DNA from: Rhizobium sp. WYJ-E13
Lineage (GTDB): Bacteria; Pseudomonadota; Alphaproteobacteria; Rhizobiales; Rhizobiaceae
Direction: 5' to 3'
NCBI RefSeq assembly: GCF_018987265.1
Contig: NZ_CP076853.1
Span: 2,232,001-2,296,000 of the forward strand
DNA length: 64,000 nucleotides
The notes beneath the pieces are model-generated. The model searched no databases and was not told the origin of the DNA. It saw only the letters and a list, made by a program, of their open reading frames with translations. Below, piece by piece: positions 1 to 64,000 of this stretch. The position numbers and the translations under genes are program-made. Numbering within the stretch: position 1 is the stretch's first letter; the number at the start of each line of letters is the position of its first letter.

Positions 1-70
1 CGCTACGTAGGGTGCACCGGCCTTTGAGCCGACTGGGCAACGCCCGCCTACAACTTCAAAGGTAGCGCTT

Positions 71-718
71 ATGCCGAATCTCGAAAACCTCAAGAAGCAA
101 GCCAAGCAGTATTTGCGGTGGCATCGCGAGCGGTATTATCCAGTCGCGGCCCATATCCGCGCTGCTTTGCCACGATTTCAACACCTCGACGATAATCAGA
201 TATTGGAATCCAGTTTCAAGCTGAATGACGCGCAAGAACTTGTCGCGCGTCAATTGGGATTCGAGGGGTGGCTGGCGCTCAAGTCAGGAGCCCATGGCAT
301 GACCAATCAAAGCAAACAGACCGCATCCCACCCGGTTCTGAGTTCTGTCTCCGCGCAACTCTTCGTCTCCGACATCAAAGCGTCGTGTGAATTCTTCACC
401 GACAAACTCGGCTTCGCGCTCGACTTTGTTTACGGCGACCCTCCATTCTACGGACAGGTTGTTCGTGACAACGCGCGCCTCGCTCTGAGGCTAGTTTGCG
501 AGCCTGTGTTTGTCGGCGACATCCGACAACGCGAACATCTGCTCTCCGCCTCGATCACGGTCGACACCGCCAGTGAGATCAAGCGACTCTTTCTGGATTT
601 CCAAGCTGCCGGAGTGGATTTTCACCAGACGCTCAAGAAGGAGCCGTGGGGTGCCCGAAATTTCATTGTTAGGGACCCGGACGAAAATCTCATACTGTTT
701 GCTGGTCCGGCCGACTAA
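71..718 (+). CDS. VOC (glyoxalase/bleomycin-resistance) family protein with extra N-terminal domain
   Basis: The 215-residue product has two parts. Residues 1 to about 75 form a charged helical segment (starts MPNLENLKKQAKQYL, ends near GFEGWLALKSG) that I recognise as a small accessory domain found ahead of some rhizobial VOC domains. Residues about 85-213 form a VOC fold: a 'QLFVSDIKASCEFFTDKLGF' type opening, a repeated beta-alpha-beta-beta pattern, and the usual ending 'VRDPDENLILF'. VOC proteins are metal-dependent lyases, dioxygenases or drug-binding proteins, so the substrate cannot be named. The start is the first ATG in the frame; only 70 bases of the window precede it. The fold is fairly sure, the function unknown. 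Confidence 0.75.
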   Translation: MPNLENLKKQAKQYLRWHRERYYPVAAHIRAALPRFQHLDDNQILESSFKLNDAQELVARQLGFEGWLALKSGAHGMTNQSKQTASHPVLSSVSAQLFVSDIKASCEFFTDKLGFALDFVYGDPPFYGQVVRDNARLALRLVCEPVFVGDIRQREHLLSASITVDTASEIKRLFLDFQAAGVDFHQTLKKEPWGARNFIVRDPDENLILFAGPAD

Positions 719-975
719 AGATATCTCAAATCTCTGAATACCGACCTAGATTGTCGCAGAATTCCCGAAATCTGCGACACGCTTTTCCGGTAGATCAATG
801 TCAGGTCTTCGGCGGCTCGACTGAGCCGGCGAACGTCCGCAATAAAGGTCGATAGCTGACTTTCGTCAATACTTGGAAAGATGACCGCTTCGGGCGCGAT
901 AGCTGCCATCGCCGCCCAGCCTCGATCGGGCCCTCGCAAGAAACGCGCCACGATCCCTTGAGGTCTTGACGTCAC
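715..975 (-). CDS. Small uncharacterised protein, GTG start (tentative)
   Basis: A reading frame between the VOC gene and the acyltransferase could encode 86 residues. It starts at a GTG preceded by AAGGA four bases upstream and ends 'RSVFRDLRYL'. The composition (RFLRGPDRGWAAMAAIAPEA, then a helical stretch) looks protein-like rather than like a shadow, because no other gene covers this 300-base gap. I do not recognise the family. The frame stays open further upstream into the acyltransferase, where it is antisense. It could be a free-standing small protein or the C-terminal remnant of a regulator. Its stop overlaps the end of the VOC gene by four bases on the opposite strand. Confidence 0.35.
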   Translation of the reverse strand: MTSRPQGIVARFLRGPDRGWAAMAAIAPEAVIFPSIDESQLSTFIADVRRLSRAAEDLTLIYRKSVSQISGILRQSRSVFRDLRYL

Positions 976-1024
976 ACATCCTTCATCTTCCGCAGCTAGG
1001 CAGGCCGAAATCCGGAGACTGTCC

Positions 1025-1657
1025 ATGGACTCGACCGCGCCAGCAAACCGCCCCAAAATCGCGGAGACCATCATCCACCCGACCGCCAGCATCAGGGATT
1101 CGAGCATCGGCACGTGCTGCGAAATCCTGGAAAATACCTCTCTGCACACGGTCGAACTCGGGGATTATTCCTATCTGGGGCAGCGCTGCATCGTCGGCGA
1201 TGCAACGATTGGAAAGTTCTGCGCCATTGCTGCCGAGGTCAGGATCGGCGCGCCCAATCACCCGATGGACCGCCCCTCCATGCACCGCTTCACCTATTGC
1301 CCGGAATATTACTCCGCGGATGCCGTGCGCGACCATTCCTTCTTCGCCGAACGAAAGGCAGATCGCGCCGTCATCGGTCATGACGTCTGGATCGGTCACG
1401 GGGTCATCGTGCTCCCCGGCGTCAAGGTTGGAGACGGCGCCGTACTCGCGGCAGGCGCAGTCGTCACCAAGGACGTCGAACCCTATACTGTTGTCGGCGG
1501 CGTTCCCGCCAAATTCATTCGCGAGCGGTTCTCGCCGACAGTCGCCGAAAAACTTGCCGCCATCGCCTGGTGGGACTGGCCATTCGAGACGATCATGGCG
1601 CGGCTTGCCGATTTTCAGTCCAGCGACATCGAGACCTTCTGCAAGCGCTGGGCTTAG
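1025..1657 (+). CDS. Left-handed beta-helix (hexapeptide) acyltransferase, phosphonate-locus type
   Basis: The 210-residue product has hexapeptide repeats from residue about 20 to 90 and again from 115 to 155 (IGHDVWIGHGVIVLPGVKVGDGAVLAAGAVVTKDV split over several turns), then a short C-terminal helix with 'WWDWPFE'. These are marks of trimeric acetyl-CoA-dependent acyltransferases. The motif layout, with an inserted loop 'HPMDRPSMHRFTYCPEYYS', is that of the chloramphenicol/phosphonate-associated transferases. No phn genes are next to it, so a phosphonate role is not supported by context. GGAG sits nine bases before the ATG. The acceptor substrate is unknown. Confidence 0.8.
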   Translation: MDSTAPANRPKIAETIIHPTASIRDSSIGTCCEILENTSLHTVELGDYSYLGQRCIVGDATIGKFCAIAAEVRIGAPNHPMDRPSMHRFTYCPEYYSADAVRDHSFFAERKADRAVIGHDVWIGHGVIVLPGVKVGDGAVLAAGAVVTKDVEPYTVVGGVPAKFIRERFSPTVAEKLAAIAWWDWPFETIMARLADFQSSDIETFCKRWA

Positions 1658-1687
1658 TACGTGTTTACCGAGGGAGACAGGCGGATC

Positions 1688-2113
1688 ATGAGCGACGAAA
1701 GACAAGAGCATAATGCAGCCTGCCACTGCGGCAGCGTCAAATTCCGGGTGCGGTTGGCAGACGAATTCAATACGATCCGCCGCTGCAACTGCTCCTACTG
1801 CCGCATGCGCGGCGCCATCGCCGTCTCGGCCGAGCTCAAGGATATCGAATTCGTCGAGGGCGAAGACAATCTGACGCTCTATCAATTCAATACCGGCACA
1901 GCGAAGCATTATTTCTGCAAGACCTGCGGCATCTACACTCATCATCAGCGCCGCTCGAATCCGAGCCAGTTCGGCATCAATGTCGCCTGCATCGAGGGCG
2001 TCAGCCCCTTCGATTTTTCGGAAATCCGGGTCATGGACGGCATCTCCCACCCCTCCGATTCCGGCTCCGCGGCCAAAGTCGCCGGGATCCTTCGCTTCGA
2101 ACCGACAAGATGA
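1688..2113 (+). CDS. GFA-family (CENP-V/GFA domain) zinc protein
   Basis: The 141-residue product has the full cysteine set of the GFA fold: CHCGSVKF near residue 12, CNCSYCRMRG near 33-40, and CKTCGIYTHH near 78. The family is named for a glutathione-dependent formaldehyde-activating enzyme, but most members have no proven activity, so only a zinc-binding fold is claimed. The frame can be extended to a GTG at 1661, but the ATG at 1688 is preferred: it follows GGGAG about 11 bases upstream and starts right at the conserved region. The gene lies 30 bases after the acyltransferase on the same strand and may be co-transcribed. Confidence 0.82.
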   Translation: MSDERQEHNAACHCGSVKFRVRLADEFNTIRRCNCSYCRMRGAIAVSAELKDIEFVEGEDNLTLYQFNTGTAKHYFCKTCGIYTHHQRRSNPSQFGINVACIEGVSPFDFSEIRVMDGISHPSDSGSAAKVAGILRFEPTR

Positions 2114-2268
2114 AATCACGCTCAAGCGTTCGGACTAAAATGGTATCCCGAACCAGGTCGCAAGCGCCACCATGCCGCGGACGACCGCCAAGCTCAAATA
2201 AGGCCCTGGCATTTGCCGAGCCTCAGTGGAAGCGAAACCACCAATTTGAGTACATTCCCTCGCGATTT

Positions 2269-3156
2269 CTACCCCGAGAACGGCTCCAGCGTCCCGAACC
2301 AGGCGACAAGCGCCACAACGCCGATGGCGATCAAGATCTCCGCAATCGTCCCGGCCGCCAGCGCCTTGGCGGCCGAGTGCGACCGGCCCATGCGCGGCAC
2401 CAGCCCATAGCGGTTGAAGACCGCCATTAGCACCATGATCACGACAAGGCCGATCTTCAGCGCAAGCAGACGCTGATAAGGCACGCTCCAGTCGAGCGGC
2501 ATCCCGCCTGTTATCAACAGGCTGTTGGAAAGCCCCGAGAGAATGACCAGCGCCACGGCGACATGCCCCGCGCTGGAAAATCGGATCAGCGCTTTCAGTG
2601 CATCAGTTCCCGCCCTGTGGTCGCGAAGTCGGCAAAGGACCAGCACAACCGGGGCCAGCGCGCCAATCCATGCGCCGCCCGAGAGCACATGCACCATGTC
2701 GTTTGCCCGGTGCAGCACCCGCAGCCGGCCGTCATTCATCGCCGCATGGCCGGTCAGCGCCAGGCCGCAGAGCAGCAAGGCGGAAACGACAGCGGTCGCC
2801 ACCATCTGCCGGCGCGACGGCAGCCCTGTCACCGCCAGGAGAACAACGGCAAACATGGCCTGCCAAGCCCATGCAGTGCCGATGGAGGTTCCCGTCAGCA
2901 CTGACATCATCGTGTCCGTATCCAGCCCATCCGCCCAGCCATTGCCGAGCATGGCGCTGCGCACCGGCAGCAGCGCCGTCGTGGAGATCACGGCCAGCGC
3001 CACGGCCGCAAAACGCGCCACCCTGAACTTCGCCCAGATGCAGCCGCTCAAACCCTTGGGCACGAGCAGCCACAGATAGGCCGCACTGCCCCAGAGAAAC
3101 AGCGCTGCCCCGTCGAAGGCGAAACGGCAGAGGATGAAGGCCGTATCCGGTGTCAT
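2269..3156 (-). CDS. copD: Copper resistance/transport membrane protein CopD
   Basis: This 295-residue protein is almost entirely hydrophobic, with about eight membrane segments. It contains the CopD hallmarks: a His in 'LTGHAAMNDGRLRVLHRANDMVHVLSGGAWIGAL' near residues 130-165 and the 'FSSAGHVAVALVILSGLSNS' segment. CopD is an inner-membrane partner of CopC, thought to move copper between periplasm and cytoplasm. Its ATG shares one base with the CopC stop (TGATG), which implies translational coupling. It is the last gene of the six-gene copper operon. The identification is confident; the direction of transport is not decided by sequence. Confidence 0.9.
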   Translation of the reverse strand: MTPDTAFILCRFAFDGAALFLWGSAAYLWLLVPKGLSGCIWAKFRVARFAAVALAVISTTALLPVRSAMLGNGWADGLDTDTMMSVLTGTSIGTAWAWQAMFAVVLLAVTGLPSRRQMVATAVVSALLLCGLALTGHAAMNDGRLRVLHRANDMVHVLSGGAWIGALAPVVLVLCRLRDHRAGTDALKALIRFSSAGHVAVALVILSGLSNSLLITGGMPLDWSVPYQRLLALKIGLVVIMVLMAVFNRYGLVPRMGRSHSAAKALAAGTIAEILIAIGVVALVAWFGTLEPFSG

Positions 3157-3521
3157 CAGGGATTGACGGTGAACGTGAAACTGCCCTTGGTCTTGTGCCC
3201 GTCGGTGGAAAGCACATGCCAGTCGACCGTATAGCTGCCGGGCGCGAGCTTGTCGGAGACCGGCACCATCAGCACCTTGTCGCCGTCCTCGAGCATGCCG
3301 TCGCCGAGCTTGATGTCCTTCTTGTCAGGGCCGGTCAGGGTGACGCCGCTGAACTTGAGGTTCAGCTCTTCGGTGAAGGTGAGATCGAGTTCGCTGGGCG
3401 ACGCGACGGCCGCCTTGTCAGCCGGCTCGGAGCTTGTCAGATGCGCATGCGCGAAGGCCTGCCCTGCAAACGCGACGCTTGCGAGGGCGGTGACGGAGAG
3501 AATGCGGGTCATCGGGGACAT
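3156..3521 (-). CDS. copC: Periplasmic copper-binding protein CopC
   Basis: The 121-residue product begins with a signal peptide ending at AFA, followed at once by HAHLTSSEPADKA. This gives the N-terminal His of the Cu(II) site after cleavage. The other ligands are visible near the C-terminus in 'VDWHVLSTDGHKTKG'. The length and single cupredoxin-like domain are normal for CopC. The frame extends upstream to 3563, but the start MSPMTRIL at 3521 gives a proper signal peptide. CopC and CopD are coupled by a one-base overlap. CopC carries copper in the periplasm for CopD or for oxidase assembly. Confidence 0.92.
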   Translation of the reverse strand: MSPMTRILSVTALASVAFAGQAFAHAHLTSSEPADKAAVASPSELDLTFTEELNLKFSGVTLTGPDKKDIKLGDGMLEDGDKVLMVPVSDKLAPGSYTVDWHVLSTDGHKTKGSFTFTVNP

Positions 3522-3639
3522 CAGATCATGCCTTTCGTTTGGTTGGGACAGGCGATGGCGCACAAGGCCCTCGCGAGATTAGACAGTCGGAGAGCGGATT
3601 TATTCCGGGTCATGCTGTAGATTATTGGCACGAGCCACC

Positions 3640-4236
3640 TCACACCCCTCCGCGCAACAACACATCGCGGATCTTCGCCAGCGCCTCATCCCGATCCGCC
3701 CCATAGGGGATCAACCCCTTCAGCCGCCCATCGGCGCCGATGAGCAGCAGCGAGACGGTATGGCTCATGTGATAATTGCCGTCTTCGCTCGGCAGCTTTT
3801 CCGCATGGATGAACCAGCCGTTGGAAACCTTCTTCATCTCCTCCGGCGCACCGGTAATGCCAGTGATGCGGCTCGAGAAGGCGCTGACATATTCATGCAT
3901 CACCTCCCGCGTATCGCGCTCCGGATCGATCGAGAAGAAATAGGCCTTCAGCGCCCTGCCCTGATCGCCAAGCGTCGTCAGCCAGTCCGCCACCTCGTAA
4001 AGCGTCGTCGGGCAAGCCTCGGGGCAATGCGTGTAACCGAAATAGACGAGCGCCGGATGGCCCCGGAAGATCGACTGATCGACGTCGTTTCCCCGGTCAT
4101 CGACGAGGGAAAAATGCGTATCGAAAGGCCCGGTGCGCGGCTCCGAAAGATAGAGCGACACGACAATCGCAATCAGCGCGCCGACGAAGACCACACTTGC
4201 GGTAACGCCTGAAATGGCAAGGGTGCGCGCGCTCAT
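3640..4236 (-). CDS. SCO1/SenC-family copper chaperone
   Basis: The 198-residue product has one N-terminal membrane anchor (residues about 8-30) and a thioredoxin-like domain carrying the copper motif CPEACP (Cys71, Cys75) and the conserved His159 in 'HMSHTVS'. Sco proteins deliver copper to the CuA centre of cytochrome oxidase or act as thiol reductases during its assembly, on the periplasmic face. The ATG overlaps the stop of the upstream PCuAC gene by four bases (ATGA), so the two are coupled. All copper ligands are present, so it should be functional. Confidence 0.93.
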   Translation of the reverse strand: MSARTLAISGVTASVVFVGALIAIVVSLYLSEPRTGPFDTHFSLVDDRGNDVDQSIFRGHPALVYFGYTHCPEACPTTLYEVADWLTTLGDQGRALKAYFFSIDPERDTREVMHEYVSAFSSRITGITGAPEEMKKVSNGWFIHAEKLPSEDGNYHMSHTVSLLLIGADGRLKGLIPYGADRDEALAKIRDVLLRGGV

Positions 4237-5165
4237 TGGCCATGCCCCTCATGGCCGCCCTGACCAGCGCCACCGGCCTCGTCCGCCATCATGACGGTAC
4301 CCTCGAAGCTCGCAAATGTCGCCAGCACTTTCGGGTCAAGCCCGGCTTCGGCCTCAGCCAGATCCGCCGCAAGCGCCCTGGCATTCTCGGCGGAAAGCCC
4401 GACCTTCTCCAGCGCCGTTGCCTCCCTTATGCCGTCGCCGCTGCAGAGAACGATGCTCCACCCGTGATGCCCCTTCTTCAGCAGTGCCCGTCCGCCGCGC
4501 CCATCCTGCTGCCAGCCGGCAATCGCCCAGTCGTTCCTGACGACCACGGGCAGGATTGTCAGCGGCTTGTCCGGCCTCTCGAACATGGTCTTCAGCGTCG
4601 CCGGGATCGCCTCCTCCGGCGATGGTCCGGGCATGTCCATGCCCTCCATGCCGGGCATCGCCATCCCGCCATGATCCATCGCACCATGCTCCATGCCGCC
4701 GCTTGCACCGCCGACATCATCGAGCGGCCCGGCAATCCTGCCGACGGCAAAATCGACCGCGATCTTTCCAGCCCTCTCGAAGCTCAGCACCGCCCGGATC
4801 GTCTCGCCCTGCTTGAAGGGCTTGCTCACGTCCTGGAACATCAGGTGGTAATTGGGAGCAAGCGTCACCGTCTGCCCGGCGGGAAGGGCAAGCCCGCCCT
4901 TCAGCTCGCGCATGGTCATGATGCCGTTATCCATGCTCATCTGGTGCAGTTGCACGGCCCTGGCGCGGTCCGAACTGGCGGCAACGAGTTTGTCCGGCTC
5001 GCTGCCCGTATTGGTGATGACAAGATAGCCATCGCCGACCTTGGCCCCCGGCACCATGGAATGCGAGGCCGCATGGTCGATCCGGATCTTGCCGGCGGCC
5101 GGGTCCTGCGCAGCCGCAGCCGTCGCAACCAGCAGGCCCAGAAGAAAAGAGAAAATCGTCTTCAT
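4233..5165 (-). CDS. PCuAC copper chaperone fused to a copper-uptake-associated domain
   Basis: The 310-residue exported protein has a signal peptide (MKTIFSFLLGLLVATAAAAQ) and a PCuA(C) domain to about residue 145, with the copper motif ending in HLM. A Met/His-rich linker follows (GGMEHGAMDHGGMAMPG and more). The second domain runs from about residue 185 to 295, with a single Cys in 'SIVLCSGDG' and a His-rich tail. PCuAC proteins collect periplasmic Cu(I) for oxidase assembly. The second domain matches what is annotated in rhizobia as a copper uptake system-associated protein. The start is placed at 5165 because GAGGAG lies six bases upstream, overlapping the stop of the PepSY gene. Three ATG codons occur in a row there. 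Confidence 0.88.
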   Translation of the reverse strand: MKTIFSFLLGLLVATAAAAQDPAAGKIRIDHAASHSMVPGAKVGDGYLVITNTGSEPDKLVAASSDRARAVQLHQMSMDNGIMTMRELKGGLALPAGQTVTLAPNYHLMFQDVSKPFKQGETIRAVLSFERAGKIAVDFAVGRIAGPLDDVGGASGGMEHGAMDHGGMAMPGMEGMDMPGPSPEEAIPATLKTMFERPDKPLTILPVVVRNDWAIAGWQQDGRGGRALLKKGHHGWSIVLCSGDGIREATALEKVGLSAENARALAADLAEAEAGLDPKVLATFASFEGTVMMADEAGGAGQGGHEGHGQ

Positions 5166-5175
5166 CATCATCTCC

Positions 5176-6549
5176 TCAGGCAAAGGCGCGCTTCAGCGGC
5201 GGCACGAAGCGGATCACCATCTGGTCGAAGGCGATCATCACCAGGATCGTGAGCCCACTCATCGGAAAGGCGATGGCGAAGGCGAGCACGATGGTCCAGA
5301 GCCCCAGATAGACGGAGCGCCGCGGCGGCATCGGCGGCACGCCGACCCGCCCGGCCGGTCGCCGCTTCCACCACATGACGGCACCGGTGACGCAGGAAAG
5401 GATGATCGCCAGGCACGTCGCCAGCATCAGAAGCTGGTTGAAGAGCCCGAATTCCTGCCCCTGATGCACATTGATGCCCCATTCGATAGCCCGCCCCAGG
5501 AAGGGATATTGGCCAAAGGAGAGGTCGACGAGCGGCTTGCCGGAATACTGGTCGATGTGAAGCGTTCGCTCGTTGGTGAGGTCATCGGGATAGACCGCCG
5601 CCGTATAGACGCCGGTCTCGCTGCCGGGAATGGCGAGGTCGAAACCCGGCGCCATGCCGAGCACGCGTGCGATCTCGACGGCGCGATCAAGCCCGATCGG
5701 CTTCTTCGACTGCGCCGCCGCGATATCCGACAGCGGTACCGGCGCCTTCTCGACGATCCAGCCGGCCTTCGGCAGGATATCCTCCGTCACCTTCTGCGAC
5801 TTCGGCACGGCATCCCACAGCTGCACGGGATAGCCGAGATCATGGCTCGTCAGCCAGGCATTCACATTGGCGCCCCAATAGCCCGACCAGGGCATGCCGG
5901 TCATCGCCATGAAGAAGATCAGGATGCCGGCGAATGCGCCGGTCACCGCATGAAGATCGCGCCAGAAGACCCGCCGCGAAGGCGTGCCGCGCACGGTCAC
6001 GACGCCACCCGTCTGCCGCCGCGGCCACCAGAGATAGATGCCGGTCACGACCAGCACCATGGCAAAGCCGCCTGTGATTTCGATCAGCTTGTTGGGCGTC
6101 GTCCCAAACAGCGCAAGGCTGTGGATGCGCTTGACGACATAGTTGAACTCCTCGGTCGTCCCGACCGTATCGAGCACCTTGCCGTCATAGGGATTGACGA
6201 AAACCAGTGTCGAGCCGGCATCCGAGGAAACGGTGACGATCGCCGAGCGGTCGAGCCCGGCCGGATCCTTGTAGGAGCTTGCGACGGAACCAGGCACGGC
6301 CGCCGCCGCGATATCGGCGATCTCATGCGACGCCATCGCCTCGCCGGCGGGCTGAACAATATAGCGATAGGCAAAGACCGTATCGTTGATCTCGTCCTTG
6401 AAGAGATAGAGCGAGCCGGTGATCGCGAGATTGAGCAGGAATGGAATGGTGAGCAGGCCGGCAAAGAAGTGCCAGCGCCAGATGGCGCGATAGAGCGAAA
6501 CGCCGGATACGGCGCTCTCCGCCACCTCAGCGGCAATAGTGGTAGACAT
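5176..6549 (-). CDS. PepSY-associated transmembrane protein
   Basis: The 457-residue membrane protein has four clear hydrophobic segments (near residues 25-50, 155-180, 205-230 and 375-455). PepSY-type periplasmic regions lie between them, with 'HSLALFG' and the later 'INVHQGQEFG' resembling the His-containing PepSY_TM pattern. Members of this family include flavin/iron reductases and copper-operon proteins of unknown mechanism. Here it is the second gene of the copper operon, directly before the PCuAC chaperone, whose ribosome binding site sits on this gene's stop. A role in reducing or moving copper across the inner membrane is inferred from context only. Confidence 0.85.
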   Translation of the reverse strand: MSTTIAAEVAESAVSGVSLYRAIWRWHFFAGLLTIPFLLNLAITGSLYLFKDEINDTVFAYRYIVQPAGEAMASHEIADIAAAAVPGSVASSYKDPAGLDRSAIVTVSSDAGSTLVFVNPYDGKVLDTVGTTEEFNYVVKRIHSLALFGTTPNKLIEITGGFAMVLVVTGIYLWWPRRQTGGVVTVRGTPSRRVFWRDLHAVTGAFAGILIFFMAMTGMPWSGYWGANVNAWLTSHDLGYPVQLWDAVPKSQKVTEDILPKAGWIVEKAPVPLSDIAAAQSKKPIGLDRAVEIARVLGMAPGFDLAIPGSETGVYTAAVYPDDLTNERTLHIDQYSGKPLVDLSFGQYPFLGRAIEWGINVHQGQEFGLFNQLLMLATCLAIILSCVTGAVMWWKRRPAGRVGVPPMPPRRSVYLGLWTIVLAFAIAFPMSGLTILVMIAFDQMVIRFVPPLKRAFA

Positions 6550-6638
6550 GGAAGTTTATCCGAATCCGCGGCCGGCTGCGTCAGCGCGGCCCGGCCATGA
6601 TTGCAAGACGCATCACGGCCCATTGCCGCAATGCGGGT

Positions 6639-7046
6639 TCAGGCAAGGATCGGATTGGCAGGCGGCGCGCGCGGCCCGGTATTCGGTGGGAAAAGCTGGC
6701 GATGGAAGGCTTCGACACGGCGCGGCAGCTCCACCGCGACCGTAAAGCCAATCCGCGCACCGGTGATATCGGCAGGCTGCGGCAGCACCACGGAGGCACT
6801 GATGCGGCAGGCTTCGCACGGATTGAGATGCGCGATCTTGCCGTGTTCCTTGCCGCTGTCGTCGACAACGGTGACGCAGAGCGTCGGCAGCGTGCCATCG
6901 GGCAGCACATATTGCGCAAGCGCTGCGGGGCTGATTGCATCCTCGGCAAGGGCCGGAACCTGATGCGCAAAGCCGACGAAGACGAGCGCAAGCGCGCATA
7001 GAATGCGCACCATCAATTGCTCGATCCTGTCCAGACGGTGTTGCAT
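6639..7046 (-). CDS. Exported protein with CEAC motif, first gene of copper operon
   Basis: The 135-residue product has a hydrophobic signal segment (VRILCALALVFVGFAH) followed by a mature region with a conserved 'LNPCEACRISASVVLP' motif and a C-terminal 'FHRQLFPPNTGPRAPP'. I place it in the group of small exported proteins (DUF2946-like) that precede PepSY/PCuAC genes in rhizobia. The CEAC pair could bind copper. The start at 7046 is chosen because AGGGGAACG directly precedes the ATG; an inner ATG at 7013 would give a shorter signal peptide but lacks a clear binding site. It lies 90 bases upstream of the PepSY gene on the same strand. Confidence 0.7.
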   Translation of the reverse strand: MQHRLDRIEQLMVRILCALALVFVGFAHQVPALAEDAISPAALAQYVLPDGTLPTLCVTVVDDSGKEHGKIAHLNPCEACRISASVVLPQPADITGARIGFTVAVELPRRVEAFHRQLFPPNTGPRAPPANPILA

Positions 7047-7220
7047 CGTTCCCCTGCGCCTTGAGGCCCCTACCTCAGCATCGAATCCGTGATAGCGACA
7101 TACGCGGGAAAGCTCAATGCGACATTCGTTCGCCGCATGCCGCCCCATGTTTCAAACAAACGGCTTCCCCCCCACCGGCAAGACGGCGCAAGAGACTGCC
7201 ACCCCGCAATCGAGACCTCT

Positions 7221-7496
7221 TCACATGCGATGAGAGATCTCGTCCTGATGCCGTTCGTAAGCGTGTCGCGCCTCGGCCAGCGCTTCATCGACATTGTGCG
7301 ACCGGCCGGCCAGCGGCACATCGCCCTGCCTGCCGTCGGCAATCAGCAGGCGCCACCCCCAAGGTTTTGCCGACGACAGGTTCTCTCCATCGCGGGCGAT
7401 GGTCCCCACATATTTGCCGTCGACGGTCAGGTGGAAAACGCTCGGCTCGCCTGACGGCACAAGCGCGAAATTCGCGCCTTCCTGATGTCCAATCAT
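7221..7496 (-). CDS. Small uncharacterised protein
   Basis: The 91-residue soluble product (starts MIGHQEGANFALVPSGEPSVF) has a beta-rich core 'FHLTVDGKYVGTIARDG' and a charged C-terminal helix ending 'RHQDEISHRM'. No signal peptide, membrane segment or metal motif is seen, and I do not recognise a family. The frame extends to 7616, but GGAG eight bases before the ATG at 7496 supports the shorter form. It stands alone between the copper operon and two tiny proteins on the same strand. Confidence 0.6.
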   Translation of the reverse strand: MIGHQEGANFALVPSGEPSVFHLTVDGKYVGTIARDGENLSSAKPWGWRLLIADGRQGDVPLAGRSHNVDEALAEARHAYERHQDEISHRM

Positions 7497-7596
7497 GGCA
7501 CTGCTCCAACTGATGATGATCAGCGATCCGAACCGCCGCCTCGCGCCGTTGTTCCCGAGCCCATGCTTCTGAAAAGCCGCTACTTCCGAAAGCAAG

Positions 7597-7707
7597 TCAC
7601 CATGAGGCGACGGCAAGAGATCCGAACGTGATGATCACGGCAACAAGCAGCACCAGCCCGATATAGATCGACATATATCTGACCCGGTATTTCGTCGCCG
7701 GCGTCAT
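7597..7707 (-). CDS. 36-residue single-pass membrane protein
   Basis: A short frame encodes 36 residues: a basic N-terminus (MTPATKYRVRYMS), one hydrophobic helix (IYIGLVLLVAVIITFGSLAV) and a C-terminal Trp. GGAG lies eight bases before the ATG. The ATG overlaps the stop of the proline-rich gene upstream by four bases (ATGA), so translation is probably coupled. The pattern of a tiny one-helix protein behind a proline-rich peptide is credible as a real two-gene unit. Function unknown. Confidence 0.55.
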   Translation of the reverse strand: MTPATKYRVRYMSIYIGLVLLVAVIITFGSLAVASW

Positions 7708-7883
7708 GGCGCAGCTCCGGGAGGCGGCTCATCCTCGCCGGGATCGGGCACCGGCTGATCATCGCCCTGCTTGTCGGGCATCGGCTCCTTAACGGGCGGA
7801 GCGGGTTTTCCGGGTGGCGGAACGGGGGCTGACGGATGAGGATCGGGTGCCAGAACCTTGATCGCTGTGGGAGGATTCGCCAT
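7704..7883 (-). CDS. Small proline-rich protein
   Basis: The 59-residue product (starts MANPPTAIKVLAPDPHP) is about one third proline, with runs such as PVPPPGKPAPPVKEP and an acidic tail PDPGEDEPPP. It has no hydrophobic helix and should be disordered. The frame could start at 7922, but MANPP at 7883 is the more natural start. It is coupled by a four-base overlap to the tiny membrane protein that follows. I do not recognise a function; low-complexity composition makes homology arguments weak. Confidence 0.5.
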   Translation of the reverse strand: MANPPTAIKVLAPDPHPSAPVPPPGKPAPPVKEPMPDKQGDDQPVPDPGEDEPPPGAAP

Positions 7884-8042
7884 GGCCTTATTCTCCGGCT
7901 TGCGTGAAGAGCTCGCATGCAAAAGCCCAACGAGGCCGGGCCTGCGATGTTCCAGAGGCGCGGCCTTTTTCCGCCCGACGGAGACCTCGGCGCTCGCATC
8001 GGGTTCGCAAGACGCGCAGATGACGCAAGCCCTTGCGAATCA

Positions 8043-8060
8043 CATAAGTCTGTGCTTATG
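8043..8060. promoter_or_regulatory. Inverted repeat CATAAG-N6-CTTATG, likely ArsR-type operator
   Basis: A perfect 6-base inverted repeat with a 6-base spacer lies 7 bases before the ATG of the ArsR-family gene. ArsR repressors normally bind such short imperfect palindromes over their own promoter, so autoregulation is inferred. Confidence 0.45.
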
Positions 8061-8067
8061 CGTCATC

Positions 8068-8382
8068 ATGATGCAACACGACATTTTCCGCGCCCTCGCG
8101 GACCCGACACGCCGCACGATCTTCGAGAAACTGGCGACCGGCAGCATGAATGCCAGCGCGCTTCGCCAAGGCATGGATATCAGCCAGCCGGCGATGTCCC
8201 AGCATCTCGCCGTGCTGCGAGCGGCAAGGCTGGTGCGCGAACAGAAGGAGGGTCGTTTCGTGAATTACGAGGTCGACCCCGAGGGGCTCACCCTCATCGC
8301 CCAATGGCTGGCGAAATATCGCGCCTACTGGCCGGCCCGCATCGATGATCTCAAGCTCTTGCTGAAGGATATGGATCAATGA
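8068..8382 (+). CDS. ArsR-family winged-helix repressor
   Basis: The 104-residue product (MMQHDIFRALADPTRRTIFEKL) has the ArsR winged helix, with recognition helix 'MDISQPAMSQHLAVLRAARLV' and wing 'REQKEGRFVNYEV'. No metal-binding Cys pair (ELCVCD) is present. It therefore belongs to the non-metal SdpR/YdfF-like group that is usually paired with an SRPBCC gene. The next gene is exactly that and overlaps by four bases (ATGA). An inverted repeat just upstream is a plausible operator. The longer upstream frame is ignored because homology begins at MMQHD. Confidence 0.88.
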   Translation: MMQHDIFRALADPTRRTIFEKLATGSMNASALRQGMDISQPAMSQHLAVLRAARLVREQKEGRFVNYEVDPEGLTLIAQWLAKYRAYWPARIDDLKLLLKDMDQ

Positions 8383-8750
8383 ACGAGGTGAAAGCCAAGG
8401 TGAAAGCCAAGCAACAACAAAGCGGCTTCGAACAGACATATGAGTTGGATGCGCCACTGGAAAAGGTCTGGCGCGCGATCAGCATCGCGGAATTCCGGGA
8501 GAAATGGCTGCCGAAGGAGGCGCTTGCCGATCCGCAATCGCTCTCCGAGACACCGAGCAAGGAAATCCGCTACCGATTGCGCGACGATGCCCCGCCCTAT
8601 CTCGAAAGCACCGTCACCTTCACGATCGCCGCGAACGCATCCGGCGGAACCAGTCTGCGCATCGTCCACGAGCTGACCGGAGCCACTTTCGAGCGGCTTT
8701 CGAGATCGGTCGCCAACAACAACGGGCAGACCATGATGCTCGCCGCCTGA
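8379..8750 (+). CDS. SRPBCC (AHSA1-like) family protein
   Basis: The 123-residue product has the START/Bet v1-like pattern: '[26 protein letters not shown]' at residues 22-47, then beta strands '[26 protein letters not shown]' near 75-100. Members bind hydrophobic ligands or act as Hsp90-activator homologues. It is slightly short, missing part of the usual long C-terminal helix. The start overlaps the ArsR stop by four bases, making a two-gene repressor/SRPBCC operon common in alpha-proteobacteria. The ligand is unknown. Confidence 0.8.
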
Positions 8751-8797
8751 CGCGGCAGGCCTTTCCCCTCATAACTCTGGAAGATTGGAGTTCGCCG

Positions 8798-9418
8798 ATG
8801 CGCGAAACGATGCAACTCGTCCCTATGGTCGTCGAACAATCCTCGAGAGGTGAGCGATCCTTCGACATCTATTCCCGGCTCCTGCGAGAGCGGATCATCT
8901 TTCTGAACGGCGAGATCAACGACACCGTTTCGGCCCTCGTCTGCGCCCAACTGCTGTTCCTCGAAGCCGAAAATCCAAAAAAGCCCATCAATCTCTATAT
9001 CAATTCGCCTGGCGGCGTCGTGACCAGCGGCTTTGCCATGTACGACACGATGCGCTTCATCCGCGCGCCGGTGCACACGCTCTGCATGGGAACGGCCCGC
9101 TCCATGGGCTCCTTCCTGCTGATGGCCGGTCAGCCGGGAGAGCGGTATGCCCTTCCGAATGCCAGCATCCTCATCCACCAGCCCCTCGGCGGCTTCCAGG
9201 GCCAGGCCTCCGACATGCTCATCCATGCGGAGGAAATCAGGAAGACGAAGCAGCTCATGACGCGCCTCTACGCCGAACATTGCGGCCGATCCTATGAGGA
9301 GTTCGAGCAGGCAATGGATCGCGATCGCTTCATGACGGCGCAAGAGGCCGTGGAATGGGGCCTGATCGACCGCATCCTGCAGGATCGCGAAGAGATGACG
9401 GACGTCGCGCCACAATAG
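8798..9418 (+). CDS. clpP: ClpP-type ATP-dependent protease subunit
   Basis: The 206-residue product has the ClpP fold with the catalytic triad visible: Ser102 in '[11 protein letters not shown]', His127 in '[10 protein letters not shown]', and an Asp near 176 in '[11 protein letters not shown]'. The processing/active-site region reads ARSMG where the housekeeping enzyme has AASMG. The gene is not next to clpX or lon. Rhizobia carry several clpP copies and this looks like an accessory one. GGAG lies seven bases before the ATG. It lies 48 bases after the SRPBCC gene and could be transcribed with it. Confidence 0.9.
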
Positions 9419-9594
9419 CCATCGGCTGCTTTGAAGGGGCTCGGCTCACCAATCGCTGTCGATGGCTTGCGTCATACGCCACCATCCTGTCACGATGAAG
9501 AGCCGGCCAGACATCAGACGAGGCCCGCGCCCAATTTCTCAAAAATCCGACAGCCGGGACTGGACAACGCAGGTGTAACCTTATAACAGTGGCT

Positions 9595-9611
9595 ATGTAA
9601 TGTTATTACAT
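9595..9611. promoter_or_regulatory. Palindrome ATGTAAT-N3-ATTACAT, Zur/Fur-family-like operator
   Basis: A perfect 7-base inverted repeat with a 3-base centre lies 13 bases before the ATG at 9625. AT-rich palindromes of this kind are typical of Fur-family sites, most like the zinc regulator Zur. The assignment to Zur is inference. Confidence 0.4.
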
Positions 9612-9624
9612 TTAGGGAGATTTC

Positions 9625-9785
9625 ATGTACCGGCGCCCTTTCACTGTCTCCGCAGTCGCCACCGCGCTCACATCCGCCGCCGCGCGGCTCGGGCGTCAGC
9701 CACCAAGGCGGCGTCGGATCCGACACACTTCGCATTCCGGTGCTTGACGTCGCCCACGGCGGCGTCATAGATCGGGGCGACGGTT
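9625..9785 (+). pseudogene. Decayed exported-protein ORF upstream of the cobalamin riboswitch
   Basis: AGGGAG lies six bases before an ATG that opens a signal-peptide-like start (MYRRPFTVSAVATALTSAAA). The frame then becomes arginine-rich and stops. In another frame the sequence after the signal reads SGVSHQGGVGSDTLRIPVLD, which looks more like normal protein. This suggests a frameshift near 9685. The palindrome at 9595-9611 and the strong binding site argue that this was a real regulated gene. I cannot name the family. Confidence 0.35.
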
Positions 9786-10002
9786 CCCCGAAGAGAACTC
9801 CGACGGGAATAATAGGGAACACGGTGAGGACGACCCAAGAGGGACCGAGACCGTGGCTGCCCCCGCAACTGTAAGCGGATTGTCGATCTCGGGGTTGATC
9901 GCTTTAGCGATCATGCCCTCGGCCTCAGGGCCGTGCCACTGCGATGTCGCGGGAAGGCAGATGACCGGCACATATTCGCGAGCCAGGAGACCTGCCGTCG
10001 AT
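9776..10002 (+). ncRNA. Cobalamin (adenosylcobalamin) riboswitch
   Basis: The conserved B12-element blocks occur in order: the GACGGTTCCCC start, the TAATAGGGAACACGGTG block at about 9809-9825, the B12 box region GCTGCCCCCGCAACTGTAAG at 9857-9876, CCACTGCGA near 9936, GGGAAGGCAGATG near 9951 and the closing GAGCCAGGAGACCTGCC near 9979-9995. Spacing and order match the class. It lies upstream of a FecB/C/D-type ABC importer, so the importer is expected to be shut off when cobalamin is plentiful. The exact 5' edge is approximate. Confidence 0.93.
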
Positions 10003-10046
10003 CACGATCCAATCAGCCGGGCGGGGATGCCCGACAAGGAGCAGAC

Positions 10047-10112
10047 ATGATTGACAAGACCCCTCTCCACCTGCCGCCATCCATCCGTCTCGATTGGACG
10101 ATCCGCCGCTAG
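10047..10112 (+). CDS. Short leader ORF between riboswitch and importer (21 codons)
   Basis: A perfect AAGGAG lies six bases before an ATG that opens a 21-codon frame (MIDKTPLHLPPSIRL and six more residues) ending in TAG. It sits in the expression platform, 45 bases after the last riboswitch block and 78 bases before the importer gene. The binding site is better than that of the importer gene itself. This suggests that translation of the leader, rather than only the aptamer, may take part in control. The peptide contains no obvious biased codon run. Confidence 0.45.
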   Translation: MIDKTPLHLPPSIRLDWTIRR

Positions 10113-10190
10113 CTTGCCGCTCGCCGGCTTCGTTCGCGCTTTCGCGCACCGGCATCCGCCAGCCCTTTTCCTTCTGATCGAGAGTTTCCC

Positions 10191-11207
10191 ATGCGACAGC
10201 GTCTGAAGAGCTTTTCCCTCGCGCTCGGGCTGGCCGGCTTTGCTGCGCCCGCCTTTGCCGCCACCCAATATCCCCTCACCCTCACCAATTGCGGCCAGCA
10301 GGTCACCTTCGAAAAAGCGCCGGCCAGGATCGTTTCGATCGGCCAGGGCATGACCGAAGTGCTGTTCTCGCTCGGCCTTGCCGACAAGATCGCCGGCACC
10401 GCCGTCTGGGTCGGCCCGGTCCTGCCGCAATATGCCGATGTCAACAGCAGGATCAAACGGCTGGCCGACAATGACCCGAGCTTCGAATCCGTCGTCGGCG
10501 CGGAGCCCGATCTTGTGACTGCCGAATTCGAATGGCATGTCGGCACGCAAGGCTCCGTCGGCAAGCGCGAGCAGTTCAAGGATCTCGGCATCAACACCTA
10601 TGTCGCGCCGGCCGATTGCGTCGCCAAGATCAACACCGATGGCGGTGATGGCGTGCGCAAGGAACTGTTCACGATGGACCTGATCTATCAGGAAATCGCC
10701 GAACTCTCCGAGATCTTCGACGTGAAAGACCGCGGCGACGCACTGATTGCCGACCTGAAAAAGCGCGAGGCCGATGCCGCGGCCTCCGTCGCTGGTGCTG
10801 CCGCCAAGAACCTGCCTGTCGTATTCTGGTTCTCCAGCAAGGAGGTCGAGGGCGATGCCTTCATCGCCGGCAAGAACAGCGCGCCGGCCTATATCCTGAA
10901 AACGCTCGGCGCGAAGAACGTCGTGACGACTGAAGAGGAATGGCCCCTCGTCGGCTGGGAAACGATTACGCAGGCCAATCCTTCCGTCATCGTCATCGCC
11001 ACCATGGACCGCCGCCGCTATGCCGCCGACGATCCCAGGGTGAAGGTGGATTTCCTGGAGAATGATCCGGTCACCAGGGAACTGGATGCGGTGAAAAACA
11101 AGCGCTTTATCATGATGGACGCGCAGTCGATGAACCCGACGATCCGCACGATCGACGGCATCGAAACGCTGGCAAAGGGCATCAAGTCCTTCGGTCTGAC
11201 ACAGTGA
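10191..11207 (+). CDS. ABC importer substrate-binding protein, FecB/BtuF type
   Basis: The 338-residue periplasmic protein has a signal peptide (to about residue 23, PAFAA) and the class III binding-protein pattern. 'RIVSIGQGMTEVLFSLGLADKIAGTA' opens the first lobe, a long connecting helix follows, and 'PSVIVIATMD' and 'VKNKRFIMMD' close the second lobe. This family carries iron-siderophores, haem, cobalamin or cobalt chelates. The upstream cobalamin riboswitch makes cobalamin or a corrinoid/cobalt chelate the most likely cargo. Its stop overlaps the GTG of the permease by four bases. Confidence 0.85.
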   Translation: MRQRLKSFSLALGLAGFAAPAFAATQYPLTLTNCGQQVTFEKAPARIVSIGQGMTEVLFSLGLADKIAGTAVWVGPVLPQYADVNSRIKRLADNDPSFESVVGAEPDLVTAEFEWHVGTQGSVGKREQFKDLGINTYVAPADCVAKINTDGGDGVRKELFTMDLIYQEIAELSEIFDVKDRGDALIADLKKREADAAASVAGAAAKNLPVVFWFSSKEVEGDAFIAGKNSAPAYILKTLGAKNVVTTEEEWPLVGWETITQANPSVIVIATMDRRRYAADDPRVKVDFLENDPVTRELDAVKNKRFIMMDAQSMNPTIRTIDGIETLAKGIKSFGLTQ

Positions 11208-12240
11208 GCCAGGCGCTTTCGCCACAGAGGACATGGTGGGCGCTTGCCGCGCTCACCATCGCCGCCGTCATCCTGCTCGCACTGATGATCAGCCTTGCCG
11301 TGTCGATCGGCGAGATCGCCATCCCGCTCGCCACCACGGCAAAGGCGGTCTCCAACCGCCTGTTCGGCACGGCGTTCGAGCTCAGCCGCATCCATCAGGG
11401 CATCATCTGGGATTACCGCCTCAGCCGCGCGCTGGTGGCGGCAAGCGCCGGTGCGTCGCTGGCGCTTTGCGGCGCGATCCTGCAGGCGCTGCTGCGCAAC
11501 CCGCTCGCCGAACCCTATGTGCTCGGCATCTCCGCCGGCGCATCGACGGGGGCCGTCTGCGTCATGATAGCAGGCCTCGGTTATGGCGTACTGGGCCTGT
11601 CGAGCGGGGCCTTCATCGGCGCGGTCGCCGCCTTCCTGCTGGTCGGCGTGCTGGCGGCCGGTGCCGGCGGCACCAGCGAGCGCATCATTCTCTGCGGCGT
11701 GGCGGGCTCGCAGCTTTTCAATGCGCTGACCTCCTATATCGTCACCACCTCGGCCAATGCCGAACAGGCCCGCGGCGTGCTCTTCTGGCTCTTGGGATCG
11801 CTGAGCGGCGTGCGCTGGCCGGATGTCTATCTTTCCGTGCCCATCGCCGTGATCGGCTTCATCCTCTGCCTCGCGCATGTGCGTGCGCTCGATGCCTTCG
11901 CCTTCGGCACGGATGCCGCAGCCGCGCTCGGCGTCCCGGTGCGCCGGGTGCAGTTCACCCTGCTCGCCGTCACGGCCGCGATGACGGCGAGCGTCGTCAG
12001 CATGGTCGGCTCCATCGGCTTCGTCGGCCTCGTCATTCCCCATGCCGCCCGCTTCCTCGTCGGGCCGGCGCATGGCCGCCTGCTGCCGGCGACCGCGCTT
12101 GGCGGCGCGCTCTTCATGGTCGGCGCCGATATCATCTCGCGCATCATCATTCCGCAACAGATCCTGCCGATCGGCGTCGTCACCGCGCTCTTCGGCGCCC
12201 CGGCCTTCGCCATCATCCTCTATCGCGTGCGGAGAAGCGC

Positions 12241-12244
<4 letters not shown>
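11204..12244 (+). CDS. ABC importer permease, FecCD/BtuC family
   Basis: The 346-residue membrane protein has about ten hydrophobic helices and the family motifs 'RLSRALVAASAGASLALCGAILQALLRNPLAEPYVLGIS' (residues about 67-107) and 'GFVGLVIPHAARFLVG' near 270. The latter is the coupling-helix region that contacts the ATPase. The start is GTG within GTGA, overlapping the binding-protein stop. It should form a homodimer with the ATPase encoded next. Cargo is inferred from the riboswitch. Confidence 0.92.
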
Positions 12245-13005
<761 letters not shown>

Positions 13006-13008
13006 GGG

Positions 13009-13812
13009 ATGGACGGCTCCAATTTCGATCTCCCCAATTTCGATCTCCCCAATTTCGATCTCAAGGAAGAGATCCGCGACTACTGGTCGAAGCGCTCTGA
13101 GACCTTCGACCTCGCCTTCGGCCACAGGATCGCCCCCGGCCCGGAGGCAGACGCCTGGCAGAAGCCGATCCGCGATGCCCTCGGCCCGGAGCCGAAACGC
13201 GTGCTGGAGCTTGCCTGCGGCACCGGCGAAGTGACCCGCCTGATCCACGATCTCGGCCATGACGTCACCGCGCTCGATTTCTCCGAGGCGATGCTCGCTG
13301 TCGCCCGCGCCAAACATGCCGGCAAGGAGCGCCTGCGCTTTATCCTGGCGGATGCCGAAAACACCCTGGAGCCGGACGCGAGCTACGACGCCATCATCTG
13401 CCGCCACCTCGTCTGGACGCTGACCCGCCCGGAGGAAACCTTTCGCGAGTGGTTCCGCATCCTCAAACCAGGCGGCCTGCTGCTCTTCTTCGACGGCGAC
13501 TGGGCGAGCCCGAAGCCAACCGGCCGCATCGCCAGCCGGCTGATCTCCTGGATCGACCGCATCATCGGCGCCGACAGCAATTATGACGGCGCACTCGGCA
13601 GCCGCCACGCGCGCATCATGACGGCCCTGCCCTTCGGCGCCGGCCTGCGCCCCGACATGCTGCTGCCGCTCCTGAAATTCGCAGGCTTTGCCGGGATCGA
13701 ACTGCACTCCCACGCCCCGATCGCCCGCGCGCAGCGGAAGAACGCCAACCTCAGAAACAAGCTCAGAACCCTTGTCTATCGCCGCTTCATCCTGACCTGC
13801 AGGCGGCCTTGA
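13009..13812 (+). CDS. Class I SAM-dependent methyltransferase attached to importer operon
   Basis: The 267-residue product has a Rossmann methyltransferase core: 'VLELACGTGEVTRLIHDLGHDVTALDFSEAML' (SAM site), 'AENTLEPDASYDAIICRHLVWTL' and 'FRILKPGGLLLFFDGDW'. The N-terminus carries a threefold NFDLP repeat encoded by a 15-base tandem repeat at about 13019-13063. It begins three bases after the ATPase gene, so it belongs to the operon. A clear homologue sits beside the second importer at 48.8 kb. The substrate is unknown; a metal chelate or corrinoid-related substrate is a guess from context. Confidence 0.88.
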   Translation: MDGSNFDLPNFDLPNFDLKEEIRDYWSKRSETFDLAFGHRIAPGPEADAWQKPIRDALGPEPKRVLELACGTGEVTRLIHDLGHDVTALDFSEAMLAVARAKHAGKERLRFILADAENTLEPDASYDAIICRHLVWTLTRPEETFREWFRILKPGGLLLFFDGDWASPKPTGRIASRLISWIDRIIGADSNYDGALGSRHARIMTALPFGAGLRPDMLLPLLKFAGFAGIELHSHAPIARAQRKNANLRNKLRTLVYRRFILTCRRP

Positions 13813-13847
13813 TCTGTTGCGGATGGGCCTGACGTGTCAGCCCCCGC

Positions 13848-14063
13848 CTACCAGTTGCCGGGATCGGCCGTATGATCGACAGCAGCGAATTCGTCCGCCT
13901 TGTCCCGATTCAGCGTCACAGTCCTCGTCCGCTTCGTCTCGTCCGCGACCAGGTAGCGAAGCGGCGCCGCGTCCTTGGCGAGCTCCTGATACATGAGAAG
14001 CGCGGCCTCCTCGGCGGTATCGGCCTCGATCTCGCGCGTGATGGACACAGTGAACTTCTGCAT
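13848..14063 (-). CDS. Small uncharacterised protein
   Basis: The 71-residue product (MQKFTVSITREIEADTAEEAALLMYQEL) has an alternating beta strand, an acidic helix and a second strand, ending 'VDHTADPGNW'. It resembles the small single-domain proteins often annotated as hypothetical in rhizobia. The ATG at 14063 is preferred over 14108 because the conserved-looking sequence starts there. It lies tail to tail with the methyltransferase gene. Confidence 0.55.
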   Translation of the reverse strand: MQKFTVSITREIEADTAEEAALLMYQELAKDAAPLRYLVADETKRTRTVTLNRDKADEFAAVDHTADPGNW

Positions 14064-14194
14064 GGCTTCGGGCCTTCTCGATCGTCGCGGGCATGGCGAA
14101 ATGTCCATCGCCTGACAATAGGCGCAGAGCCGAATAGTTCAAGCTTGTCGAAGAGCGGCGTACGCGGCCCGCCTCAGCAACCCATCTCTGCTGC

Positions 14195-14899
14195 TCAAAC
14201 CGACCGCATCAACCCGCCATCGACCTTCAGGCTCTGGCCGGTAATATACCCCGCCCCGTCGGACGCCAGAAACGCGATGGTCGCAGCCACTTCCGCACTC
14301 GTGCCGTAGCGGCCCATCGGCACGCTTTCGCGCCGCGCGTCGGTTGCCGGCAGGCTGTCGATCCAGCCGGGCAGCACATTGTTCATGCGGATATTTTCGG
14401 CTGCATAGGTGTCGGCAAAGAGCTTCGTATAGGCGGCAAGGCCGGCGCGGAAGACCGCCGAGGTCGGGAACATCACCGACGGCTCGAACACCCAGGCCGT
14501 CGAGATATTGACGATCGCGCCCTTCTTCTGGCCCTGCATGATCGGCGTCACCAGCCGCACCGAACGGATGACGTTCATCAGGTAGACGTCCATGCCGGTA
14601 TGCCACTGCTCGTCAGTGATCTCGTTGAGCGGCGCTCGCGGCCCGTGGCCTGCGCTGTTGACGAGAACGTCGATGCGTCCCCATTCCTTCATGGCGGAAT
14701 CAACCAGCCGCTTCAGATCGTCATTCGACTGGTTGGAACCGGTCACGCCGACACCGCCGATCTCCTTGGCGAGCGCCTCGCCCTTTCCCGACGAGGACAG
14801 GATCGCGACCTTGTAGCCATCGGCCGCAAGACGCCTCGCGCTCTCGGCGCCCATGCCGCTGCCGCCCGCAGTGATAACTGCCACTTTTTCTACTGACAT
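14195..14899 (-). CDS. SDR-family protein with altered active site
   Basis: The 234-residue product has a Rossmann start 'VAVITAGGSGMGAESARRLAADG' and 'DVLVNSAGHGPRAPL', and ends in the usual 'GYITGQSLKVDGG'. Where a classical SDR has YxxxK it reads 'MFPTSAVFRAGLAAYTK', so neither the catalytic Tyr nor Lys is in the expected place. The TGxxxGxG cofactor motif is also changed to TAGGSGMG. Either it belongs to a divergent SDR branch with a different proton relay, or it has lost reductase activity. It is divergently arranged with a LysR regulator 135 bases away that probably controls it. Confidence 0.85.
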   Translation of the reverse strand: MSVEKVAVITAGGSGMGAESARRLAADGYKVAILSSSGKGEALAKEIGGVGVTGSNQSNDDLKRLVDSAMKEWGRIDVLVNSAGHGPRAPLNEITDEQWHTGMDVYLMNVIRSVRLVTPIMQGQKKGAIVNISTAWVFEPSVMFPTSAVFRAGLAAYTKLFADTYAAENIRMNNVLPGWIDSLPATDARRESVPMGRYGTSAEVAATIAFLASDGAGYITGQSLKVDGGLMRSV

Positions 14900-15034
14900 G
14901 CCGGTGTCCTCCAGGTTTCATCACATCGATTGATCGGTCTATGACAGCAATGTACCATGCCGTTCACGAGAGCACGAAACAGTTCTCCTTCTCTTTTCCA
15001 GCAGAAAAACTATCGTCCATGAAGAGAGTATAGA

Positions 15035-15955
15035 ATGAGCGATGTCATCGGAAGGCTCCCCTCCCTCAACGGCCTGAAGGCCTTCGAGGTCGCCGCGCGC
15101 CATCTGAACTTCCGGCTCGCTGCGGAAGAACTCGGCGTTACCCAAGGGGCCGTCGCCCAGCAGGTGCGCGGGCTGGAGGCCGAACTCGGCATGAGCCTGT
15201 TCGAGCGCCTGCCGCGCACCCTGGCGCTGACGGCGGAGGGTCGCCGCTACATCGCCGATATCAGGCGCGCCTTCGAGATCATCGCAAGGGCAACCGGCGA
15301 ATTGAAGCCGCAGGCGATCAAACTGACGATCAGCACGACACCGACCTTCGCTTCCAAATGGCTGATCCCCCGCCTGCCTGAATTCACTGCGCTCCATCCC
15401 GATCTCGACCTTCACATCCTGGCGACCGAGCGCATCTCCAATTTCGCCGTCGACGGCGTCGATCTCGCCGTCCGCTATGGCCGCCCGCCCTTCGGGCCGG
15501 GGCTGAATGCCGAACTCTTATTCGAGCAGGAGGTCATCGCCGTCTGCAGCCCGCTTTTGCTTGCCGGCCGCAATCCGCCGCGCACGGCCGAGGAGCTCGC
15601 TGCCTATCCGCTGCTGCACGACGCCCATAATCTCTGGCCGGAATTCGTCGAGCGCCATCTCGCCAGCAGCAGAAGCCCCTCCTTCAAGGGCATCAGCTTC
15701 TCGCAGACCTCGCATGCCATCGAGGCGGCGATTGCCGGACAGGGCATCGTGCTTGCGAATGGCGGCTTCGTCACCGACGATCTGGCCAAGGGCCGGCTGG
15801 TGCGGGTCTTCGAAGCCAGGCTGCGCGGCCCCTCGGATATCTACCTCGTCTGGCCCCGCTACCGGAAATCCTCGGCACTGGAAACCGTCATCGACTGGCT
15901 GCGGGCCGAGGCGCAAAAGGAGAGCTCGGCAGAGGGCGAGCCTATTGTCCCGTGA
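15035..15955 (+). CDS. LysR-family regulator, GcvA-like
   Basis: The 306-residue product has an N-terminal winged helix ('FEVAARHLNFRLAAEELGVTQGAVAQQVRGLEAELGMSLFER', residues 18-60) and a periplasmic-binding-like effector domain ('TPTFASKWLIPRLPEFTALHPDLDLHI', 'VDLAVRYGRPPFGPGL'). The wording 'ASKWLIPRLPEF' is typical of the GcvA/AmpR-like branch. It is transcribed away from the SDR gene at 14195, which is the natural target. The effector is unknown. Confidence 0.9.
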   Translation: MSDVIGRLPSLNGLKAFEVAARHLNFRLAAEELGVTQGAVAQQVRGLEAELGMSLFERLPRTLALTAEGRRYIADIRRAFEIIARATGELKPQAIKLTISTTPTFASKWLIPRLPEFTALHPDLDLHILATERISNFAVDGVDLAVRYGRPPFGPGLNAELLFEQEVIAVCSPLLLAGRNPPRTAEELAAYPLLHDAHNLWPEFVERHLASSRSPSFKGISFSQTSHAIEAAIAGQGIVLANGGFVTDDLAKGRLVRVFEARLRGPSDIYLVWPRYRKSSALETVIDWLRAEAQKESSAEGEPIVP

Positions 15956-16038
15956 GGCACCCGACACCAGATAGCTGGAGTCATCGGAATCAGTTTCTTC
16001 ACTCCCACCCGTAACATCAGACAATCACAGGCATATTG

Positions 16039-17157
16039 ATGTTTCATGTCATCCTCGGGCTTCCCTGGCTGGTCGTTGTCGTCAGGTTCATCCTGCCCCT
16101 GCCGTGGATCTGGCCCGCCAAGGCCCTGCTTGCCGGCGTGCTCCTGGTCGCCTCTCAGCAGGTACTGCTGAACCGTATCTCGTCGGGGTCCATCTTCGCG
16201 CCCGAGTATCCGCGCCCGTTGATCATCGTGCTCAACTTCCTCTTCGGTGCAACGCTCCTGCTGGCCGTCTTCCAGATCGCACTGGATGCCGTCTCGCTTG
16301 TCCTCGCCCTCGTCGAGGGACAGTTTCCGGCCATTCCCCCTGAGATCCGCTATATCATCGGATTCGCGGCCTTCGGCCTGGCCGCTTTCGGCGTCGCCCA
16401 GGCCGTGCGTATTCCGCCGCTGAAGAGCGTCGAGATCGCAATCCAAGACCTCCCCGAAACCTTCGACGGCTACCGCCTTCTGCAATTGACCGACCTCCAT
16501 CTCAGCCGCCTCTTCCCGGCGTCCTGGGCCGAAGCCGTGGTGCAGAAGGCCAATGACCTCCAGGCCGATCTGATCGTCGTAACAGGCGATTTCATCGATG
16601 GCCGCCTCGAAAAGCGCCGCACGGATGTCGCCCCGCTGGCAAAGCTGCAGGCGCCCGACGGCCTCTTCGCCATCCCCGGCAATCACGAATATTATTTCGG
16701 CTACGACGACTGGATAGAGCACCACGCCAGCCTTGGCATGCGCATGCTGACGAACGAGCATGCGGTCATCGAGCGCGGTGCTGATCGCATTGTCATTGCC
16801 GGCGTCACCGATCTCTCGGCTTTCGGCAGATCGATGCCCAATCCCGATCTTGCCGGAGCCTTGAACGGCGCTCCGGCCGAGGCCCCGATCATTCTTCTCG
16901 ACCATCAGCCGCGAATGGCAGCCGAGACCGCCAAGGCGGGTATCGCGCTGCAACTGTCAGGGCATACCCATGGCGGCATGGTGCTCGGCCTCGATCGTCT
17001 GGTCGCCCGTGCCAACGGCGGTTTCGTCTCCGGCCTGTACGCGGTCGGCGGCATGCAGCTCTATGTCAACAACGGGACCGCGCTCTGGCCGGGCTTTGCG
17101 CTGCGGCTGGGCCGCCCCTCGGAACTGACGGTGTTTACGCTGCGCAAGCGTTCCTGA
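16039..17157 (+). CDS. Membrane-anchored metallophosphoesterase
   Basis: The 372-residue product has an N-terminal half with four hydrophobic segments (to about residue 130). A calcineurin-like phosphoesterase domain follows: 'LLQLTDLHLSRLF' (D-x-H), 'DLIVVTGDFIDG' (GD), 'GLFAIPGNHEYYFG' (GNHE), 'HQPRMA' and 'LQLSGHTHGGM' (GHTH). All five metal-binding blocks are present. This architecture is shared with YaeI/YkuE-type phosphodiesterases at the membrane. The ATG at 16039 is preferred to the TTG three bases upstream. The substrate is unknown. Confidence 0.9.
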   Translation: MFHVILGLPWLVVVVRFILPLPWIWPAKALLAGVLLVASQQVLLNRISSGSIFAPEYPRPLIIVLNFLFGATLLLAVFQIALDAVSLVLALVEGQFPAIPPEIRYIIGFAAFGLAAFGVAQAVRIPPLKSVEIAIQDLPETFDGYRLLQLTDLHLSRLFPASWAEAVVQKANDLQADLIVVTGDFIDGRLEKRRTDVAPLAKLQAPDGLFAIPGNHEYYFGYDDWIEHHASLGMRMLTNEHAVIERGADRIVIAGVTDLSAFGRSMPNPDLAGALNGAPAEAPIILLDHQPRMAAETAKAGIALQLSGHTHGGMVLGLDRLVARANGGFVSGLYAVGGMQLYVNNGTALWPGFALRLGRPSELTVFTLRKRS

Positions 17158-17174
17158 CAGCATTGCGTCCTCGA

Positions 17175-18005
17175 TTAGGGACGACCGTTCTTCTCCAGCA
17201 CCAGCCCACGAATACGCTCGGCCACGTCAGGATCGACGGGGTTATAGACGACCATGTTGAGATCCGGCCTGCCGTCGATGGCAAAGCCCGAATACTCCAA
17301 TGCGATATCGCCGAGCACAGGATGTCTCAGCCGCTTGGTGCCCTCGCCATGGGAGATCACCTCGTTCTCCTGCCAGATCCTCTTGAATTCCGGACTGGCG
17401 AGGCTGAGTTCCTCGACCAATTCGGCAACCTCCGAGATAACACCAGCACGCGCCGCATCCGCCCGGAAGGCGCCGACGACGAAGCGGGCCATGGTTTCCC
17501 AGTCATGCTGGACGTTCCGGACATTTGGGTTGCAGAAGAGCAGACGCAGGACGTTCCGGTCCTGAGGCGCAAGGCTGCCGTAATCGGTCATGACGACAGT
17601 CGCCGCGCGGTTCCAGGCAACGATGTCCCAGGCTGCCGTACGAACCAGCGCCGGGCTCACCTCGAGCGTGTCGATAAGCCGCTGCAGGCGCGGGCTGATG
17701 CCCTCGATGGCGCGATAGCGCACCTCGGGCGGCCGGCCGAGACCGAGAATGAACAGATGCTCGCGCTCCGGTTCGGTCAGCATCAGGCCGTTGGCAATCC
17801 GGTTCAGCACGTCGGCTGATGGTGCCCCGCCGCGCCCCTGCTCCAGCCATGTGTACCATGTCGGGCTGATATTGGCGCGCTGCGCCACCTCTTCCCGTCT
17901 CAGCCCCGGCGTGCGCCGGCGGCCCGAGAATCCGAACACCGCCGGATCGAGGCGTGAACGGCGGTCGCGAAGGAAGATGCCAAGTGCGTTGCTGTCGGTA
18001 CTCAT
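17175..18005 (-). CDS. XRE-type helix-turn-helix regulator with MmyB-like ligand domain
   Basis: The 276-residue product starts with an HTH ('RRTPGLRREEVAQRANISPTWYTWLEQGRG', residues about 30-60). It continues into the long C-terminal domain with 'RLQRLIDTL', 'DIVAWNRAA' and 'YNPVDPD' that defines the MmyB-like fatty-acid-binding group. It is divergent from the epimerase-like gene at 18188, which it probably regulates. The start at 18005 follows AGGA by five bases; an in-frame ATG at 18023 adds six residues. Confidence 0.88.
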   Translation of the reverse strand: MSTDSNALGIFLRDRRSRLDPAVFGFSGRRRTPGLRREEVAQRANISPTWYTWLEQGRGGAPSADVLNRIANGLMLTEPEREHLFILGLGRPPEVRYRAIEGISPRLQRLIDTLEVSPALVRTAAWDIVAWNRAATVVMTDYGSLAPQDRNVLRLLFCNPNVRNVQHDWETMARFVVGAFRADAARAGVISEVAELVEELSLASPEFKRIWQENEVISHGEGTKRLRHPVLGDIALEYSGFAIDGRPDLNMVVYNPVDPDVAERIRGLVLEKNGRP

Positions 18006-18088
18006 GCCGTTCCTGTTAGCCATTATAATAGGATAACGTCACTACTTTAACAGCATAAAACATAGCGCAATATTGGGGGCTGTAAAGC

Positions 18089-18172
18089 AAGTCGCGCAAA
18101 AGTGTGAAGCGGTTTTGCGACAACGACATGCGACAAAACAAAGACTTAAAGCGTGCAGGAGCACGCTTTAAA
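18089..18172. repeat. Rhizobial intergenic palindromic repeat (type B) with hairpin
   Basis: The stretch beginning GTCGCGCAAAAGTGTG and ending in AAAGACTTAAAGCG resembles a dispersed mosaic repeat known between rhizobial genes. Its right part forms a perfect 11-base inverted repeat, TTAAAGCGTGC-AGGA-GCACGCTTTAA (18146-18171), directly before the ribosome binding site of the next gene. A diverged relative lies at 52711-52775. Confidence 0.55.
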
Positions 18173-18187
18173 ATAAGGAGATACCCC

Positions 18188-19087
18188 ATGCGCATTTTTC
18201 TCACCGGCGCCACCGGCTTCATCGGATCGGCCATCGTGCCTGAACTTCAGAAGGCAGGCCATCATGTCATCGGCATGACCCGCTCCGACGCCGGCGCCAG
18301 GGCGCTCGAAGCAGCCGGCGTCGAAGTCCACCGGGGAGTGCTGGAAGCGCCCGAAAGCGTGCAAGCCGGCGTCGAGAAGGCCGAGGCCGTCATCCATACG
18401 GCTTTCGACCATGATTTCTCCCGCTTCGTCGAGAATTGCCAGAAGGACAGCCGCGTCATCGCCGCAATGGGCGAGGCTCTGAAAGGCTCGAACCGCCCCC
18501 TCCTCATCACATCGGGCACCGGCATCGGCAATGCCCATCTCGGTGAACCGGCGAGCGAGGATGTCTTCAACATCGAGCATCCCAACCCGCGCATCGCCTC
18601 CGAACTTGCCGGCAACGCCCTGCTCGATCAGGGCGTCAACGTCTCCGTCATGCGTCTTCCGCAGGTCCACAACACGTTCAAGCAGGGCCTCGTCTCGCCG
18701 CTGATCGAAATCGCCCGCGCAAAGGGCGCCGTCGGCTACGTCGGCGAAGGCCGCAACCGCTTCCCGGCCGGCCACCTGCTCGATGTCGCCCTGCTCTATC
18801 GCCTTGCGATCGAACGCGGCGAAGCCGGTGCCCGCTATAACGCTGTTGATGAGGAAGGTGTGACTATGCGCGAGATCGCCGAAGCCCTCGGCCGCGGCCT
18901 GAAACTGCCGGTCATCTCCATCGCACCGGAAAAGGCAGCCGAGCATTTCGGCTGGATGGCCATCTTCGCCGGCCTCGACTTCCCGGCGTCAAGCGAAAAG
19001 ACCCGCCGTATCCTCGGCTGGAACCCAACCGGTCCAGGCCTGATCGCCGATCTCGACGCGATGGACTACGGCAGCCTCGCGGCCTGA
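18188..19087 (+). CDS. NAD(P)-dependent epimerase-like SDR (extended/atypical)
   Basis: The 299-residue product has the nucleotide site 'MRIFLTGATGFIGSAIVPELQKAGHHVIGMTRSD' and 'AEAVIHTAFDHDFSRF'. It also has 'PLLITSGTGIG' in the catalytic Ser region, a family in which the usual YxxxK is degenerate. Members are often annotated as 3-beta-HSD-like or SDR5-type oxidoreductases. AAGGAG stands eight bases before the ATG. The upstream hairpin repeat and the divergent MmyB-like regulator may control it. The substrate is unknown. Confidence 0.88.
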   Translation: MRIFLTGATGFIGSAIVPELQKAGHHVIGMTRSDAGARALEAAGVEVHRGVLEAPESVQAGVEKAEAVIHTAFDHDFSRFVENCQKDSRVIAAMGEALKGSNRPLLITSGTGIGNAHLGEPASEDVFNIEHPNPRIASELAGNALLDQGVNVSVMRLPQVHNTFKQGLVSPLIEIARAKGAVGYVGEGRNRFPAGHLLDVALLYRLAIERGEAGARYNAVDEEGVTMREIAEALGRGLKLPVISIAPEKAAEHFGWMAIFAGLDFPASSEKTRRILGWNPTGPGLIADLDAMDYGSLAA

Positions 19088-19158
19088 CCGATCGGCTCGT
19101 CGCCGAACTTGTCGCCTACTGAGTTTTTCAGCTCCGCAGGCGGCAAATCGTTTTGATC

Positions 19159-19914
19159 TCAGACTTGCAGCCCGCCGGAAATGTCGATCACGCCGCCGCT
19201 GATGTAGCCGCCATTCGGCCCCGCCAGGAAACTGATGGCCGCCGAGACTTCCTCCAGCGTCGCGATGCGCCGGATCGGATGCAGGTCCATCACTGCGTCG
19301 GGCAGGTTGTCTCGCACGTCAGCCGCCATGTCGGTCGGCATGATGCCGGGCTGGACGATGTTGACGGTGATATTGCGTCCGCCGAGATCGCGGGCGACGC
19401 CCTTCGCATATCCTGAAATCGCCGCCTTGGTCCCCGCATAATCGGCAACGCCGGAAAACGGCACGCGGCTGCCGAGCAGCGAGCCGATGAAGATGATCCG
19501 GCCGCCATCCGAAATCGCCTGCGCTGCCGCCCGTGTGGTCGCCACAGCACCCATCACGTTGACCTGCCACTGGCGATCGAGATTGACCGTGTCGAGATCG
19601 GGATCGTCGACCGTCCTGCCCTGCACGGCAATCGCCGCATTGTTGACGAGGATGTCGAGCTTGCCGAAATAGGCCACGACCTTCTCGACCAGCGGCTTGG
19701 CTGCCGCGGTGTCGGCCTGATCGCTCTGGATCGCCAGAGCCCGCACACCCTTCGCCCGCAGCGTCTCGACCACGGCTTCCGCCTTCTCGGCCGAATTGAC
19801 ATAGCTGATCGCCACATCCGCGCCTTGGTCCGCAAGCGCCTCCGCCGCAGCAGCACCCAGGCCGCGTGAACCACCGGTCACCAGAGCGACCTTTCCCTTC
19901 AAAATGTCAGACAT
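19159..19914 (-). CDS. SDR-family oxidoreductase (FabG-like)
   Basis: The 251-residue product has an intact classical SDR set: 'VALVTGGSRGLGAAAAEALADQG' (cofactor), 'LDILVNNAAIAV', 'IIFIGSLLGS' (Ser) and 'DYAGTKAAI' (YxxxK), ending 'GGYISGGVIDISGGLQV'. It should reduce a keto group with NAD(P)H. The ATG at 19914 follows AGGACTGAT. It is divergent from a TetR gene, with a 14-base perfect palindrome between the two, so TetR repression is likely. Confidence 0.92.
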   Translation of the reverse strand: MSDILKGKVALVTGGSRGLGAAAAEALADQGADVAISYVNSAEKAEAVVETLRAKGVRALAIQSDQADTAAAKPLVEKVVAYFGKLDILVNNAAIAVQGRTVDDPDLDTVNLDRQWQVNVMGAVATTRAAAQAISDGGRIIFIGSLLGSRVPFSGVADYAGTKAAISGYAKGVARDLGGRNITVNIVQPGIMPTDMAADVRDNLPDAVMDLHPIRRIATLEEVSAAISFLAGPNGGYISGGVIDISGGLQV

Positions 19915-19978
19915 ATCAGTCCTTTCCATACCCCGTCGAAGCACCGCCCGCCCCATTGGCTGGCGGTTCAGTTTTTTC

Positions 19979-19992
19979 GTAACGATCGTTAC
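19979..19992. promoter_or_regulatory. Perfect palindrome GTAACGATCGTTAC, likely TetR operator
   Basis: A 14-base perfect palindrome lies between the divergent SDR and TetR genes. A second, partly related half site (TAACGAT) follows at about 19995. Both promoters would fall across it, which fits a TetR repressor controlling itself and the SDR. Confidence 0.6.
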
Positions 19993-20073
19993 CATAACGA
20001 TTGGTATGAAATCTGGACAAACGCTGTCAAGTGGTTTAATAATGACCATTATGAAATTCATTGAGTCGGTCTG

Positions 20074-20664
20074 ATGGGACGCCATCGCGAGTTTGATGTC
20101 GAAAAAGCGCTCGATGCCGCGCTTTGCGTCTTCTGGCGCAAGGGCTACGAAGGCGCGTCCTACGCCGACCTCACCGAGGCGACCGGCGTCGAACGGCCGG
20201 CGCTCTATTCCGCCTTTGGCAACAAGGAAGCGCTCTTCCGCCAGGTTCTGGATCGCTATTACGAGCGATACCTGGATTACATCCCGAAAGCATTGGAGCT
20301 GCCGACCTCACGGGAAGTCGCCGCCCATATCCTGTCCAACGCGATAGACCTCAACACGCGCTTCCCCACCCACAGGGGCTGCCTCGGTATCAATGGCGTG
20401 CTGGCGGGATCGGATGAAGCCGAACCGGTGCGGCAGGCTTTGATCGATGCCCGCGCGGTTGGCGAAGTCCAGCTTCGCGAACGCTTCGAGCGGGCAAAGG
20501 CCGAAGGCGACCTGCCGGAGACCGCCAAGCCCGCAGCACTTGCAGCCTTCCTGCTCGCCGTGCTTCACGGCATGGCGGTACAGGCCAAGGCCGGCTTCAG
20601 CCGCGAGGCGCTGGAGGCCGTTGCCGAGCAGGCGCTATCGACCTGGCCTTCAAAATCGTCCTGA
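20074..20664 (+). CDS. TetR-family repressor
   Basis: The 196-residue product has the TetR HTH 'FDVEKALDAALCVFWRKGYEGASYADLTEATGVERPALYSAFGNKEALF' at residues 7-55. An all-helical ligand domain follows, with the 'HRGCLGINGVLAGSD' and 'FLLAVLHGMAVQAKAG' blocks of the YcdC/AcrR-C-like branch. Divergent placement beside the SDR gene and the palindrome at 19979 make that SDR the expected target. The ligand is unknown. Confidence 0.92.
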   Translation: MGRHREFDVEKALDAALCVFWRKGYEGASYADLTEATGVERPALYSAFGNKEALFRQVLDRYYERYLDYIPKALELPTSREVAAHILSNAIDLNTRFPTHRGCLGINGVLAGSDEAEPVRQALIDARAVGEVQLRERFERAKAEGDLPETAKPAALAAFLLAVLHGMAVQAKAGFSREALEAVAEQALSTWPSKSS

Positions 20665-20677
20665 ACCCTGGCGGCAA

Positions 20678-21199
20678 CTAACCCGCCGCCGCATCCATCT
20701 TCGCCCGTACCTCCAGAAACGCCGCCGTCAGCCGCGCTAGCACCGGCGATTTGACGGATCCGTTCGCCCCGCCGATCGGGTCCTCGATATGGATGCGCCT
20801 GAGATCATCCATGAACTCGTCCCAGAGCTTCTGCCCGCCCTCTTCCAGAAGTTCGGCGCGGATGCTCAGATCCTCGCTCACAGGCAGAAACCGCCGCCCC
20901 CAGGCGCCGATCATCGCAAACATGGGCACGAGCTGGATGGAGGCTTCCGTCAGGCTGTAGATCGCCTTCTGGCTATGGGAGGGATCGTCGAGCTTGGTGA
21001 TCAGCCCGTAGGACAGCAGCCGCTTCAGCCGCGCCGCCAGAATATTGGAGGCGATGCCCTCTTCCGATTGCGTCAGCAGCTCGCGGAAATGACGGCGATT
21101 GCCGAACATGATATCCCTGATGATGACGAGGCTCCATCGGTCGCCCAGCACTTCCATCGTCAGGTTGATCGGGCAGCCCGACCGTATCTCGATATCCAT
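20678..21199 (-). CDS. HxlR-family winged-helix regulator
   Basis: The 173-residue product has the HxlR pattern: 'GCPINLTMEVLGDRWSLVIIRDIMFGNRRHFRELL' with the sensor-type Cys at residue about 8, then 'GIASNILAARLKRLLSYGLITK' and 'YSLTEASIQLVPMFAMIGAWG'. The start MDIEIRSGCP at 21199 follows GGAG. It is divergent from a DHFR-like reductase gene 90 bases away. HxlR proteins often sense thiol-reactive or quinone stress; here this is inference. Confidence 0.92.
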   Translation of the reverse strand: MDIEIRSGCPINLTMEVLGDRWSLVIIRDIMFGNRRHFRELLTQSEEGIASNILAARLKRLLSYGLITKLDDPSHSQKAIYSLTEASIQLVPMFAMIGAWGRRFLPVSEDLSIRAELLEEGGQKLWDEFMDDLRRIHIEDPIGGANGSVKSPVLARLTAAFLEVRAKMDAAAG

Positions 21200-21289
21200 A
21201 TTCGACTCCGCGACAAAAACCAGTTGCATTATAGGATTGGTTATGCGACAAGACAACCGATTTCAAAATGCAATCAGATGGAGGCTGAC

Positions 21290-21931
21290 ATGACTCGTGT
21301 ACGCGTCGCTGCATTTTCCCTTTCGGTCGATGGTTTCGGCGCCGGCCCGGACCAAAGCCTTGAAAATCCTCTCGGCAAGCGCGGCATGGAAGTACACCAG
21401 TGGTTCTTCCCCACCCGCACCTTCCGCACCATGATCGGCAAGGACGACGGCACCACCGGCGTCGATGACAGATACGGCGCCGCAGCCATGACCGGCTTCG
21501 GCGCCTTCATCCTCGGCCGCAACATGTTCGGTCCCATCAGGGGCGAATGGCCGGATGAGAACTGGAAAGGCTGGTGGGGTCCGAACCCGCCCTATCATGC
21601 GCCCACCTTCATCCTCACCCACTATGCCCGCGAGCCCATCGTCATGGAGGGCGGCACCACCTTCCATTTCATCACCGGCGGCATCGAGGAAGCACTGGAA
21701 AAGGCAAAGGCGGCCGCCGGCGACAAGGACGTCAAGATCGGCGGCGGCGTCAGCACCGTGCGCCAATATCTGAAAGCCGGCCTGATCGACGAGATCCATT
21801 TCGCCATCTCCCCCGTTGTCCTCGGCAAGGGCGAAGCCATGTTCGAAGGCATCGACCTGCCGGCGCTGGGCTTCTCCGTCAAATCCCACGAGATGACCGA
21901 GATGGCTGCGCATATCGTCCTTTCGAAGTAA
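21290..21931 (+). CDS. Dihydrofolate-reductase-fold (RibD-C-like) reductase
   Basis: The 213-residue product starts 'MTRVRVAAFSLSVDGFGAGPDQSLENPLG' and has 'FILGRNMFGPIRGEW', 'PTFILTHYAREPIVMEGGTTFHFIT' and 'VKIGGGVSTVRQYLKAGLIDEIHFAISPVVLGKGEAMFEG', the NADPH-fold blocks of the RibD C-terminal family. GGAGG lies six bases before the ATG. It is divergent from the HxlR gene, its probable regulator, and followed nine bases later by a GST gene. Confidence 0.9.
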   Translation: MTRVRVAAFSLSVDGFGAGPDQSLENPLGKRGMEVHQWFFPTRTFRTMIGKDDGTTGVDDRYGAAAMTGFGAFILGRNMFGPIRGEWPDENWKGWWGPNPPYHAPTFILTHYAREPIVMEGGTTFHFITGGIEEALEKAKAAAGDKDVKIGGGVSTVRQYLKAGLIDEIHFAISPVVLGKGEAMFEGIDLPALGFSVKSHEMTEMAAHIVLSK

Positions 21932-21940
21932 GGCTTGCCC

Positions 21941-22609
21941 ATGTCCGCCGCCATGCCGCTCGTGATCTACCTGCACCCGCTTTCCTCCTATTCCCAAAAG
22001 GCGAAAACGGCCTTCTACGAAAAGGACCTGGCCTTCGAGGTGAAGCTTCTCGACGGCTGCGAGCCGATCGCCTCGGAATTCCAGGCGAAGTGGCCGATCA
22101 AGCGCTTTCCAGTCCTTGAGCATGGCGGCGACTTCATCTTCGAGGCCACCAGCATCATCGAATATATCGACCTCCTGCACCCGACCGACCACCCCTTGCT
22201 TCCCGCCGACGCCATGGTGGCGAACAGGGTGCGCATGTGGGACCGTTTTTTCGATAACTACCTGCAATATCCGCAGCAGCGCATGGTCAATGCCTCGCTC
22301 GGTCGCGAGGTCGAGCCCGATGACAACTATATCCGCTGGCGCCAGGCACTCGAAACCGCCTATGGCATTCTCGACGAGCATATGAAGGGCCGCCAATGGG
22401 TGGCGAGCGAAGACTTCAGCCTCGCAGACTGCTCCGCCGCCCCCGCCATGCTCTATGCCGACTGGGCGCACCCAGTCCCCGGCCATTTCGAAAATGTCCG
22501 CGCCTACCGCACCCGCCTTCTCCAGCGCCCGAGCTATGCCCGCGCCCTCGACGAGGCCCGCCCCTACCGCCATCTCTATCCGCTGGGAGCGCCGGTCGGG
22601 CGGGATTGA
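21941..22609 (+). CDS. Glutathione S-transferase family protein
   Basis: The 222-residue product has a thioredoxin-like N-terminal domain ('VIYLHPLSSYSQKAKTAFYEKDLAFEVKLLD', 'KRFPVLEHGGDFIFEATSIIEYID') and an all-helical C-terminal domain ending with 'EDFSLADCSAAPAMLYADW'. The cis-Pro and the E-S/T pair that hold glutathione are present (FPVLEHG...EATSI). ATG at 21941 is preferred to the TTG at 21935. It lies nine bases after the DHFR-like gene and probably shares its transcript, which suggests electrophile or drug stress. Confidence 0.92.
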   Translation: MSAAMPLVIYLHPLSSYSQKAKTAFYEKDLAFEVKLLDGCEPIASEFQAKWPIKRFPVLEHGGDFIFEATSIIEYIDLLHPTDHPLLPADAMVANRVRMWDRFFDNYLQYPQQRMVNASLGREVEPDDNYIRWRQALETAYGILDEHMKGRQWVASEDFSLADCSAAPAMLYADWAHPVPGHFENVRAYRTRLLQRPSYARALDEARPYRHLYPLGAPVGRD

Positions 22610-22686
22610 GCGGGCAGTCATTGCCCCGATAACAAACCGTCCTATCCTTCCCCGGCGTGAATCAGGCAAGGACATGCGAGGGACCG

Positions 22687-23478
22687 ATGAGTGACGATCT
22701 GTTACAGGGCGTGGCGGCGCGATGGGACGACAATGCCGATCAATGGACGCATGACGTCCGTAACGGCTACGACGTCTATCGCGAGCTTTTCACCTTCCCC
22801 GCCTTCCTGGATCTCCTGCCGCCGATCGCCGGCCTTGATGTCATCGATTTCGGCTGCGGCGAAGGCACGAATACCCGCCGCTTTGCCGAGCTCGGCGCAC
22901 GCCTGACCGGCATCGATCTCTCCGCGCGCATGATCGGCCATGCGCAAAAGGCCGAGGATGAAAGCACTCTCGGCATCACCTACAAGATTTCTTCCTACAG
23001 CGCCGATACCGGCTTTCCGGATGCCTCCTTCGATGCCGTCGTCTCCACCATGGCGCTGATGGATGGCCCGGATTTCGAGGCTGCCATGCGCGAAGCCTAC
23101 CGGCTGCTGCGCCCCGGCGGCTTTATCGCCTTCAGCGTGCTGCATCCCTGCTTCATCACGCCGGGCCTCGGCTGGCAGAAGAACGAGGACGGCTTTGCGA
23201 CCGCCCTCTGCGTCTCGCGCTATTTCGATCGCAGCACCTTCACCGAGGAATGGCGCTTCGGCGCCCGGCCGGCCGGCGAGGAGGTCAGGCTCTTCGCCGT
23301 ACCGCGCTTTCCGCGCACCATGGCCGATTACCTGAACGGCATCGCCGCCGCCGGCTTCCGCATCGGCAGGATCGGCGAACCGCAGCCGAGCCCCGAGGTC
23401 TGCGAAAACTCCCCGCGCTTTGCCCGCTGGCGCGACCTTGCCGCGTTCCTGCTGCTCGTCATGGCCGAGCGCCCCTAA
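22687..23478 (+). CDS. Class I SAM-dependent methyltransferase
   Basis: The 263-residue product has 'LDVIDFGCGEGTNTRRFAELGARLTGIDLSARMIGHAQ' (SAM site), 'DTGFPDASFDAVVSTMALMDGPDF' and 'LLRPGGFIAFSVLHPCF'. The methyl acceptor cannot be told. The start MSDDLLQG at 22687 is used rather than the upstream ATG at 22657. A perfect hairpin (GCGCCCC-TAAACC-GGGGCGC, 23469-23488) spans its stop codon and faces the convergent acetolactate synthase gene. Confidence 0.9.
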   Translation: MSDDLLQGVAARWDDNADQWTHDVRNGYDVYRELFTFPAFLDLLPPIAGLDVIDFGCGEGTNTRRFAELGARLTGIDLSARMIGHAQKAEDESTLGITYKISSYSADTGFPDASFDAVVSTMALMDGPDFEAAMREAYRLLRPGGFIAFSVLHPCFITPGLGWQKNEDGFATALCVSRYFDRSTFTEEWRFGARPAGEEVRLFAVPRFPRTMADYLNGIAAAGFRIGRIGEPQPSPEVCENSPRFARWRDLAAFLLLVMAERP

Positions 23479-23488
23479 ACCGGGGCGC
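23469..23488. terminator. Convergent hairpin between methyltransferase and acetolactate synthase
   Basis: A perfect 7-base stem (GCGCCCC/GGGGCGC) with a 6-base loop overlaps the methyltransferase stop and lies 10 bases past the convergent ilvB stop. There is no T-run, so it is a weak candidate for a bidirectional terminator. Confidence 0.35.
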
Positions 23489-23498
23489 CCTGCTCTGA

Positions 23499-25304
23499 TC
23501 AGACAAGCCCCTGGCTGAAGCCGAAGCGGGCATCGGCTTCAGCCGCGCGCACATCGTCTCCGAACAGCATGTCATTATGCGGCCGGCCGCTGCGCACCAT
23601 CGGATAGACATTCTCGAGCGCCGCTACCCGGCAATCGAAAAGCACCGTCCGGTCGATAGCGATCATCTTGCGGATCTTGTCATCGAGTTCATCGGGCTTC
23701 TCGCATCGGATACCAACTGCGCCATAGGCTTCCGCCAGCTTGACGAAATCCGGCAGGGAGGCGGAATAGGATCGATCCCGGCGGTTGCCATGCAGGATCT
23801 GCTGCCATTGCCGGATCATGCCGAGCTGCGCATTGTTGAGGATAAAGATCTTCACCGGCGCCCGGTGCTGCATCGCCGCCGAAAGCTCCTTCAGCGTCAT
23901 CTGTACCGAGCCATCGCCGACAATGCCGAGAACCAGCCGCCCGGGATAGGCGATCTGCGCCCCGATCGCCGCCGGTAACCCGTATCCCATCGTGCCGAGA
24001 CCGCCCGACGTGATCCAGCGGTTCGGCTCCTCCATGCCGAAAAGCTGCGCCGCCCACATCTGATGCTGGCCGACATCTGTCGTGACGATGGGATCAAGGC
24101 CTGACGTCAGCGCATGCAGCCGCTCCAGCGCATATTGCGGCATGATCACGTCATCGCGCATCTCATAGGCGAAGGAGTTTCGCGCCCGCCATCGCTCGAT
24201 CTTCGCCCACCAGCCGGCGAGCCGCCTTCGCTCCGGCACGGCAGGAAGCGCCCGCCAGGCTTCGATCATCGCCTTCAGCACATCAGCCGCATCGCCCGCG
24301 ATGCCGATATCGACGGCGACATTCTTGTTGATCGAGGACGGATCGATGTCGATATGGATCTTCCTCGACCCCGGCGAAAACTTGTCGATGCGCGAAGTCA
24401 CGCGGTCGTCGAAACGCGCGCCGACGGCGATCATCAGATCGCAATCATGCATCGCCATATTCGCCTCATAGGAGCCGTGCATGCCCGGCATCTTCAGCCA
24501 GTTAAGCCCAGATGCCGGATAGGCGCCAAGCCCCATCAGCGTCGAGGTGATGGGAAAACCCGTCAGCTCCACCAGTTCCCGAAGCAGGCGCGAAGCCTCC
24601 GGCCCGGAATTGATGATGCCGCCGCCGGTATAGAGGACCGGCCGCTCGGCCCGCGCCATCATCGCAACCGCCTCCGCAATCGCTTCGCGGTTATCGTCCG
24701 CCTGCGCCCGATAACGCACCGGCACTGAAATCTCATCCGGTCCGACATAGAGCCCGCTCGCAAAGAGCACGTCCTTCGGCATATCGACCAGAACCGGACC
24801 CGGCCGGCCTGACACCGCGATCCTGAAAGCGAGATGGATCGTCTTTGCGAGATCGTCGATATGGCTGACGAGGAAATTATGCTTGGTGCAGGGTCGCGTG
24901 ATACCGACCGTATCGCATTCCTGAAAGGCATCCGTGCCGATCAGGTTCGTCGGCACCTGTCCCGTCAGGCAGACGAGCGGAATGGAATCCATCAGCGCAT
25001 CGTGCAGCGCCGTGACAGCATTGGTGACACCTGGTCCAGAGGTCACCAGCATGACGCCGACCTTGCCGGTCGCGCGCGCATAGCCTTCGGCCGCATGGCC
25101 GGCCCCCTGCTCGTGCCGCACCAGCAGATGTTTGATGTCATCCTGCTGAAAAATCTCGTCATAGATCGGCAGCACGGCAGCGCCCGGATAGCCGAAAATA
25201 TGCTCGACGCCATTGTCGCGCAGCGCCTGCAGAACGATTTCACCGCCGTTCATAAGGCGGTTGTAGGGGGAAATTCGGGTAGAGTTGGCCTTATCGCCGG
25301 TCAT
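23499..25304 (-). CDS. ilvB: Acetolactate synthase large subunit (orphan copy)
   Basis: The 601-residue thiamine-diphosphate enzyme has '[12 protein letters not shown]', the catalytic Glu region '[19 protein letters not shown]', a middle domain ending 'ARFDDRVT' and the ThDP/Mg motif '[18 protein letters not shown]...ILNN'. It condenses two pyruvates, or pyruvate with 2-oxobutyrate, in branched-chain amino acid synthesis. No small regulatory subunit (ilvH) or ilvC follows; both flanking genes are unrelated. The ATG at 25304 follows GGAAA by seven bases. A leader peptide and terminator upstream show attenuation control. An orphan catalytic copy may use a regulatory subunit encoded elsewhere. 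Confidence 0.93.
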
Positions 25305-25349
25305 AGCAATTTCCGTCGTTGATAGGGTGATCGGGGTGCGACGGGGCAC

Positions 25350-25372
25350 AAAAAAAGGCCCCGTCAGGGACC
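25350..25372 (-). terminator. Attenuator terminator of the ilvB leader
   Basis: On the minus strand GGTCCC-TGAC-GGGGCC followed by seven T residues forms a classical intrinsic terminator. It sits between the leader peptide and the ilvB start, 36 bases past the leader stop. Confidence 0.85.
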
Positions 25373-25407
25373 TTGTGTTCGGCGCATGGGTGGCTGATGC
25401 CGGACGG

Positions 25408-25464
25408 TTACACCGTCCTGCCCATGCGCGATATCACCACGACGAGAACCATTGCGATTTTCAT
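25408..25464 (-). CDS. ilv attenuation leader peptide
   Basis: An 18-residue peptide, [18 protein letters not shown], ends in TAA. Eight of its first eleven residues after Met are Ile, Val, Leu, Ala or Met, with a run of Val-Leu-Val-Val-Val-Ile. These are the amino acids whose synthesis ilvB serves. Its last codons lie in a perfect hairpin (GGACGGT-GTA-ACCGTCC, 25402-25418), followed by the terminator hairpin. Stalling of the ribosome at Val/Leu/Ile codons would prevent the terminator from forming. Confidence 0.85.
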
Positions 25465-25522
25465 GGGCGGTAGAGCTAGCCGCAAATCGCCACGCCGTCA
25501 ATCGCTTCGCGGTGAAGGAAAA

Positions 25523-26254
25523 TTACAAGGGCACCGCGCCGCCTTCGCTCTGAAACGCGCCTTCGGGACCATATTGCCCGACCAGGGCCATCCGAACCGG
25601 GAAAGCCGCCGCCTCGGCGGGCGAACGATCGCCCCTGTGGCCGCTGAGATCGGTATTGACGAGGCCGGGGCAAACCGAGACGGCGGTAATGCCGCTGTCG
25701 CCAAGCTCGGCATTGAGCTGGATCGTCAGCATGTTCAGCGCCGCTTTCGATGCGTTGTAGCCAATGAGCCGCACGCCGTAGAAGGGCCAGTCCGGGTCGC
25801 CATTCAGCGTGAGCGAGCCGAGGCTGCTCGTCATGTTGACGATACGGCCGGTCGCCGCCTTGCGCATAAGCGGCAGCATCGCCTGGGTGACCGCCAGCGC
25901 GCCGACGAAATTGGTCTCCAACTCGCGGCGCACCGCTTCCAGCGAGGCCTTGCCGGGCGCCCCATCGGTATAATCGGCAATGCCGGCATTGTTGACGAGA
26001 ATGTCGAGGCGGCCGTGCCTGGTCTCGATCTCGCCGGCAGCCGCCGCGATGCTCTCTGCATCGCAGACATCGATCTGCACGAAAGACACATCGAGCCCCT
26101 GGGCGGCCAGTTCATCGGCAGCCATCCGCCCGCGCCCGGCATCACGCGCGCCGAGCAGTACAGTCACGCCTGCCACGGCGAGCTGTCTGGCGATTTCATA
26201 TCCAATTCCCTTGTTTGCGCCTGTCACGAGCGCGATACGTCCAGTGTTGTTCAT
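25523..26254 (-). CDS. SDR-family oxidoreductase (carbonyl-reductase-like)
   Basis: The 243-residue product has 'RIALVTGANKGIGYEIARQLAVAG', 'LDILVNNAGIADY', 'IVNMTSSLGSLT' (Ser) and 'YNASKAALNMLT' (YxxxK). The TGANKGIG wording and length are those of the plant/animal carbonyl-reductase-like bacterial SDRs. The start MNNTGR at 26254 is used because the upstream frame crosses the divergent TetR promoter. The TetR gene at 26332 is probably its regulator. Confidence 0.92.
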   Translation of the reverse strand: MNNTGRIALVTGANKGIGYEIARQLAVAGVTVLLGARDAGRGRMAADELAAQGLDVSFVQIDVCDAESIAAAAGEIETRHGRLDILVNNAGIADYTDGAPGKASLEAVRRELETNFVGALAVTQAMLPLMRKAATGRIVNMTSSLGSLTLNGDPDWPFYGVRLIGYNASKAALNMLTIQLNAELGDSGITAVSVCPGLVNTDLSGHRGDRSPAEAAAFPVRMALVGQYGPEGAFQSEGGAVPL

Positions 26255-26331
26255 CCTGAAGTTCCTTGAAAATCTCGATCGGTGCGCGCAAATTGAAAAT
26301 AAGAAGGATTCTTCAGGTTTTGAATTCGCAT

Positions 26332-26979
26332 ATGGTTTCCGCGCAGATATCAGCCGCAAGTGCCCGCAAATCACCGCGTCAGGCGCGGTCGGTGAGCACC
26401 GTCGAGGCGATTTTCGAAGCGACGATTCAGGTTTTGATATCAGACGGCCCAGGTGATCTGACGACGACGCGGGTCGCCGAAAGAGCCGGCGTATCCGTCG
26501 GTTCCCTCTACCAGTATTTTCCGAACAAGCAGGCGCTGTTCCACGCCGTCAACGAGCGCTACCTGACGATGCTGGCCGAACGCGTGGAAGCCGCCTGCCT
26601 CGCCCATCGCGGCGCGCGTTATTCCGAGATGGCCGATGCCCTCGTCAACACCTATATCGAGGTCAAGATCGAGCGCCGCGACGTGACGATCGCCCTCTAC
26701 CGCGCCGCCGCCGAAGTGGATGTCGCTGAGATCGTCGAGGCCATGTCGCAGCGCATCGAAGCCGCCAGCCATGCGATGTTCGCCACCGCCTCGGACGCGG
26801 AGTTCGAGAAGCTCGCCGCCGTCAACGTCATGATGTTGAACGTCCTCTGCGGCACCGTCCGCAACGTCTTCGAGCGGGATATGTCCGAACTGCTCATCGA
26901 CGGCGGATTGCGGACGCAACTGACGCTGATGTTCTGCACCTACCTGGACGCCGCGAAAACTCCGCCGTCGGAAGCTTAG
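26332..26979 (+). CDS. TetR-family regulator
   Basis: The 215-residue product has the HTH 'VSTVEAIFEATIQVLISDGPGDLTTTRVAERAGVSVGSLYQYFPNKQALF' (residues about 20-70). Its C-terminal domain includes 'YIEVKIERRDVTIALYRAAAEVD', which matches the TetR_C group often paired with SDR genes. The start at 26332 gives a normal short N-terminal tail. Its ribosome binding site is weak. It is divergent from the SDR at 25523. Confidence 0.9.
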   Translation: MVSAQISAASARKSPRQARSVSTVEAIFEATIQVLISDGPGDLTTTRVAERAGVSVGSLYQYFPNKQALFHAVNERYLTMLAERVEAACLAHRGARYSEMADALVNTYIEVKIERRDVTIALYRAAAEVDVAEIVEAMSQRIEAASHAMFATASDAEFEKLAAVNVMMLNVLCGTVRNVFERDMSELLIDGGLRTQLTLMFCTYLDAAKTPPSEA

Positions 26980-27009
26980 GCCAATTAAGCGATAGCAAGC
27001 TCTTCGCCC

Positions 27010-28173
27010 TCACTCCGCCAATTCCCGCATGACCTTGATGAGGTCGGACTTGCCCTCGAAGCCGATGCCGGGCAGTTCCGGCATGGTGATATGCCCCTCG
27101 ATCACCTTCGCCCCGTCCGGGAACCCGCCATAGGGCTGGAAGAGATCGGGATAGCTCTCGTTGCCGCCGAGACCGAGGCCGGCTGCAATGTTGAGCGACA
27201 TCTGGTGGCCGCCGTGCGGAATGCAGCGCGACGGCGACCAGCCGAACTGGCGCAGCACATCGAGTATGCGCAGATACTCGACGAGGCCGTAGGACAGCGC
27301 GCAGTCGAACTGCAGATAATCGCGGTCGGCGCGCATGCCGCCGTAGCGAAGCAAGTTGCGGGCATCCTGATGCGAGAAAAGGTTCTCGCCGGTCGCCATC
27401 GGCGCATCGTAGAATTCGGAGATAGCAGCCTGCAGCGCATAATCGAGCGGATCGCCGATTTCCTCGTACCAGAAGAGCGGATAGTCGCGCAGCATCTTGG
27501 CGTAGGCAATGCCGGTCTCCAGATCGAAGCGGCCGTTCGCATCGACGGCAAGCCGCGCCTCAGAACCGATCTCTTCCAGCACGGATTCGATACGGCCGCG
27601 ATCCTCATCGATCGAGGCGCCACCGATCTTCATCTTGACCACGGTGTAGCCGCGGTCCAGATAGCTGCGCATTTCCCTACGCAAAGCACTGTTGTCCTTG
27701 CCGGGATAATAATAGCCGCCGGCCGCATAGACGAAAACCCTGGGGTCGGCCTCCCTGCCCTTCATGTCCGCCAGCAGCCGGAAGAGCGGCTTGCCCTCGA
27801 TCTTGGCAACGGCATCCCAGACGGCCATGTCGATCGTGCCGACCGCGACCGAGCGCTCGCCGTGGCCACCGGGTTTCTCGTTTTTCATCATCGTCGCCCA
27901 GATCCTGTGCGGATCGAGATTGGTGCCGGCATCGTTCACGAGGCTTTCCGCCGCGGCTTCGAGAATACGATCCTTGAAGCGTTCGCGGATAAGACCGCCC
28001 TGGCCGTAGCGGCCATTGGAATTGAAGCCGTAACCAACCACGCGGCGGCCGTCTCTCACGACATCGGTGACGACGGCCACCAGGCTCGCCGTCATCCTGC
28101 TGAAGTCGATATAGGCGTTGCGGATCGGCGAAGCGATCGGCTTCGTCACTTCGCAGACATCGATGATACGCAT
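27010..28173 (-). CDS. tarD: D(-)-tartrate dehydratase (enolase superfamily)
   Basis: The 387-residue product is very close to the characterised Bradyrhizobium D(-)-tartrate dehydratase as I recall it, including 'IRNAYIDF', 'GYGFNSNGRYGQGGLIRERF' and 'GGHGERSVAVGTIDMAVWD'. Catalytic and metal residues are in place: K182 in KMKIGG, D211 in DANGR, E237 in YEE, E263 in TGEN and H320 in CIPHGGH. It converts D-tartrate to oxaloacetate. GGAGG lies seven bases before the ATG at 28173. A divergent LysR gene is the likely regulator. Transport genes for tartrate are not adjacent. Confidence 0.92.
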   Translation of the reverse strand: MRIIDVCEVTKPIASPIRNAYIDFSRMTASLVAVVTDVVRDGRRVVGYGFNSNGRYGQGGLIRERFKDRILEAAAESLVNDAGTNLDPHRIWATMMKNEKPGGHGERSVAVGTIDMAVWDAVAKIEGKPLFRLLADMKGREADPRVFVYAAGGYYYPGKDNSALRREMRSYLDRGYTVVKMKIGGASIDEDRGRIESVLEEIGSEARLAVDANGRFDLETGIAYAKMLRDYPLFWYEEIGDPLDYALQAAISEFYDAPMATGENLFSHQDARNLLRYGGMRADRDYLQFDCALSYGLVEYLRILDVLRQFGWSPSRCIPHGGHQMSLNIAAGLGLGGNESYPDLFQPYGGFPDGAKVIEGHITMPELPGIGFEGKSDLIKVMRELAE

Positions 28174-28393
28174 TGTTGCCTCCATTCCGAACTTGAAGGC
28201 CGTTGCCCTCGTATGGCGATAACTTAAGAGAAATCCGCCCTCCCAGTCCAATGCCGATCCGTGTCCCTTCAATGCCGGATCGGCACTGCCAATGTCCCGC
28301 TTCACCGAAAATCCCTATGAATTAACTTGAAATCCTGAGAGCGATGCCGTTTTGTCAATGCTTCAGAAGCAGCACGGAAACGGGTAAACCATC

Positions 28394-29311
28394 GTGGAAA
28401 CCGCCTGGCTCGCCGACCTCCAGGCTCTCGCCGAAACGCTGAACTTTTCGAGAGCCGCAGAAAAGCGCCACATCACGCAGCCGGCTTTCGGACGCCGCAT
28501 CAAGTCGCTCGAAGACTGGTGCGGCTCCGACCTCGTCGACCGTTCGACGCACAGGTTGAAGCTCACCCCGGCAGGCGAGGCCATGCTGGAGGCGGCAAAC
28601 GATATTGCCGCACGGCTGGAGCGCGCCGGCCGGGATCTCGCGCAGATGCGCGCGGCGACCTCCACCGTGACCTTCGCCGCCACCCACGCCCTCTCCTTCA
28701 TCTTCTTTCCCGGCTGGATCCAAGGATTGGGTCACGAGGCATCGACGATGCCGATCCGCCTGCTCTCCGACAATATGAATGAATGCGAGCGGATCATGAC
28801 GGAAGGCCGCGCGCAATTCCTGCTCTGCCACGACCATCAGAACAGCAGGATCCGTCTCGACAGGAACGCCTACAGGCATGTGGAGCTTGCCAGCGACCGG
28901 CTGATTCCGGTGAGCGGCAGGGACAAGCATGGCCACCCGCTCCACAGCATTTCCGAGGCGTCGGATCGCGCAGTCCCACATCTTGCCTTCGAGGAGACAT
29001 CAGGCATGGGCCGCATCCTGTCGTCGGCCCTCTCCTCCGGCACGCGCCCGCTGCCCCTCTCGACGGTCTTCACCTCCCATCTGGCGATGGCGCTGAAGGC
29101 GCTCGCCATGGAGGGAAAAGGGATTGCCTGGATACCGGAGAGCCTGGCCGCCGACGAAATGGGGCCAAGCGGAAGACTGACGTCATCGGGATCGGCGGAT
29201 TGGGCCGTCGACGTCAAGATCGTCCTGATCAGACCACGAGCGCGCATGACGGATATCGCCGAAAACTTCTGGAGCCTGGTTCAAGGCAAGGATTGGCGTT
29301 CAGGCCGCTGA
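28394..29311 (+). CDS. LysR-family regulator, likely of tarD
   Basis: The 305-residue product has the LysR HTH 'METAWLADLQALAETLNFSRAAEKRHITQPAFGRRIKSLEDWCG' and an effector domain with 'THALSFIFFPGWIQGL' and 'GKGIAWIPESL'. The start is GTG at 28394. It reads away from tarD with 220 bases between them, the usual arrangement for LysR control of a catabolic gene, so D-tartrate or a related acid is the expected inducer. Confidence 0.9.
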   Translation: METAWLADLQALAETLNFSRAAEKRHITQPAFGRRIKSLEDWCGSDLVDRSTHRLKLTPAGEAMLEAANDIAARLERAGRDLAQMRAATSTVTFAATHALSFIFFPGWIQGLGHEASTMPIRLLSDNMNECERIMTEGRAQFLLCHDHQNSRIRLDRNAYRHVELASDRLIPVSGRDKHGHPLHSISEASDRAVPHLAFEETSGMGRILSSALSSGTRPLPLSTVFTSHLAMALKALAMEGKGIAWIPESLAADEMGPSGRLTSSGSADWAVDVKIVLIRPRARMTDIAENFWSLVQGKDWRSGR

Positions 29312-29349
29312 CGCCGTCGACAGTGGTGGCGCCCGCGCACCGGATCACT

Positions 29350-31041
29350 TCATGATCGGAGCTGTCTCAGCGCCGCGTGAACATCGCTGACGACGGCAGC
29401 GCCTTCGCCGACGGCTGCGGCAACCCGCTTGGTCGAACCGGCCCGGACATCGCCGATCGCAAAGACGTACGGCAGACTGGTTTCCAGTTGCAGGGAGCGC
29501 CTTCCAAGCTCCTCTTCGACCTCGGGGCTGAAGGCTGTCCCTGTCCTGATGAAGCCCCTGTCATCCGTCTTGATGCGGCATTTGATCCAGTCGGTATTCG
29601 GGTCGGCGCCGATGAACATGAAGACGCGGCGAAGATTGTAGTTCTTCTCAGACTGCCCCTTGAGATCCCTAATGGTTGCCGCCAGGCGGCCATGCGGGTC
29701 TTCCGACAGCGCCGTCAGCTCGCATCCCAGATGCATCTCGACGTTTGGCAGCGCCGCTATGCGATCGATGAGATAAGTGGACATGGTTTCGGTCAGGCTT
29801 CGGCGGATCACCAGGTGGAGACGCCGGACCCGCGGTGCCAGGAACGCGATCGCCTGGCCGGCTGAATTGCCGCCGCCGACCAGGGCGATATCGTCGTTTT
29901 CGCATAGTTTCGCTTCGATTGCAGATGCCCAATAGGAAATACCGGCGCCCTCGAAGCGCGTAATGTCGGGAATATCAGGCCTGCGGTAACTGGCACCTGA
30001 GGCGATGACGACGGTTCGTGCCTTGACCGTCCTGTCGCCCTCAACCCTTAACACCATCGGATCGGTTCTGCGTCTGCCGGACGGGGCCGGAATCAGCTCA
30101 TTGACCTCGAGCGGCAAGGCGATCTCCGCTCCGAATTTGAGCGCCTGATTGAAGGCGCGGCCCGCGAGCGCCTGGCCTGAAATTCCGGTCGGGAAACCGA
30201 GATAATTTTCGATACGCGAGGAACTGCCGGCCTGTCCGCCGATCGAACGTGCGTCGATGACGATGACACTAAGGCCCTCCGACGCCGCGTAGACCGCAGC
30301 AGCCAGGCCCGATGGACCTGCTCCGACGATCGCCACATCGTAGACGGCCGCCGGATCGAGCTCCGGCATGATGCCGAGGCAGCAGGCAGCTTCAGCGTCG
30401 GTCGGATGTTTGAGTACCGTGCCATTGGGGCAGACCATGAGCGGCAATTCACCCGCCAGAATTCCAAGCCTCTCCACCAAGGCCCGACCTTCGTGGTCCA
30501 GGGCCGCGTCGAGCACGACATGGGGATAGCCGCTTCGGGTCAGGAAGCCCTGCAGGCGAACCAGGTTGGGCTCTCCGGGATTGCCGATCAGAACCGAACC
30601 GGCGCCGCCGAAATTGATCAATTCCACGCGCCTCAGAATATAGGCACGCATGATGATCTCGCCGATATCAGCCGATCCTATGATGAGAGCCTTCAGATGC
30701 GCGGCATCGAATGCCAGCGCCACACATCCTTCCGGACCCGCACGTCCGCCTGCAAGCACGGGCCGTCCGGAGAGCTGACTGACCTCTCCCGAAAACTGCC
30801 CTTTTCCATGGCTCGTGATCAGGGCTTCCGGCATCGACAGCCCGTCATGCCGGAAGACATCGAGACGGCCGGAGAGGATCAGCCACGCGGGCGAATGCCT
30901 GTCACCGACCTCAGACACGACCTCGCCGGGGGCAAAAGAATGCGGGCCGCTGCTGGCAAAGCGTGTCGCCATTTGAACTTGTCCGGCACTCAGCACGGGA
31001 AACATCTGGTGGCGGCGGGTTTCGAGGCTGTCGGAGCTCAT
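29350..31041 (-). CDS. Cyclic-nucleotide-domain/thioredoxin-reductase-like flavoprotein
   Basis: The 563-residue product has a cNMP-binding-like domain at residues about 12-140 ('FAPGEVVSEVGDRHSPAWLILSGRLDVFRHDG'). A short thioredoxin-like linker follows, then a thioredoxin-reductase fold with FAD site 'DVAIVGAGPSGLAAAVYAASEGLSVIVID' (near 235), NAD(P)H site 'DIALVGGGNSAGQAIAFLA' and 'YVFAIGDVRAGSTKRVAAAVGEGA'. The redox CxxC of true thioredoxin reductases is replaced ('ISYWASAIEAKLC'), so it should not reduce thioredoxin in the normal way. Ten bases upstream on the same strand is a UBP-type zinc-finger gene. Confidence 0.88.
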   Translation of the reverse strand: MSSDSLETRRHQMFPVLSAGQVQMATRFASSGPHSFAPGEVVSEVGDRHSPAWLILSGRLDVFRHDGLSMPEALITSHGKGQFSGEVSQLSGRPVLAGGRAGPEGCVALAFDAAHLKALIIGSADIGEIIMRAYILRRVELINFGGAGSVLIGNPGEPNLVRLQGFLTRSGYPHVVLDAALDHEGRALVERLGILAGELPLMVCPNGTVLKHPTDAEAACCLGIMPELDPAAVYDVAIVGAGPSGLAAAVYAASEGLSVIVIDARSIGGQAGSSSRIENYLGFPTGISGQALAGRAFNQALKFGAEIALPLEVNELIPAPSGRRRTDPMVLRVEGDRTVKARTVVIASGASYRRPDIPDITRFEGAGISYWASAIEAKLCENDDIALVGGGNSAGQAIAFLAPRVRRLHLVIRRSLTETMSTYLIDRIAALPNVEMHLGCELTALSEDPHGRLAATIRDLKGQSEKNYNLRRVFMFIGADPNTDWIKCRIKTDDRGFIRTGTAFSPEVEEELGRRSLQLETSLPYVFAIGDVRAGSTKRVAAAVGEGAAVVSDVHAALRQLRS

Positions 31042-31050
31042 GACGGCAGC

Positions 31051-31353
31051 TCAATAATAGCTCGGGATCGGGCCGCGCTGCGGCGTCTGATCGGGCAGTT
31101 CCACCATAGTCTCGTCGAGATAGCACCAGCCCCAGCCCTCGGGCGGATCGTACCCTTCGATAATGGGATGTCCCGTGGCGTGGAAATGCGCCGTCGCATG
31201 CTTTCCGATGGATTGGTCGCAGCACCCGACATGGCCGCATTCCCGGCAAAGCCGAAGATGGACCCATTCCTGCCCGTCCTCCAGGCATTCCTCGCAGCCA
31301 AGCGTCCTGGGCTCCACGGATCGAACGGCTGCAACATGCTTACATCCCGACAT
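31051..31353 (-). CDS. UBP-type zinc-finger protein
   Basis: The 100-residue product matches the zf-UBP domain known from eukaryotic deubiquitinases: 'CKHVAAVRSVEPRTLGCEECLEDGQEWVHLRLCRECGHVGCCDQSIGKHATAHFHATGHPII'. The full set of Cys and His ligands is visible. In eukaryotes the domain binds the free C-terminus of ubiquitin; the bacterial ligand is unknown. GGAG lies six bases before the ATG. It stands ten bases ahead of the cNMP/flavoprotein gene and is surely co-transcribed. Confidence 0.9.
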   Translation of the reverse strand: MSGCKHVAAVRSVEPRTLGCEECLEDGQEWVHLRLCRECGHVGCCDQSIGKHATAHFHATGHPIIEGYDPPEGWGWCYLDETMVELPDQTPQRGPIPSYY

Positions 31354-31688
31354 CTGAATCTCCGGTGGTTAGTGAAGTACCCGCCTGCCGAAGGGAACAT
31401 AGGTCAAGAGACGGTTTTCTGTATATATATACGCGAGTACAAAACCACCGACATCCGGGCAGAACGGCGCCGCCACGCAGTCGCGAAGCCGGTTCATTCA
31501 GCTTTTGCGAGAAAAAATTGTCGCAATGTGACCGCCGTCACTATCCAGAACATCCACTGCTTGTATTTTGCCTCCGCTGGATGCTGCACCTACCAGCAGG
31601 AGAAGGGTTGCTGGGCCCCACTTGGCGGCCCTTCTCAATTTCTCGCTGACGATGAGGGAGCGGCGGCAGCTCTATTTTGCGCCCCGGA

Positions 31689-31865
31689 TTACCGAAACAT
31701 CTCGCTCTGGCTGCCGATCCTGCCGCCTTTTTGTACGCTGACCGTTACATCCGTCCCCGGACCGGACTGCTCATCACCGAACCATGACACGATGACCAGA
31801 AGAGCCGCAACTGCAAACAGTGGCGGGCCAATATAGACGATCAGGAGGGAATGCAGCGATTTCAT
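31689..31865 (-). CDS. 58-residue membrane protein
   Basis: A frame of 58 residues starts MKSLHSLLIVYIGPPLFAV, continues with one long hydrophobic helix (to about residue 28) and ends in a polar tail 'SVQKGGRIGSQSEMFR'. The ribosome binding site is weak (GGAAAG 12 bases upstream). It follows another small membrane ORF on the same strand by 84 bases. Family not recognised; the hydrophobic pattern with a polar tail makes it credible. Confidence 0.5.
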   Translation of the reverse strand: MKSLHSLLIVYIGPPLFAVAALLVIVSWFGDEQSGPGTDVTVSVQKGGRIGSQSEMFR

Positions 31866-31949
31866 AGTGGTCTTGCTTTCCGATTTCTACGGTCGTCACG
31901 GGGTTGATTTCGGCGGTCACGCCTGGGCGGGAACTATCGTGATCGGGCG

Positions 31950-32105
31950 TCAGTGCGGGGAGCCACGAACCGCACTTGGAATGAAGGACATATCAAATGA
32001 TCCGGAAGCATTCAGGGTATGATAGATTTCCCGGGCGCTATAGTAGGCGCCACCCCACATCAGCAGGCTGAGTTGAAACGCAATGACAAAGGAGCAGATC
32101 CTCAT
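31950..32105 (-). CDS. 51-residue membrane protein
   Basis: A frame of 51 residues has a hydrophobic N-terminus (MRICSFVIAFQLSLLMWGGAYY) and a polar tail ending 'PSAVRGSPH'. GGAAGG lies about eight bases before the ATG, a good binding site. The sequence upstream is AT-rich and suited to a promoter. With the 58-residue ORF it may form a two-gene unit of small membrane proteins. Function unknown. Confidence 0.55.
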   Translation of the reverse strand: MRICSFVIAFQLSLLMWGGAYYSAREIYHTLNASGSFDMSFIPSAVRGSPH

Positions 32106-32629
32106 AGCTTCCCTTCCGGGCTTGTGTTTTAATGCGTCAAATATTCAAATATAAGACACACAACATCTGGAATTTTACCTCTGTATTTCACCTTTATCGT
32201 AAAATTGTCTGCTTTACTATTGCGGAAGCCGCAATATAAAGGATGATAAAATAATCACAACGGGTGAAATTCTGAGGCACGAAAGAATTATACTTCCAAA
32301 GCCCGACGACAACATCACTTTTCATTGCTGACATACCGGTCGATGTCTGAAGGGTCTGCTTGCCACATCAGCGCGCCGTTCTTCTGTGCTTGTTCAGATG
32401 AGCCTATCGCCTTAATCGCGGAATGTCCGCAAACGGCGGCCGATCCAGGGCAAGCTCTTCCCACCCCTCCCCACAAGGCAGAGCTTGGGAAAGGTTTTGA
32501 CGCTCCCGCAGTGAACCAGCACTCGCCCTTGACTCTCACAAAAATGAGAACATAATAAGAACATCCGTGGCGCTGCGGCCGCCATCCCGACAATCTGGAA
32601 CTGAAATGCTCTGCAAGGAGAATGAGAAC
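32106..32629. other. Intergenic region, AT-rich left part, no clear gene
   Basis: The first 200 bases are markedly AT-rich and probably hold divergent promoters. A minus-strand frame ending at 32315 reads 'ALMWQADPSDIDRYVSNEK' near its end and may be a remnant, but it has no credible start. A plus-strand frame at 32325-32555 looks like chance. Nothing else was found. Confidence 0.4.
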
Positions 32630-32884
32630 ATGCGCCCGCAACTGGCCCCTAAAATCCCGAATGAAGAGACGACAAACGATGACCTGAGCTGGGAGGTCGA
32701 GGCCGTGCTTTCCTGGCATGACGAGGACGCCAAGGCCGCCATCGCAACGCTTCTGCAGGACTGCCGCCACCTGCGTCAACAGCTTGCCCTTGCCGAAGGC
32801 GCGATGAGTCGCGGCATCACGCGCGGCTGGCGGCCCTCCTTCGACCGGCTCCTCTCGGACAGGCCCCCTCTCGACAAAAAATGA
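32630..32884 (+). CDS. Small uncharacterised acidic protein
   Basis: The 84-residue product (MRPQLAPKIPNEETTNDDLSW) has a helical centre 'EVEAVLSWHDEDAKAAIATLLQDCRHLRQQLALAEGAM' and a basic tail. No known domain is seen. AAGGAG lies ten bases before the ATG. Its stop overlaps the ATG of the following zinc-ribbon gene (ATGA), so the two form a coupled pair. Confidence 0.6.
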   Translation: MRPQLAPKIPNEETTNDDLSWEVEAVLSWHDEDAKAAIATLLQDCRHLRQQLALAEGAMSRGITRGWRPSFDRLLSDRPPLDKK

Positions 32885-33147
32885 AACACCGCCGCAGCAT
32901 CGATCTCGTCGCCAGCCATGAGGCTGTCGCAACCGAGAGGGAAACGCTCGCCACCCTGCCGCAATGGTATGTCCTTCACGCACGGTGCGACGCCTGCCAT
33001 CATGAGACGAGGATCGACCGGCGCGCGCTCGCCTACCGCTGCGGCAAGGACCTGTCGCTGGCGATGATCGGCCTTCGCCTGACATGCAGGAGCTGCGGCA
33101 ACCGCAGGGGAAACCACCTGCTGCTCGGCAAGCTGCCGCGGGATTGA
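32881..33147 (+). CDS. Small zinc-ribbon protein
   Basis: The 88-residue product has two Cys pairs, 'ARCDACHHETRIDR' and 'LTCRSCGNRRGNHL', spaced like a treble-clef or zinc-ribbon finger, with basic residues around them. It begins inside the stop of the preceding gene by a four-base overlap. It may bind nucleic acid or simply be a structural zinc protein. The family is seen as hypothetical proteins in rhizobia. Confidence 0.65.
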   Translation: MKHRRSIDLVASHEAVATERETLATLPQWYVLHARCDACHHETRIDRRALAYRCGKDLSLAMIGLRLTCRSCGNRRGNHLLLGKLPRD

Positions 33148-33173
33148 TGATCTCGCCACCCGAGGCCTGGTTC

Positions 33174-33938
33174 CTACGTCAGGAACCGGCTGAGATAGGC
33201 ATAGCTGCGGGCTGCAAATTCAAAGGGCAGCCGCGGATTGTCATGCTCGACCACGAAGAGCCGCGCCCCGCTTACAACCGCCGCCCGCCAGAGCGAGGGC
33301 CAGAGAAGCACGCCGGAGCCGACATTCGCCCAGCCATCCTCGTCGGGGTCCATGTCGTCGGGCGCCTGATCCTTCACATGAACCGAGGTGAGCACAGCGG
33401 CATAGCGCCTTATCCATTCGATGGCGTTGGGCTGGGCGCGCGCCAGCCAGGCGATATCCGCCTGCCAGACGAGCGGACTGCCCCTGGCCGCCTCGAACAT
33501 CAGCTCGAAACCGTAGCGCCCGCCGATGGTGCGGTCGAAGCCCGCGGTCTTGTTGTGATAACCGAGCATGATGCCATCGGCTCTCATCTGCTCCGAGAGC
33601 ACGCCGAGTTCATGGCCGATCCGCTGCCATGCCGCCTTCGTTTCCTTCATCGCAGACGGCGCCGGATGGGGAACGAAGAGCTGCCCGATGCCGCATTGCC
33701 GGCAGGCATCGACAAAGCGCTGCCGCTCGCTGCGCAGCGCCTCCAGCCCGACATGCGCCGACGGCGCCAACAGCCCGTTCCTGACAAGCCCGGCCTGAAG
33801 GATATTCGCGTCACGCAAATGCCCTTCGAGCGGCTCGACGGCGCCAAAGCCGGCGCCTGCGGCCTTGTCGAGTTGCGTGCCGAGATCTCCGAGACCTCGC
33901 ATCGAATAGAGCTGCAATGACAGCATCGGCTTTGTCAT
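33174..33938 (-). CDS. Sugar phosphate isomerase/epimerase (AP endonuclease 2 family)
   Basis: The 254-residue TIM-barrel protein starts 'MLSLQLYSMRGLGDLGTQLDKAAGAGFGAVEP' and carries 'LGYHNKTAGFDRTIGGRYGFELM', 'LVWQADIAWLARA', 'LTSVHVKDQAPDDMD' and 'LFVVEHDNP'. These are the metal-binding His/Asp/Glu blocks of the xylose-isomerase-like family. The substrate is a sugar or inositol derivative, not determined. It is 120 bases downstream of a beta-propeller glycan gene on the same strand. Confidence 0.88.
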   Translation of the reverse strand: MTKPMLSLQLYSMRGLGDLGTQLDKAAGAGFGAVEPLEGHLRDANILQAGLVRNGLLAPSAHVGLEALRSERQRFVDACRQCGIGQLFVPHPAPSAMKETKAAWQRIGHELGVLSEQMRADGIMLGYHNKTAGFDRTIGGRYGFELMFEAARGSPLVWQADIAWLARAQPNAIEWIRRYAAVLTSVHVKDQAPDDMDPDEDGWANVGSGVLLWPSLWRAAVVSGARLFVVEHDNPRLPFEFAARSYAYLSRFLT

Positions 33939-34057
33939 CGCTCATCTCCACACCATTGTCGTCCTCGCCGGCAAGGCATCCCGACCAATCCTCCGCATCG
34001 AATCCGAGGACAGTTTCGCCCGTGTCGGCGCAGATTGCGAGGGCCGAACGGCCGATA

Positions 34058-34987
34058 TCACCCCAATCCCGGCAATGCACCCTTCGGCAGCAGCTTCCGT
34101 TTCAGGTTGACGATATGACGGCCGAAAGACCTGTCGATGCGCTTCACATCGATGAGCGTCAGGTCCCCGCAGGCGGAAAACGTGTGCAGCCCGTCAGGGT
34201 AATCGGCAGCGGCCAGATCGCCGGTCAGCCGCACCGGCAGGTGCTCCGAGGTCACATGCGTTTCCGTAAGCAGGCTGAAACGCAGAAAGCGCAGGCCGCC
34301 GCCATAGCTGACGCTGCAATCCTGAACCGGCAGGATGATTTGGCCGTCGGCGCCGACAAAGGGCGTGCCGCCCGGCCGCGCGCCGGAGCGGTCGACCAGG
34401 ACCGGATTCTGCGGATGGGTCTTCCATGGTCCGGTCAGCCGGTCGGCAAAGGCGACATGCAGCTCGCGCTGGTCGCGCGCGCCGGACCCGACGACGGTGT
34501 AGAACATCCACCAGATGTCCTGATGCTGGATCAGACAGGCCTCGGCAGCCGGAATATCGGCCAGAAGCACCGTTTCGCGCACCCAGCCGTCCGGGAAAGC
34601 ACGGGCGCGATAAAGGGCGACTTCACCGGCCTTATGGCTTTCCGGCACCATCAGCACCTCGCCATCCTGCTCGATCAGGAAGGGATAGGAGAGATGGAAA
34701 GGCCGCACGAGCGTCGCCGCCTTGCCGCGCCATTCGAGGGCCGGCCCGAATTCATGGCGCTCGATGAAGCCATGCTTGGTGTGGTAGTCATAGGCCTCGA
34801 CGAAGACGTGCAGGGCATCGCCCCGCCTCACGGCGAAGGGATCGGCGAGAAAGCGCCAGGGGCCGGGATCGGGCAGCCACGTGATGCGGCTGGAACGATC
34901 CGCCAAAGTCTCGGCATCGAGCAACTCCTGGGCCGGCGCCGGCACGATGCCGACCTGCCAGAAATCACTCTTGGGCTTCAGACGCAT
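34058..34987 (-). CDS. Beta-propeller glycan-transfer protein (inositolphosphorylceramide glucosaminyltransferase-like)
   Basis: The 309-residue product has repeated propeller blades with 'FLADPFAVRRGDALHVFVEAYD', 'LSYPFLIEQDGEVLMVPES' and 'RPGGTPFVGADGQIILPVQD'. It matches the family annotated as glucosamine inositolphosphorylceramide transferase, a five-bladed propeller related to GH43-type folds. Such proteins often sit in surface polysaccharide loci. It lies between a GT4 glycosyltransferase and a sugar isomerase, which supports a role in cell-surface glycan assembly. The acceptor is unknown. Confidence 0.75.
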   Translation of the reverse strand: MRLKPKSDFWQVGIVPAPAQELLDAETLADRSSRITWLPDPGPWRFLADPFAVRRGDALHVFVEAYDYHTKHGFIERHEFGPALEWRGKAATLVRPFHLSYPFLIEQDGEVLMVPESHKAGEVALYRARAFPDGWVRETVLLADIPAAEACLIQHQDIWWMFYTVVGSGARDQRELHVAFADRLTGPWKTHPQNPVLVDRSGARPGGTPFVGADGQIILPVQDCSVSYGGGLRFLRFSLLTETHVTSEHLPVRLTGDLAAADYPDGLHTFSACGDLTLIDVKRIDRSFGRHIVNLKRKLLPKGALPGLG

Positions 34988-34990
34988 GGA

Positions 34991-36028
34991 TCAACCGCGG
35001 ATGATCGGTGTCCGGGCCAGCTGCGCAGCGGCTCCGCCGGCAACCCGGGAATAGAAATCGAGAACATTCACAATGCCTGCCGAACGAGAGAAAGGACGCA
35101 AGTCGTAGCTTACGCGCGACAGGCGGACAACAGGCTGTTCTCGCATCGCATCGGCAAGCGCCGCAGAAAGCTGCTCGACGGAGCCCGGCGTGACCAGCGT
35201 CACCGGATGCTCGCGCAGATATTCCGACGGCCCTTCGGCGGCCGTGGCGATGATCGGCAGCCCTTCCTGCATGGCCTCGAGAATGGCGAGCCCCGCCGAT
35301 TCCTCGCGCGACGGCGACACGAAGAGATCCAGATTGCGCAGGAACCCCGGCACATTGTTGCAATGGCCGAGCAGATGGATGCGGCTGTCGCCCCTGGCAA
35401 GCTTTTCCAGCGCGGCGCGATGCGGCCCCTCGCCGACGATGACGAGAGCGGCATCCTTGGGGGCCGACTGCCGGAAGGCCGACACCAGCACATCATATCC
35501 CTTGCTGAGATGCAGACGCCCGACGCCGCCGACGAGCCGTGTTTCGCGCGGCAGATTCAGCTGCGCACGCAGGTCGAAGCTCTCGGCGGATTTGACATCC
35601 GGCAGCCAGTTGGAAATCAGCGTCGACTGGCCGTCATATTTGCCGAGCCGTGTCGCCTGGGCCGCGTTGACACAGATGACGCCATCGAGATGCGCATGTT
35701 GCCTGGCCTTGTACCCGACATGCAGGGTTGCGATTCTGGCGACACTGTCGGGCGCTGCGGCAAGCGCTTTGCAGCCATGGCTGAGATGCCCGTGCGCAAT
35801 TTCGATCCCTGCCCGCGCGGCCAGCCACCGCAGCCTGCGACCGCGCAGAAACGGTGTCGCAAAGCCATGGAAAATGACTTGCTTGGAAAGCAGTTTCGCC
35901 ATCGGCGAGCCGTATCGTCCGGCAACATGCACCTCGTGCCCAAGAGCAGCCTGCCCGTTGGCGAGATCAATGCAGTATCGTTCCGATCCGGCAATTCTGG
36001 AGGAGAACAAGATATGCAGAATTTTCAA
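34991..36028 (-). CDS. GT4-family glycosyltransferase
   Basis: The product of about 345 residues has 'LKILHILFSSRIAGSERYCIDLANGQAALGHEVHVAGR' at the N-terminus. Later come 'LVGGVGRLHLSKGYDVLVSAFRQ', 'LVIVGEGPHRAALEKLA', 'IHLLGHCNNVPGFLRNLDLFVSPSREESAGLAILEAMQEGLPIIATA', the GT-B donor-site blocks. The start is uncertain: no ATG lies near the conserved beginning, so a TTG at 36028 (LKILHIL) is used. GTG at 36085 or TTG at 36205 are alternatives. It ends three bases before the beta-propeller gene, so both are one unit. Confidence 0.85.
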   Translation of the reverse strand: MKILHILFSSRIAGSERYCIDLANGQAALGHEVHVAGRYGSPMAKLLSKQVIFHGFATPFLRGRRLRWLAARAGIEIAHGHLSHGCKALAAAPDSVARIATLHVGYKARQHAHLDGVICVNAAQATRLGKYDGQSTLISNWLPDVKSAESFDLRAQLNLPRETRLVGGVGRLHLSKGYDVLVSAFRQSAPKDAALVIVGEGPHRAALEKLARGDSRIHLLGHCNNVPGFLRNLDLFVSPSREESAGLAILEAMQEGLPIIATAAEGPSEYLREHPVTLVTPGSVEQLSAALADAMREQPVVRLSRVSYDLRPFSRSAGIVNVLDFYSRVAGGAAAQLARTPIIRG

Positions 36029-36420
36029 CTTATGAGACGCTACCGGATCGGCAGCCGCATAGGTACGCGGGTGCAGATCACCCACGAAATTATTTCGAGC
36101 GCTCAAGATACACCTCAGACCGATAGCCGACCGAGTTGAGATGTTGGCGCAACACTGCTCGATAGGTTTCGGCGATGGTCTACATTGCCGAACTGTCACG
36201 AACAAGACTGGGTAAGCATACGGAATCGTAAGCTTTTACGTCACAGAATAACCATTTTTGGGGTAATTTCTTGAATTGGCTCTTGAAAAATTGCGGCCGC
36301 ATTATGCCGCGACTGCAACACCACTGAGACGGCCTTCTAAAGTACCAAAAAAGTCTTGAGCCGGATCTTGCCGGCGACAGCAAAGCCGCCCCTTACATCT
36401 GAGCCTTCCAGCCCGTTGCC

Positions 36421-37155
36421 TTACTTTTTCAATGCGTAGTTGATTCTGCGGACCGTCTCGGCGATGCGGATCGCATAGGTCGGCAACCGCCTCCACCAGG
36501 GAAATTTGGTGGCCCTGTAGACGGATCGCGTCCCGATATTCGAGCCGCCCTCTTCCACGACAGTCACATTCCGCCGGGTCGTGTAGATCCGCGCTCGCGA
36601 TGCCCAGCCCCGTTCCAGTTCGATATCCCACGGAAACCGCATGACGGCGATCTGCTCGAGGAGCTTCAGGGCACCCTTCCGCGTCACCGCATAGCAGGCG
36701 GCCGACCCCTGCGGACCATGCGTCGCCCGGCCGATCTCATCGCCGGCAGCCGAGGTGGCGACAGGCCTGAAGCCGACAATGCGGTGATTGACGAGCTTGA
36801 TCACATCGGCGCCGGGCACGGCCGCGAGCGCCGCCTCGGCGCGGGCAACGAGATCGGCAGACAAAATGATATCATCCTCGGCGATGATGCAGGCGGCCTC
36901 GCCCGTTTCCAGAAAGGCCGCGAGCACCTTCAGATGGCTCCGGTAGCAGCCATATTCGCCCGGCAGCATGGTTCGGCCGTTGTTGCGCCGAAAGGCGCGG
37001 TCATCGCATGCCGTGCGCTGATCTGCGGGAACCTCCCGCCCATCGACACCGGCAATGCGAACGAGGTCGAACTGCAGGGCCTTCACCTGCTCGGAGAGCG
37101 CATTCCACCGATCCGTGGACCGGTCGAGATTGATCACATAAATGCTGATGCTCAT
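36421..37155 (-). CDS. GT25-family glycosyltransferase (LPS biosynthesis type)
   Basis: The 244-residue product has the GT25 signature 'SIYVINLDRSTDRWNALSEQV', 'GEYGCYRSHLKVLAAFL', 'ACIIAEDDIILS' and 'GSAACYAVTRKGALKLLEQ'. The acidic EDD motif should bind the metal-sugar nucleotide. Members add galactose or glucose to lipopolysaccharide cores. The gene lies 390 bases upstream of the GT4 gene on the same strand, with a gap (36029-36420) where I see no gene. Confidence 0.9.
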   Translation of the reverse strand: MSISIYVINLDRSTDRWNALSEQVKALQFDLVRIAGVDGREVPADQRTACDDRAFRRNNGRTMLPGEYGCYRSHLKVLAAFLETGEAACIIAEDDIILSADLVARAEAALAAVPGADVIKLVNHRIVGFRPVATSAAGDEIGRATHGPQGSAACYAVTRKGALKLLEQIAVMRFPWDIELERGWASRARIYTTRRNVTVVEEGGSNIGTRSVYRATKFPWWRRLPTYAIRIAETVRRINYALKK

Positions 37156-37318
37156 CGTCCAACCATGGTTTCCGCTGCTCGAGGCCGCGATGGGCGACGC
37201 CTTTGCATCGGAGCTGCGTTTCCGTTAAAAAATGCTCGCCTAGCACTTCCCCCGCCGGCTGTGCAACCTGTCCCGGTATTGCAGCATCGCTGGCCGCGAA
37301 TTTCTCTTTATTCGGCTG

Positions 37319-37422
37319 CAGCATCGGCCCGAAAATCGGAATCGATTTTCGGAAAGCCTGATGCGTAGATTCAAAGAGTTAGAGTGTCCTTAGTACGTCC
37401 GAATGGACGCACGGCGCTCTAG
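37319..37422. repeat. RIME-like rhizobial intergenic repeat (type A, copy 1)
   Basis: A 104-base element starts CAGCATCGGCCCGAAAATCG and ends GGCGCTCTAG. It contains the palindrome CCGAAAATCG-GAAT-CGATTTTCGG and a second, GCGTCC-type palindrome near its right end. A copy of 102 bases at 57938-58039 is about 85% identical. It is followed directly by a run of eight G. The layout fits the rhizobial intergenic mosaic elements. Confidence 0.75.
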
Positions 37423-37536
37423 GGGGGGGCAAACAGCATCATGGCTTCGGTGGCCACTTGCTCACATCGCCTTGAATTGCTGGCCTGGAGCCTCTAGCAA
37501 TCGTTAGCCCACCGGTCAGCCTTCAGGATTCACAGC

Positions 37537-38880
37537 TTGCCCACCTTCCCCTTCTCCGTCGCCGACCCCATCCGGCATCATGGCCCGCTTCCGAAAACCT
37601 CCGATGTCGTGATCATCGGCGGCGGCGTGATCGGTGTGACGACGGCGCTGTTTCTGGCCAAGCGCAGGATCTCCGTGACGCTCATCGAGAAGGGACGCAT
37701 CGCCGCCGAACAGTCCTCGCGCAACTGGGGCTGGATCCGCAAGCAGGGCCGCGATGGCGACGAACTGCCCATCGTCATCGAGGCCTGCCGCCTTTGGAAA
37801 GAGCTGGCGGAAGAATGCGGCGAGGATATCGGCCTTATCAGGACCGGCGTCACCTATCTTGCGAACTCGGACAAGCAGATGGCCGGCTTCGAAACCTTCA
37901 TGAAGCTCGCGAGTGCCTATGATCTCGACACCCGCCTGCTCGACAGCGGGCAAACGGCAGCCCTCTTCGAAGGCATATCCCGCAAATTTGCCGGCGCGAT
38001 GACGACACCGTCGGATATGCGCGCCGAGCCCTGGCTCGCAGTCCCCGCCCTTGCCCGACTCGCCGCCCGGCTCGGCGTGACGATCATCGAGAACTGCGCC
38101 GCACGTACCCTCGATATATCCGCCGGCAAGGTGAGCGGTGTGCGAACCGAGGCCGGCCGCATCGAGACTTCGACAGTGCTGGTCGCAGGCGGCGCCTGGT
38201 CGTCTCTCTTCCTGAAGCGGCACGGTATCTCCATCCCGCAGCTTGCCGTGCGCGCCACCGTCGCCGCGACCGACCCCATGCCCGAAATTCACGCAGGCGC
38301 CGCCGCCGGAGCCGAAGTCGCCTTCCGCCGCAGGCAGGATGGCGGCTACACGCTGGCGCCCGGAAGCCATCGCCTCTATCTCGGGCCGGACGTATTCCGC
38401 CACGCGACGAAATACCTGCCCGCCCTGATGGCCCACCCCTTCGGCACGCGCTATTCGCCCGCGGCCCCCGAAGGCTACCCGGACAGCTGGTCGACCCCGC
38501 GCAACTGGACGGCGGATGCCGAGAGCCCCTTCGAACGGATGCGGGTCCTCAACCCCGCCCCGGAAAAGTCCGACCTCGATGCCATCAGCCGCAATTTCCA
38601 GCGCCTTTTCCCGCAATTCAAAACGGTTCGCCTGAAGACGACCTGGGCCGGCATGATCGACGCCATGCCCGACATCGTACCGATCGTCGATCGCGTGGAA
38701 ACAATTCCCGGTCTCTTCGTCGCGACCGGCATGAGCGGCCACGGCTTCGGCATCGGCCCAGGCATCGGCCGCGTGGTGTCGGACCTGATCCAGGGAAATG
38801 CCACCGGCCACAATCTCAACCGCTTCCGGCTGTCGCGCTTCACCGATGGAAGCCGCATCCAGCCAGGTCCGGCGATCTAG
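37537..38880 (+). CDS. FAD-dependent oxidoreductase (DadA/DAO family)
   Basis: The 447-residue product has the FAD site 'SDVVIIGGGVIGVTTALFLAKRRISVTLIEKG' and the DAO-family 'EQSSRNWGWIRKQGRD' loop, where FAD contact and substrate entry occur. It ends with 'IPGLFVATGMSGHGFGIGPGIGRVVSDLI'. It should oxidise a D-amino acid or a secondary amine; the substrate is unknown. The start is a TTG at 37537 with AGGA eight bases upstream. The TAG stop lies within the left CTAG target duplication of the IS element, so the insertion did not change the protein. Confidence 0.88.
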   Translation: MPTFPFSVADPIRHHGPLPKTSDVVIIGGGVIGVTTALFLAKRRISVTLIEKGRIAAEQSSRNWGWIRKQGRDGDELPIVIEACRLWKELAEECGEDIGLIRTGVTYLANSDKQMAGFETFMKLASAYDLDTRLLDSGQTAALFEGISRKFAGAMTTPSDMRAEPWLAVPALARLAARLGVTIIENCAARTLDISAGKVSGVRTEAGRIETSTVLVAGGAWSSLFLKRHGISIPQLAVRATVAATDPMPEIHAGAAAGAEVAFRRRQDGGYTLAPGSHRLYLGPDVFRHATKYLPALMAHPFGTRYSPAAPEGYPDSWSTPRNWTADAESPFERMRVLNPAPEKSDLDAISRNFQRLFPQFKTVRLKTTWAGMIDAMPDIVPIVDRVETIPGLFVATGMSGHGFGIGPGIGRVVSDLIQGNATGHNLNRFRLSRFTDGSRIQPGPAI

Positions 38881-40310
38881 TACTACAGTTGCGGTTTACC
38901 GGAAGTCATGATTCACTTCCCGCATTTGGCGGGAGGGAAGTTCAATGTCGGTTGCGGGTTGGTCCGGGTCGGTTCTGGCGTGGCATCGTGAGCTCGATGC
39001 CTTGAAGGTGCGGTTGGGCTCGGTCTTTGGTCGCCGAGAATTGCGCGCATCGTGCGGTGCCTTTCTGGATGGGTTGTTGTCGGGAGTAGAGCGCAAGACT
39101 GGCTGGCTGATGGCGGAACAGGCAGGACTGGAGCGCCCTTATCGGATGCAATCGCTGCTGGGGCGCAGCCATTGGGATGCTGACGCATTGCGCGATACGG
39201 TTCGCGCTTATGCAATAGAGTCTCTCGGTGACGCGGACGGCGTTCTTGTGGTCGATGAGACCGGCTTCCTGAAGAAAGGCGCCCATTCAGTCGGTGTCGC
39301 ACGACAATATTCCGGCACGGCCGGCCGGATCGAGAACTGTCAGATCGGTGTTTTCCTTGCCTATGCAAGCCGCTACGGTCAGACCCTGATCGATCGGCAA
39401 CTTTATCTACCGAAGGAGTGGGCCGAGGATGAAGCCCGCCGTGCTTCGGCTCACGTCCCCCAGTCCCAAGCCTTCGCGACCAAACCGGCCATTGCAGCCA
39501 AGCTCATTGCCGATGCGCTGGATGCCGGCGTGCCTTGTGCCTGGGTATTGGCGGATGCGCTTTATGGTTCGGATTCCAAGCTGCGCCGGATGCTGGAAAG
39601 CCGTGGCCAGCCTTATGTTCTGGCAGTGCGCTCCAATCAATGCCTGCGCTTTGTGCGTGAGCAAGGGATCGAGCAGACCGATCCCGAAACGATGGCTGAT
39701 GAGTTGAAACCGGAGGTTTGGCAGAGCCATGCAGCAGGCGAAGGTGCCAAGGGTCTTCGGCTTTATGATTGGGCCCGTATTCCTCTCAGCTCTCGCCCGG
39801 ATCCACAATGGGAGCGCTGGCTTCTGATCCGGCGCAGCCGACGCGAACCCGATGCGCGCGCCTATTACTTTGTCTTTGCGCCCGCCGGTACCGAATTGAG
39901 CGAATTGGCGGGCGCTGCCGGGCTGCGTTGGACCGTGGAAGAATGCTTCCAGCGTGCGAAGGACGATCTCGGCCTGGATCATTGCGAAGCGCGATCCTGG
40001 CATGCTTGGAAGCGGCACATGACGCTCGTCATGGCAGCCGCTGCATTCCTCGCCAAACTCGGCGCCGATCTACGCCGCACCGCTGCTGGCAAACCGAACG
40101 AAACGAGTCCAAACCCGCCAATCGCCGCCTGACCAACACCATGGCCTTCGTGCCCAGCGTCGCAGAGATCCGCTATCTGATCAAACGCCTCCTGCTACAG
40201 CCCCCGATTAGAGTTCGCCTCATCTTGGCATGGTCACTCTGGCGACGCAGGCATCAAGCATCCGCAATGCTTTCTCACTACAAAGCAAGGCATCAAACGC
40301 AACTGTAGTA
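38881..40310 (+). mobile_element. IS701-family insertion sequence, 1430 bp
   Basis: The element is bounded by perfect 13-base inverted ends, TACTACAGTTGCG at 38881-38893 and its complement at 40298-40310. It is flanked by a 4-base target duplication CTAG (38877-38880 and 40311-40314), which fits the YTAR target of IS701. It carries one transposase gene, whose frame is broken near its end. The insertion point is exactly the stop codon of the upstream FAD oxidoreductase. Confidence 0.93.
38945..40308 (+). pseudogene. IS701-type DDE transposase, C-terminal frameshift
   Basis: The main frame (38945-40132, 395 residues) has the catalytic residues 'VLVVDETGFLKKG' (D), 'WVLADALYGSD' (D) and 'LRWTVEECFQRAKDDLGLDHCEARSWHAWKRH' (E). 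After 'AKLGADLRRTAAGKP' it ends early in 'PPIAA'. In another frame the expected C-terminus continues as 'RRLTNTMAFVPSVAEIRYLI' and 'LILAWSLWRRRHQA', ending at a TAG inside the right inverted end. A single indel near 40085-40120 explains this. No classical slippery heptamer is present, so loss of function is more likely than programmed shifting. Confidence 0.75.
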
Positions 40311-40314
40311 CTAG

Positions 40315-40613
40315 GGTGGCGCGTCCGGCATGGCGCCGGCGGCGTGGTAAATGCCAGCCCGGCCAGATCGGCAGGCCTGGCACCGGTGGCAGGCGTCCGC
40401 CTGCCGTCCTCCCTCTCCTCCCCCACCCAACGACGCTCCAATCTTACTCCCGCCTGCCGATGAAAACCGATGTCGTCATATATTCCTGGTACCGACACCG
40501 CCAAAATCGGCCGTTGCCAGATCTTCCAGCGCGTGCTGCCGGCCGCTATCGTCTGCTGATTCGCCATCCTCACCGGCGCCGTCAAACATTGGAATTGAGG
40601 CCTACCCCTATCA
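40315..40613. other. Intergenic region after the IS, no clear gene
   Basis: About 300 bases between the right target duplication and the convergent pirin gene hold no convincing frame or RNA. This is the original downstream flank of the FAD oxidoreductase. Confidence 0.5.
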
Positions 40614-41423
40614 TCAGTTCCGCAGCCACAGCCGCTTCAGCCCTTGCCACCGTTTCACGAGACGGATCACGACAGGCGGCGGAATTTTCCTGTTGTCGGC
40701 CACCGTTCCCTTCCTCGTCACAGGCGACCGGGGATCGAGCAAAAAAGCCACCATCAGGCAGGCGCTCGTCGCCTCTGCGGTCAATGTTTCGTCCGACAGC
40801 AGCAGCCCCTGCTCGCCTTCACCAAACGCCTGCCCGCCGGCCCGAACCGTGCCGCTGAACACATAGAAATAAAGGTCGCGGCCAGGTTTATGCGGGAAGT
40901 CCACCCACACGCCGGGCTCCACCCGGATATCGAAGACGTCGATCTGGTTGCGAACGAAGAAGGGCGCATCGCTTGCCTCCGGCCCGACGAGATACCGCCA
41001 TCGATTGGGCGCGCTCTCAGGCATCGCCCCATGCTGGATGCCGGGTTCGAGATCGATCGCATCGGGCCGCACGAGGATCTGCAGCATGCGCAGCGGCGGA
41101 TCGGAGGCCAGCGTCTCCTCGGAGTGCCAGAAGCCACGCCCGGCATTCATCACCATCAGATGCCCGCTGTCGCAAACCAACCGGCCGCGGGCTCTGTCTT
41201 CGTGGCGCATCACACCGTCAGGCACCCAGGAGATGATCTCGTCATTGCGGTGCTCATGCATGGCAATCAGCCGGCCCGGATGCAGGATGGATTCGACCAC
41301 CATCGCCAGCGGCCCATGCCCATGATCGGTTGGCATCGGCTTTACCCATCCCGGCATATTGATATGCGCGATGAACCCTCCCATGTCGCGCACAACGAAG
41401 GTTCGTTCTCCCTTGAGCAGCAT
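40614..41423 (-). CDS. Pirin-family cupin protein
   Basis: The 269-residue product has the pirin N-terminal cupin with the metal-binding set 'HPGRLIAMHEHRNDEIISWVPDG' (H-x-H...H/E) and 'HLMVMNAGRGFWHSEE'. A second cupin follows: 'DLYFYVFSGTVRAGGQAFGEGEQGLLLSDE'. Bacterial pirins act as quercetinase-like dioxygenases or redox co-regulators. The start at 41423 is the first ATG. A neighbour on the same strand upstream is a kinase pseudogene fragment, not a partner. Confidence 0.9.
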   Translation of the reverse strand: MLLKGERTFVVRDMGGFIAHINMPGWVKPMPTDHGHGPLAMVVESILHPGRLIAMHEHRNDEIISWVPDGVMRHEDRARGRLVCDSGHLMVMNAGRGFWHSEETLASDPPLRMLQILVRPDAIDLEPGIQHGAMPESAPNRWRYLVGPEASDAPFFVRNQIDVFDIRVEPGVWVDFPHKPGRDLYFYVFSGTVRAGGQAFGEGEQGLLLSDETLTAEATSACLMVAFLLDPRSPVTRKGTVADNRKIPPPVVIRLVKRWQGLKRLWLRN

Positions 41424-41499
41424 CCCGTCCTCCTTGCCTGCAAGAGTGACGATACCGACCCATTTGCGCCCTGATACGGTTTGAGGTCAATAAAGCGTA

Positions 41500-41590
41500 G
41501 CCGCGCCCGAGACCGACAGCCAGGTGTTGTCACTTCCAAGGGATTGACGAAGTCCGCAACAACGATGTTGCCAGGGTGAGATTGTCTTCC
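41500..41590 (-). pseudogene. Fragment of an AAA/P-loop kinase gene
   Basis: On the minus strand three short frames read EDNLTL, NIVVADFVNPLEVT and TWLSVSGAA in succession. They line up with 'EDNLTLGNTVVADSVNSLTITRDAWLSVATRAG' of the intact kinase at 43295-43819 when two one- or two-base gaps are allowed. No Walker A or C-terminal part remains. It is a decayed partial copy of about 90 bases. Confidence 0.6.
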
Positions 41591-41622
41591 GTGACTCGGA
41601 GAGCGAGGCCGCAGGGCCACCC

Positions 41623-42234
41623 TCACCTCGCAGGTTTTGCCGGCTGCGCATCCGGTGCCTCACCCGAGGCGGCAATGATATCGTCGAGCGCCCGACGACG
41701 GGCCTCGGCATGGGACAATCGCCAGCGAACCGTGTCATCCGCGCCATCCCCTTCCCTGATGTCGAGATCCACCGGGTTCACCGGTTCACCTGTCTTCTGA
41801 TCGATGAAGCCCCAGCGTATCTCCGCACCTGTCCTGCGATTGACGAAACTCATGGGCGGTCCCGCAGCGCCTGACAGGCCCAGGCTGTCGCCGATCTGGG
41901 CGAGCACCGGCATGATAGGAGCGATCTGCCAGCCTTTCCGGGTCAGGAGATATTCGAACCTCTCCGGGTTCACCTGATAGCGGCGCCGCTCGATAAGGCC
42001 ATTGGCCTCCAGATGCTTCAGCCGGTCGCTGAGCGTCGCATTGGTCACGCCGGACGACTGGCGAAAATCCTCATAGCGGCTAAGCCCGCACACGAGATCG
42101 CGCAGAATGAGCAAGCCCCACCGATCCCCGATTGCCGCCATGACGCCGGCAATCGAGCACACCATTCCATCGAAACCCTTCGAACGCATCGCACCTTTCC
42201 CGGCACCTGCAGATGACTGGGCGCCTCTCATCAT
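41623..42234 (-). CDS. HxlR-family winged-helix regulator
   Basis: The 203-residue product has 'MVCSIAGVMAAIGDRWGLLILRDLVCGLSRYEDFRQSSGVTNATLSDRLKHLEANGLIERRRYQ' (residues about 20-85) and a longer C-terminal extension than usual, ending in 'QPAKPAR'. Two Cys (in MVCSI and LVCG) could sense thiol stress. The two adjacent ATG codons at 42234 and 42231 are the likely starts. It is divergent from a membrane protein gene, with a 17-base palindrome between them. Confidence 0.9.
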   Translation of the reverse strand: MMRGAQSSAGAGKGAMRSKGFDGMVCSIAGVMAAIGDRWGLLILRDLVCGLSRYEDFRQSSGVTNATLSDRLKHLEANGLIERRRYQVNPERFEYLLTRKGWQIAPIMPVLAQIGDSLGLSGAAGPPMSFVNRRTGAEIRWGFIDQKTGEPVNPVDLDIREGDGADDTVRWRLSHAEARRRALDDIIAASGEAPDAQPAKPAR

Positions 42235-42331
42235 GAGAGCCACATTAGTTTGCCGGATTGACCGTTTCAAGAAAGCCCTGAAGACACCCGCCTGCGACAA
42301 ACCGCACCGCCAAATCGCTTGCCGCACAATC

Positions 42332-42348
42332 ACTCTTATTATAAGAGT
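42332..42348. promoter_or_regulatory. Perfect palindrome ACTCTTAT-T-ATAAGAGT, likely HxlR operator
   Basis: Two perfect 8-base arms around one central base lie 97 bases before the HxlR start and just before the ATG at 42353 of the divergent frame. The position suits a repressor acting on both genes. Confidence 0.55.
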
Positions 42349-42448
42349 TAATATGTCATTGGAGGGTGACAACGCTCCATTTGACGGCAGCCAAGCCGAT
42401 GCTTGCTGCAACACATGGCCGGTTTCGCCAAAACGGGAGGATCTCACC

Positions 42449-43285
42449 TTGGCGTCGAACACCACCCTTAATTTCACCAGCCCGACATTTGCATTCGCCG
42501 CCAGCGCGGCCGTAACGGGCCTCTGGTTCGCTGCTCTTATCACGATACCAGAGCTTCAGCGCTCGGACCTATCCGTCATCGGCATCCGTATCGCCGTGCA
42601 TCTCATCGTGCTCGCCGGAACCTGGGCAGGATTGTCGCGAACCTCGCTCACCGCTTCGCAGCGGATGGCAACCTGGCTGGCGATCGCCATTCCCCTCACC
42701 GTCTGGCATGGGGCGGCCTGGGTGATCGTGGCAGAAGGCCTTCTCCTGCCGGGGGCAGTCTCGATCCCGTTGCTGCCGCTGATGATCGTCGTGCCGACCG
42801 CCATCGTCATCACGCTCATGTTGCGTTCGGACCGGATCGGCATGCTGCTCGACGCCATGCCCGCCAACTGGCTGATCGGCCTTCAGGCCTACAGGGTGAT
42901 CGGCAGCGTCTTTTTCGTCAACTGGCTGGCCGGGACCACGCCCGGCATCTTCGCCCTGCCTGCCGGCACGGGTGACGTCATCACCGGGCTGATGGCGCTT
43001 CCGACAGCAGTAGCACTTGCAGGCGGCCGGCCGGGCGGCACCAAAGCAGCGCTATTCTGGAACCTCTTCGGCATCGCCGATCTGGTCGTGGCAGTCACGC
43101 TCGGCGCCCTCACCACTCCCGGCCCCTTGCAGCAGCTCGCTCTCGATCATCCCAATCTGACGACCGGCACCTACCCGACCGCCATCATTCCGGCCTTCAC
43201 CGTGCCCACCTCGCTCGTCCTGCACGCCCTGTCGCTGCGTCAGTTGTTGAGGCGAACGCGTCCCGTGGCGAGAGTTGCCGTCTAA
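42449..43285 (+). CDS. Uncharacterised multi-pass membrane protein
   Basis: The 278-residue product has about seven or eight hydrophobic segments ('FAFAASAAVTGLWFAALI', 'IRIAVHLIVLAGTWAGL', 'MATWLAIAIPLTVWHGAAWVIVAEGLLL' and others) and no recognised motif. Two starts are possible: the TTG at 42449 follows GGGAGG by nine bases and begins next to the first segment, while an ATG at 42353 would add 32 polar residues. The TTG is preferred. It is divergent from the HxlR gene, which probably represses it. Confidence 0.65.
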   Translation: MASNTTLNFTSPTFAFAASAAVTGLWFAALITIPELQRSDLSVIGIRIAVHLIVLAGTWAGLSRTSLTASQRMATWLAIAIPLTVWHGAAWVIVAEGLLLPGAVSIPLLPLMIVVPTAIVITLMLRSDRIGMLLDAMPANWLIGLQAYRVIGSVFFVNWLAGTTPGIFALPAGTGDVITGLMALPTAVALAGGRPGGTKAALFWNLFGIADLVVAVTLGALTTPGPLQQLALDHPNLTTGTYPTAIIPAFTVPTSLVLHALSLRQLLRRTRPVARVAV

Positions 43286-43294
43286 AGCCTCGGA

Positions 43295-43819
43295 TCAAAA
43301 ATCCTGTCGCCGATTTGAGCTGGCCTCCAGTTTCAACATCAATTCGGTGATGGCTTGATCCACACTCAGCACCGCACTGTCGATCACGATGGGTCTCCGC
43401 CCCCAATCGTCATAATCGCGCGTGATCACCTTCTCCCAACTCGGTTTTATCAACCCCGGAATATCGCTTGCCCGCGTCTCGACCCGCCGGCGATGCTCGA
43501 CCTTGTCCGAGCAGACGATTTCGATCTCGGCGGCCCGCACGCCCGCCCGCGTTGCGACCGAGAGCCAGGCATCACGCGTTATCGTCAGGCTGTTCACCGA
43601 GTCCGCGACGACTGTATTGCCGAGCGTCAGATTATCTTCGGCAAGGGCGTATCCAACCATATATCCTGCCGGTCCGACCTCCGATCTCAACATGCCGGAA
43701 TCCCGTACCATCTGTTCGATCGTATCAATACGCAGATGGACGGCCCCGAGCCGCTTCGCCAAGGCCCGCGCAATCGTCGTCTTCCCACTGCCCGGCAAAC
43801 CGCCGAAAATGATCAGCAT
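43295..43819 (-). CDS. P-loop kinase (AAA_33 / zeta-like)
   Basis: The 174-residue product has Walker A 'IIFGGLPGSGKTTIARALA' at residues 4-20. A base-binding region 'VHLRIDTIEQMVRDSG' follows, then Walker B-like 'VVADSVNSL' and a lid 'VEHRRRVETRASDIPGLIKPSWEKV'. These small kinases phosphorylate nucleosides, sugars or antibiotics; the substrate is unknown. AAGGGG lies 11 bases before the ATG at 43819. A decayed partial copy of the same family sits 1.7 kb away at 41500-41590. Confidence 0.85.
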   Translation of the reverse strand: MLIIFGGLPGSGKTTIARALAKRLGAVHLRIDTIEQMVRDSGMLRSEVGPAGYMVGYALAEDNLTLGNTVVADSVNSLTITRDAWLSVATRAGVRAAEIEIVCSDKVEHRRRVETRASDIPGLIKPSWEKVITRDYDDWGRRPIVIDSAVLSVDQAITELMLKLEASSNRRQDF

Positions 43820-43842
43820 GAAATAGCCCCTTGAAACCACGC

Positions 43843-43983
43843 TCAAATCGCAACGTTGAGCCCCACCTTGATCCGGTCCATGGCAACGAATGTCCGAAAC
43901 CGTTTCACGTTGTTGTTGCCGAAGAACAACCGCCGCGTCAGCGCTTCGTAATCGGCCATCGAAGACACGATGATGACGGGCTG
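43843..43983 (-). pseudogene. C-terminal remnant of an Lrp/AsnC-family regulator
   Basis: The minus strand reads QPVIIVSSMADYEALTRRL and then FFGNNNVKRFRTFVAMDRIK up to VGLNVAI before a stop. That is the last 47 residues of an Lrp/AsnC regulator (the end of the RAM effector domain). The DNA-binding part is missing, and unrelated AT-rich sequence begins at about 43985. Confidence 0.8.
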
Positions 43984-43987
43984 ATCT

Positions 43988-44215
43988 ATGGAGCGAGGTC
44001 AGATTCTGGAAGGCTCTAAAAGGGTCAAATACAAATACACCGCCTATCGCCTCGTGCTCGGGGTGATTTCGGCGTTGCGCAAAACCAGTCTAACAAAAGC
44101 CAATAAAACAAAGATAGCCTCGATACTTGCGGCCATCGAAGACAACGCGAATTCCAGCCAGGACAGTTCTCTGCAAAATCTTATAAACAAAACACGCAGA
44201 GATTTGCTCAACTAG
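43988..44215 (+). CDS. Small lysine-rich ORF in AT-rich insert
   Basis: A 75-residue frame (MERGQILEGSKRVKYKYTAYR) is rich in Lys, Ser and Asn. Its base composition is much more AT-rich than the surroundings, which points to foreign origin. Residues 20-60 could form two helices ('VISALRKTSLTKANKTKIASILAAIED'). The ribosome binding site is poor. It starts where the Lrp/AsnC remnant is cut off, so it may be part of whatever replaced that gene. Family not recognised. Confidence 0.4.
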   Translation: MERGQILEGSKRVKYKYTAYRLVLGVISALRKTSLTKANKTKIASILAAIEDNANSSQDSSLQNLINKTRRDLLN

Positions 44216-44403
44216 ATACACCCTCACGCGCGCGAACCATTGAGGCCGCTCCTCAGTGCCCGTCAGAGACGGGAGCGAGAAGCGGATCAGGCCATCCCTG
44301 CTGCGTCATCATGCCTGCCGGCCATTTTGCACGCGACGCCCCATCTCTTTCGCGCTATGAAGATTATCGATAATCCTGCCCCATCCGACACGGAGATCCC
44401 CTT

Positions 44404-45384
44404 ATGGCTCTGAACATCCTTTTCATCGGCGGCACCGGCCAGATTTCCTATCCCTGCGTCGAGCGCGCCGTCGCTCAAGGCCATCATGTCAGCGTCTTTA
44501 ACCGAGGCTTGCGAGGCGATCCTCTGCCCGCCGGTGTGACCTCCATCGTCGGCGAACTCGGATCGTCTGCCCATGCCGATCTCGCCAAGGCCAATTACGA
44601 CGTCGTCGCCCAGTTCATCGCCTTCACGCCCGATCAGATCGCCCGTGACATCGAGATCTTCTCGGGCCATTGCGGCCAGTACGTCTTCATCTCGTCGGCC
44701 TCGGTCTATGAAAAGCCGGCGCGCCATTACGTGATCACCGAGCAGACGCCGGCAATCAATCCTTACTGGCCCTACAGCCAGGCCAAGATCGCCTGCGAAG
44801 AGCTGCTGAAGAAGGCCAACAATCTCGCCTGGACGATCGTTCGCCCCAGCCACACCGTCCGCACCGGCCTGCCGATCATGATGGGCGACAGCGATATCAT
44901 GGCGCGGCGCATGCTGGATGGCGAGCCGACCATCGTCGCCGGCGACGGCCACACGCCCTGGACGCTGACCCGCTCGGTGGATTTCGCCGTGCCCTTCGTC
45001 GGCCTGTTCGGCAAGCAGGCGGCACTCGGTGACATCTTCCACATCACCAATGACCACGCCTATATCTGGGACCATATCCAACAGGCGATCGCCCGCCTGC
45101 TGGGCGTCGAAGCCAGGATCGTCCATGTGCCGACGGATACGCTCGTCAAGTATAATCCGGAATGGATCGGGCCGCTGACCGGCGACAAGGCCTGGACGGC
45201 GATTTTCGATAATTCCAAGGTCAAGCGTGTGGCCGGCGACTTCACCTGCGCCACGAGCCTGGATGAGATCCTCGAAGAGCCGATCATGCACCTGAAGCAG
45301 CGTTTCGCGAAGGGCCGTCCGCCGAAGGGCGATTTCGACGCCCTGATCGACCGCATCTGCGCCGAACAGAGCGCTCTCGGCTAA
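44404..45384 (+). CDS. NAD-dependent epimerase/dehydratase family protein
   Basis: The 326-residue product has 'NILFIGGTGQISYPCVERAVAQGHHVSVFNRG' (cofactor), 'YVFISSASVYEKP' (Ser/Thr), 'YWPYSQAKIACEE' (YxxxK in the form YSQAK) and 'WTIVRPSHTVRTG'. It is an extended SDR similar to those acting on nucleotide sugars or mRNA-binding plant homologues. The substrate is unknown. The ATG at 44404 begins directly at the Rossmann strand. No operon partner is evident. Confidence 0.9.
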   Translation: MALNILFIGGTGQISYPCVERAVAQGHHVSVFNRGLRGDPLPAGVTSIVGELGSSAHADLAKANYDVVAQFIAFTPDQIARDIEIFSGHCGQYVFISSASVYEKPARHYVITEQTPAINPYWPYSQAKIACEELLKKANNLAWTIVRPSHTVRTGLPIMMGDSDIMARRMLDGEPTIVAGDGHTPWTLTRSVDFAVPFVGLFGKQAALGDIFHITNDHAYIWDHIQQAIARLLGVEARIVHVPTDTLVKYNPEWIGPLTGDKAWTAIFDNSKVKRVAGDFTCATSLDEILEEPIMHLKQRFAKGRPPKGDFDALIDRICAEQSALG

Positions 45385-45547
45385 CCGCCCTCCTTCAAGC
45401 CCGGCGCCCGAGGCGAGGACCGAGGTCAATAAGTCCTGGTTCTCGGGATAGCGGCTGCTGGGTTTCAAATGACGCAGCAGGGCTGGAGAAAAGCGGTTTG
45501 CCCCTTATGTCTCTGCCATCAGGGAGAAAACAGCAGAGGACCACGCG

Positions 45548-46021
45548 ATGCACAAGAACACGATCTGCGTCTGGTATGACAAGCACGCCGAAGAGGCCGC
45601 CCGCTTTTACGCCGGGATCTTTCCGGACAGCAAAGTCGGCGCCGTCCACCGTGCCCCCGGCGATTATCCCGCTGGCCAGCAGGGCGACGTGCTGGTCGTG
45701 GAATTCACGGTTGCCGGCATCCCCTGTATCGGGCTGAACGGCGGTCCCTCGATCAAGCACAGCGAAGCCTTCTCCTTTCAGATCTCGACGGAGAACCAGG
45801 AAGAGACCGACCGCTACTGGAACGCAATCGTCGGCAATGGCGGCCAGGAAAGCGAATGCGGCTGGTGCAAGGATAAGTGGGGCGTCTCCTGGCAGATCAC
45901 CCCGCGCGTCCTGATGGAAGCGATGCAGGCTGGCGGAGCCGAGGCCAAGCGTGCTTTCGACGCGATGATGACCATGCGCAAGATCGATGTCGCAGCCATC
46001 GAGGCGGCCCGCCGCGGTTGA
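45548..46021 (+). CDS. VOC-family protein, PhnB-like
   Basis: The 157-residue product starts 'NTICVWYDKHAEEAARFYAGIFPDSKVGAVHRAPGDYP' and has 'CIGLNGGPSIKHSEAFSFQISTENQEETDRYWNAIVGNGGQESECGWCKDKWGVSWQITP', the pattern of the 3-demethylubiquinone-9-methyltransferase-like/PhnB VOC group. Activity is unproven for the group. It is a single gene, starting 163 bases after the epimerase gene. Confidence 0.88.
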   Translation: MHKNTICVWYDKHAEEAARFYAGIFPDSKVGAVHRAPGDYPAGQQGDVLVVEFTVAGIPCIGLNGGPSIKHSEAFSFQISTENQEETDRYWNAIVGNGGQESECGWCKDKWGVSWQITPRVLMEAMQAGGAEAKRAFDAMMTMRKIDVAAIEAARRG

Positions 46022-46246
46022 GGCGACAGGTCCTGCAAATAGCAAGATCACGATGTCAGGGCCACCGACTGGTGTGATCCCTCAAACAACAGCCGCGGCG
46101 GTCGAGCTGATGCTTTGCCCTGTGATCACAGAGATTTCCAAAATTTCTAATTGAGATTGCAGCCGGAAGATGATTCCATGCGGTGCGCGTTGCCTGATTA
46201 CGCCCGCCCTCTTCCCGATGCTGCACCCGAGAGGCTCAAGTCGATC

Positions 46247-47664
46247 ATGTCGATTTCAGATGCGATCTACCGTCCCTTCGAAACGCTGATCCGGCCGCTC
46301 GATATCCCCTACCGTCCGCTGCCGTCGAAAGGACCGGTGACGGTGCTCCTGCACTTCATCTCGATGTTTCGCGGGATCCTGATCGCGCTCGTCCTTTGCA
46401 CCATGGCGATCGAGGCCATGAACCTGACGATCGTCTGGAGCCTGTCGGTCATCGTCGATGGCGTCACGCAGCAGGGTGCCTCCGCTTTCCTGCACAATGA
46501 CCGGCCGCTGCTGATCTTGCTCGGCCTGATGCTCTTCCCCTGCATCCCTATTGCCTCCTTCCTCGTCAATACGCTGAATTCGCACACGCTCGGCATCGGC
46601 ATGCCGGCGGCCATTCAGTGGCAGGGCCACAGGGCGGTGGAGCGGCAGGATCTCGCCTTCTTCCACGATCTCTATGCCGGCCAGGTCGCCTCGCGCCTGC
46701 AGCAGGTGGCCTCCGCCGTCCAGCAGCAGGTTATATCGGCCTTCCAGTCCATCCCGCGCTTCATCATGCAGATGGTCGGCTCGGTCATCCTTCTGAGCGC
46801 ACTTTCCTGGCAGCTTGCGCTGCCGACCATCGTATGGATCACGCTCAACGTACTGCTCGCTGTCAGGCTGGCGCCTGTCTTCACCGAACGAGCACGCCGC
46901 TCCGCCAAGCGCCGCAGCCTGATTTCCGGCGCCATTACCGATCTCTACGCCAATATGCAGATGGTGAAACAATTCGCCGCCGAAGACAGCGAGGCGGGCA
47001 CTATCCGAGGCATCATCGGCAAGGCGATCAAGGCCCAGCAAAGCGAACAGCGCATCTATCGGACCGCAGAGGTCATCGTCGTCGTCCTCAACGTCACGCA
47101 CTGGCTGGCCATCCTGTCGATCGGCTTTACCGGGCTCGTCGATGGCTTCGTCACGATCGGCGAATTCACTGCCGCTGTTTATGTTCTCAACCGGCTATCC
47201 GGTCACACATTTACATTCCTGCAGATGGGCCAGCAGATTTTCCAGGCGATCGGCACGATCAAGGACGCCATGCCCGTCATGACGACACCGCCCACCATCA
47301 CCGACCGGCCGGATGCGCAGGACCTTGTCGTCCCGAACGGCGAGATCCGTTTCGACAATGTCCATTTCGCCTACAAATCCGGCAAGCCCGTCATCGACAA
47401 GCTGTCGCTGACCGTCCGCCCCGGCGAAAAGGTCGGCCTCGTCGGCCTCTCCGGTGCCGGCAAGACGACGCTCGCCAACCTGTTGCTGCGTTTCTACGAC
47501 ATCAAGGACGGCGCGATCCTCATAGACAACCAGGACATCCGCGCTGTGACCCAATCCAGCGGCCGGAGGAATTGATTGAAGGCGATGGGCTCTTCGCGCG
47601 CCTGTGGAGGCGACAGACGGGTGGGTTTATTCCGGAGGAGATTGAAGAGGATTCGCCGGGTTAG
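46247..47664 (+). pseudogene. ABC transporter (exporter type) with internal deletion and frameshift
   Basis: The first 440 residues are a normal exporter: six-helix membrane domain, then nucleotide domain with 'IRFDNVHFAYKSGKPVIDKLSLTVRPGEKVGLVGLSGAGKTTLANLLLRFYDIKDGAILIDNQDIRAVTQ' (Walker A). At about 47553 the frame leaves the family and ends in 'SSGRRN'. In the next frame the true C-terminus appears: 'PEELIEGDGLFARLWRRQTG'. The Q-loop, signature, Walker B and His switch are missing, about 130 residues, so it cannot hydrolyse ATP. It was probably a 610-residue half-transporter. Confidence 0.85.
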
Positions 47665-47688
47665 CGCGTGGCAGCGGACGCCAGGAAC

Positions 47689-48795
47689 TCAACCCTCTCG
47701 TTGATCACCAGTCGGCTCGGGCACATGACGACAGGCCCATTCGAACGCTTCCTCGATGGCCGCAAACTTGACCGCCTGCCAATGTCGATAGTCGCGGATC
47801 AGCCCTGCCCCAAGCCAGAAATCACCGCTGTCGCGGGAGAGGTCCCATCCACAAGCCTCAAGCAACTGAGCGCGATCGAAAAGGCGCCGCGCATGGGTGC
47901 GGGAGATGGCGTAGCGCTTGAAGAACTCTCCGATGCGCAAGGGACCAATAGATATCCGCGGCTCCAACTCCTTTTCCGGGGGTAAGCGAGACATCAGGTC
48001 GTGCAGGATGTTGCTGCCGGAAGCAGTTCGGACGAAAGCGTCCACCGTCTGCGGAGGGCTGGTCCAGCCTGGATCGTGAAAGAGGCTCCGGGACATCATC
48101 GGCTGCGCATACCAGAGCAGGCGCCGATCGGCAGATGATCGGCAGAATCGTGTCCCCTGATCGAGCATGTCGAGTGATTTCAAATGTTCGTCGAACCATT
48201 CGCGAATCAAGGCTTCGGCAGTTTCGGAAATTCTGAGCTGGCGAACGCGCTTGTCCCCGTTGTCATGGGTATCAACCAGGAGACCGTAGTTGCGCATCTC
48301 TGCGAGATGCGCAAACGCCGTGTTCTTGGAGGCAACGTCACTCTCGGCAATGAGGGCGTTCAGTTTGGCGGCCGTAAGGCCCGGATGAGACGGCGACGTG
48401 ACACGCTGAAAATGAAAAGCCACAATTGACTGCGTCAGCAACCATCGTTTCATATCTGCGGTGTAGCGGACGATACGAGGCGCGGCATCGTGCATGGCAA
48501 TGAGTTTCAGCGCAGCATCCCTTAAGGCGAACGCATAAAGGCGATTTTCAACAATGGCTTCGACGGTCAAGACGTCAGCCGCGTCAGTGGCGGAGCGCAT
48601 TGCGGTTGATACGGAAGTCAACGGATCTCTCCAGGCAAGGTTGAATTGGGCAAGCGACCGACGGCTTGCCCTCGCGGCGTTGGTTACGCCCTTGCGCGCT
48701 CGCAGGCTTGCGTGTTCACGCACACTTACCTTGCACGCAGGGCATATCGACATCGCCAGCGTCTTCCGCCAGCAGTCGGCCATCTCCTGCTGCAC
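47689..48795 (-). CDS. Uncharacterised protein with winged-helix-like region
   Basis: The 368-residue product has a MarR-like stretch 'HPGLTAAKLNALIAESDVASKNTAFAHLAEMRNYGLLVDTHDNGDKRVRQLRISETAEALI' near residues 135-195, which suggests DNA binding. The C-terminal third contains 'GEFFKRYAISRTHARRLFDRAQLLEACGWD', possibly a second helix-turn-helix. The GTG start at 48795 has AAGGGA upstream; a Cys pair (CPAC) and a basic segment follow. I do not recognise a named family. It ends convergently with the deleted ABC transporter gene. Confidence 0.6.
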   Translation of the reverse strand: MQQEMADCWRKTLAMSICPACKVSVREHASLRARKGVTNAARASRRSLAQFNLAWRDPLTSVSTAMRSATDAADVLTVEAIVENRLYAFALRDAALKLIAMHDAAPRIVRYTADMKRWLLTQSIVAFHFQRVTSPSHPGLTAAKLNALIAESDVASKNTAFAHLAEMRNYGLLVDTHDNGDKRVRQLRISETAEALIREWFDEHLKSLDMLDQGTRFCRSSADRRLLWYAQPMMSRSLFHDPGWTSPPQTVDAFVRTASGSNILHDLMSRLPPEKELEPRISIGPLRIGEFFKRYAISRTHARRLFDRAQLLEACGWDLSRDSGDFWLGAGLIRDYRHWQAVKFAAIEEAFEWACRHVPEPTGDQREG

Positions 48796-48843
48796 TATGT
48801 CCCTTAAGATAAAATTGCAACGGGCCGAAAGCCCCGCAAAAAC

Positions 48844-49632
48844 CTAAGCCAGCGGCTTCGTCGCACAGATCGCAAAGCGGTCCTGCACCATGCGCTCCAA
48901 TCCGCGCAGGAAGGGCATCTTGCGCGCCTGCGCCCAGTGGATATCGGAGAGCTTGCGGTCAACGACGATATTGTCGAAGCCTGCCTGGCGCAGCAATTCG
49001 ACGATCGCCTCGGCCGGCATCTCATTGGAGAAATAGACGCGTGAGCGGATGGCCTGGTGGCGGGCCATCATCTCGGGCTTCATGTGGCTCGCCGGCGCTT
49101 TGCCGGTCAGCTTCGTCCAGAGCTTCTGCAGCCCCTTCACCCAGGTCTCCTTACCCATGTTGCCGTCGACGATCAGCACCTTGCCACCCGGCTTCAGCAC
49201 GGAAAACCACTCGCGGAAGGCCGAGGGCGGATCGACCAGCGTCCAGACGAGGTGCCGGTTGGTGATCACGTCGTAGCTGCCCTTCGCCTCCATGGTGTTT
49301 TCCGCATCTCCCGAGACGAAGCGGATATCGGTGCCGCGCTTCTTCGCCTTGGCGCGCGCCTGCGCCAGCATCGCATCCGACCAGTCGAGCCCGGTCACCT
49401 TGAAACCTGCCCCATGCATGAGATGAGAAATGACCGCCGTGCCGCAGGCAAGGTCGAGTGCTGCCCGCCCCTGCCCCTCGCCGAGATGCTTGCGGATCAG
49501 CCGCTGCCAGCCTTTTCGCTCGGCTTCGGAAAAGATTTCGTGGCCGACACTCTCGTCGAACGTCGCTGCGCGTTCCGACCAGAAGTCCCGGATTTCATCG
49601 CGAATGGAGTAATTCGTGTTCATCGTATTCAT
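48844..49632 (-). CDS. Class I SAM-dependent methyltransferase beside iron-type importer
   Basis: The 262-residue product has 'YSIRDEIRDFWSERAATFDESVGHEIF', 'AALDLACGTAVISHLMHGAGFKVTGLDWSDAMLAQARAKA', 'NRHLVWTLVDPPSAFREWFSVLKPGGKVLIVDGNMG'. It is a clear homologue of the methyltransferase at 13009-13812, sharing the unusual RHLVWTL and 'FREWF' motifs. It is divergent from the importer operon at 49747, with a TGA-N9-TCA element between them. The start among several ATG/GTG codons is uncertain. The substrate is unknown. Confidence 0.88.
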   Translation of the reverse strand: MNTMNTNYSIRDEIRDFWSERAATFDESVGHEIFSEAERKGWQRLIRKHLGEGQGRAALDLACGTAVISHLMHGAGFKVTGLDWSDAMLAQARAKAKKRGTDIRFVSGDAENTMEAKGSYDVITNRHLVWTLVDPPSAFREWFSVLKPGGKVLIVDGNMGKETWVKGLQKLWTKLTGKAPASHMKPEMMARHQAIRSRVYFSNEMPAEAIVELLRQAGFDNIVVDRKLSDIHWAQARKMPFLRGLERMVQDRFAICATKPLA

Positions 49633-49684
49633 CATCTTCACTCAGCGCCGGACTTACTTTGGAAAAGCTCTAAAACATAAAACT

Positions 49685-49699
49685 TGATTCCAAAAGTCA
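49685..49699. promoter_or_regulatory. TGA-N9-TCA element, candidate RirA iron-responsive operator
   Basis: TGATTCCAAAAGTCA, extended by one base to TTGA-N9-TCAA, lies between the divergent methyltransferase and importer genes. This is the described form of the rhizobial iron-responsive operator bound by RirA. It predicts repression of the importer when iron is sufficient. Confidence 0.6.
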
Positions 49700-49746
49700 A
49701 TTTTTCTATGCCTCGGGAAATAGCCGAGTACGGGGAGAGTTTCCAG

Positions 49747-50883
49747 ATGAATTTTATCAAATCGCTTTCACTATCAGTAGTTGCAGTTGCGGCGCTGTTG
49801 CCGTTCTCGGTCCTTGCCGAGCCTTTCACCATCAAGGATGTCGCCGGCCGCGAGGTCACTTTCGACAAGCCGGTCGAACGCGTGATCCTCGGCGAAGGCC
49901 GCATGCTCTATGCTGTCGCCCCGATCGAAAAGGAGGATCCCTTCGCCAAGATCGTCGGCTGGCGCAACGATCTCTGGACGACCGACAAGGATGGCTTCAA
50001 CGCCTATGTCGAGAAATTCCCCAAAGGCAAGGACCTGCCCTTCCTCGGCAACCTGACGGATGGCACGCTGCAGACCGAGACGGTCGTGGCGCTTCACCCC
50101 GACCTCATGCTGCTGCCGATCGGCAACAAGAAGGCCGCCGACGAGGTGAAGCTCGAGGATATGCTCAGCAAGATCGGCGTGAAGATCGTCTACATCGATT
50201 TCCGCGAACACATCCTCGCCAATACCGAGCCGAGCCTGAAAATCCTTGGCAAGCTTTTCGGCCATGAAGACCGCGCCGAAGCCGTCGCCGCCTATTGGAA
50301 AGAGCAGATGGCGCGCGTCACCGACAAGCTGAAGGAAGCCAATCCCAAGAAGCCCAACGTCTTCATGTATCGCGCCGCCGGCCTCGTCGAGTGCTGCGGC
50401 ACCTTTGGCCCCGACAATTTCGGCCTGATGGTGGATTGGGCCGGCGGCCACAATCTCGGCTCCGATTTCCTGCCCGGCTATACCGGTTCGATCAATGCCG
50501 AACAGGTCGTCGCCTCCAATCCTGACGTCGTCGTCGTAACAGGCTCGAACTGGAGCCAGACAAAGGACGCCAAGGATTACGTCAATGTCGGCCCGGCCGC
50601 TGCCGCCACCATCGACGACAGCCGCAAGGCACTGGATGCACTGATGCAGAACCCGGCCTTCACCGGCTCCAAGGCCGTTGCTGACGGCAATATTCATGCG
50701 ATCTGGCATCAGTTCTATACGAGCCCTTACCAGTTCGTCGCCGTGCAGCAGATGGCCAAGTGGTTCCATCCGGATCTCTTTGCCGATCTCGACCCGGATG
50801 CGACCTTCAAGGAATTCCACGAGAAATTCCTGCCGGTCGCGTATCAGCCGGGTTACTGGGTCGACGCCAAGGCCGGAAAGTAA
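49747..50883 (+). CDS. ABC importer substrate-binding protein (iron-chelate type)
   Basis: The 378-residue exported protein has a signal peptide (NFIKSLSLSVVAVAALLPFSVLAE), then 'FTIKDVAGREVTFDKPVERVILGEGRMLYAVAPIEKEDPFAKIVGWRNDL'. The class III binding-protein pattern follows, with 'VEHLHPDLMLLPI'-like and 'VVASNPDVVVVTGSNW' stretches. A Cys-Cys pair occurs in 'GLVECCGTFGP'. The upstream TGA-N9-TCA element suggests iron control. GGGGAG stands before the ATG at 49747. The permease gene begins seven bases after the stop. Confidence 0.87.
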   Translation: MNFIKSLSLSVVAVAALLPFSVLAEPFTIKDVAGREVTFDKPVERVILGEGRMLYAVAPIEKEDPFAKIVGWRNDLWTTDKDGFNAYVEKFPKGKDLPFLGNLTDGTLQTETVVALHPDLMLLPIGNKKAADEVKLEDMLSKIGVKIVYIDFREHILANTEPSLKILGKLFGHEDRAEAVAAYWKEQMARVTDKLKEANPKKPNVFMYRAAGLVECCGTFGPDNFGLMVDWAGGHNLGSDFLPGYTGSINAEQVVASNPDVVVVTGSNWSQTKDAKDYVNVGPAAAATIDDSRKALDALMQNPAFTGSKAVADGNIHAIWHQFYTSPYQFVAVQQMAKWFHPDLFADLDPDATFKEFHEKFLPVAYQPGYWVDAKAGK

Positions 50884-50889
50884 GCGCCA

Positions 50890-51960
50890 ATGGCAGAGAT
50901 CGCCGCCATGCCGATCGAAGCCGAAGCAGGCAGGGCGCGTTATCGCGCCCTCGCCCGCCGCAAGCTGATGATCCTCTTTGCCATGACGGCAGCGCTCTGC
51001 CTGTCCTTCGCCATCGATCTCGCCTGGGGGCCGGCCCGTTATGGCCTCGATGAGGTCGTGGCCGCCCTCCTCGATCCCGACTCCGTCTCGGCGCAGATCC
51101 GCGCCGTCGTCTGGGATATCCGCATGCCGGTCGCCCTCATGGCGATCGTCGTCGGCGCCTCGCTCTCGGTTGCAGGTGCCCAGATGCAGACGATCCTTGC
51201 CAATCCGCTGGCAAGCCCCTTCACCTTAGGCATTTCGGCCGCAGCAAGCTTCGGCGCAGCTCTCGCCATCGTTACCAGTGTACCGATCCTGCCGGTTGCA
51301 GCAGGCCTCTTGGTGCCGGTCAATGCCTTCGTCATGGCGCTGGTCGCCACCCTCTTCATCCACTTCATCTCGCAGGCACGCGGCGTGTCGGTGCAGACAG
51401 TCGTGCTGCTCGGCATCGCTCTCGTCTTCACCTTCAATGCGGCCCTCGCCTTCCTGCAATATCTCGCCTCCGAACAGGCGCTCTCCGCCGTCGTCTTCTG
51501 GACCATGGGCAGCCTCACCAAGGCCACCTGGCCGAAGATCTGGATCACGCTTGCCGTGCTGCTCCTTGCGCTGCCGCTCTTTGCCCGCCACGCCTGGGCG
51601 CTGACGGCGATCCGCCTTGGCGAGGACAAGGCGGCAAGCTTCGGCGTCAATGTGCGCCGCATCCGTCTGGAGACGATGCTGGTGATCTCGCTGCTGGCAG
51701 CCGTTCCCGTCAGCTTCGTCGGCACGATCGGCTTCGTCGGCCTCGTCGGCCCGCATATCGCCCGCATGATCCTCGGCGAAGACCAGCGCTTCTTCCTGCC
51801 CGGTTCGGTCCTCTCGGGCGCGCTGCTGCTGTCGGTCACGTCGATCGTCTCCAAGTCGATCATTCCGGGCGTCGTCTTCCCGATCGGCATCATCACGGCG
51901 CTGGTCGGCGTACCTTTCTTCTTCTCGCTCATCCTCTCGAACAGGAGCCGCTCATGGTAG
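50890..51960 (+). CDS. ABC importer permease, FecCD family (second system)
   Basis: The 356-residue membrane protein has about ten helices and the family blocks 'VWDIRMPVALMAIVVGASLSVAGAQMQTILANPLASPFTLGISAAASFGA' and 'GTIGFVGLVGPHIARMILGEDQRFFLPGSVLSGA'. It overlaps the ATPase gene by seven bases. The cargo is probably an iron chelate, from the iron-type operator. It is a paralogue of the permease at 11204 but only distantly related in sequence. Confidence 0.93.
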   Translation: MAEIAAMPIEAEAGRARYRALARRKLMILFAMTAALCLSFAIDLAWGPARYGLDEVVAALLDPDSVSAQIRAVVWDIRMPVALMAIVVGASLSVAGAQMQTILANPLASPFTLGISAAASFGAALAIVTSVPILPVAAGLLVPVNAFVMALVATLFIHFISQARGVSVQTVVLLGIALVFTFNAALAFLQYLASEQALSAVVFWTMGSLTKATWPKIWITLAVLLLALPLFARHAWALTAIRLGEDKAASFGVNVRRIRLETMLVISLLAAVPVSFVGTIGFVGLVGPHIARMILGEDQRFFLPGSVLSGALLLSVTSIVSKSIIPGVVFPIGIITALVGVPFFFSLILSNRSRSW

Positions 51961-52706
51961 CGCTTCAGCTGCAGTCGGTCGGCGCCTTTCACGGCCGCAA
52001 GCTCTTCGTCGAAGACGTGACGACGCCGAAACTGAAATCAGGCGAACTCGTCGCCGTCATCGGCCCTAATGCCGCCGGCAAGTCGACGCTCTTCAAGCGC
52101 ATCACCGGCCTCTTGAAAGGCCCGGGAAACGTGCTGGTCGAGGGTGCAAAGAATAAGAACGCCATCAGCTACATGCCGCAGGATACCTCGGCCAACGCGG
52201 TGCTGACGGTCTATGAATCGATCCTGCTCGCCCGCAAGCAGGGCCAGTCCTGGGGTGTCAGCGATCAGGATCTCAGGCTGATCGACGACATCATGAAGGC
52301 GCTGAACATCGAGGCGATCGCCTTCCGCGATCTCGGCGCTCTCTCCGGCGGCCAGCGCCAGCTCGTTTCCATCGCCCAGGCACTGGTGCGCGAGCCGGAA
52401 ATCATGCTGATGGACGAGCCGACCAGCGCCCTCGATCTCCACCGCCAGGTGGAAGTGCTCGATTTCATGCAGCGTCAGGCCCGCAAGCGCGGCATGATCG
52501 TGCTGATCGCTATCCACGATCTGAACCAGGCGCTGCGCTTCGCAGACAAGGTGCTGATCATCCAGAACGGCCGCATGCGCGCCTGCGGCGAACCGCGCGA
52601 TGTGGTCACGGTCGACATGCTGCGCGAGGTCTACAAGATCCACGCCCGAATCGAGAAATGCTCCAGGGATCATGACCACGTCATCGTCGATGGTACTGCG
52701 CATTAA
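51954..52706 (+). CDS. ABC importer ATP-binding protein (second system)
   Basis: The 250-residue ATPase has Walker A 'AVIGPNAAGKSTLFKRITGLL', Q-loop 'YMPQDTSA', signature 'LSGGQRQLVSIAQAL', Walker B 'EIMLMDEPTSALDL' and His switch 'LIAIHDLNQALRF'. All ATPase motifs are intact. It is the last gene of the importer operon. Translation starts inside the permease gene (seven-base overlap). Confidence 0.94.
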   Translation: MVALQLQSVGAFHGRKLFVEDVTTPKLKSGELVAVIGPNAAGKSTLFKRITGLLKGPGNVLVEGAKNKNAISYMPQDTSANAVLTVYESILLARKQGQSWGVSDQDLRLIDDIMKALNIEAIAFRDLGALSGGQRQLVSIAQALVREPEIMLMDEPTSALDLHRQVEVLDFMQRQARKRGMIVLIAIHDLNQALRFADKVLIIQNGRMRACGEPRDVVTVDMLREVYKIHARIEKCSRDHDHVIVDGTAH

Positions 52707-52710
52707 AGTA

Positions 52711-52775
52711 TGTCGCGCAAGAGTGTCCCGCAGTTTTCGGATAATCCGATGATCGACAAAAACCTGGAGCGCCGG
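52711..52775. repeat. Diverged rhizobial intergenic repeat (type B)
   Basis: The stretch beginning GTCGCGCAAGAGTGT after the ATPase gene resembles the repeat at 18089-18172, with roughly two thirds identity by eye over 60 bases. A hairpin of the form GAGCG...CGCTC follows. It may act as the end of the importer transcript. Confidence 0.4.
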
Positions 52776-52818
52776 AGAGCCGACGCTCCTGTTTCGGACC
52801 GTTGCTGACGTCAGAGCA

Positions 52819-53433
52819 TTACCGACCACGCGGGAATGTCTGGTCCTGCTTCATCGCATCAATATCCTGAGCCTGACGAAGCTGGCGCTCGGCGTCTTCG
52901 TTGGATTCGTCCACCGTGCGGTGGTGCCCGGTCGGCAGGATATCGTCACGCAGTTCCGGATCGAGCAGCGGCTCCTCGTGAGCACGAGCCTTGTATCGCG
53001 ATGCTGCCAAAGCTTCGTTCGACTTGCTGATATCCCAGCCCTCCGCCCGCCAGAGATCGGCACGCTCGTCCATGTCGATGGAGCCTTCATCGTCGAGAAT
53101 ATCATGCGCGATACCGTAGGTCGCATCATCAACCTCGACGGAGATCAAAAAGCCGCCCCGCCGCAGGCCTTCGGCATAAACCGAACGGTCCTCATCCGGA
53201 AACAGCCAATCCTCCAGCTTCGACCAGAAACCGCCACGGTCGTCGCCGGCAACGCCGGCCTTGTCGCTATCCGCTTCATATCCCGGCATCATTCTGACGG
53301 TGGTGATGCCCAAATTCTTCAGCCGGTCGACCGCGCTGTCGGCGTCATGACGGCTGTCGAAGAAAGCCGTCAGCGTGCTGCGGCCCTTCCCGCCTGAGAA
53401 TTCGGGGGCGCCGTCATTATGGAGATTGCTCAT
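52819..53433 (-). CDS. General-stress-protein-17M-like protein
   Basis: The 204-residue product has a GSP17M-type domain 'RSTLTAFFDSRHDADSAVDRLKNLGITTVRMMPGYEA' near residues 15-55. A charged middle 'WSKLEDWLFPDEDRSVYAEGLRRGGFLISVEVDD' and a long acidic tail with 'HRTVDESNEDAERQLRQAQD' follow. Its function is unknown; relatives are stress induced in several bacteria. GAGGAGG before the ATG at 53433 supports this start. It is convergent with the importer operon and divergent from the nitrilase gene. Confidence 0.8.
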   Translation of the reverse strand: MSNLHNDGAPEFSGGKGRSTLTAFFDSRHDADSAVDRLKNLGITTVRMMPGYEADSDKAGVAGDDRGGFWSKLEDWLFPDEDRSVYAEGLRRGGFLISVEVDDATYGIAHDILDDEGSIDMDERADLWRAEGWDISKSNEALAASRYKARAHEEPLLDPELRDDILPTGHHRTVDESNEDAERQLRQAQDIDAMKQDQTFPRGR

Positions 53434-53689
53434 TGGGATTCCTCCTCGGTGTCTTTCCTCTCCGCAAACGGGCGAAGAAGCTTGAGGTTCCCGATGATAC
53501 CAGAAGCCGCCAAAATGCTGCTCAGACGAGTAATTCCAGCCGATCTCCCGTAAGGTGGATGACAAGAAACTGGATCGACCTACCCTCCGCGTCGATATCG
53601 AGCCCTCGGCGCGCAAGAGCACCGCGGTTGACAACGGTCGTAGCTGGACGATGTCTTCGTCTCCACGCCGAGAGCAACCGGAGCCCCGA

Positions 53690-54430
53690 ATGAAGACCGT
53701 CCGCATCGCCGCCGCCCAGACCCTTGAATACCGGGAAAATATCGAGGCCGCCCTGACATGCGCGCTCGATATGATCCGTCAGGCCGAAGCCGAGGGCGCG
53801 CGGCTCCTCTGCTTTCCCGAAGGATTTCTGCAGGGCTACCTGACGGAGCCGGAGGCGGCACGGCGCGCCGCGATGGGTCTCGCATCGCCGACGTTCAAAG
53901 CCGTGACGAACCGTCTTGCCACTGCCGGCCTCATGATCGTGATGGGCATGATCGAGTCCGAAGGTGACGACCTGTTCAACACTGCCGTCGTCATTCAGAA
54001 GGGCGAAGTGATCGGCCGATATCGCAAGGCGCATCTGCTCAAGGGAGAAAGGTTTTTCCGGCCCGGCACCGAGACGCCCATCTTCACGGTCGATGGCCTG
54101 CGCTTCGGCATCAACATCTGCTACGACACCGGTTTCCCCGAGGCCGCTCACAAGGTCGCGCTCGCAGGCGCATCTCTTCTCGTCTGCTGCGCCAACAACA
54201 TGATGCCGCGCGCCAATGCCGAAAAATTCCGGCACGTGCACAACGCCGCCAGAGGCGAGCGCTGCCGGGAAACCGGTCTGTGGCTCATCTCCGCTGACGT
54301 AACGGGAGAACGCAACGGGCGCATTTCGTGGGGTCCGACGGCGGTGTTGAACCCGGCGGGGAACGTTGTGGCAGAGCTTCCTCTTGAAGCCCCGGGTCTG
54401 CTGGTGTTCGATATCGCCGGCGATCAGTAG
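53690..54430 (+). CDS. Carbon-nitrogen hydrolase (nitrilase superfamily)
   Basis: The 246-residue product has the catalytic triad of the superfamily: Glu44 in 'LLCFPEGFLQGYL', Lys113 in 'GRYRKAHLL' and Cys144 in 'FGINICYDTGFPEA'. It should hydrolyse an amide, carbamoyl or nitrile bond; the substrate cannot be told from sequence. GGAG lies seven bases before the ATG at 53690; the frame reaches back to 53555 but the start of homology is at MKTVRIAAAQ. No operon partner is evident. Confidence 0.9.
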   Translation: MKTVRIAAAQTLEYRENIEAALTCALDMIRQAEAEGARLLCFPEGFLQGYLTEPEAARRAAMGLASPTFKAVTNRLATAGLMIVMGMIESEGDDLFNTAVVIQKGEVIGRYRKAHLLKGERFFRPGTETPIFTVDGLRFGINICYDTGFPEAAHKVALAGASLLVCCANNMMPRANAEKFRHVHNAARGERCRETGLWLISADVTGERNGRISWGPTAVLNPAGNVVAELPLEAPGLLVFDIAGDQ

Positions 54431-54503
54431 GACTTGGTCGCACTGCTGGATGTCCAACCGAATCAGTTGGATCTCTTGATCTCTTTCGCGGCAACTTCTA
54501 TTT

Positions 54504-54519
54504 TGACCACATATGGTCA
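54504..54519. promoter_or_regulatory. Inverted repeat TGACCA-CATA-TGGTCA, toxin-antitoxin operator
   Basis: A perfect 6-base inverted repeat with a 4-base spacer lies 18 bases before the antitoxin start. Antitoxin/toxin complexes of this class repress their own promoter at such sites. Confidence 0.55.
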
Positions 54520-54537
54520 TATGAACAGGAGGCCGCG

Positions 54538-54789
54538 ATGTCGACAATAAGTGTGGCTGATGCCAAGGCCGGGTTTGCCGGTCTGGTCGATAAAGCAGCA
54601 AATGGCGCATTCGTGACGATCACGCGCCACGGAAAACCCGCTGCAGTGCTCGTTTCGGTCGAAGCCGCTGAGGCCGCAAAGAGAGCTTTGAATAGACCTC
54701 GGCCAAATTTCGGAGATTTCCTGCTCACCTTTCCCGGTGGCGTCGAGCTGGAGCGGAATCCCTCGAAAATGCGAGATGCTGATCTGTGA
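54538..54789 (+). CDS. Phd/YefM-family antitoxin
   Basis: The 83-residue product has the Phd/YefM fold: 'MSTISVADAKAGFAGLVDKAANGAFVTITRHGKPAAVLVSVEAAE', an N-terminal dimer that binds DNA, then a flexible tail expected to wrap the toxin. GGAGG precedes the ATG. Its stop overlaps the GTG of the PIN toxin by four bases. An inverted repeat upstream is the likely operator. It should neutralise the PIN ribonuclease. Confidence 0.9.
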   Translation: MSTISVADAKAGFAGLVDKAANGAFVTITRHGKPAAVLVSVEAAEAAKRALNRPRPNFGDFLLTFPGGVELERNPSKMRDADL

Positions 54790-55235
54790 CCGCTTATCTG
54801 CTCGATACTGATATCATTAGCAGGTTCGCGCCGGACAAGACCCCGCCTTCCGATCCGGTGCGGGCATGGTTCCATGAGCAAGGCGAGGCTGACGCGCTCT
54901 TTTTGTCCGCCATGTCGGTCTCGGAGATCGAAAAGGGAATGCGAAGCCTTCACCGTCGCGGCGGCATCGAGCGGGGAAAGCGCCTCGCCTCATGGCTCGA
55001 CTTCATCACTGAGAGTTTCGGTGATCGTATTCTGCCAATGGATACCGTGGTCGCGCGGATCGCCGGGGCACTGGAAGATGAGGCCGCGAGTAAAGGTCAC
55101 AATCCCGGCCTTGGCGATATCATTATGGCGGCCACCGCACGCGCCTACGACCTCACCGTGATCACCGAAAACGCCAGGCATTTTCGGCCGCTCAATGTTG
55201 CCGTCGATCTTCCGGCCGCGTTCCGGCCGGAATGA
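54786..55235 (+). CDS. vapC: VapC-type PIN-domain toxin
   Basis: The 149-residue product has the PIN acidic residues: 'YLLDTDIISRF' (Asp), 'FLSAMSVSEIEKGM' (Glu), 'NPGLGDIIMAATARAYDLTVITENARHF' (Asp and the closing Asn/Asp). It should be a magnesium-dependent ribonuclease that attacks RNA when free of antitoxin. Start is GTG in GTGA, overlapping the antitoxin. The module lies exactly where the first genes of the neighbouring bufferin-type operon would be expected. Confidence 0.9.
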   Translation: MTAYLLDTDIISRFAPDKTPPSDPVRAWFHEQGEADALFLSAMSVSEIEKGMRSLHRRGGIERGKRLASWLDFITESFGDRILPMDTVVARIAGALEDEAASKGHNPGLGDIIMAATARAYDLTVITENARHFRPLNVAVDLPAAFRPE

Positions 55236-55273
55236 TTCACCAAGCCCCATCACGCCTTCTTTACCACCCGCCT

Positions 55274-55300
55274 GTAACAACCCGTCCTCTCCTACGAATA
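55274..55300 (+). promoter_or_regulatory. GTAAC-N16-CGAATA, possible ECF promoter
   Basis: The spacing and sequence match an ECF (SigF-type) promoter directly before the truncated DUF2063 gene. Part of the same sequence could encode residues of that gene (PVLSYEYAQ), so coincidence is possible. Confidence 0.35.
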
Positions 55301-55769
55301 TGCCCAGGATATGCCCTGGCTCTCGGATGTGGCGCGTATCGAGCGCGCATGGCTGGACGCCTATCACGCCGCCGATGCGCCGGCGCTCAGGGCCGAAGCG
55401 CTCGCCGCCATACCGCCGGAAAAACTTGATGGCGTGACCTTCCAGCCGCATCCGGCAACGCGGCTGATCTCATCGGCCCACCCTGCCGTCACCATCTTCG
55501 CCATGAACCGCGGCTCAGGCCCGGTCAACCGCGTCGACGATCACCCCGAAGACGGACTGATCACCCGCATCGACGACGAGGTCACCGTGCGCCTGCTATC
55601 GTCAGGCGCAGCCGCGTTCTTCAACGCCCTTCTATCGGGCGAATGCCTCGCCGCCGCGGTCGCAGCCGGCCTCAACGCCCATCCCGCCTTCGATCTCTCC
55701 GCCGCCATCGGCGAGACGATTGTATCAGGCGCCTTTTCCGCTATCGAACTGGAGATTTCCAATGTCTGA
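55278..55769 (+). pseudogene. bufC: 5'-truncated DUF2063 (BufC/HvfC-type) gene
   Basis: The frame (ATG at 55311) encodes 'MPWLSDVARIERAWLDAYHAADAPALRAEALAAIPPEKLDGV', 'FQPHPATRLISSAHPAV' and a regular end 'FSAIELEISNV'. This is the C-terminal half of DUF2063; the usual N-terminal 90 or so residues, including the DNA-binding-like helices, are missing. A stop codon lies in frame at 55275. In intact loci the gene follows bufA (DUF2282) and bufB (DUF692); neither is present here. A toxin-antitoxin pair occupies the space upstream. The DoxX gene overlaps its end. Confidence 0.75.
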
Positions 55770-56300
55770 TATGCTTCACTCCCGCCCTCATAATGGGCCT
55801 CATAACGAGCCTCGCAACGGCTCTCTCTCCCCGCTGGCGAGGCTGGTGGCGACGGCTGACGGACTTGTCCGCACCGTCGCCCAACCCGATCTCGTCCAGG
55901 CTGTCCTGCGTGTGGCGCTCGCCGTACCCTCTGGCGCTCCGGCATCCTGAAATGGGATGGCTTCCTGCATCTCAACGATACGGCGATCGATCTCTTCACG
56001 CAGGAATTCATGCTGCATCTGCCGGGTGGCCCCTATCCCTTCCCCGCGCCTGCGGTCATGGCCTTCCTCTCCGGCTGTGGCGAGATCATCTTCCCGACGC
56101 TTCTGGTGTTCGGCCTCGCCACCCGCTTTGCCGGCCTCGGCCTGCTCTTCATGACGCTTGTCGTGGAACTCACCGTTCCCGATGGCTGGCCGATCCACAT
56201 CACCTGGGCGGCCATGGCGCTCGCCATCATGCGCTACGGGCCGGGCCGCCTGTCGCTCGACCATCTGATTGCGCGGATCTCAGGCGCTGCCAAGAACTAG
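55762..56300 (+). pseudogene. DoxX-family membrane protein, frameshifted
   Basis: The first frame (ATG at 55762) reads 'LARLVATADGLVRTVAQPDLVQAVLRVALAVP' and then runs into SGAPAS and a stop. From 55932 the next frame continues the family: 'WRSGILKWDGFLHLNDTAIDLF', 'FPAPAVMAFLSGCGEIIFPTLLVFGLATRFAGL', ending 'LDHLIARISGAAKN'. Restoring one base at about 55930 (CCCTTCTGG for CCCTCTGG) gives a full DoxX protein. DoxX genes normally end the bufferin operon. A sequencing error cannot be excluded. Confidence 0.8.
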
Positions 56301-56464
56301 ACCGACCGACGACGATACCAGCGCAAGCTCACCGCCCGGCTCTTCATCGCGCCGGGCGGCTTTTACGCTTTGTTGCCGCACTCCTCTTGCCGTTTGCCCG
56401 CCGATGCGCTCAATAGGCGCCGGCCTTGCCTCACGTGCCGCGTCATCAAAATTCTCAGGATGAC

Positions 56465-56491
56465 GGTAACAAACACGTGGACCCGTGCGTA
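56465..56491 (+). promoter_or_regulatory. ECF-type promoter of the sigma/NrsF operon
   Basis: GGTAAC and CGTA, separated by 17 bases, lie 14 bases before the sigma factor ATG. This is the SigF-type ECF consensus and predicts that the sigma factor transcribes its own gene. Confidence 0.6.
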
Positions 56492-56505
56492 GAGGATAGT
56501 GGCGG

Positions 56506-57072
56506 ATGAAACATTCGGCCCGTGAAGAGGAATGGGCGGCCTGGATGCGCGCGGCAATCGCCGGCGATATCAAGGCCTATGACCGTTTCCTGAAGGCCGT
56601 GACACCCTATCTCCGGTCGATTGCGCGCAGGCGCTGCGACCAGTTCGGTGCCCCGCCGAGCGAGGTCGAGGACGTGGTGCAGGAAGTGTTGCTGGCGGTT
56701 CATCTGAAGCGTGGGACCTGGGATATCTCCCGGCCGATCGGCCCGTGGCTGTCGACCATCGTGCGCAACAAGCTGATCGACAGCCTGCGCCGCCGCGGCC
56801 GCCATGTCAGCGTGCCGATCGAGGATGTGATGGAGACGCTGGAAGCCGATCACCACGAGGATGGCGCCGATCGCATCGATGTCGACCGCATGCTGGAAGG
56901 CCTGCGCGACCCACAGCGGGAAATCGTCCGGTCCATCTCGCTCGGCGGCGCCGGCATCCGCGAAACGGCCGAGAGACTACAGATGACGGAAGGCGCCGTG
57001 CGGGTGGCGCTGCACAGGGCGCTCAAGGGATTGGCGGCCCTCTATCGGAGCAATACGCGTGAAAACGGATGA
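56506..57072 (+). CDS. sigF: ECF sigma factor (SigF-type)
   Basis: The 188-residue product has sigma region 2 ('YDRFLKAVTPYLRSIARRRCDQFGAPPSEVEDVVQEVLLAVHLKRGTWDISRPIGPWLSTIVRNKLIDSLRRRGRH') and region 4 ('LEGLRDPQREIVRSISLGGAGIRETAERLQMTEGAVRVALHRALKGLAALY'). It overlaps the anti-sigma gene by 14 bases. In Caulobacter the SigF/NrsF pair controls bufferin genes in response to copper and other metals; the adjacent DUF2063 and DoxX remnants support the same role here. A GTAAC-N17-CGTA promoter lies upstream. Confidence 0.9.
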   Translation: MKHSAREEEWAAWMRAAIAGDIKAYDRFLKAVTPYLRSIARRRCDQFGAPPSEVEDVVQEVLLAVHLKRGTWDISRPIGPWLSTIVRNKLIDSLRRRGRHVSVPIEDVMETLEADHHEDGADRIDVDRMLEGLRDPQREIVRSISLGGAGIRETAERLQMTEGAVRVALHRALKGLAALYRSNTRENG

Positions 57073-57694
57073 CCTGATCAATATGCTGGCAAAGGATGCG
57101 CGCGTTCGCATCCGCTTCGGCCGTGTCTTCATGATCGCGCTTGGTATCGGCGTAGTGATTTCAGCCATGCTGCTGCTCTCGACCCTCGGTATCCGCAGGA
57201 ACATGGCCGACATGATCGAGACGCCGCGCGTCCTCTTCAAGCTCGGCTTCACTATGCTGCTCGCCGTCACCGCCACCCGCCTCGCCTTCCGCATCGGCAA
57301 GCCGGGCGTCTCGCTGCAATCTGCCGCCCTGATGCTCGTCCTGCCGTTGGCCGTTCTTATCATCGGCATCGCGACCGAGCTCTTCGTCGTGCCGCAGGCG
57401 GCCTGGGCAAGCAGCATGGAGGGCCGGTTCTCCGCCTTCTGCCTGTTCTACGTCCCGACCCTGTCGATCGCCCCGCTTGCCGCCATCCTCTACTCGGTCC
57501 GGCAGGGCGCTCCGGAAAATCCGGGCACGGCCGGCGCCGTGGCAGGCCTTGCCGCCGGCGGCATCGCAGCCGCCATTTACGCCTGGCATTGCCCCGACGA
57601 CAGCCCGCTGTTTCTGGCGACATGGTATTCGATCGGCATATTGGCCGCGACCGCGGCCGGTTTCCTCCTGGGCCGAAAAATCCTCCGCTGGTGA
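57059..57694 (+). CDS. nrsF: NrsF-type membrane anti-sigma factor (DUF1109)
   Basis: The 211-residue product has six hydrophobic helices ('VFMIALGIGVVISAMLLLSTL' and five more) and a short cytoplasmic N-terminus that should hold the sigma factor. Two Cys, C128 in 'FSAFCLFYVP' and C178 in 'YAWHCPDD', correspond to the metal-sensing pair of Caulobacter NrsF. The frame is intact, start GTG at 57059 inside the sigma gene. A terminator hairpin lies 210 bases downstream. Confidence 0.9.
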   Translation: MKTDDLINMLAKDARVRIRFGRVFMIALGIGVVISAMLLLSTLGIRRNMADMIETPRVLFKLGFTMLLAVTATRLAFRIGKPGVSLQSAALMLVLPLAVLIIGIATELFVVPQAAWASSMEGRFSAFCLFYVPTLSIAPLAAILYSVRQGAPENPGTAGAVAGLAAGGIAAAIYAWHCPDDSPLFLATWYSIGILAATAAGFLLGRKILRW

Positions 57695-57906
57695 TGGCGG
57701 CGGCTTCCTTCAGGACGCCCCAGCCGTCGACATCGACATCGACATCGGCCAATCAGGCGGGAGAGCGGCGGAAATATGCATCAACCGCCGGGAACTTTCG
57801 GCCCCGATCTCAGTCTGACATGCGGAGCGTACGGCGCGCCTCCCTCGACAGAATCATGCACTACACGGCGCGTCGTGCGATCCAGCCTGTTATTTCCCAA
57901 TAATTC

Positions 57907-57929
57907 GGCCCGCTTCGGCGGGCCTCTTT
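57907..57929 (+). terminator. Intrinsic terminator after sigF-nrsF
   Basis: GGCCCGC-TTCG-GCGGGCC followed by TCTTT forms a perfect 7-base stem with a stable tetraloop and a short T-rich tail. Confidence 0.8.
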
Positions 57930-57937
57930 GTGCCCTA

Positions 57938-58039
57938 CAGCATCGGCCCGAAAATCGGAATCGATTTTCGGAAAACACGGTGCAGAGATTCAAAGACTTA
58001 GCGTCCTTTGTGCGTCCGAATGGGCGCACGGCGCTCTAG
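57938..58039. repeat. RIME-like rhizobial intergenic repeat (type A, copy 2)
   Basis: A 102-base element matches the copy at 37319-37422 at about 85% by eye, with the same ends (CAGCATCGGCCCG and GGCGCTCTAG) and the same two palindromes. It lies nine bases after the terminator. Confidence 0.75.
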
Positions 58040-58052
58040 TAACGGTCAGCGA

Positions 58053-58283
58053 CTATCGCGTCCGCTTTCCCGTCAGCGCCTGCCAGGCGAGCCGCAGCGT
58101 ATCGAGGCGGGAGCGAATGCGTTCCTGTTGCGGGATGGCCAGACGGTTGCGAAAATCGGCAAGCGCCTGGGCTTCGAGCCTGCTTCCGAGTTTTTCCGGC
58201 AGATGCGGGACGGGTGCGCCGGTCAGCCGGTCGATGACAGTCCAGTCGTCGTCGTTGCGGCGCTCGATATCGTAGCGGTTCAT
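58053..58283 (-). CDS. Small uncharacterised protein
   Basis: The 76-residue product (MNRYDIERRNDDDWTVIDRLTGAPVPH) has a beta-hairpin-like start and a helical basic end 'FRNRLAIPQQERIRSRLDTLRLAWQALTGKRTR'. It resembles a family of short rhizobial hypothetical proteins. The start at 58283 is the natural one; the longer frame to 58388 is not supported. No partner is seen. Confidence 0.6.
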   Translation of the reverse strand: MNRYDIERRNDDDWTVIDRLTGAPVPHLPEKLGSRLEAQALADFRNRLAIPQQERIRSRLDTLRLAWQALTGKRTR

Positions 58284-58418
58284 GATGGTCTGGATATCTC
58301 TGGAACGAGGAATGCGATGACAAGAAAAGCGGCTTTCCGATCCACATGCAATCGACAAAATGTGAGCGGGCGTCAGAAAAATACGCACATGGTCAAAATT
58401 GCGTTGCCAAGCCTGATC

Positions 58419-58679
58419 TCAGGCACTCAGTTTCGTCGCTCTCACCCTGTCGAACCGCTTGCGGACCTTTGCCGGCATGGCCTTCAGTTCGGCCTCGGCA
58501 TAGTCCAGATCCAGGAGAGGCATCGGCCGGGCATTGATCTCACCGATCTTGGCCCCGAGCGCGGCAAGACCCATCACGATCTCGTCGAACATCCTTGCGT
58601 CGTCATGCCTGGCTCCCCCTTGCCTGGCTTCCACATGCATGGTTTCCCAATGCGTGGCTTCCCCATGCGTGGCTTCCAT
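58419..58679 (-). CDS. Small protein with MEATHGEATH repeats
   Basis: The 86-residue product starts with a repeated unit (MEATHGEATHWETMH) encoded by a tandem repeat of about 15 bases, rich in Glu and His. A helical domain follows: 'ARMFDEIVMGLAALGAKIGEINARPMPLLDLDYAEAELKAMPAKVRKRFDRV'. GGAGGAGG lies ahead of the ATG at 58679. The repeated N-terminus is likely a recent expansion; the second part looks like a conserved domain of unknown function. Confidence 0.6.
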   Translation of the reverse strand: MEATHGEATHWETMHVEARQGGARHDDARMFDEIVMGLAALGAKIGEINARPMPLLDLDYAEAELKAMPAKVRKRFDRVRATKLSA

Positions 58680-58868
58680 TGGTCCTCCTCCACTGCGGTT
58701 ACCTCGGCCGCCACGGTAGCATTCGATAAAATGGCAGACCAATCCCACATTGGAGCTAGCCCGAATGAACCTCATTTACCGTCTTTTCGCCATCGCCGCG
58801 ACATGCATTGATAGCAATACGGATCCAGGATGCCGCAAGCGTCGGAAACCAGTCACGGGAGAATAACC

Positions 58869-59069
58869 ATGCACGAGATGACACCATCGGAAATGCTGAG
58901 AGACCCGATGATCCGCCAGCTGCTTCGCGCCGACAGGATCAGCCTGGCGTCTTTTGAGGCGCTTCTCGACGCTGCCGCCCGTCGGCACGCCCGTTGCGCA
59001 GGCGACGGCACTTTTGCGGCACCGAAGACGCCGGACAGCTGGAGTGTTTATGCTGCGGCTCATATCTGA
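58869..59069 (+). CDS. Small uncharacterised protein
   Basis: The 66-residue product (MHEMTPSEMLRDPMIRQLLRADRISLASFEALLDAAARRHAR) is helical in its first two thirds. GGGAG lies before the ATG at 58869. A strong terminator (59117-59143) follows 48 bases after the stop, which supports a real transcript. Family not recognised. Confidence 0.6.
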   Translation: MHEMTPSEMLRDPMIRQLLRADRISLASFEALLDAAARRHARCAGDGTFAAPKTPDSWSVYAAAHI

Positions 59070-59116
59070 TCGAACGCTTTTTCCAGATGCCCGTCCGACT
59101 CCGGGCACCCCTGAGG

Positions 59117-59143
59117 CCCGCTCCCAAGTGAGCGGGTCCTTTT
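59117..59143 (+). terminator. Intrinsic terminator
   Basis: CCCGCTC-CCAAGT-GAGCGGG, a perfect 7-base stem, is followed by TCCTTTTT. It ends the transcript of the small gene at 58869-59069. Confidence 0.85.
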
Positions 59144-59695
59144 TGTTTGCGAAGGCGCAGCATTGTGGCGATGAAGGCGGCAGGCCCTCATGGACGCCTG
59201 CCGCCTCCCACCTCCGAGCGTCCGCCGCCCAGCGCTCAAGGAGGGAGGGCCACGATAGCTCGGTATTGTGGCCTTTAGGGCAGCTGGTCTGGAAGATATT
59301 CCCGGTGTCATCGGCCGGTCACATCACCCATCTGGAGGAGCCCGATCGCTTTCAGGCGCATGTCGTTGAAAGCGTTGGAGGAGATAGAACCGCGCCTGTG
59401 GATAAGCTGTGGAAACATTGTGGATCGAAGGTCGCGTTGAGGCGCAGTTTGGCGTCGGCCGTTGCCATTTCGTTCCAAATGCAGTCTTCTGATCGCACCT
59501 GCCGTCGGCCTCCGCCGCAACTGACGCCGACGCAGCCACAGGGCGCTCCGACATGAGGTCGTAGAGCGCCCTTTCTTTGTCCGCGGTAAATAAGTCACGC
59601 GCTCAATATTCACGCATTCCGCAATTCCGAATTTCATAATTCGCGCGTATAGTGTGTTTGAGGGTCAATCTGTGTGCCTTGAGGGGTCGAGGACA
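59144..59695. other. Intergenic region with a terminator-like hairpin; possible small RNA
   Basis: No convincing protein frame is seen over 550 bases. A 9-base perfect stem (AGGGCGCTC at 59540-59548 with GAGCGCCCT at 59564-59572) followed by TTCTTTG looks like an intrinsic terminator with no gene before it. The upstream 300 bases could hold a small RNA gene; another hairpin (GGCGGCAGG...CCTGCCGCC near 59185-59210) supports structure. Confidence 0.35.
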
Positions 59696-59959
59696 ATGAG
59701 TTGGAACACGTCATCGGCATTTGCGCCGGTCGGGCTGGTTTTGCGCGGTCGGGAGACGCGCACCGTCGTGCGTACGCTCGGCGATGCCGCATACCTGTTG
59801 ATCCGGGACTGGCCTTTCGATGATGGCGAGGAATATATGATCGCCGTCAAAGCCTGCATCGACGCCATCTGTGGAGATGTTGCCCCGGAACAATTCCGGG
59901 AAGCGTTTCTGCGTGCCGCCGACGAGGCCGGCATTGCCGCGCTGACCATCGTTCATTGA
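59696..59959 (+). CDS. DUF982 protein
   Basis: The 87-residue product has the DUF982 pattern 'APVGLVLRGRETRTVVRTLGDAAYLLIRDWPFDDGEEYMIAVKACIDAICGDVAPEQFREAFLRAADEAGI'. DUF982 is common in Rhizobiales, often in many copies, with no known function. GAGG stands just before the ATG at 59696. Confidence 0.85.
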   Translation: MSWNTSSAFAPVGLVLRGRETRTVVRTLGDAAYLLIRDWPFDDGEEYMIAVKACIDAICGDVAPEQFREAFLRAADEAGIAALTIVH

Positions 59960-60070
59960 TGGGGGCGTCCATTGAGGCCAAAGGCATAGACTGCATTGAT
60001 TTTCTCGGCAAAACCGTCATCTGCTGGCGGCGGCGCGATGACGCGCGCCGGCACTGACATCCGAGAGGCA

Positions 60071-61207
60071 ATGAAGACGGCAGCAATAACAGGCGCAATC
60101 GCCTTCATCGCCTTCACCGCGGCCGCAGTCGCGCAGTCCAATCTCGATGCCTTCCCGGTCCAGCCGGACTACGTGGCCGTCATGCAGGCGCTCGACAAGA
60201 ACGGCAAGCCGGTCGATCCGACCGTCACCACGACCCATCACGATGGCATGTTTCTGAGCGAGACCCTGCGCGACGGCACGAAAAGCATCGGCTTCGGACC
60301 GGACAGCAACGATCCCGTTCTGCGCTGGAGCAGGCAGGCGGATGGTCAGATCACGTTCCTGGAACTTCTCCTTCGCGATCGCAAACCGGACACCGCGACA
60401 CCGGAAGCGCCCCAGCCGCTCGCAAAGGTTTCTACCATTGCCGGGGAACGCTGCACATGGCGCGAAACGGCGAGCAAATCGCCCTCGCCTGGGATATTCA
60501 TCGCGCGGGAGCAGACCTGCGTCACCGACGACGGCATCGTCATCGAAACAAGGCTGCTCGCTCCCAATGACGTGCCGATCTATCACACCCGCCTCACCAG
60601 CCTCGACCGCCGCGCCATCGCCCCCGCGGAGATTGACCCGCCGTCGGAAATCCTGACAGCGGAATTCTGGCTCAGACCGATCCGCAGCCATAATGCCGAT
60701 CCTTCCAAACCGGATTTCGACATTACGCTGGAGACCGTCAGCGGCTCGACGATCCGCTTGTTGCGGCATTATCCCTGGTACTATCGGGAACAGCGTGACC
60801 GTGGCGGCTCCCTTCGGGTCAAGATCTGGAACGAGCTCGAAGCTCAGGGCATCTCCTACCGGCGGGCAGGCGGCTATCGCAGGCTCACGGCCGCGCGTCC
60901 GGCAGACGATGGATCTGCCTCTTTCAAATTCGATGAGACAACTGGAAAGATCTCGCTTGGCAAGGTCGAAGCCGTCCTCGGCGAGAGCTGCGAATGGTTT
61001 GATCTGATGCCGGGAGTTCAGAACGCCGGAAACAGGCAGTGCCTCACACGCGACGGGCTGCCGCTCAAGCTGAATATCAGCGGAATGAATTTGGCCTTCC
61101 CCTACTCCGCCACATCATTGCGCCGTCGCGCTGTCGCTCTCTCGGAAATGCGCTTGCCAGCCGAAGCCTTTTCGCTGGACGAATGGGGATTGCCCGCGGT
61201 GCGGTGA
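60071..61207 (+). CDS. Exported protein with internally duplicated domain
   Basis: The 378-residue product has a signal peptide (MKTAAITGAIAFIAFTAAAVAQ) and two similar halves. One reads 'AGERCTWRETASKSP', 'EQTCVTDDGIVIETRLL' and 'TSLDRRAIAPAEIDPPSEIL'. The other reads 'LGESCEWFDLMPG', 'RQCLTRDGLPLKLNI' and 'TSLRRRAVALSEMRLPAEAF'. Each half has two Cys that could pair in a disulfide. I do not recognise the family. GAGAGG precedes the ATG at 60071. It stands alone before the MFS exporter, 150 bases apart. Confidence 0.75.
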   Translation: MKTAAITGAIAFIAFTAAAVAQSNLDAFPVQPDYVAVMQALDKNGKPVDPTVTTTHHDGMFLSETLRDGTKSIGFGPDSNDPVLRWSRQADGQITFLELLLRDRKPDTATPEAPQPLAKVSTIAGERCTWRETASKSPSPGIFIAREQTCVTDDGIVIETRLLAPNDVPIYHTRLTSLDRRAIAPAEIDPPSEILTAEFWLRPIRSHNADPSKPDFDITLETVSGSTIRLLRHYPWYYREQRDRGGSLRVKIWNELEAQGISYRRAGGYRRLTAARPADDGSASFKFDETTGKISLGKVEAVLGESCEWFDLMPGVQNAGNRQCLTRDGLPLKLNISGMNLAFPYSATSLRRRAVALSEMRLPAEAFSLDEWGLPAVR

Positions 61208-61359
61208 TGGAACCCGAATCAGCACGCCCGCAAAATTTCGCCTTGCATCCGACCGACTGCATAAAGACATAGGAAATAAGCATACCCCGTGTCGCAATCA
61301 GCCCGGCACGTTCGTCTTAAGGCAGCACCCCTTCTTTCAGATATGGATACAGGAACACA

Positions 61360-62841
61360 ATGACCAGCGAACCCCTGCTTTCAGAGATCGAAGAACAGGC
61401 CGAACTGCCGGTCGAAGACCATAGCGCCCGCAACAGGCTGGTGATCGGCCTGCTGCTCGTCTCCGCCTTCGTGGTCATTCTCAACGAAACCATCATGGGC
61501 GTGGCGATTCCGCATCTGATGGCCGACCTGAAGATCCCCGCAAGCTCCGCCCAATGGCTGACTTCGGCCTTCATGCTGACCATGGCCGTCGTCATTCCCG
61601 TGACAGGCTTTCTCCTGCAGCGTCTGAACACGCGGCCGGTCTTCATCCTCGCCATGTCGCTCTTTTCCGCCGGCACGCTGGTCTGCGCCCTCGCGCCAGG
61701 CTTTCCGATGCTGGTCGTCGGCCGCATCGTCCAGGCCTCCGGCACGGCGATCATGATGCCGCTCCTGATGACGACGATCATGAACCTCGTACCGCCGCAT
61801 TCGCGCGGCAGGACGATGGGCAATATCTCCATCGTCATCTCGGTGGCACCCGCCATCGGCCCGACGATCTCCGGCCTTATCCTCTCCTCGCTCGACTGGC
61901 GCTGGCTCTTCCTGCTGGTGCTGCCGATCGCGCTCGCAGCCCTTGCGCTGGGCGCCTCGAAAATCGAGAACGTCACCGTGCCGTCAAAGGCGCCGCTCGA
62001 TCTTATCTCCGTCGTGCTGTCGGCCATCGGCTTCGGCAGCTTCGTCTTCGGCGTCAGCGAGCTCGGTGCGCCCGAAACCGGCACGACGGCGCTCGATCCC
62101 CGTGTCATGCTTGCCGCGGGTGCGGCCGTCATCGCCATTTTCGTCTGGCGGCAGATCCATCTCCAGAAGCACGAGCGGGCGCTGCTGGATCTGCGCACCC
62201 TGCAGACGAAGACCTTCTCTATTGCCGCCGGCATGATGGCGATCCTGATGATGTCGATGTTCGGGGTCTTCATCCTGCTGCCGATCTATCTCCTGTCCGT
62301 GCTCGGCCAGACGACGCTGACGACCGGTCTCCTTCTGCTGCCCGGCGGCCTGATCATGGGCCTCTGTGCCCCCTTCGTCGGCCGGCTTTTCGATCGCTAC
62401 GGCCCTGCCCGCCTCGTCATCCCCGGCGCCATCCTGTTCAGCGGCGTGATGTGGAGCCTGACCTTCATTTCGACGACGACCCCGGTCTGGATGGTGCTCG
62501 CCATCCACATCGTCCTCAGCATCGGCCTTGCGCTGATGTTCACGCCGCTCTTCACCGTCAGCCTCGGCTCCCTACCGCCAAAACTCTATTCCCACGGCAG
62601 CGCCATCATCGGCACCACCCAGCAGGTCGCCGGTGCCGCCGGCACAACGCTTTACGTCGCCATCATGACCTGGCGCGCCGGCATCCTGACTCAAGGGCAA
62701 GCAGATGCCGCGACGGCAACCGTCGGCGGCATGCAGTCGGCCTTCTTCGTCGGCGCACTGATTTCGCTCGCAGCCGTCGTGGCGTCTTTCTACGTCAGAC
62801 GCCCGCCCGCTCAGCCCGAGGGTCAGCCGATGGGCCATTGA
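61360..62841 (+). CDS. MFS multidrug exporter, DHA2/EmrB type
   Basis: The 493-residue protein has about 14 membrane helices and the DHA2 blocks 'VVILNETIMGVAIPHLMADLKIPASSAQWLTSAFMLTMAVVIPVTGFLLQRL' (motif D1-like) and 'MVVGRIVQASGTAIMMPLLMTTIMNLVPPHSRGRTMGNI' (motif A/C region). It should expel drugs or other small molecules using the proton gradient. No periplasmic adaptor (EmrA) or regulator is adjacent. The ATG at 61360 is the natural start. Confidence 0.92.
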   Translation: MTSEPLLSEIEEQAELPVEDHSARNRLVIGLLLVSAFVVILNETIMGVAIPHLMADLKIPASSAQWLTSAFMLTMAVVIPVTGFLLQRLNTRPVFILAMSLFSAGTLVCALAPGFPMLVVGRIVQASGTAIMMPLLMTTIMNLVPPHSRGRTMGNISIVISVAPAIGPTISGLILSSLDWRWLFLLVLPIALAALALGASKIENVTVPSKAPLDLISVVLSAIGFGSFVFGVSELGAPETGTTALDPRVMLAAGAAVIAIFVWRQIHLQKHERALLDLRTLQTKTFSIAAGMMAILMMSMFGVFILLPIYLLSVLGQTTLTTGLLLLPGGLIMGLCAPFVGRLFDRYGPARLVIPGAILFSGVMWSLTFISTTTPVWMVLAIHIVLSIGLALMFTPLFTVSLGSLPPKLYSHGSAIIGTTQQVAGAAGTTLYVAIMTWRAGILTQGQADAATATVGGMQSAFFVGALISLAAVVASFYVRRPPAQPEGQPMGH

Positions 62842-62857
62842 GGCCCATCACGCCGGC

Positions 62858-63616
62858 TCAATGGTATGTCACGACGGGATCGAACATCCTTTGCAGAAAG
62901 GAGCGCTGCGCCACCTGCGCATATTCCCGGGGAATGTCATGCCCGCATTCGAAGACGTGGAGCATGACCGGCACGCCTGCATCCGACAGCGCATCCGAGA
63001 ACCGTTCGGCCTGGGCAACGGGAGCCCGCTCATCAAGCCTTCCGTGCAGCAACAGGGTTTCCGCCCGGATTTTCTGCGCGTGATGCAGGGCCGAGCGGGC
63101 CAGGAAGGCGTCGCTCGACAGGCCCGCCTCCTGCTCGATTGCCCAGCGCAGCCGTTTCGAACTGCTCTCATAGACCGCCTTGAGATCATAGACGCCGCTG
63201 CGCAGAATGACGGCTCTGAGATCGGGAACCTGCGCTGCGACCATCGCCGATGCCACCGCTCCCCGACTGTTGCCATAGAGAACGACACGATCAGGATCGA
63301 CGCAAGGCTGCTGCCGCAGGAAGGAGAGCGCCGCCATGATCGCCCGCTGGGTATCCGGGCCGCAGAAATCCGCCGGTCCATCCGAAGCCCCGAAGCCCGG
63401 CTGCGAGACTGCCGCGGCGGTGATATTCAAACCGGAACAGAACCGAAGCAGTGCGCCCGTATCGACGGCCTCTTTCGCGCCAATGAGACGGCCGCCCTGA
63501 TTGCCGTGGACGAACAGGATGGCTCCCTCGGGTGTTTCGCTCTCAGGCTGAACCTGAAAAAGTTCCACCTTGGCTCCGTCACCCCTGTCGATGAGATGTT
63601 GCGTTACGTCAGGCAT
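62858..63616 (-). CDS. Alpha/beta hydrolase
   Basis: The 252-residue product has 'ILFVHGNQGGRLIG' (oxyanion HGN), nucleophile elbow 'VVLYGNSRGAVAS' (Ser), 'LLLHGRLDERAPVAQAERF' (Asp) and 'HVFECGHDIPREYA' (His), the full catalytic set of a serine peptidase/esterase of the prolyl oligopeptidase-like group. The start MPDVTQHL at 63616 follows GAGG; the frame is open to 63745 but the extra residues do not look conserved. It is convergent with the MFS gene. Confidence 0.88.
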   Translation of the reverse strand: MPDVTQHLIDRGDGAKVELFQVQPESETPEGAILFVHGNQGGRLIGAKEAVDTGALLRFCSGLNITAAAVSQPGFGASDGPADFCGPDTQRAIMAALSFLRQQPCVDPDRVVLYGNSRGAVASAMVAAQVPDLRAVILRSGVYDLKAVYESSSKRLRWAIEQEAGLSSDAFLARSALHHAQKIRAETLLLHGRLDERAPVAQAERFSDALSDAGVPVMLHVFECGHDIPREYAQVAQRSFLQRMFDPVVTYH

Positions 63617-64000
63617 AGTCACCCTCACCTTTGCATCTGAGACAGGAGACGTCTCTCTACCAGCCGCCCCTGCCCTCCAGATTGGAGAAACTTGCATGCC
63701 GAAACCGGCAAGTCTCCCATAAATTTCCTCGGAATTTATCGGCATGCTGCCGCGGGCGTCGTCCTGGAGAAATTCCAGCAGAAGCGCATAGCGGTTTTGC
63801 GCCCGGAATTACGTCATGTCGCTGCGGCGGACCAGGCTGCCCCGATCCCGCCGCCGTCATAACGATAGTGCTGCAAAGCTCCGCGCTGTCGAAAAAGTGA
63901 TTTCGTTCCAACAACTTCTGTCACCCATGGGCTTGCCAGGAATGCTGAATGCCCATCTTCTGCCCGAATGTTGGCGTTCTAGTCGGGCTTCGCCCCACAC
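63617..64000. other. Right end of window, no clear gene
   Basis: The last 384 bases include the hydrolase promoter region and otherwise no convincing frame, terminator or repeat. Confidence 0.4.

Follow-up and report, generated by a model that had tools for sequence, protein, structure and literature searches.

Decay of a class-1 bufferin operon around a surviving ECF sigma/NrsF pair, with candidate remote targets, in Rhizobium sp. WYJ-E13

In the soil bacterium Rhizobium sp. WYJ-E13, positions 55209-57694 of the window (the whole stretch of 64,000 nucleotides that was analysed) hold the decayed remains of a class-1 (DUF2282) operon for a copper-buffering peptide (bufferin), bufA-bufB-bufC-doxX-sigma-nrsF, whose sigma/NrsF pair most likely still works and probably serves remote targets. 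Read in order, the locus consists of a bufA promoter reduced to its -35 half, a bufC (DUF2063) gene of which the 3' half survives, DoxX with its frame broken and, intact, the ECF sigma gene followed by nrsF (Table 1); its history is one of ordinary decay within a known system. The original prediction, that of a bufferin operon decayed around a surviving sigma/NrsF pair, is thus upheld for the window locus. Its picture of a ruined bufferin operon does not extend to the genome, where the search for DUF2282 and DUF692 genes that it proposed returned two other bufA-bufB-bufC sets, with two DUF2282 and two DUF692/MNIO genes, on C2, the second replicon.

Table 1. Features of the decayed operon and its upstream neighbours, in window coordinates
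Feature	Position	Strand	Evidence
Phd/YefM-family antitoxin gene (neighbour, outside the bufferin operon)	54538..54789	+	Pfam PF02604, E 4e-13; NCBIfam phd_fam
PIN-domain (VapC-like) toxin gene (neighbour)	54786..55235	+	Pfam PF01850, E 2.4e-11
bufA-upstream-like stretch with bufA promoter -35 half (GTAAC at 55274)	55209..55284	+	Aligned to relatives
Deletion junction, CGAATA hexamer	55285..55300	+	Hexamer common to bufA promoter -10 and mid-bufC
bufC (DUF2063 gene) 3' half, N-terminal DUF2063 domain gone	55293..55769	+	tblastn to G014 bufC frame
DoxX gene, frameshift near 55930	55763..56300	+	PF07681 on 3' piece, E 2.9e-9
Sigma promoter GTAAC-N17-CGTA, 40 nt before sigma start codon	56466..56491	+	Identical in BK316
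ECF sigma factor gene (SigF/ECF16 type), intact	56506..57072	+	PF04542, PF08281; NF009165 over cut-off
NrsF-family membrane anti-sigma gene, intact, C128 and C178	57059..57694	+	PF06532, E 2.3e-53

The ancestry of the locus is evident from relative G014, which is syntenic with the window on both flanks and carries a whole operon at the orthologous position. By this comparison bufA and bufB are missing, as predicted, and at the locus neither a DUF2282 precursor gene nor a DUF692/MNIO gene was found, while only half of DUF2063 and a broken DoxX frame are left of the other two components. The bufC remnant corresponds to residues 139-302 of the 302-residue stop-to-stop bufC frame of G014 (73% identity by tblastn), bearing out the claim of a C-terminal DUF2063 half; a Pfam search of 55293-55769 gave no match; the DUF2063 domain itself belongs to the N-terminal part, which is deleted. 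Mapped against BK316, the loss is a deletion of ~1.65 kb between two CGAATA repeats, whose copies lie 1651 bp apart in BK316 and are its probable endpoints; it took away the -10 of the bufA promoter, the bufA and bufB genes and the 5' half of bufC, and explains why bufB is missing near the window NrsF. On the upstream side, the first 27 bases of the bufA-upstream-like stretch are the end of the PIN gene, the stretch matches the sequence ahead of bufA in G014 (83% over 77), and the corresponding region of BK316 aligns with the window from about 55236. A deletion common to BK316 was ruled out, as that genome has bufB and bufA immediately past its locus edge, which fell at the same bufC position by chance.

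Within the clade, defined by NrsF at least 74% identical, bufB lies within 10 kb of the regulator in all 17 other genomes, so that none shares the window's gene order without upstream bufA and bufB, and the deletion is private to the window genome among 18 members. The loss of the doxX frame near 55930, also claimed beforehand, is likewise peculiar to the window: DoxX is a single open frame in 23/23 named clade loci (L057-L078, L087) and is split over two frames in the window only, where the remnant is still 88% identical to the G014 gene. That a sequencing or assembly error produced either lesion is very unlikely. There is a single assembly, and a one-base shift is typical of base-calling, which could be the source of the DoxX frameshift but hardly of the deletion, since a loss of 1.65 kb at a six-base repeat, joined cleanly on each side, is not what assembly errors usually look like.

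The toxin-antitoxin pair had been thought to sit in the place of bufA and bufB, and this part of the prediction fails. The pair lies upstream of the bufA promoter remnant; it adjoins a whole bufABC-doxX-sigma-nrsF operon at L058, L065 and L067, where the antitoxin gene is present; and G014 retains, ahead of its own bufA, a scar that encodes the final eight residues and stop codon of the PIN toxin. On these grounds an insertion of the pair that removed the two genes was rejected. The pair therefore did not replace bufA and bufB.

The junction has created a promoter-like site, GTAAC-N16-CGAA at 55274, in which the -35 half comes from the bufA promoter and CGAA from bufC coding sequence. This hybrid, with GTAAC and CGAATA retained and an ATG following at 55311, might be active and express a free C-terminal BufC domain with a function of its own; a 16-base spacer occurs in the rpoE7 promoter of S. 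meliloti listed in PMC6180224, and in the L046 bufA site and L054 sigma site. Such a spacer is rare in the named loci, however (1/67 sigma sites, 0/43 bufA sites found), the bufC remnant has three amino-acid changes beside three silent ones unique to the window, and DoxX downstream is out of frame, all of which leaves expression of a useful BufC fragment extremely unlikely.

The sigma/NrsF pair, together with its own promoter, is most likely still working. As predicted, both genes are intact by Pfam, sigma regions 2 and 4 (PF04542, PF08281) being followed by an NrsF-family protein (PF06532), as in ECF16 SigF/NrsF pairs, a group name taken here from papers rather than from an ECF classifier; the window NrsF does not reach the NCBIfam NrsF equivalog cut-off (107.6 of 300 bits). 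The two cysteines singled out as sensor-type are conserved, C128 in 84/84 and C178 in 80/84 aligned full-length NrsF sequences, and were matched to the published C131/C181 and C129/C179 by position, not by alignment. The pair has its own site of the GTAAC-N16/17-CGWA type at 56466; of the 79 named loci in which sigma was matched, 67 have such a promoter ahead of it (66 N17 and 1 N16; 12 have none). In this arrangement NrsF would retain the sigma at the membrane for as long as its periplasmic cysteines were neither oxidised nor metal-bound, oxidation or metal binding being the presumed signal; the freed sigma would then transcribe its own operon and, most likely, a remote divergent DUF1223/cytochrome b561-MsrP-like module.

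The window proteins are 98% (sigma) and 94% (NrsF) identical to those of BK316, with dN/dS of 0.10 and 0.18, respectively, and the changes unique to the window, relative to BK316 and the outgroup L058, are seven synonymous and no nonsynonymous in sigma and eight and one in NrsF, although such counts cannot separate selection after the loss from selection before it. Because the deletion is private and window-side changes in the 3' codons of DoxX are likewise mostly silent (8/1), the intact genes may only mean that there has been too little time for decay. The pair could be a bystander en route to loss, intact only through the recency of the deletion and with no important target left, and the DoxX and bufC remnants, which retain 88% and 73% identity to the G014 genes, fit this account. 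It is nevertheless rather unlikely, in view of the two shared promoters that persist at the remote module and of the 33 other genus genomes, outside the clade, that keep the pair without bufB within 10 kb.

The prediction had left a choice between a regulator without nearby targets and one with targets elsewhere, and the second is favoured here by these two promoters, which are shared with four other genomes. It is plausible that the window sigma has remote targets in the module, which lies on the same chromosome at C1:2218760-2221328, ~67 kb upstream of sigma/NrsF, and carries two outward promoters matching the sigma type, at C1:2219519(-) and 2219626(+). Both recur with unchanged geometry in BK316, R. 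tubonense, G004 and R. rhizogenes, in the last three of which the region between the module genes is otherwise much diverged. In BK316, a single NrsF, of the window type, was found genome-wide (E <= 0.001), and promoters precede sigma, bufA, DUF1223 and b561; in R. tubonense, the module adjoins sigma/NrsF. The oxidoreductase of the module matches Pfam PF00174 and falls under the NCBIfam MsrP cut-off (98 of 207 bits), MsrP still being its best family, and its membrane partner matches the cytochrome b561 family (PF01292). The distribution of the module is uneven. It occurs with its sites in two of five clade genomes examined, the window genome and BK316; G008 has the b561-MsrP genes but lacks the sites, and neither G001 nor G014 gave a module match at E <= 1e-40. 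Among 27 b561 loci from 22/35 genomes, five have DUF1223 and both sites, 11 adjoin a more distant ECF sigma and have sites, and 11 are without such a site, including L177 despite a neighbouring DUF1223.

The proposed genome-wide search for GTAAC-N16/17-CGAA/CGTA yielded the two shared module sites but no excess of the motif (26 matches versus 63 for the reversed pattern), so that counting is weak and geometry and conservation were used instead. In addition, 12 of the 22 G000 sites checked, including three of seven in the C2 cluster, fall within genes of a rough ORF caller; at the C2-cluster site before a YHS gene, a Pfam match on the opposite strand contradicts the caller. The module sites could also be read by other sigmas, as the genome encodes a second sigma, accompanied by two NrsF, at C2:64 kb and, at C2:117 kb, a third pair. 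The window pair might now act in trans on bufferin operon 1, located at C2:118-121 kb on the second replicon, a GTAAC-N17-CGAA before bufA1 being the type of site that precedes bufA in the clade. This is improbable, as operon 1 comes with a sigma of its own (35% identical) as well as an NrsF-family gene and its marker occurs in only 7/148 genus genomes; co-occurrence does not show a hand-over to operon 1, the marker not being associated with regulators that have no bufB nearby (3/34 vs 2/63, Fisher P 0.34).

Beyond the clade, a regulator without bufB within 10 kb is frequent, occurring in 34 of 97 genus genomes, the window's included; in 14 of these 34 there is no bufB match at E <= 1e-50 anywhere, although contig ends may account for some. 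The locus shows how an ECF regulator can outlive its adjoining operon, a state shared by roughly one in three genus genomes that carry the pair, and candidate genes can be named for such a regulator. Tentatively, and with considerably more doubt than confidence, SigF/NrsF in these rhizobia may respond mainly to redox damage, switching on a periplasmic repair module (a DUF1223 protein with a b561-MsrP-like reductase), with the bufferin arm optional and gained and lost many times. If so, the bufferin arm at this locus would have been knocked out naturally in the window genome, making the copper and oxidant functions of the switch separable there, and ECF16 regulons would gain DUF1223 as a new member; a search covering the literature outside most subscription papers found no publication that mentions both DUF1223 and a sigma factor, which does not prove novelty. 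The question of the NrsF signal (copper, chromate or oxidants) becomes testable in a strain lacking the bufferin arm at the locus, an advantage limited by the two further bufferin sets.

Among known systems (literature drawn on: PMC3511200, PMC12452194, PMC6180224, PMC8315932, PMC3420878), the class-1 bufferin operons with SigF/NrsF of Caulobacter (CC3252-CC3257) and S. meliloti (SMb20527-20532) share gene kinds and promoter type with the locus, whereas the window is without bufA, bufB and half of bufC and its doxX is broken. In the clade relatives, bufA-bufB-bufC-doxX-sigma-nrsF all run in one direction; in S. meliloti, the four bufferin-operon genes are divergent from sigma. The ECF16 pairs SigF-NrsF, EcfF-OsrA, RpoE7-EcfR7 and BcrS-AbcS (sigma with a DUF1109 NrsF) match the window pair in domains, gene order, two cysteines and an own GTAAC-N17-CGWA promoter, but the window pair has no adjoining whole bufferin or Msr gene, its predicted module being ~67 kb off. 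Known ECF16 regulons include YedY or Msr genes in Caulobacter (PMC3511200), Brucella (PMC8315932) and Bradyrhizobium (PMC3420878), and ECF16-controlled repair modules of the MsrPQ and bcrXQP type resemble the remote module in combining a molybdopterin oxidoreductase and a membrane cytochrome with ECF16-type promoters. Unlike them, the remote module has a membrane partner that matches the cytochrome b561 family and shares its promoter region with a divergent DUF1223 gene.

The window corresponds to C1:2232001-2296000 of a 6.9 Mb genome in three contigs. It was predicted to carry the C-terminal half of a DUF2063 gene, a frame-broken DoxX gene, and an intact ECF sigma factor with an NrsF anti-sigma factor bearing cysteines 128 and 178, and all of these were borne out (Table). 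The stretch ahead of DoxX is the second half of relatives' bufC (73 % identity with bufC of G014, a compared genome), the DUF2063 domain proper lying within the lost half. The DoxX gene loses its frame near 55930, whereas all 23 named loci compared from the clade (genomes whose NrsF is at least 74 % identical to that of the window) have it as a single open frame. The NrsF has exactly two cysteines; in an alignment of full-length, stop-free sequences, cysteine 128 is kept in 84/84 and cysteine 178 in 80/84. A GTAAC-N17-CGTA site of its own precedes the sigma gene, 40 nt ahead of the start codon.

Features of the locus, the remote module and the bufferin sets (bare coordinates are window positions; C1 and C2 are contigs of the same genome)
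Feature	Position	Basis or content
PhdYefM antitoxin	54538-54789	Pfam
PIN toxin	54786-55235	Pfam
DoxX gene, part matched	ahead of sigma	Pfam
ECF sigma	56506-57072	Pfam
NrsF-family protein	57059-57694	Pfam, E 2.3e-53
Divergent sites	C1:2219519(-) and 2219626(+)	motif scan; ~67 kb upstream of sigma
Bufferin set 1	C2:118-121 kb	own sigma and NrsF-family gene, GTAAC-N17-CGAA site, extra 326-residue protein
Bufferin set 2	C2:168-171 kb	

NrsF is found (E <= 1e-35) in 97 of 148 genus genomes, including the window's own. Comparison with close relatives sets this locus apart, since 17 of the 18 clade genomes have bufB (the DUF692 gene) within 10 kb and the exception is the window genome. Judged by NrsF, Rhizobium sp. 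BK316 (94 %) is among the closest named relatives, together with several Rhizobiales AFS isolates, Rhizobium sp. BK418 and R. mesosinicum. G014 matches the window to either side of the locus and carries bufA-bufB-bufC-doxX-sigma-nrsF; when aligned to it, window positions 55209-55284 are the stretch upstream of bufA, ending within the bufA promoter spacer, and the sequence from 55292 on is mid-bufC. In BK316, the hexamer CGAATA occurs at the bufA promoter -10 and again within bufC, 1651 bp away, and a putative deletion between the two explains the window layout. The promoter-like GTAAC-N16-CGAA at 55274 would exist because that deletion joined half of the old bufA promoter, its first half, to bufC coding sequence, its second. 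The BK316 locus also has an insertion of ~5 kb between doxX and sigma/NrsF (L057:1020-6400), with, as read by eye without a family search, an apparent DNA methyltransferase and a PIN protein.

The suggestion that a toxin-antitoxin pair sits in the place of bufA and bufB did not stand, as the pair is located ahead of what remains of the bufA promoter and adjoins whole bufA-bufB-bufC-doxX-sigma-nrsF operons in three other loci (L058, L065 and L067). G014 is without the pair, yet keeps a stretch resembling its leader and the sequence encoding the toxin's final eight residues and stop, a scar of its loss; at the corresponding place in BK316 the pair is absent. Gain and loss of the pair are independent of the bufferin genes. 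Branch-unique changes were counted between the window and BK316 with L058 as outgroup, and cover the time before and after the loss together. On the window branch they are mostly silent (silent/amino acid) in sigma (7/0), NrsF (8/1) and also the DoxX 3' part (8/1), and are 3/3 in the bufC remnant; the BK316 values are 4/3, 11/7, 6.5/6.5 and 5/3, respectively.

The genome-wide search for bufferin genes returned two each of DUF2282, DUF692 and DUF2063, all on C2 and forming two sets, each also with a DoxX gene. The extra protein of set 1, encoded between bufB and bufC (L038:7087-8064, minus strand), has no Pfam match and is present in 7 of 148 genus genomes (E <= 1e-30). No GTAAC-N17-CGAA site was found in the 14 kb read around set 2. 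The proposed promoter search yielded no excess but two notable groups of sites: KGTAAC-N17-CGWA gave 21 hits in the genome versus 41 for the reversed pattern (26 versus 63 with A also allowed as first letter), so motif counting proves nothing. One group comprises seven of the 21 hits within 17 kb at C2:47-64 kb, against an expectation of 0.05 (rough P 4e-10, for a region picked after seeing the data); by a rough ORF caller, three of the seven fall inside predicted genes. The cluster (C2:47145-64021; L166, L167) surrounds a sigma 71 % identical to that of the window and two tandem NrsF genes, and the genome holds three NrsF-linked sigma factors. Behind its sites lie, among others, the sigma gene itself and genes for a YHS protein, a TPR-like protein of 442 residues and a hydrolase; a second DUF1223 gene has a site differing slightly in its first letter. 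A peroxiredoxin gene is also nearby. Near sigma/NrsF or NrsF in named loci, sites accompany TPR-like genes (L083, L089, L103, L116, L129), DUF1223 (L083) and YHS (L129), and G006 has a related cluster with an attached bufferin operon.

The other group is the divergent pair on C1, of which one site precedes a secreted-looking DUF1223 protein and the other lies ahead of genes for a b561-type cytochrome and for a molybdopterin oxidoreductase that NCBIfam matches best, below cut-off, to MsrP. The same geometry recurs in BK316, R. tubonense, G004 and R. rhizogenes. Because this region of the window genome shares 96 % identity with that of BK316, conservation there says little; alignment to the other three reaches 51-61 % with many gaps, and the sites are still kept. 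In R. tubonense the module adjoins sigma/NrsF; there (L130:4478-5660) the sigma match is split over two reading frames and that of NrsF is without the first 34 residues, so this pair may be broken. In BK316, which has a single NrsF, sites stand before sigma, bufA, DUF1223 and b561, making a window-type pair the sole NrsF system found there that could read them; the window genome retains three of the four. A search of 35 genomes gave 27 b561 loci from 22 of them: five have DUF1223 and both sites, 11 adjoin a more distant ECF sigma with its own sites, and 11 have no such site, including L177, which has a DUF1223 gene. Five clade genomes were part of this search, and the module with sites was confined to two of them, the window's and BK316; in G008 the b561-MsrP genes lack sites, and neither G001 nor G014 gave a match at E <= 1e-40. 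The module can therefore be proposed to explain retention of sigma/NrsF in the window genome, not across the whole clade.

Regulators without bufferins occur elsewhere too. In 34 of the 97 genus genomes with NrsF, that of the window among them, no bufB lies within 10 kb of the best NrsF; contig ends may account for some of these, and 14 of the 34 have no bufB match anywhere at E <= 1e-50. Likewise, 19 of 80 named loci have no bufA, bufB, bufC or DoxX match within up to ~7 kb per side, some (e.g. L101, L133) ending at contig ends. A further ruined operon, in Ancylobacter mangrovi (L124:5431-6221), retains fragments of bufB and DoxX next to sigma/NrsF. In L046, L048, L055 and L099, as well as L128 (probably the same place as L055, the contigs being equally long), a lone bufA is divergent from sigma/NrsF with no bufB or bufC nearby; bufB is present elsewhere in the genomes of L046, L048 and L055.

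Most likely, the window pair switches on its own operon together with the remote repair module upon stress. NrsF would hold sigma at the membrane until stress acts on its two periplasmic cysteines, and the sigma so freed would transcribe both. This working is borrowed from the mechanism described for Caulobacter (PMC3511200) and Bradyrhizobium (PMC3420878). According to a Sinorhizobium meliloti report (PMC6180224), RpoE7 overexpression raises a DUF692-DUF2063 operon, but fusions to its promoter gave no response to peroxide, cadmium or chromate. ECF16 regulons with YedY or Msr genes are described for Caulobacter (PMC3511200), Brucella (PMC8315932) and Bradyrhizobium (PMC3420878).
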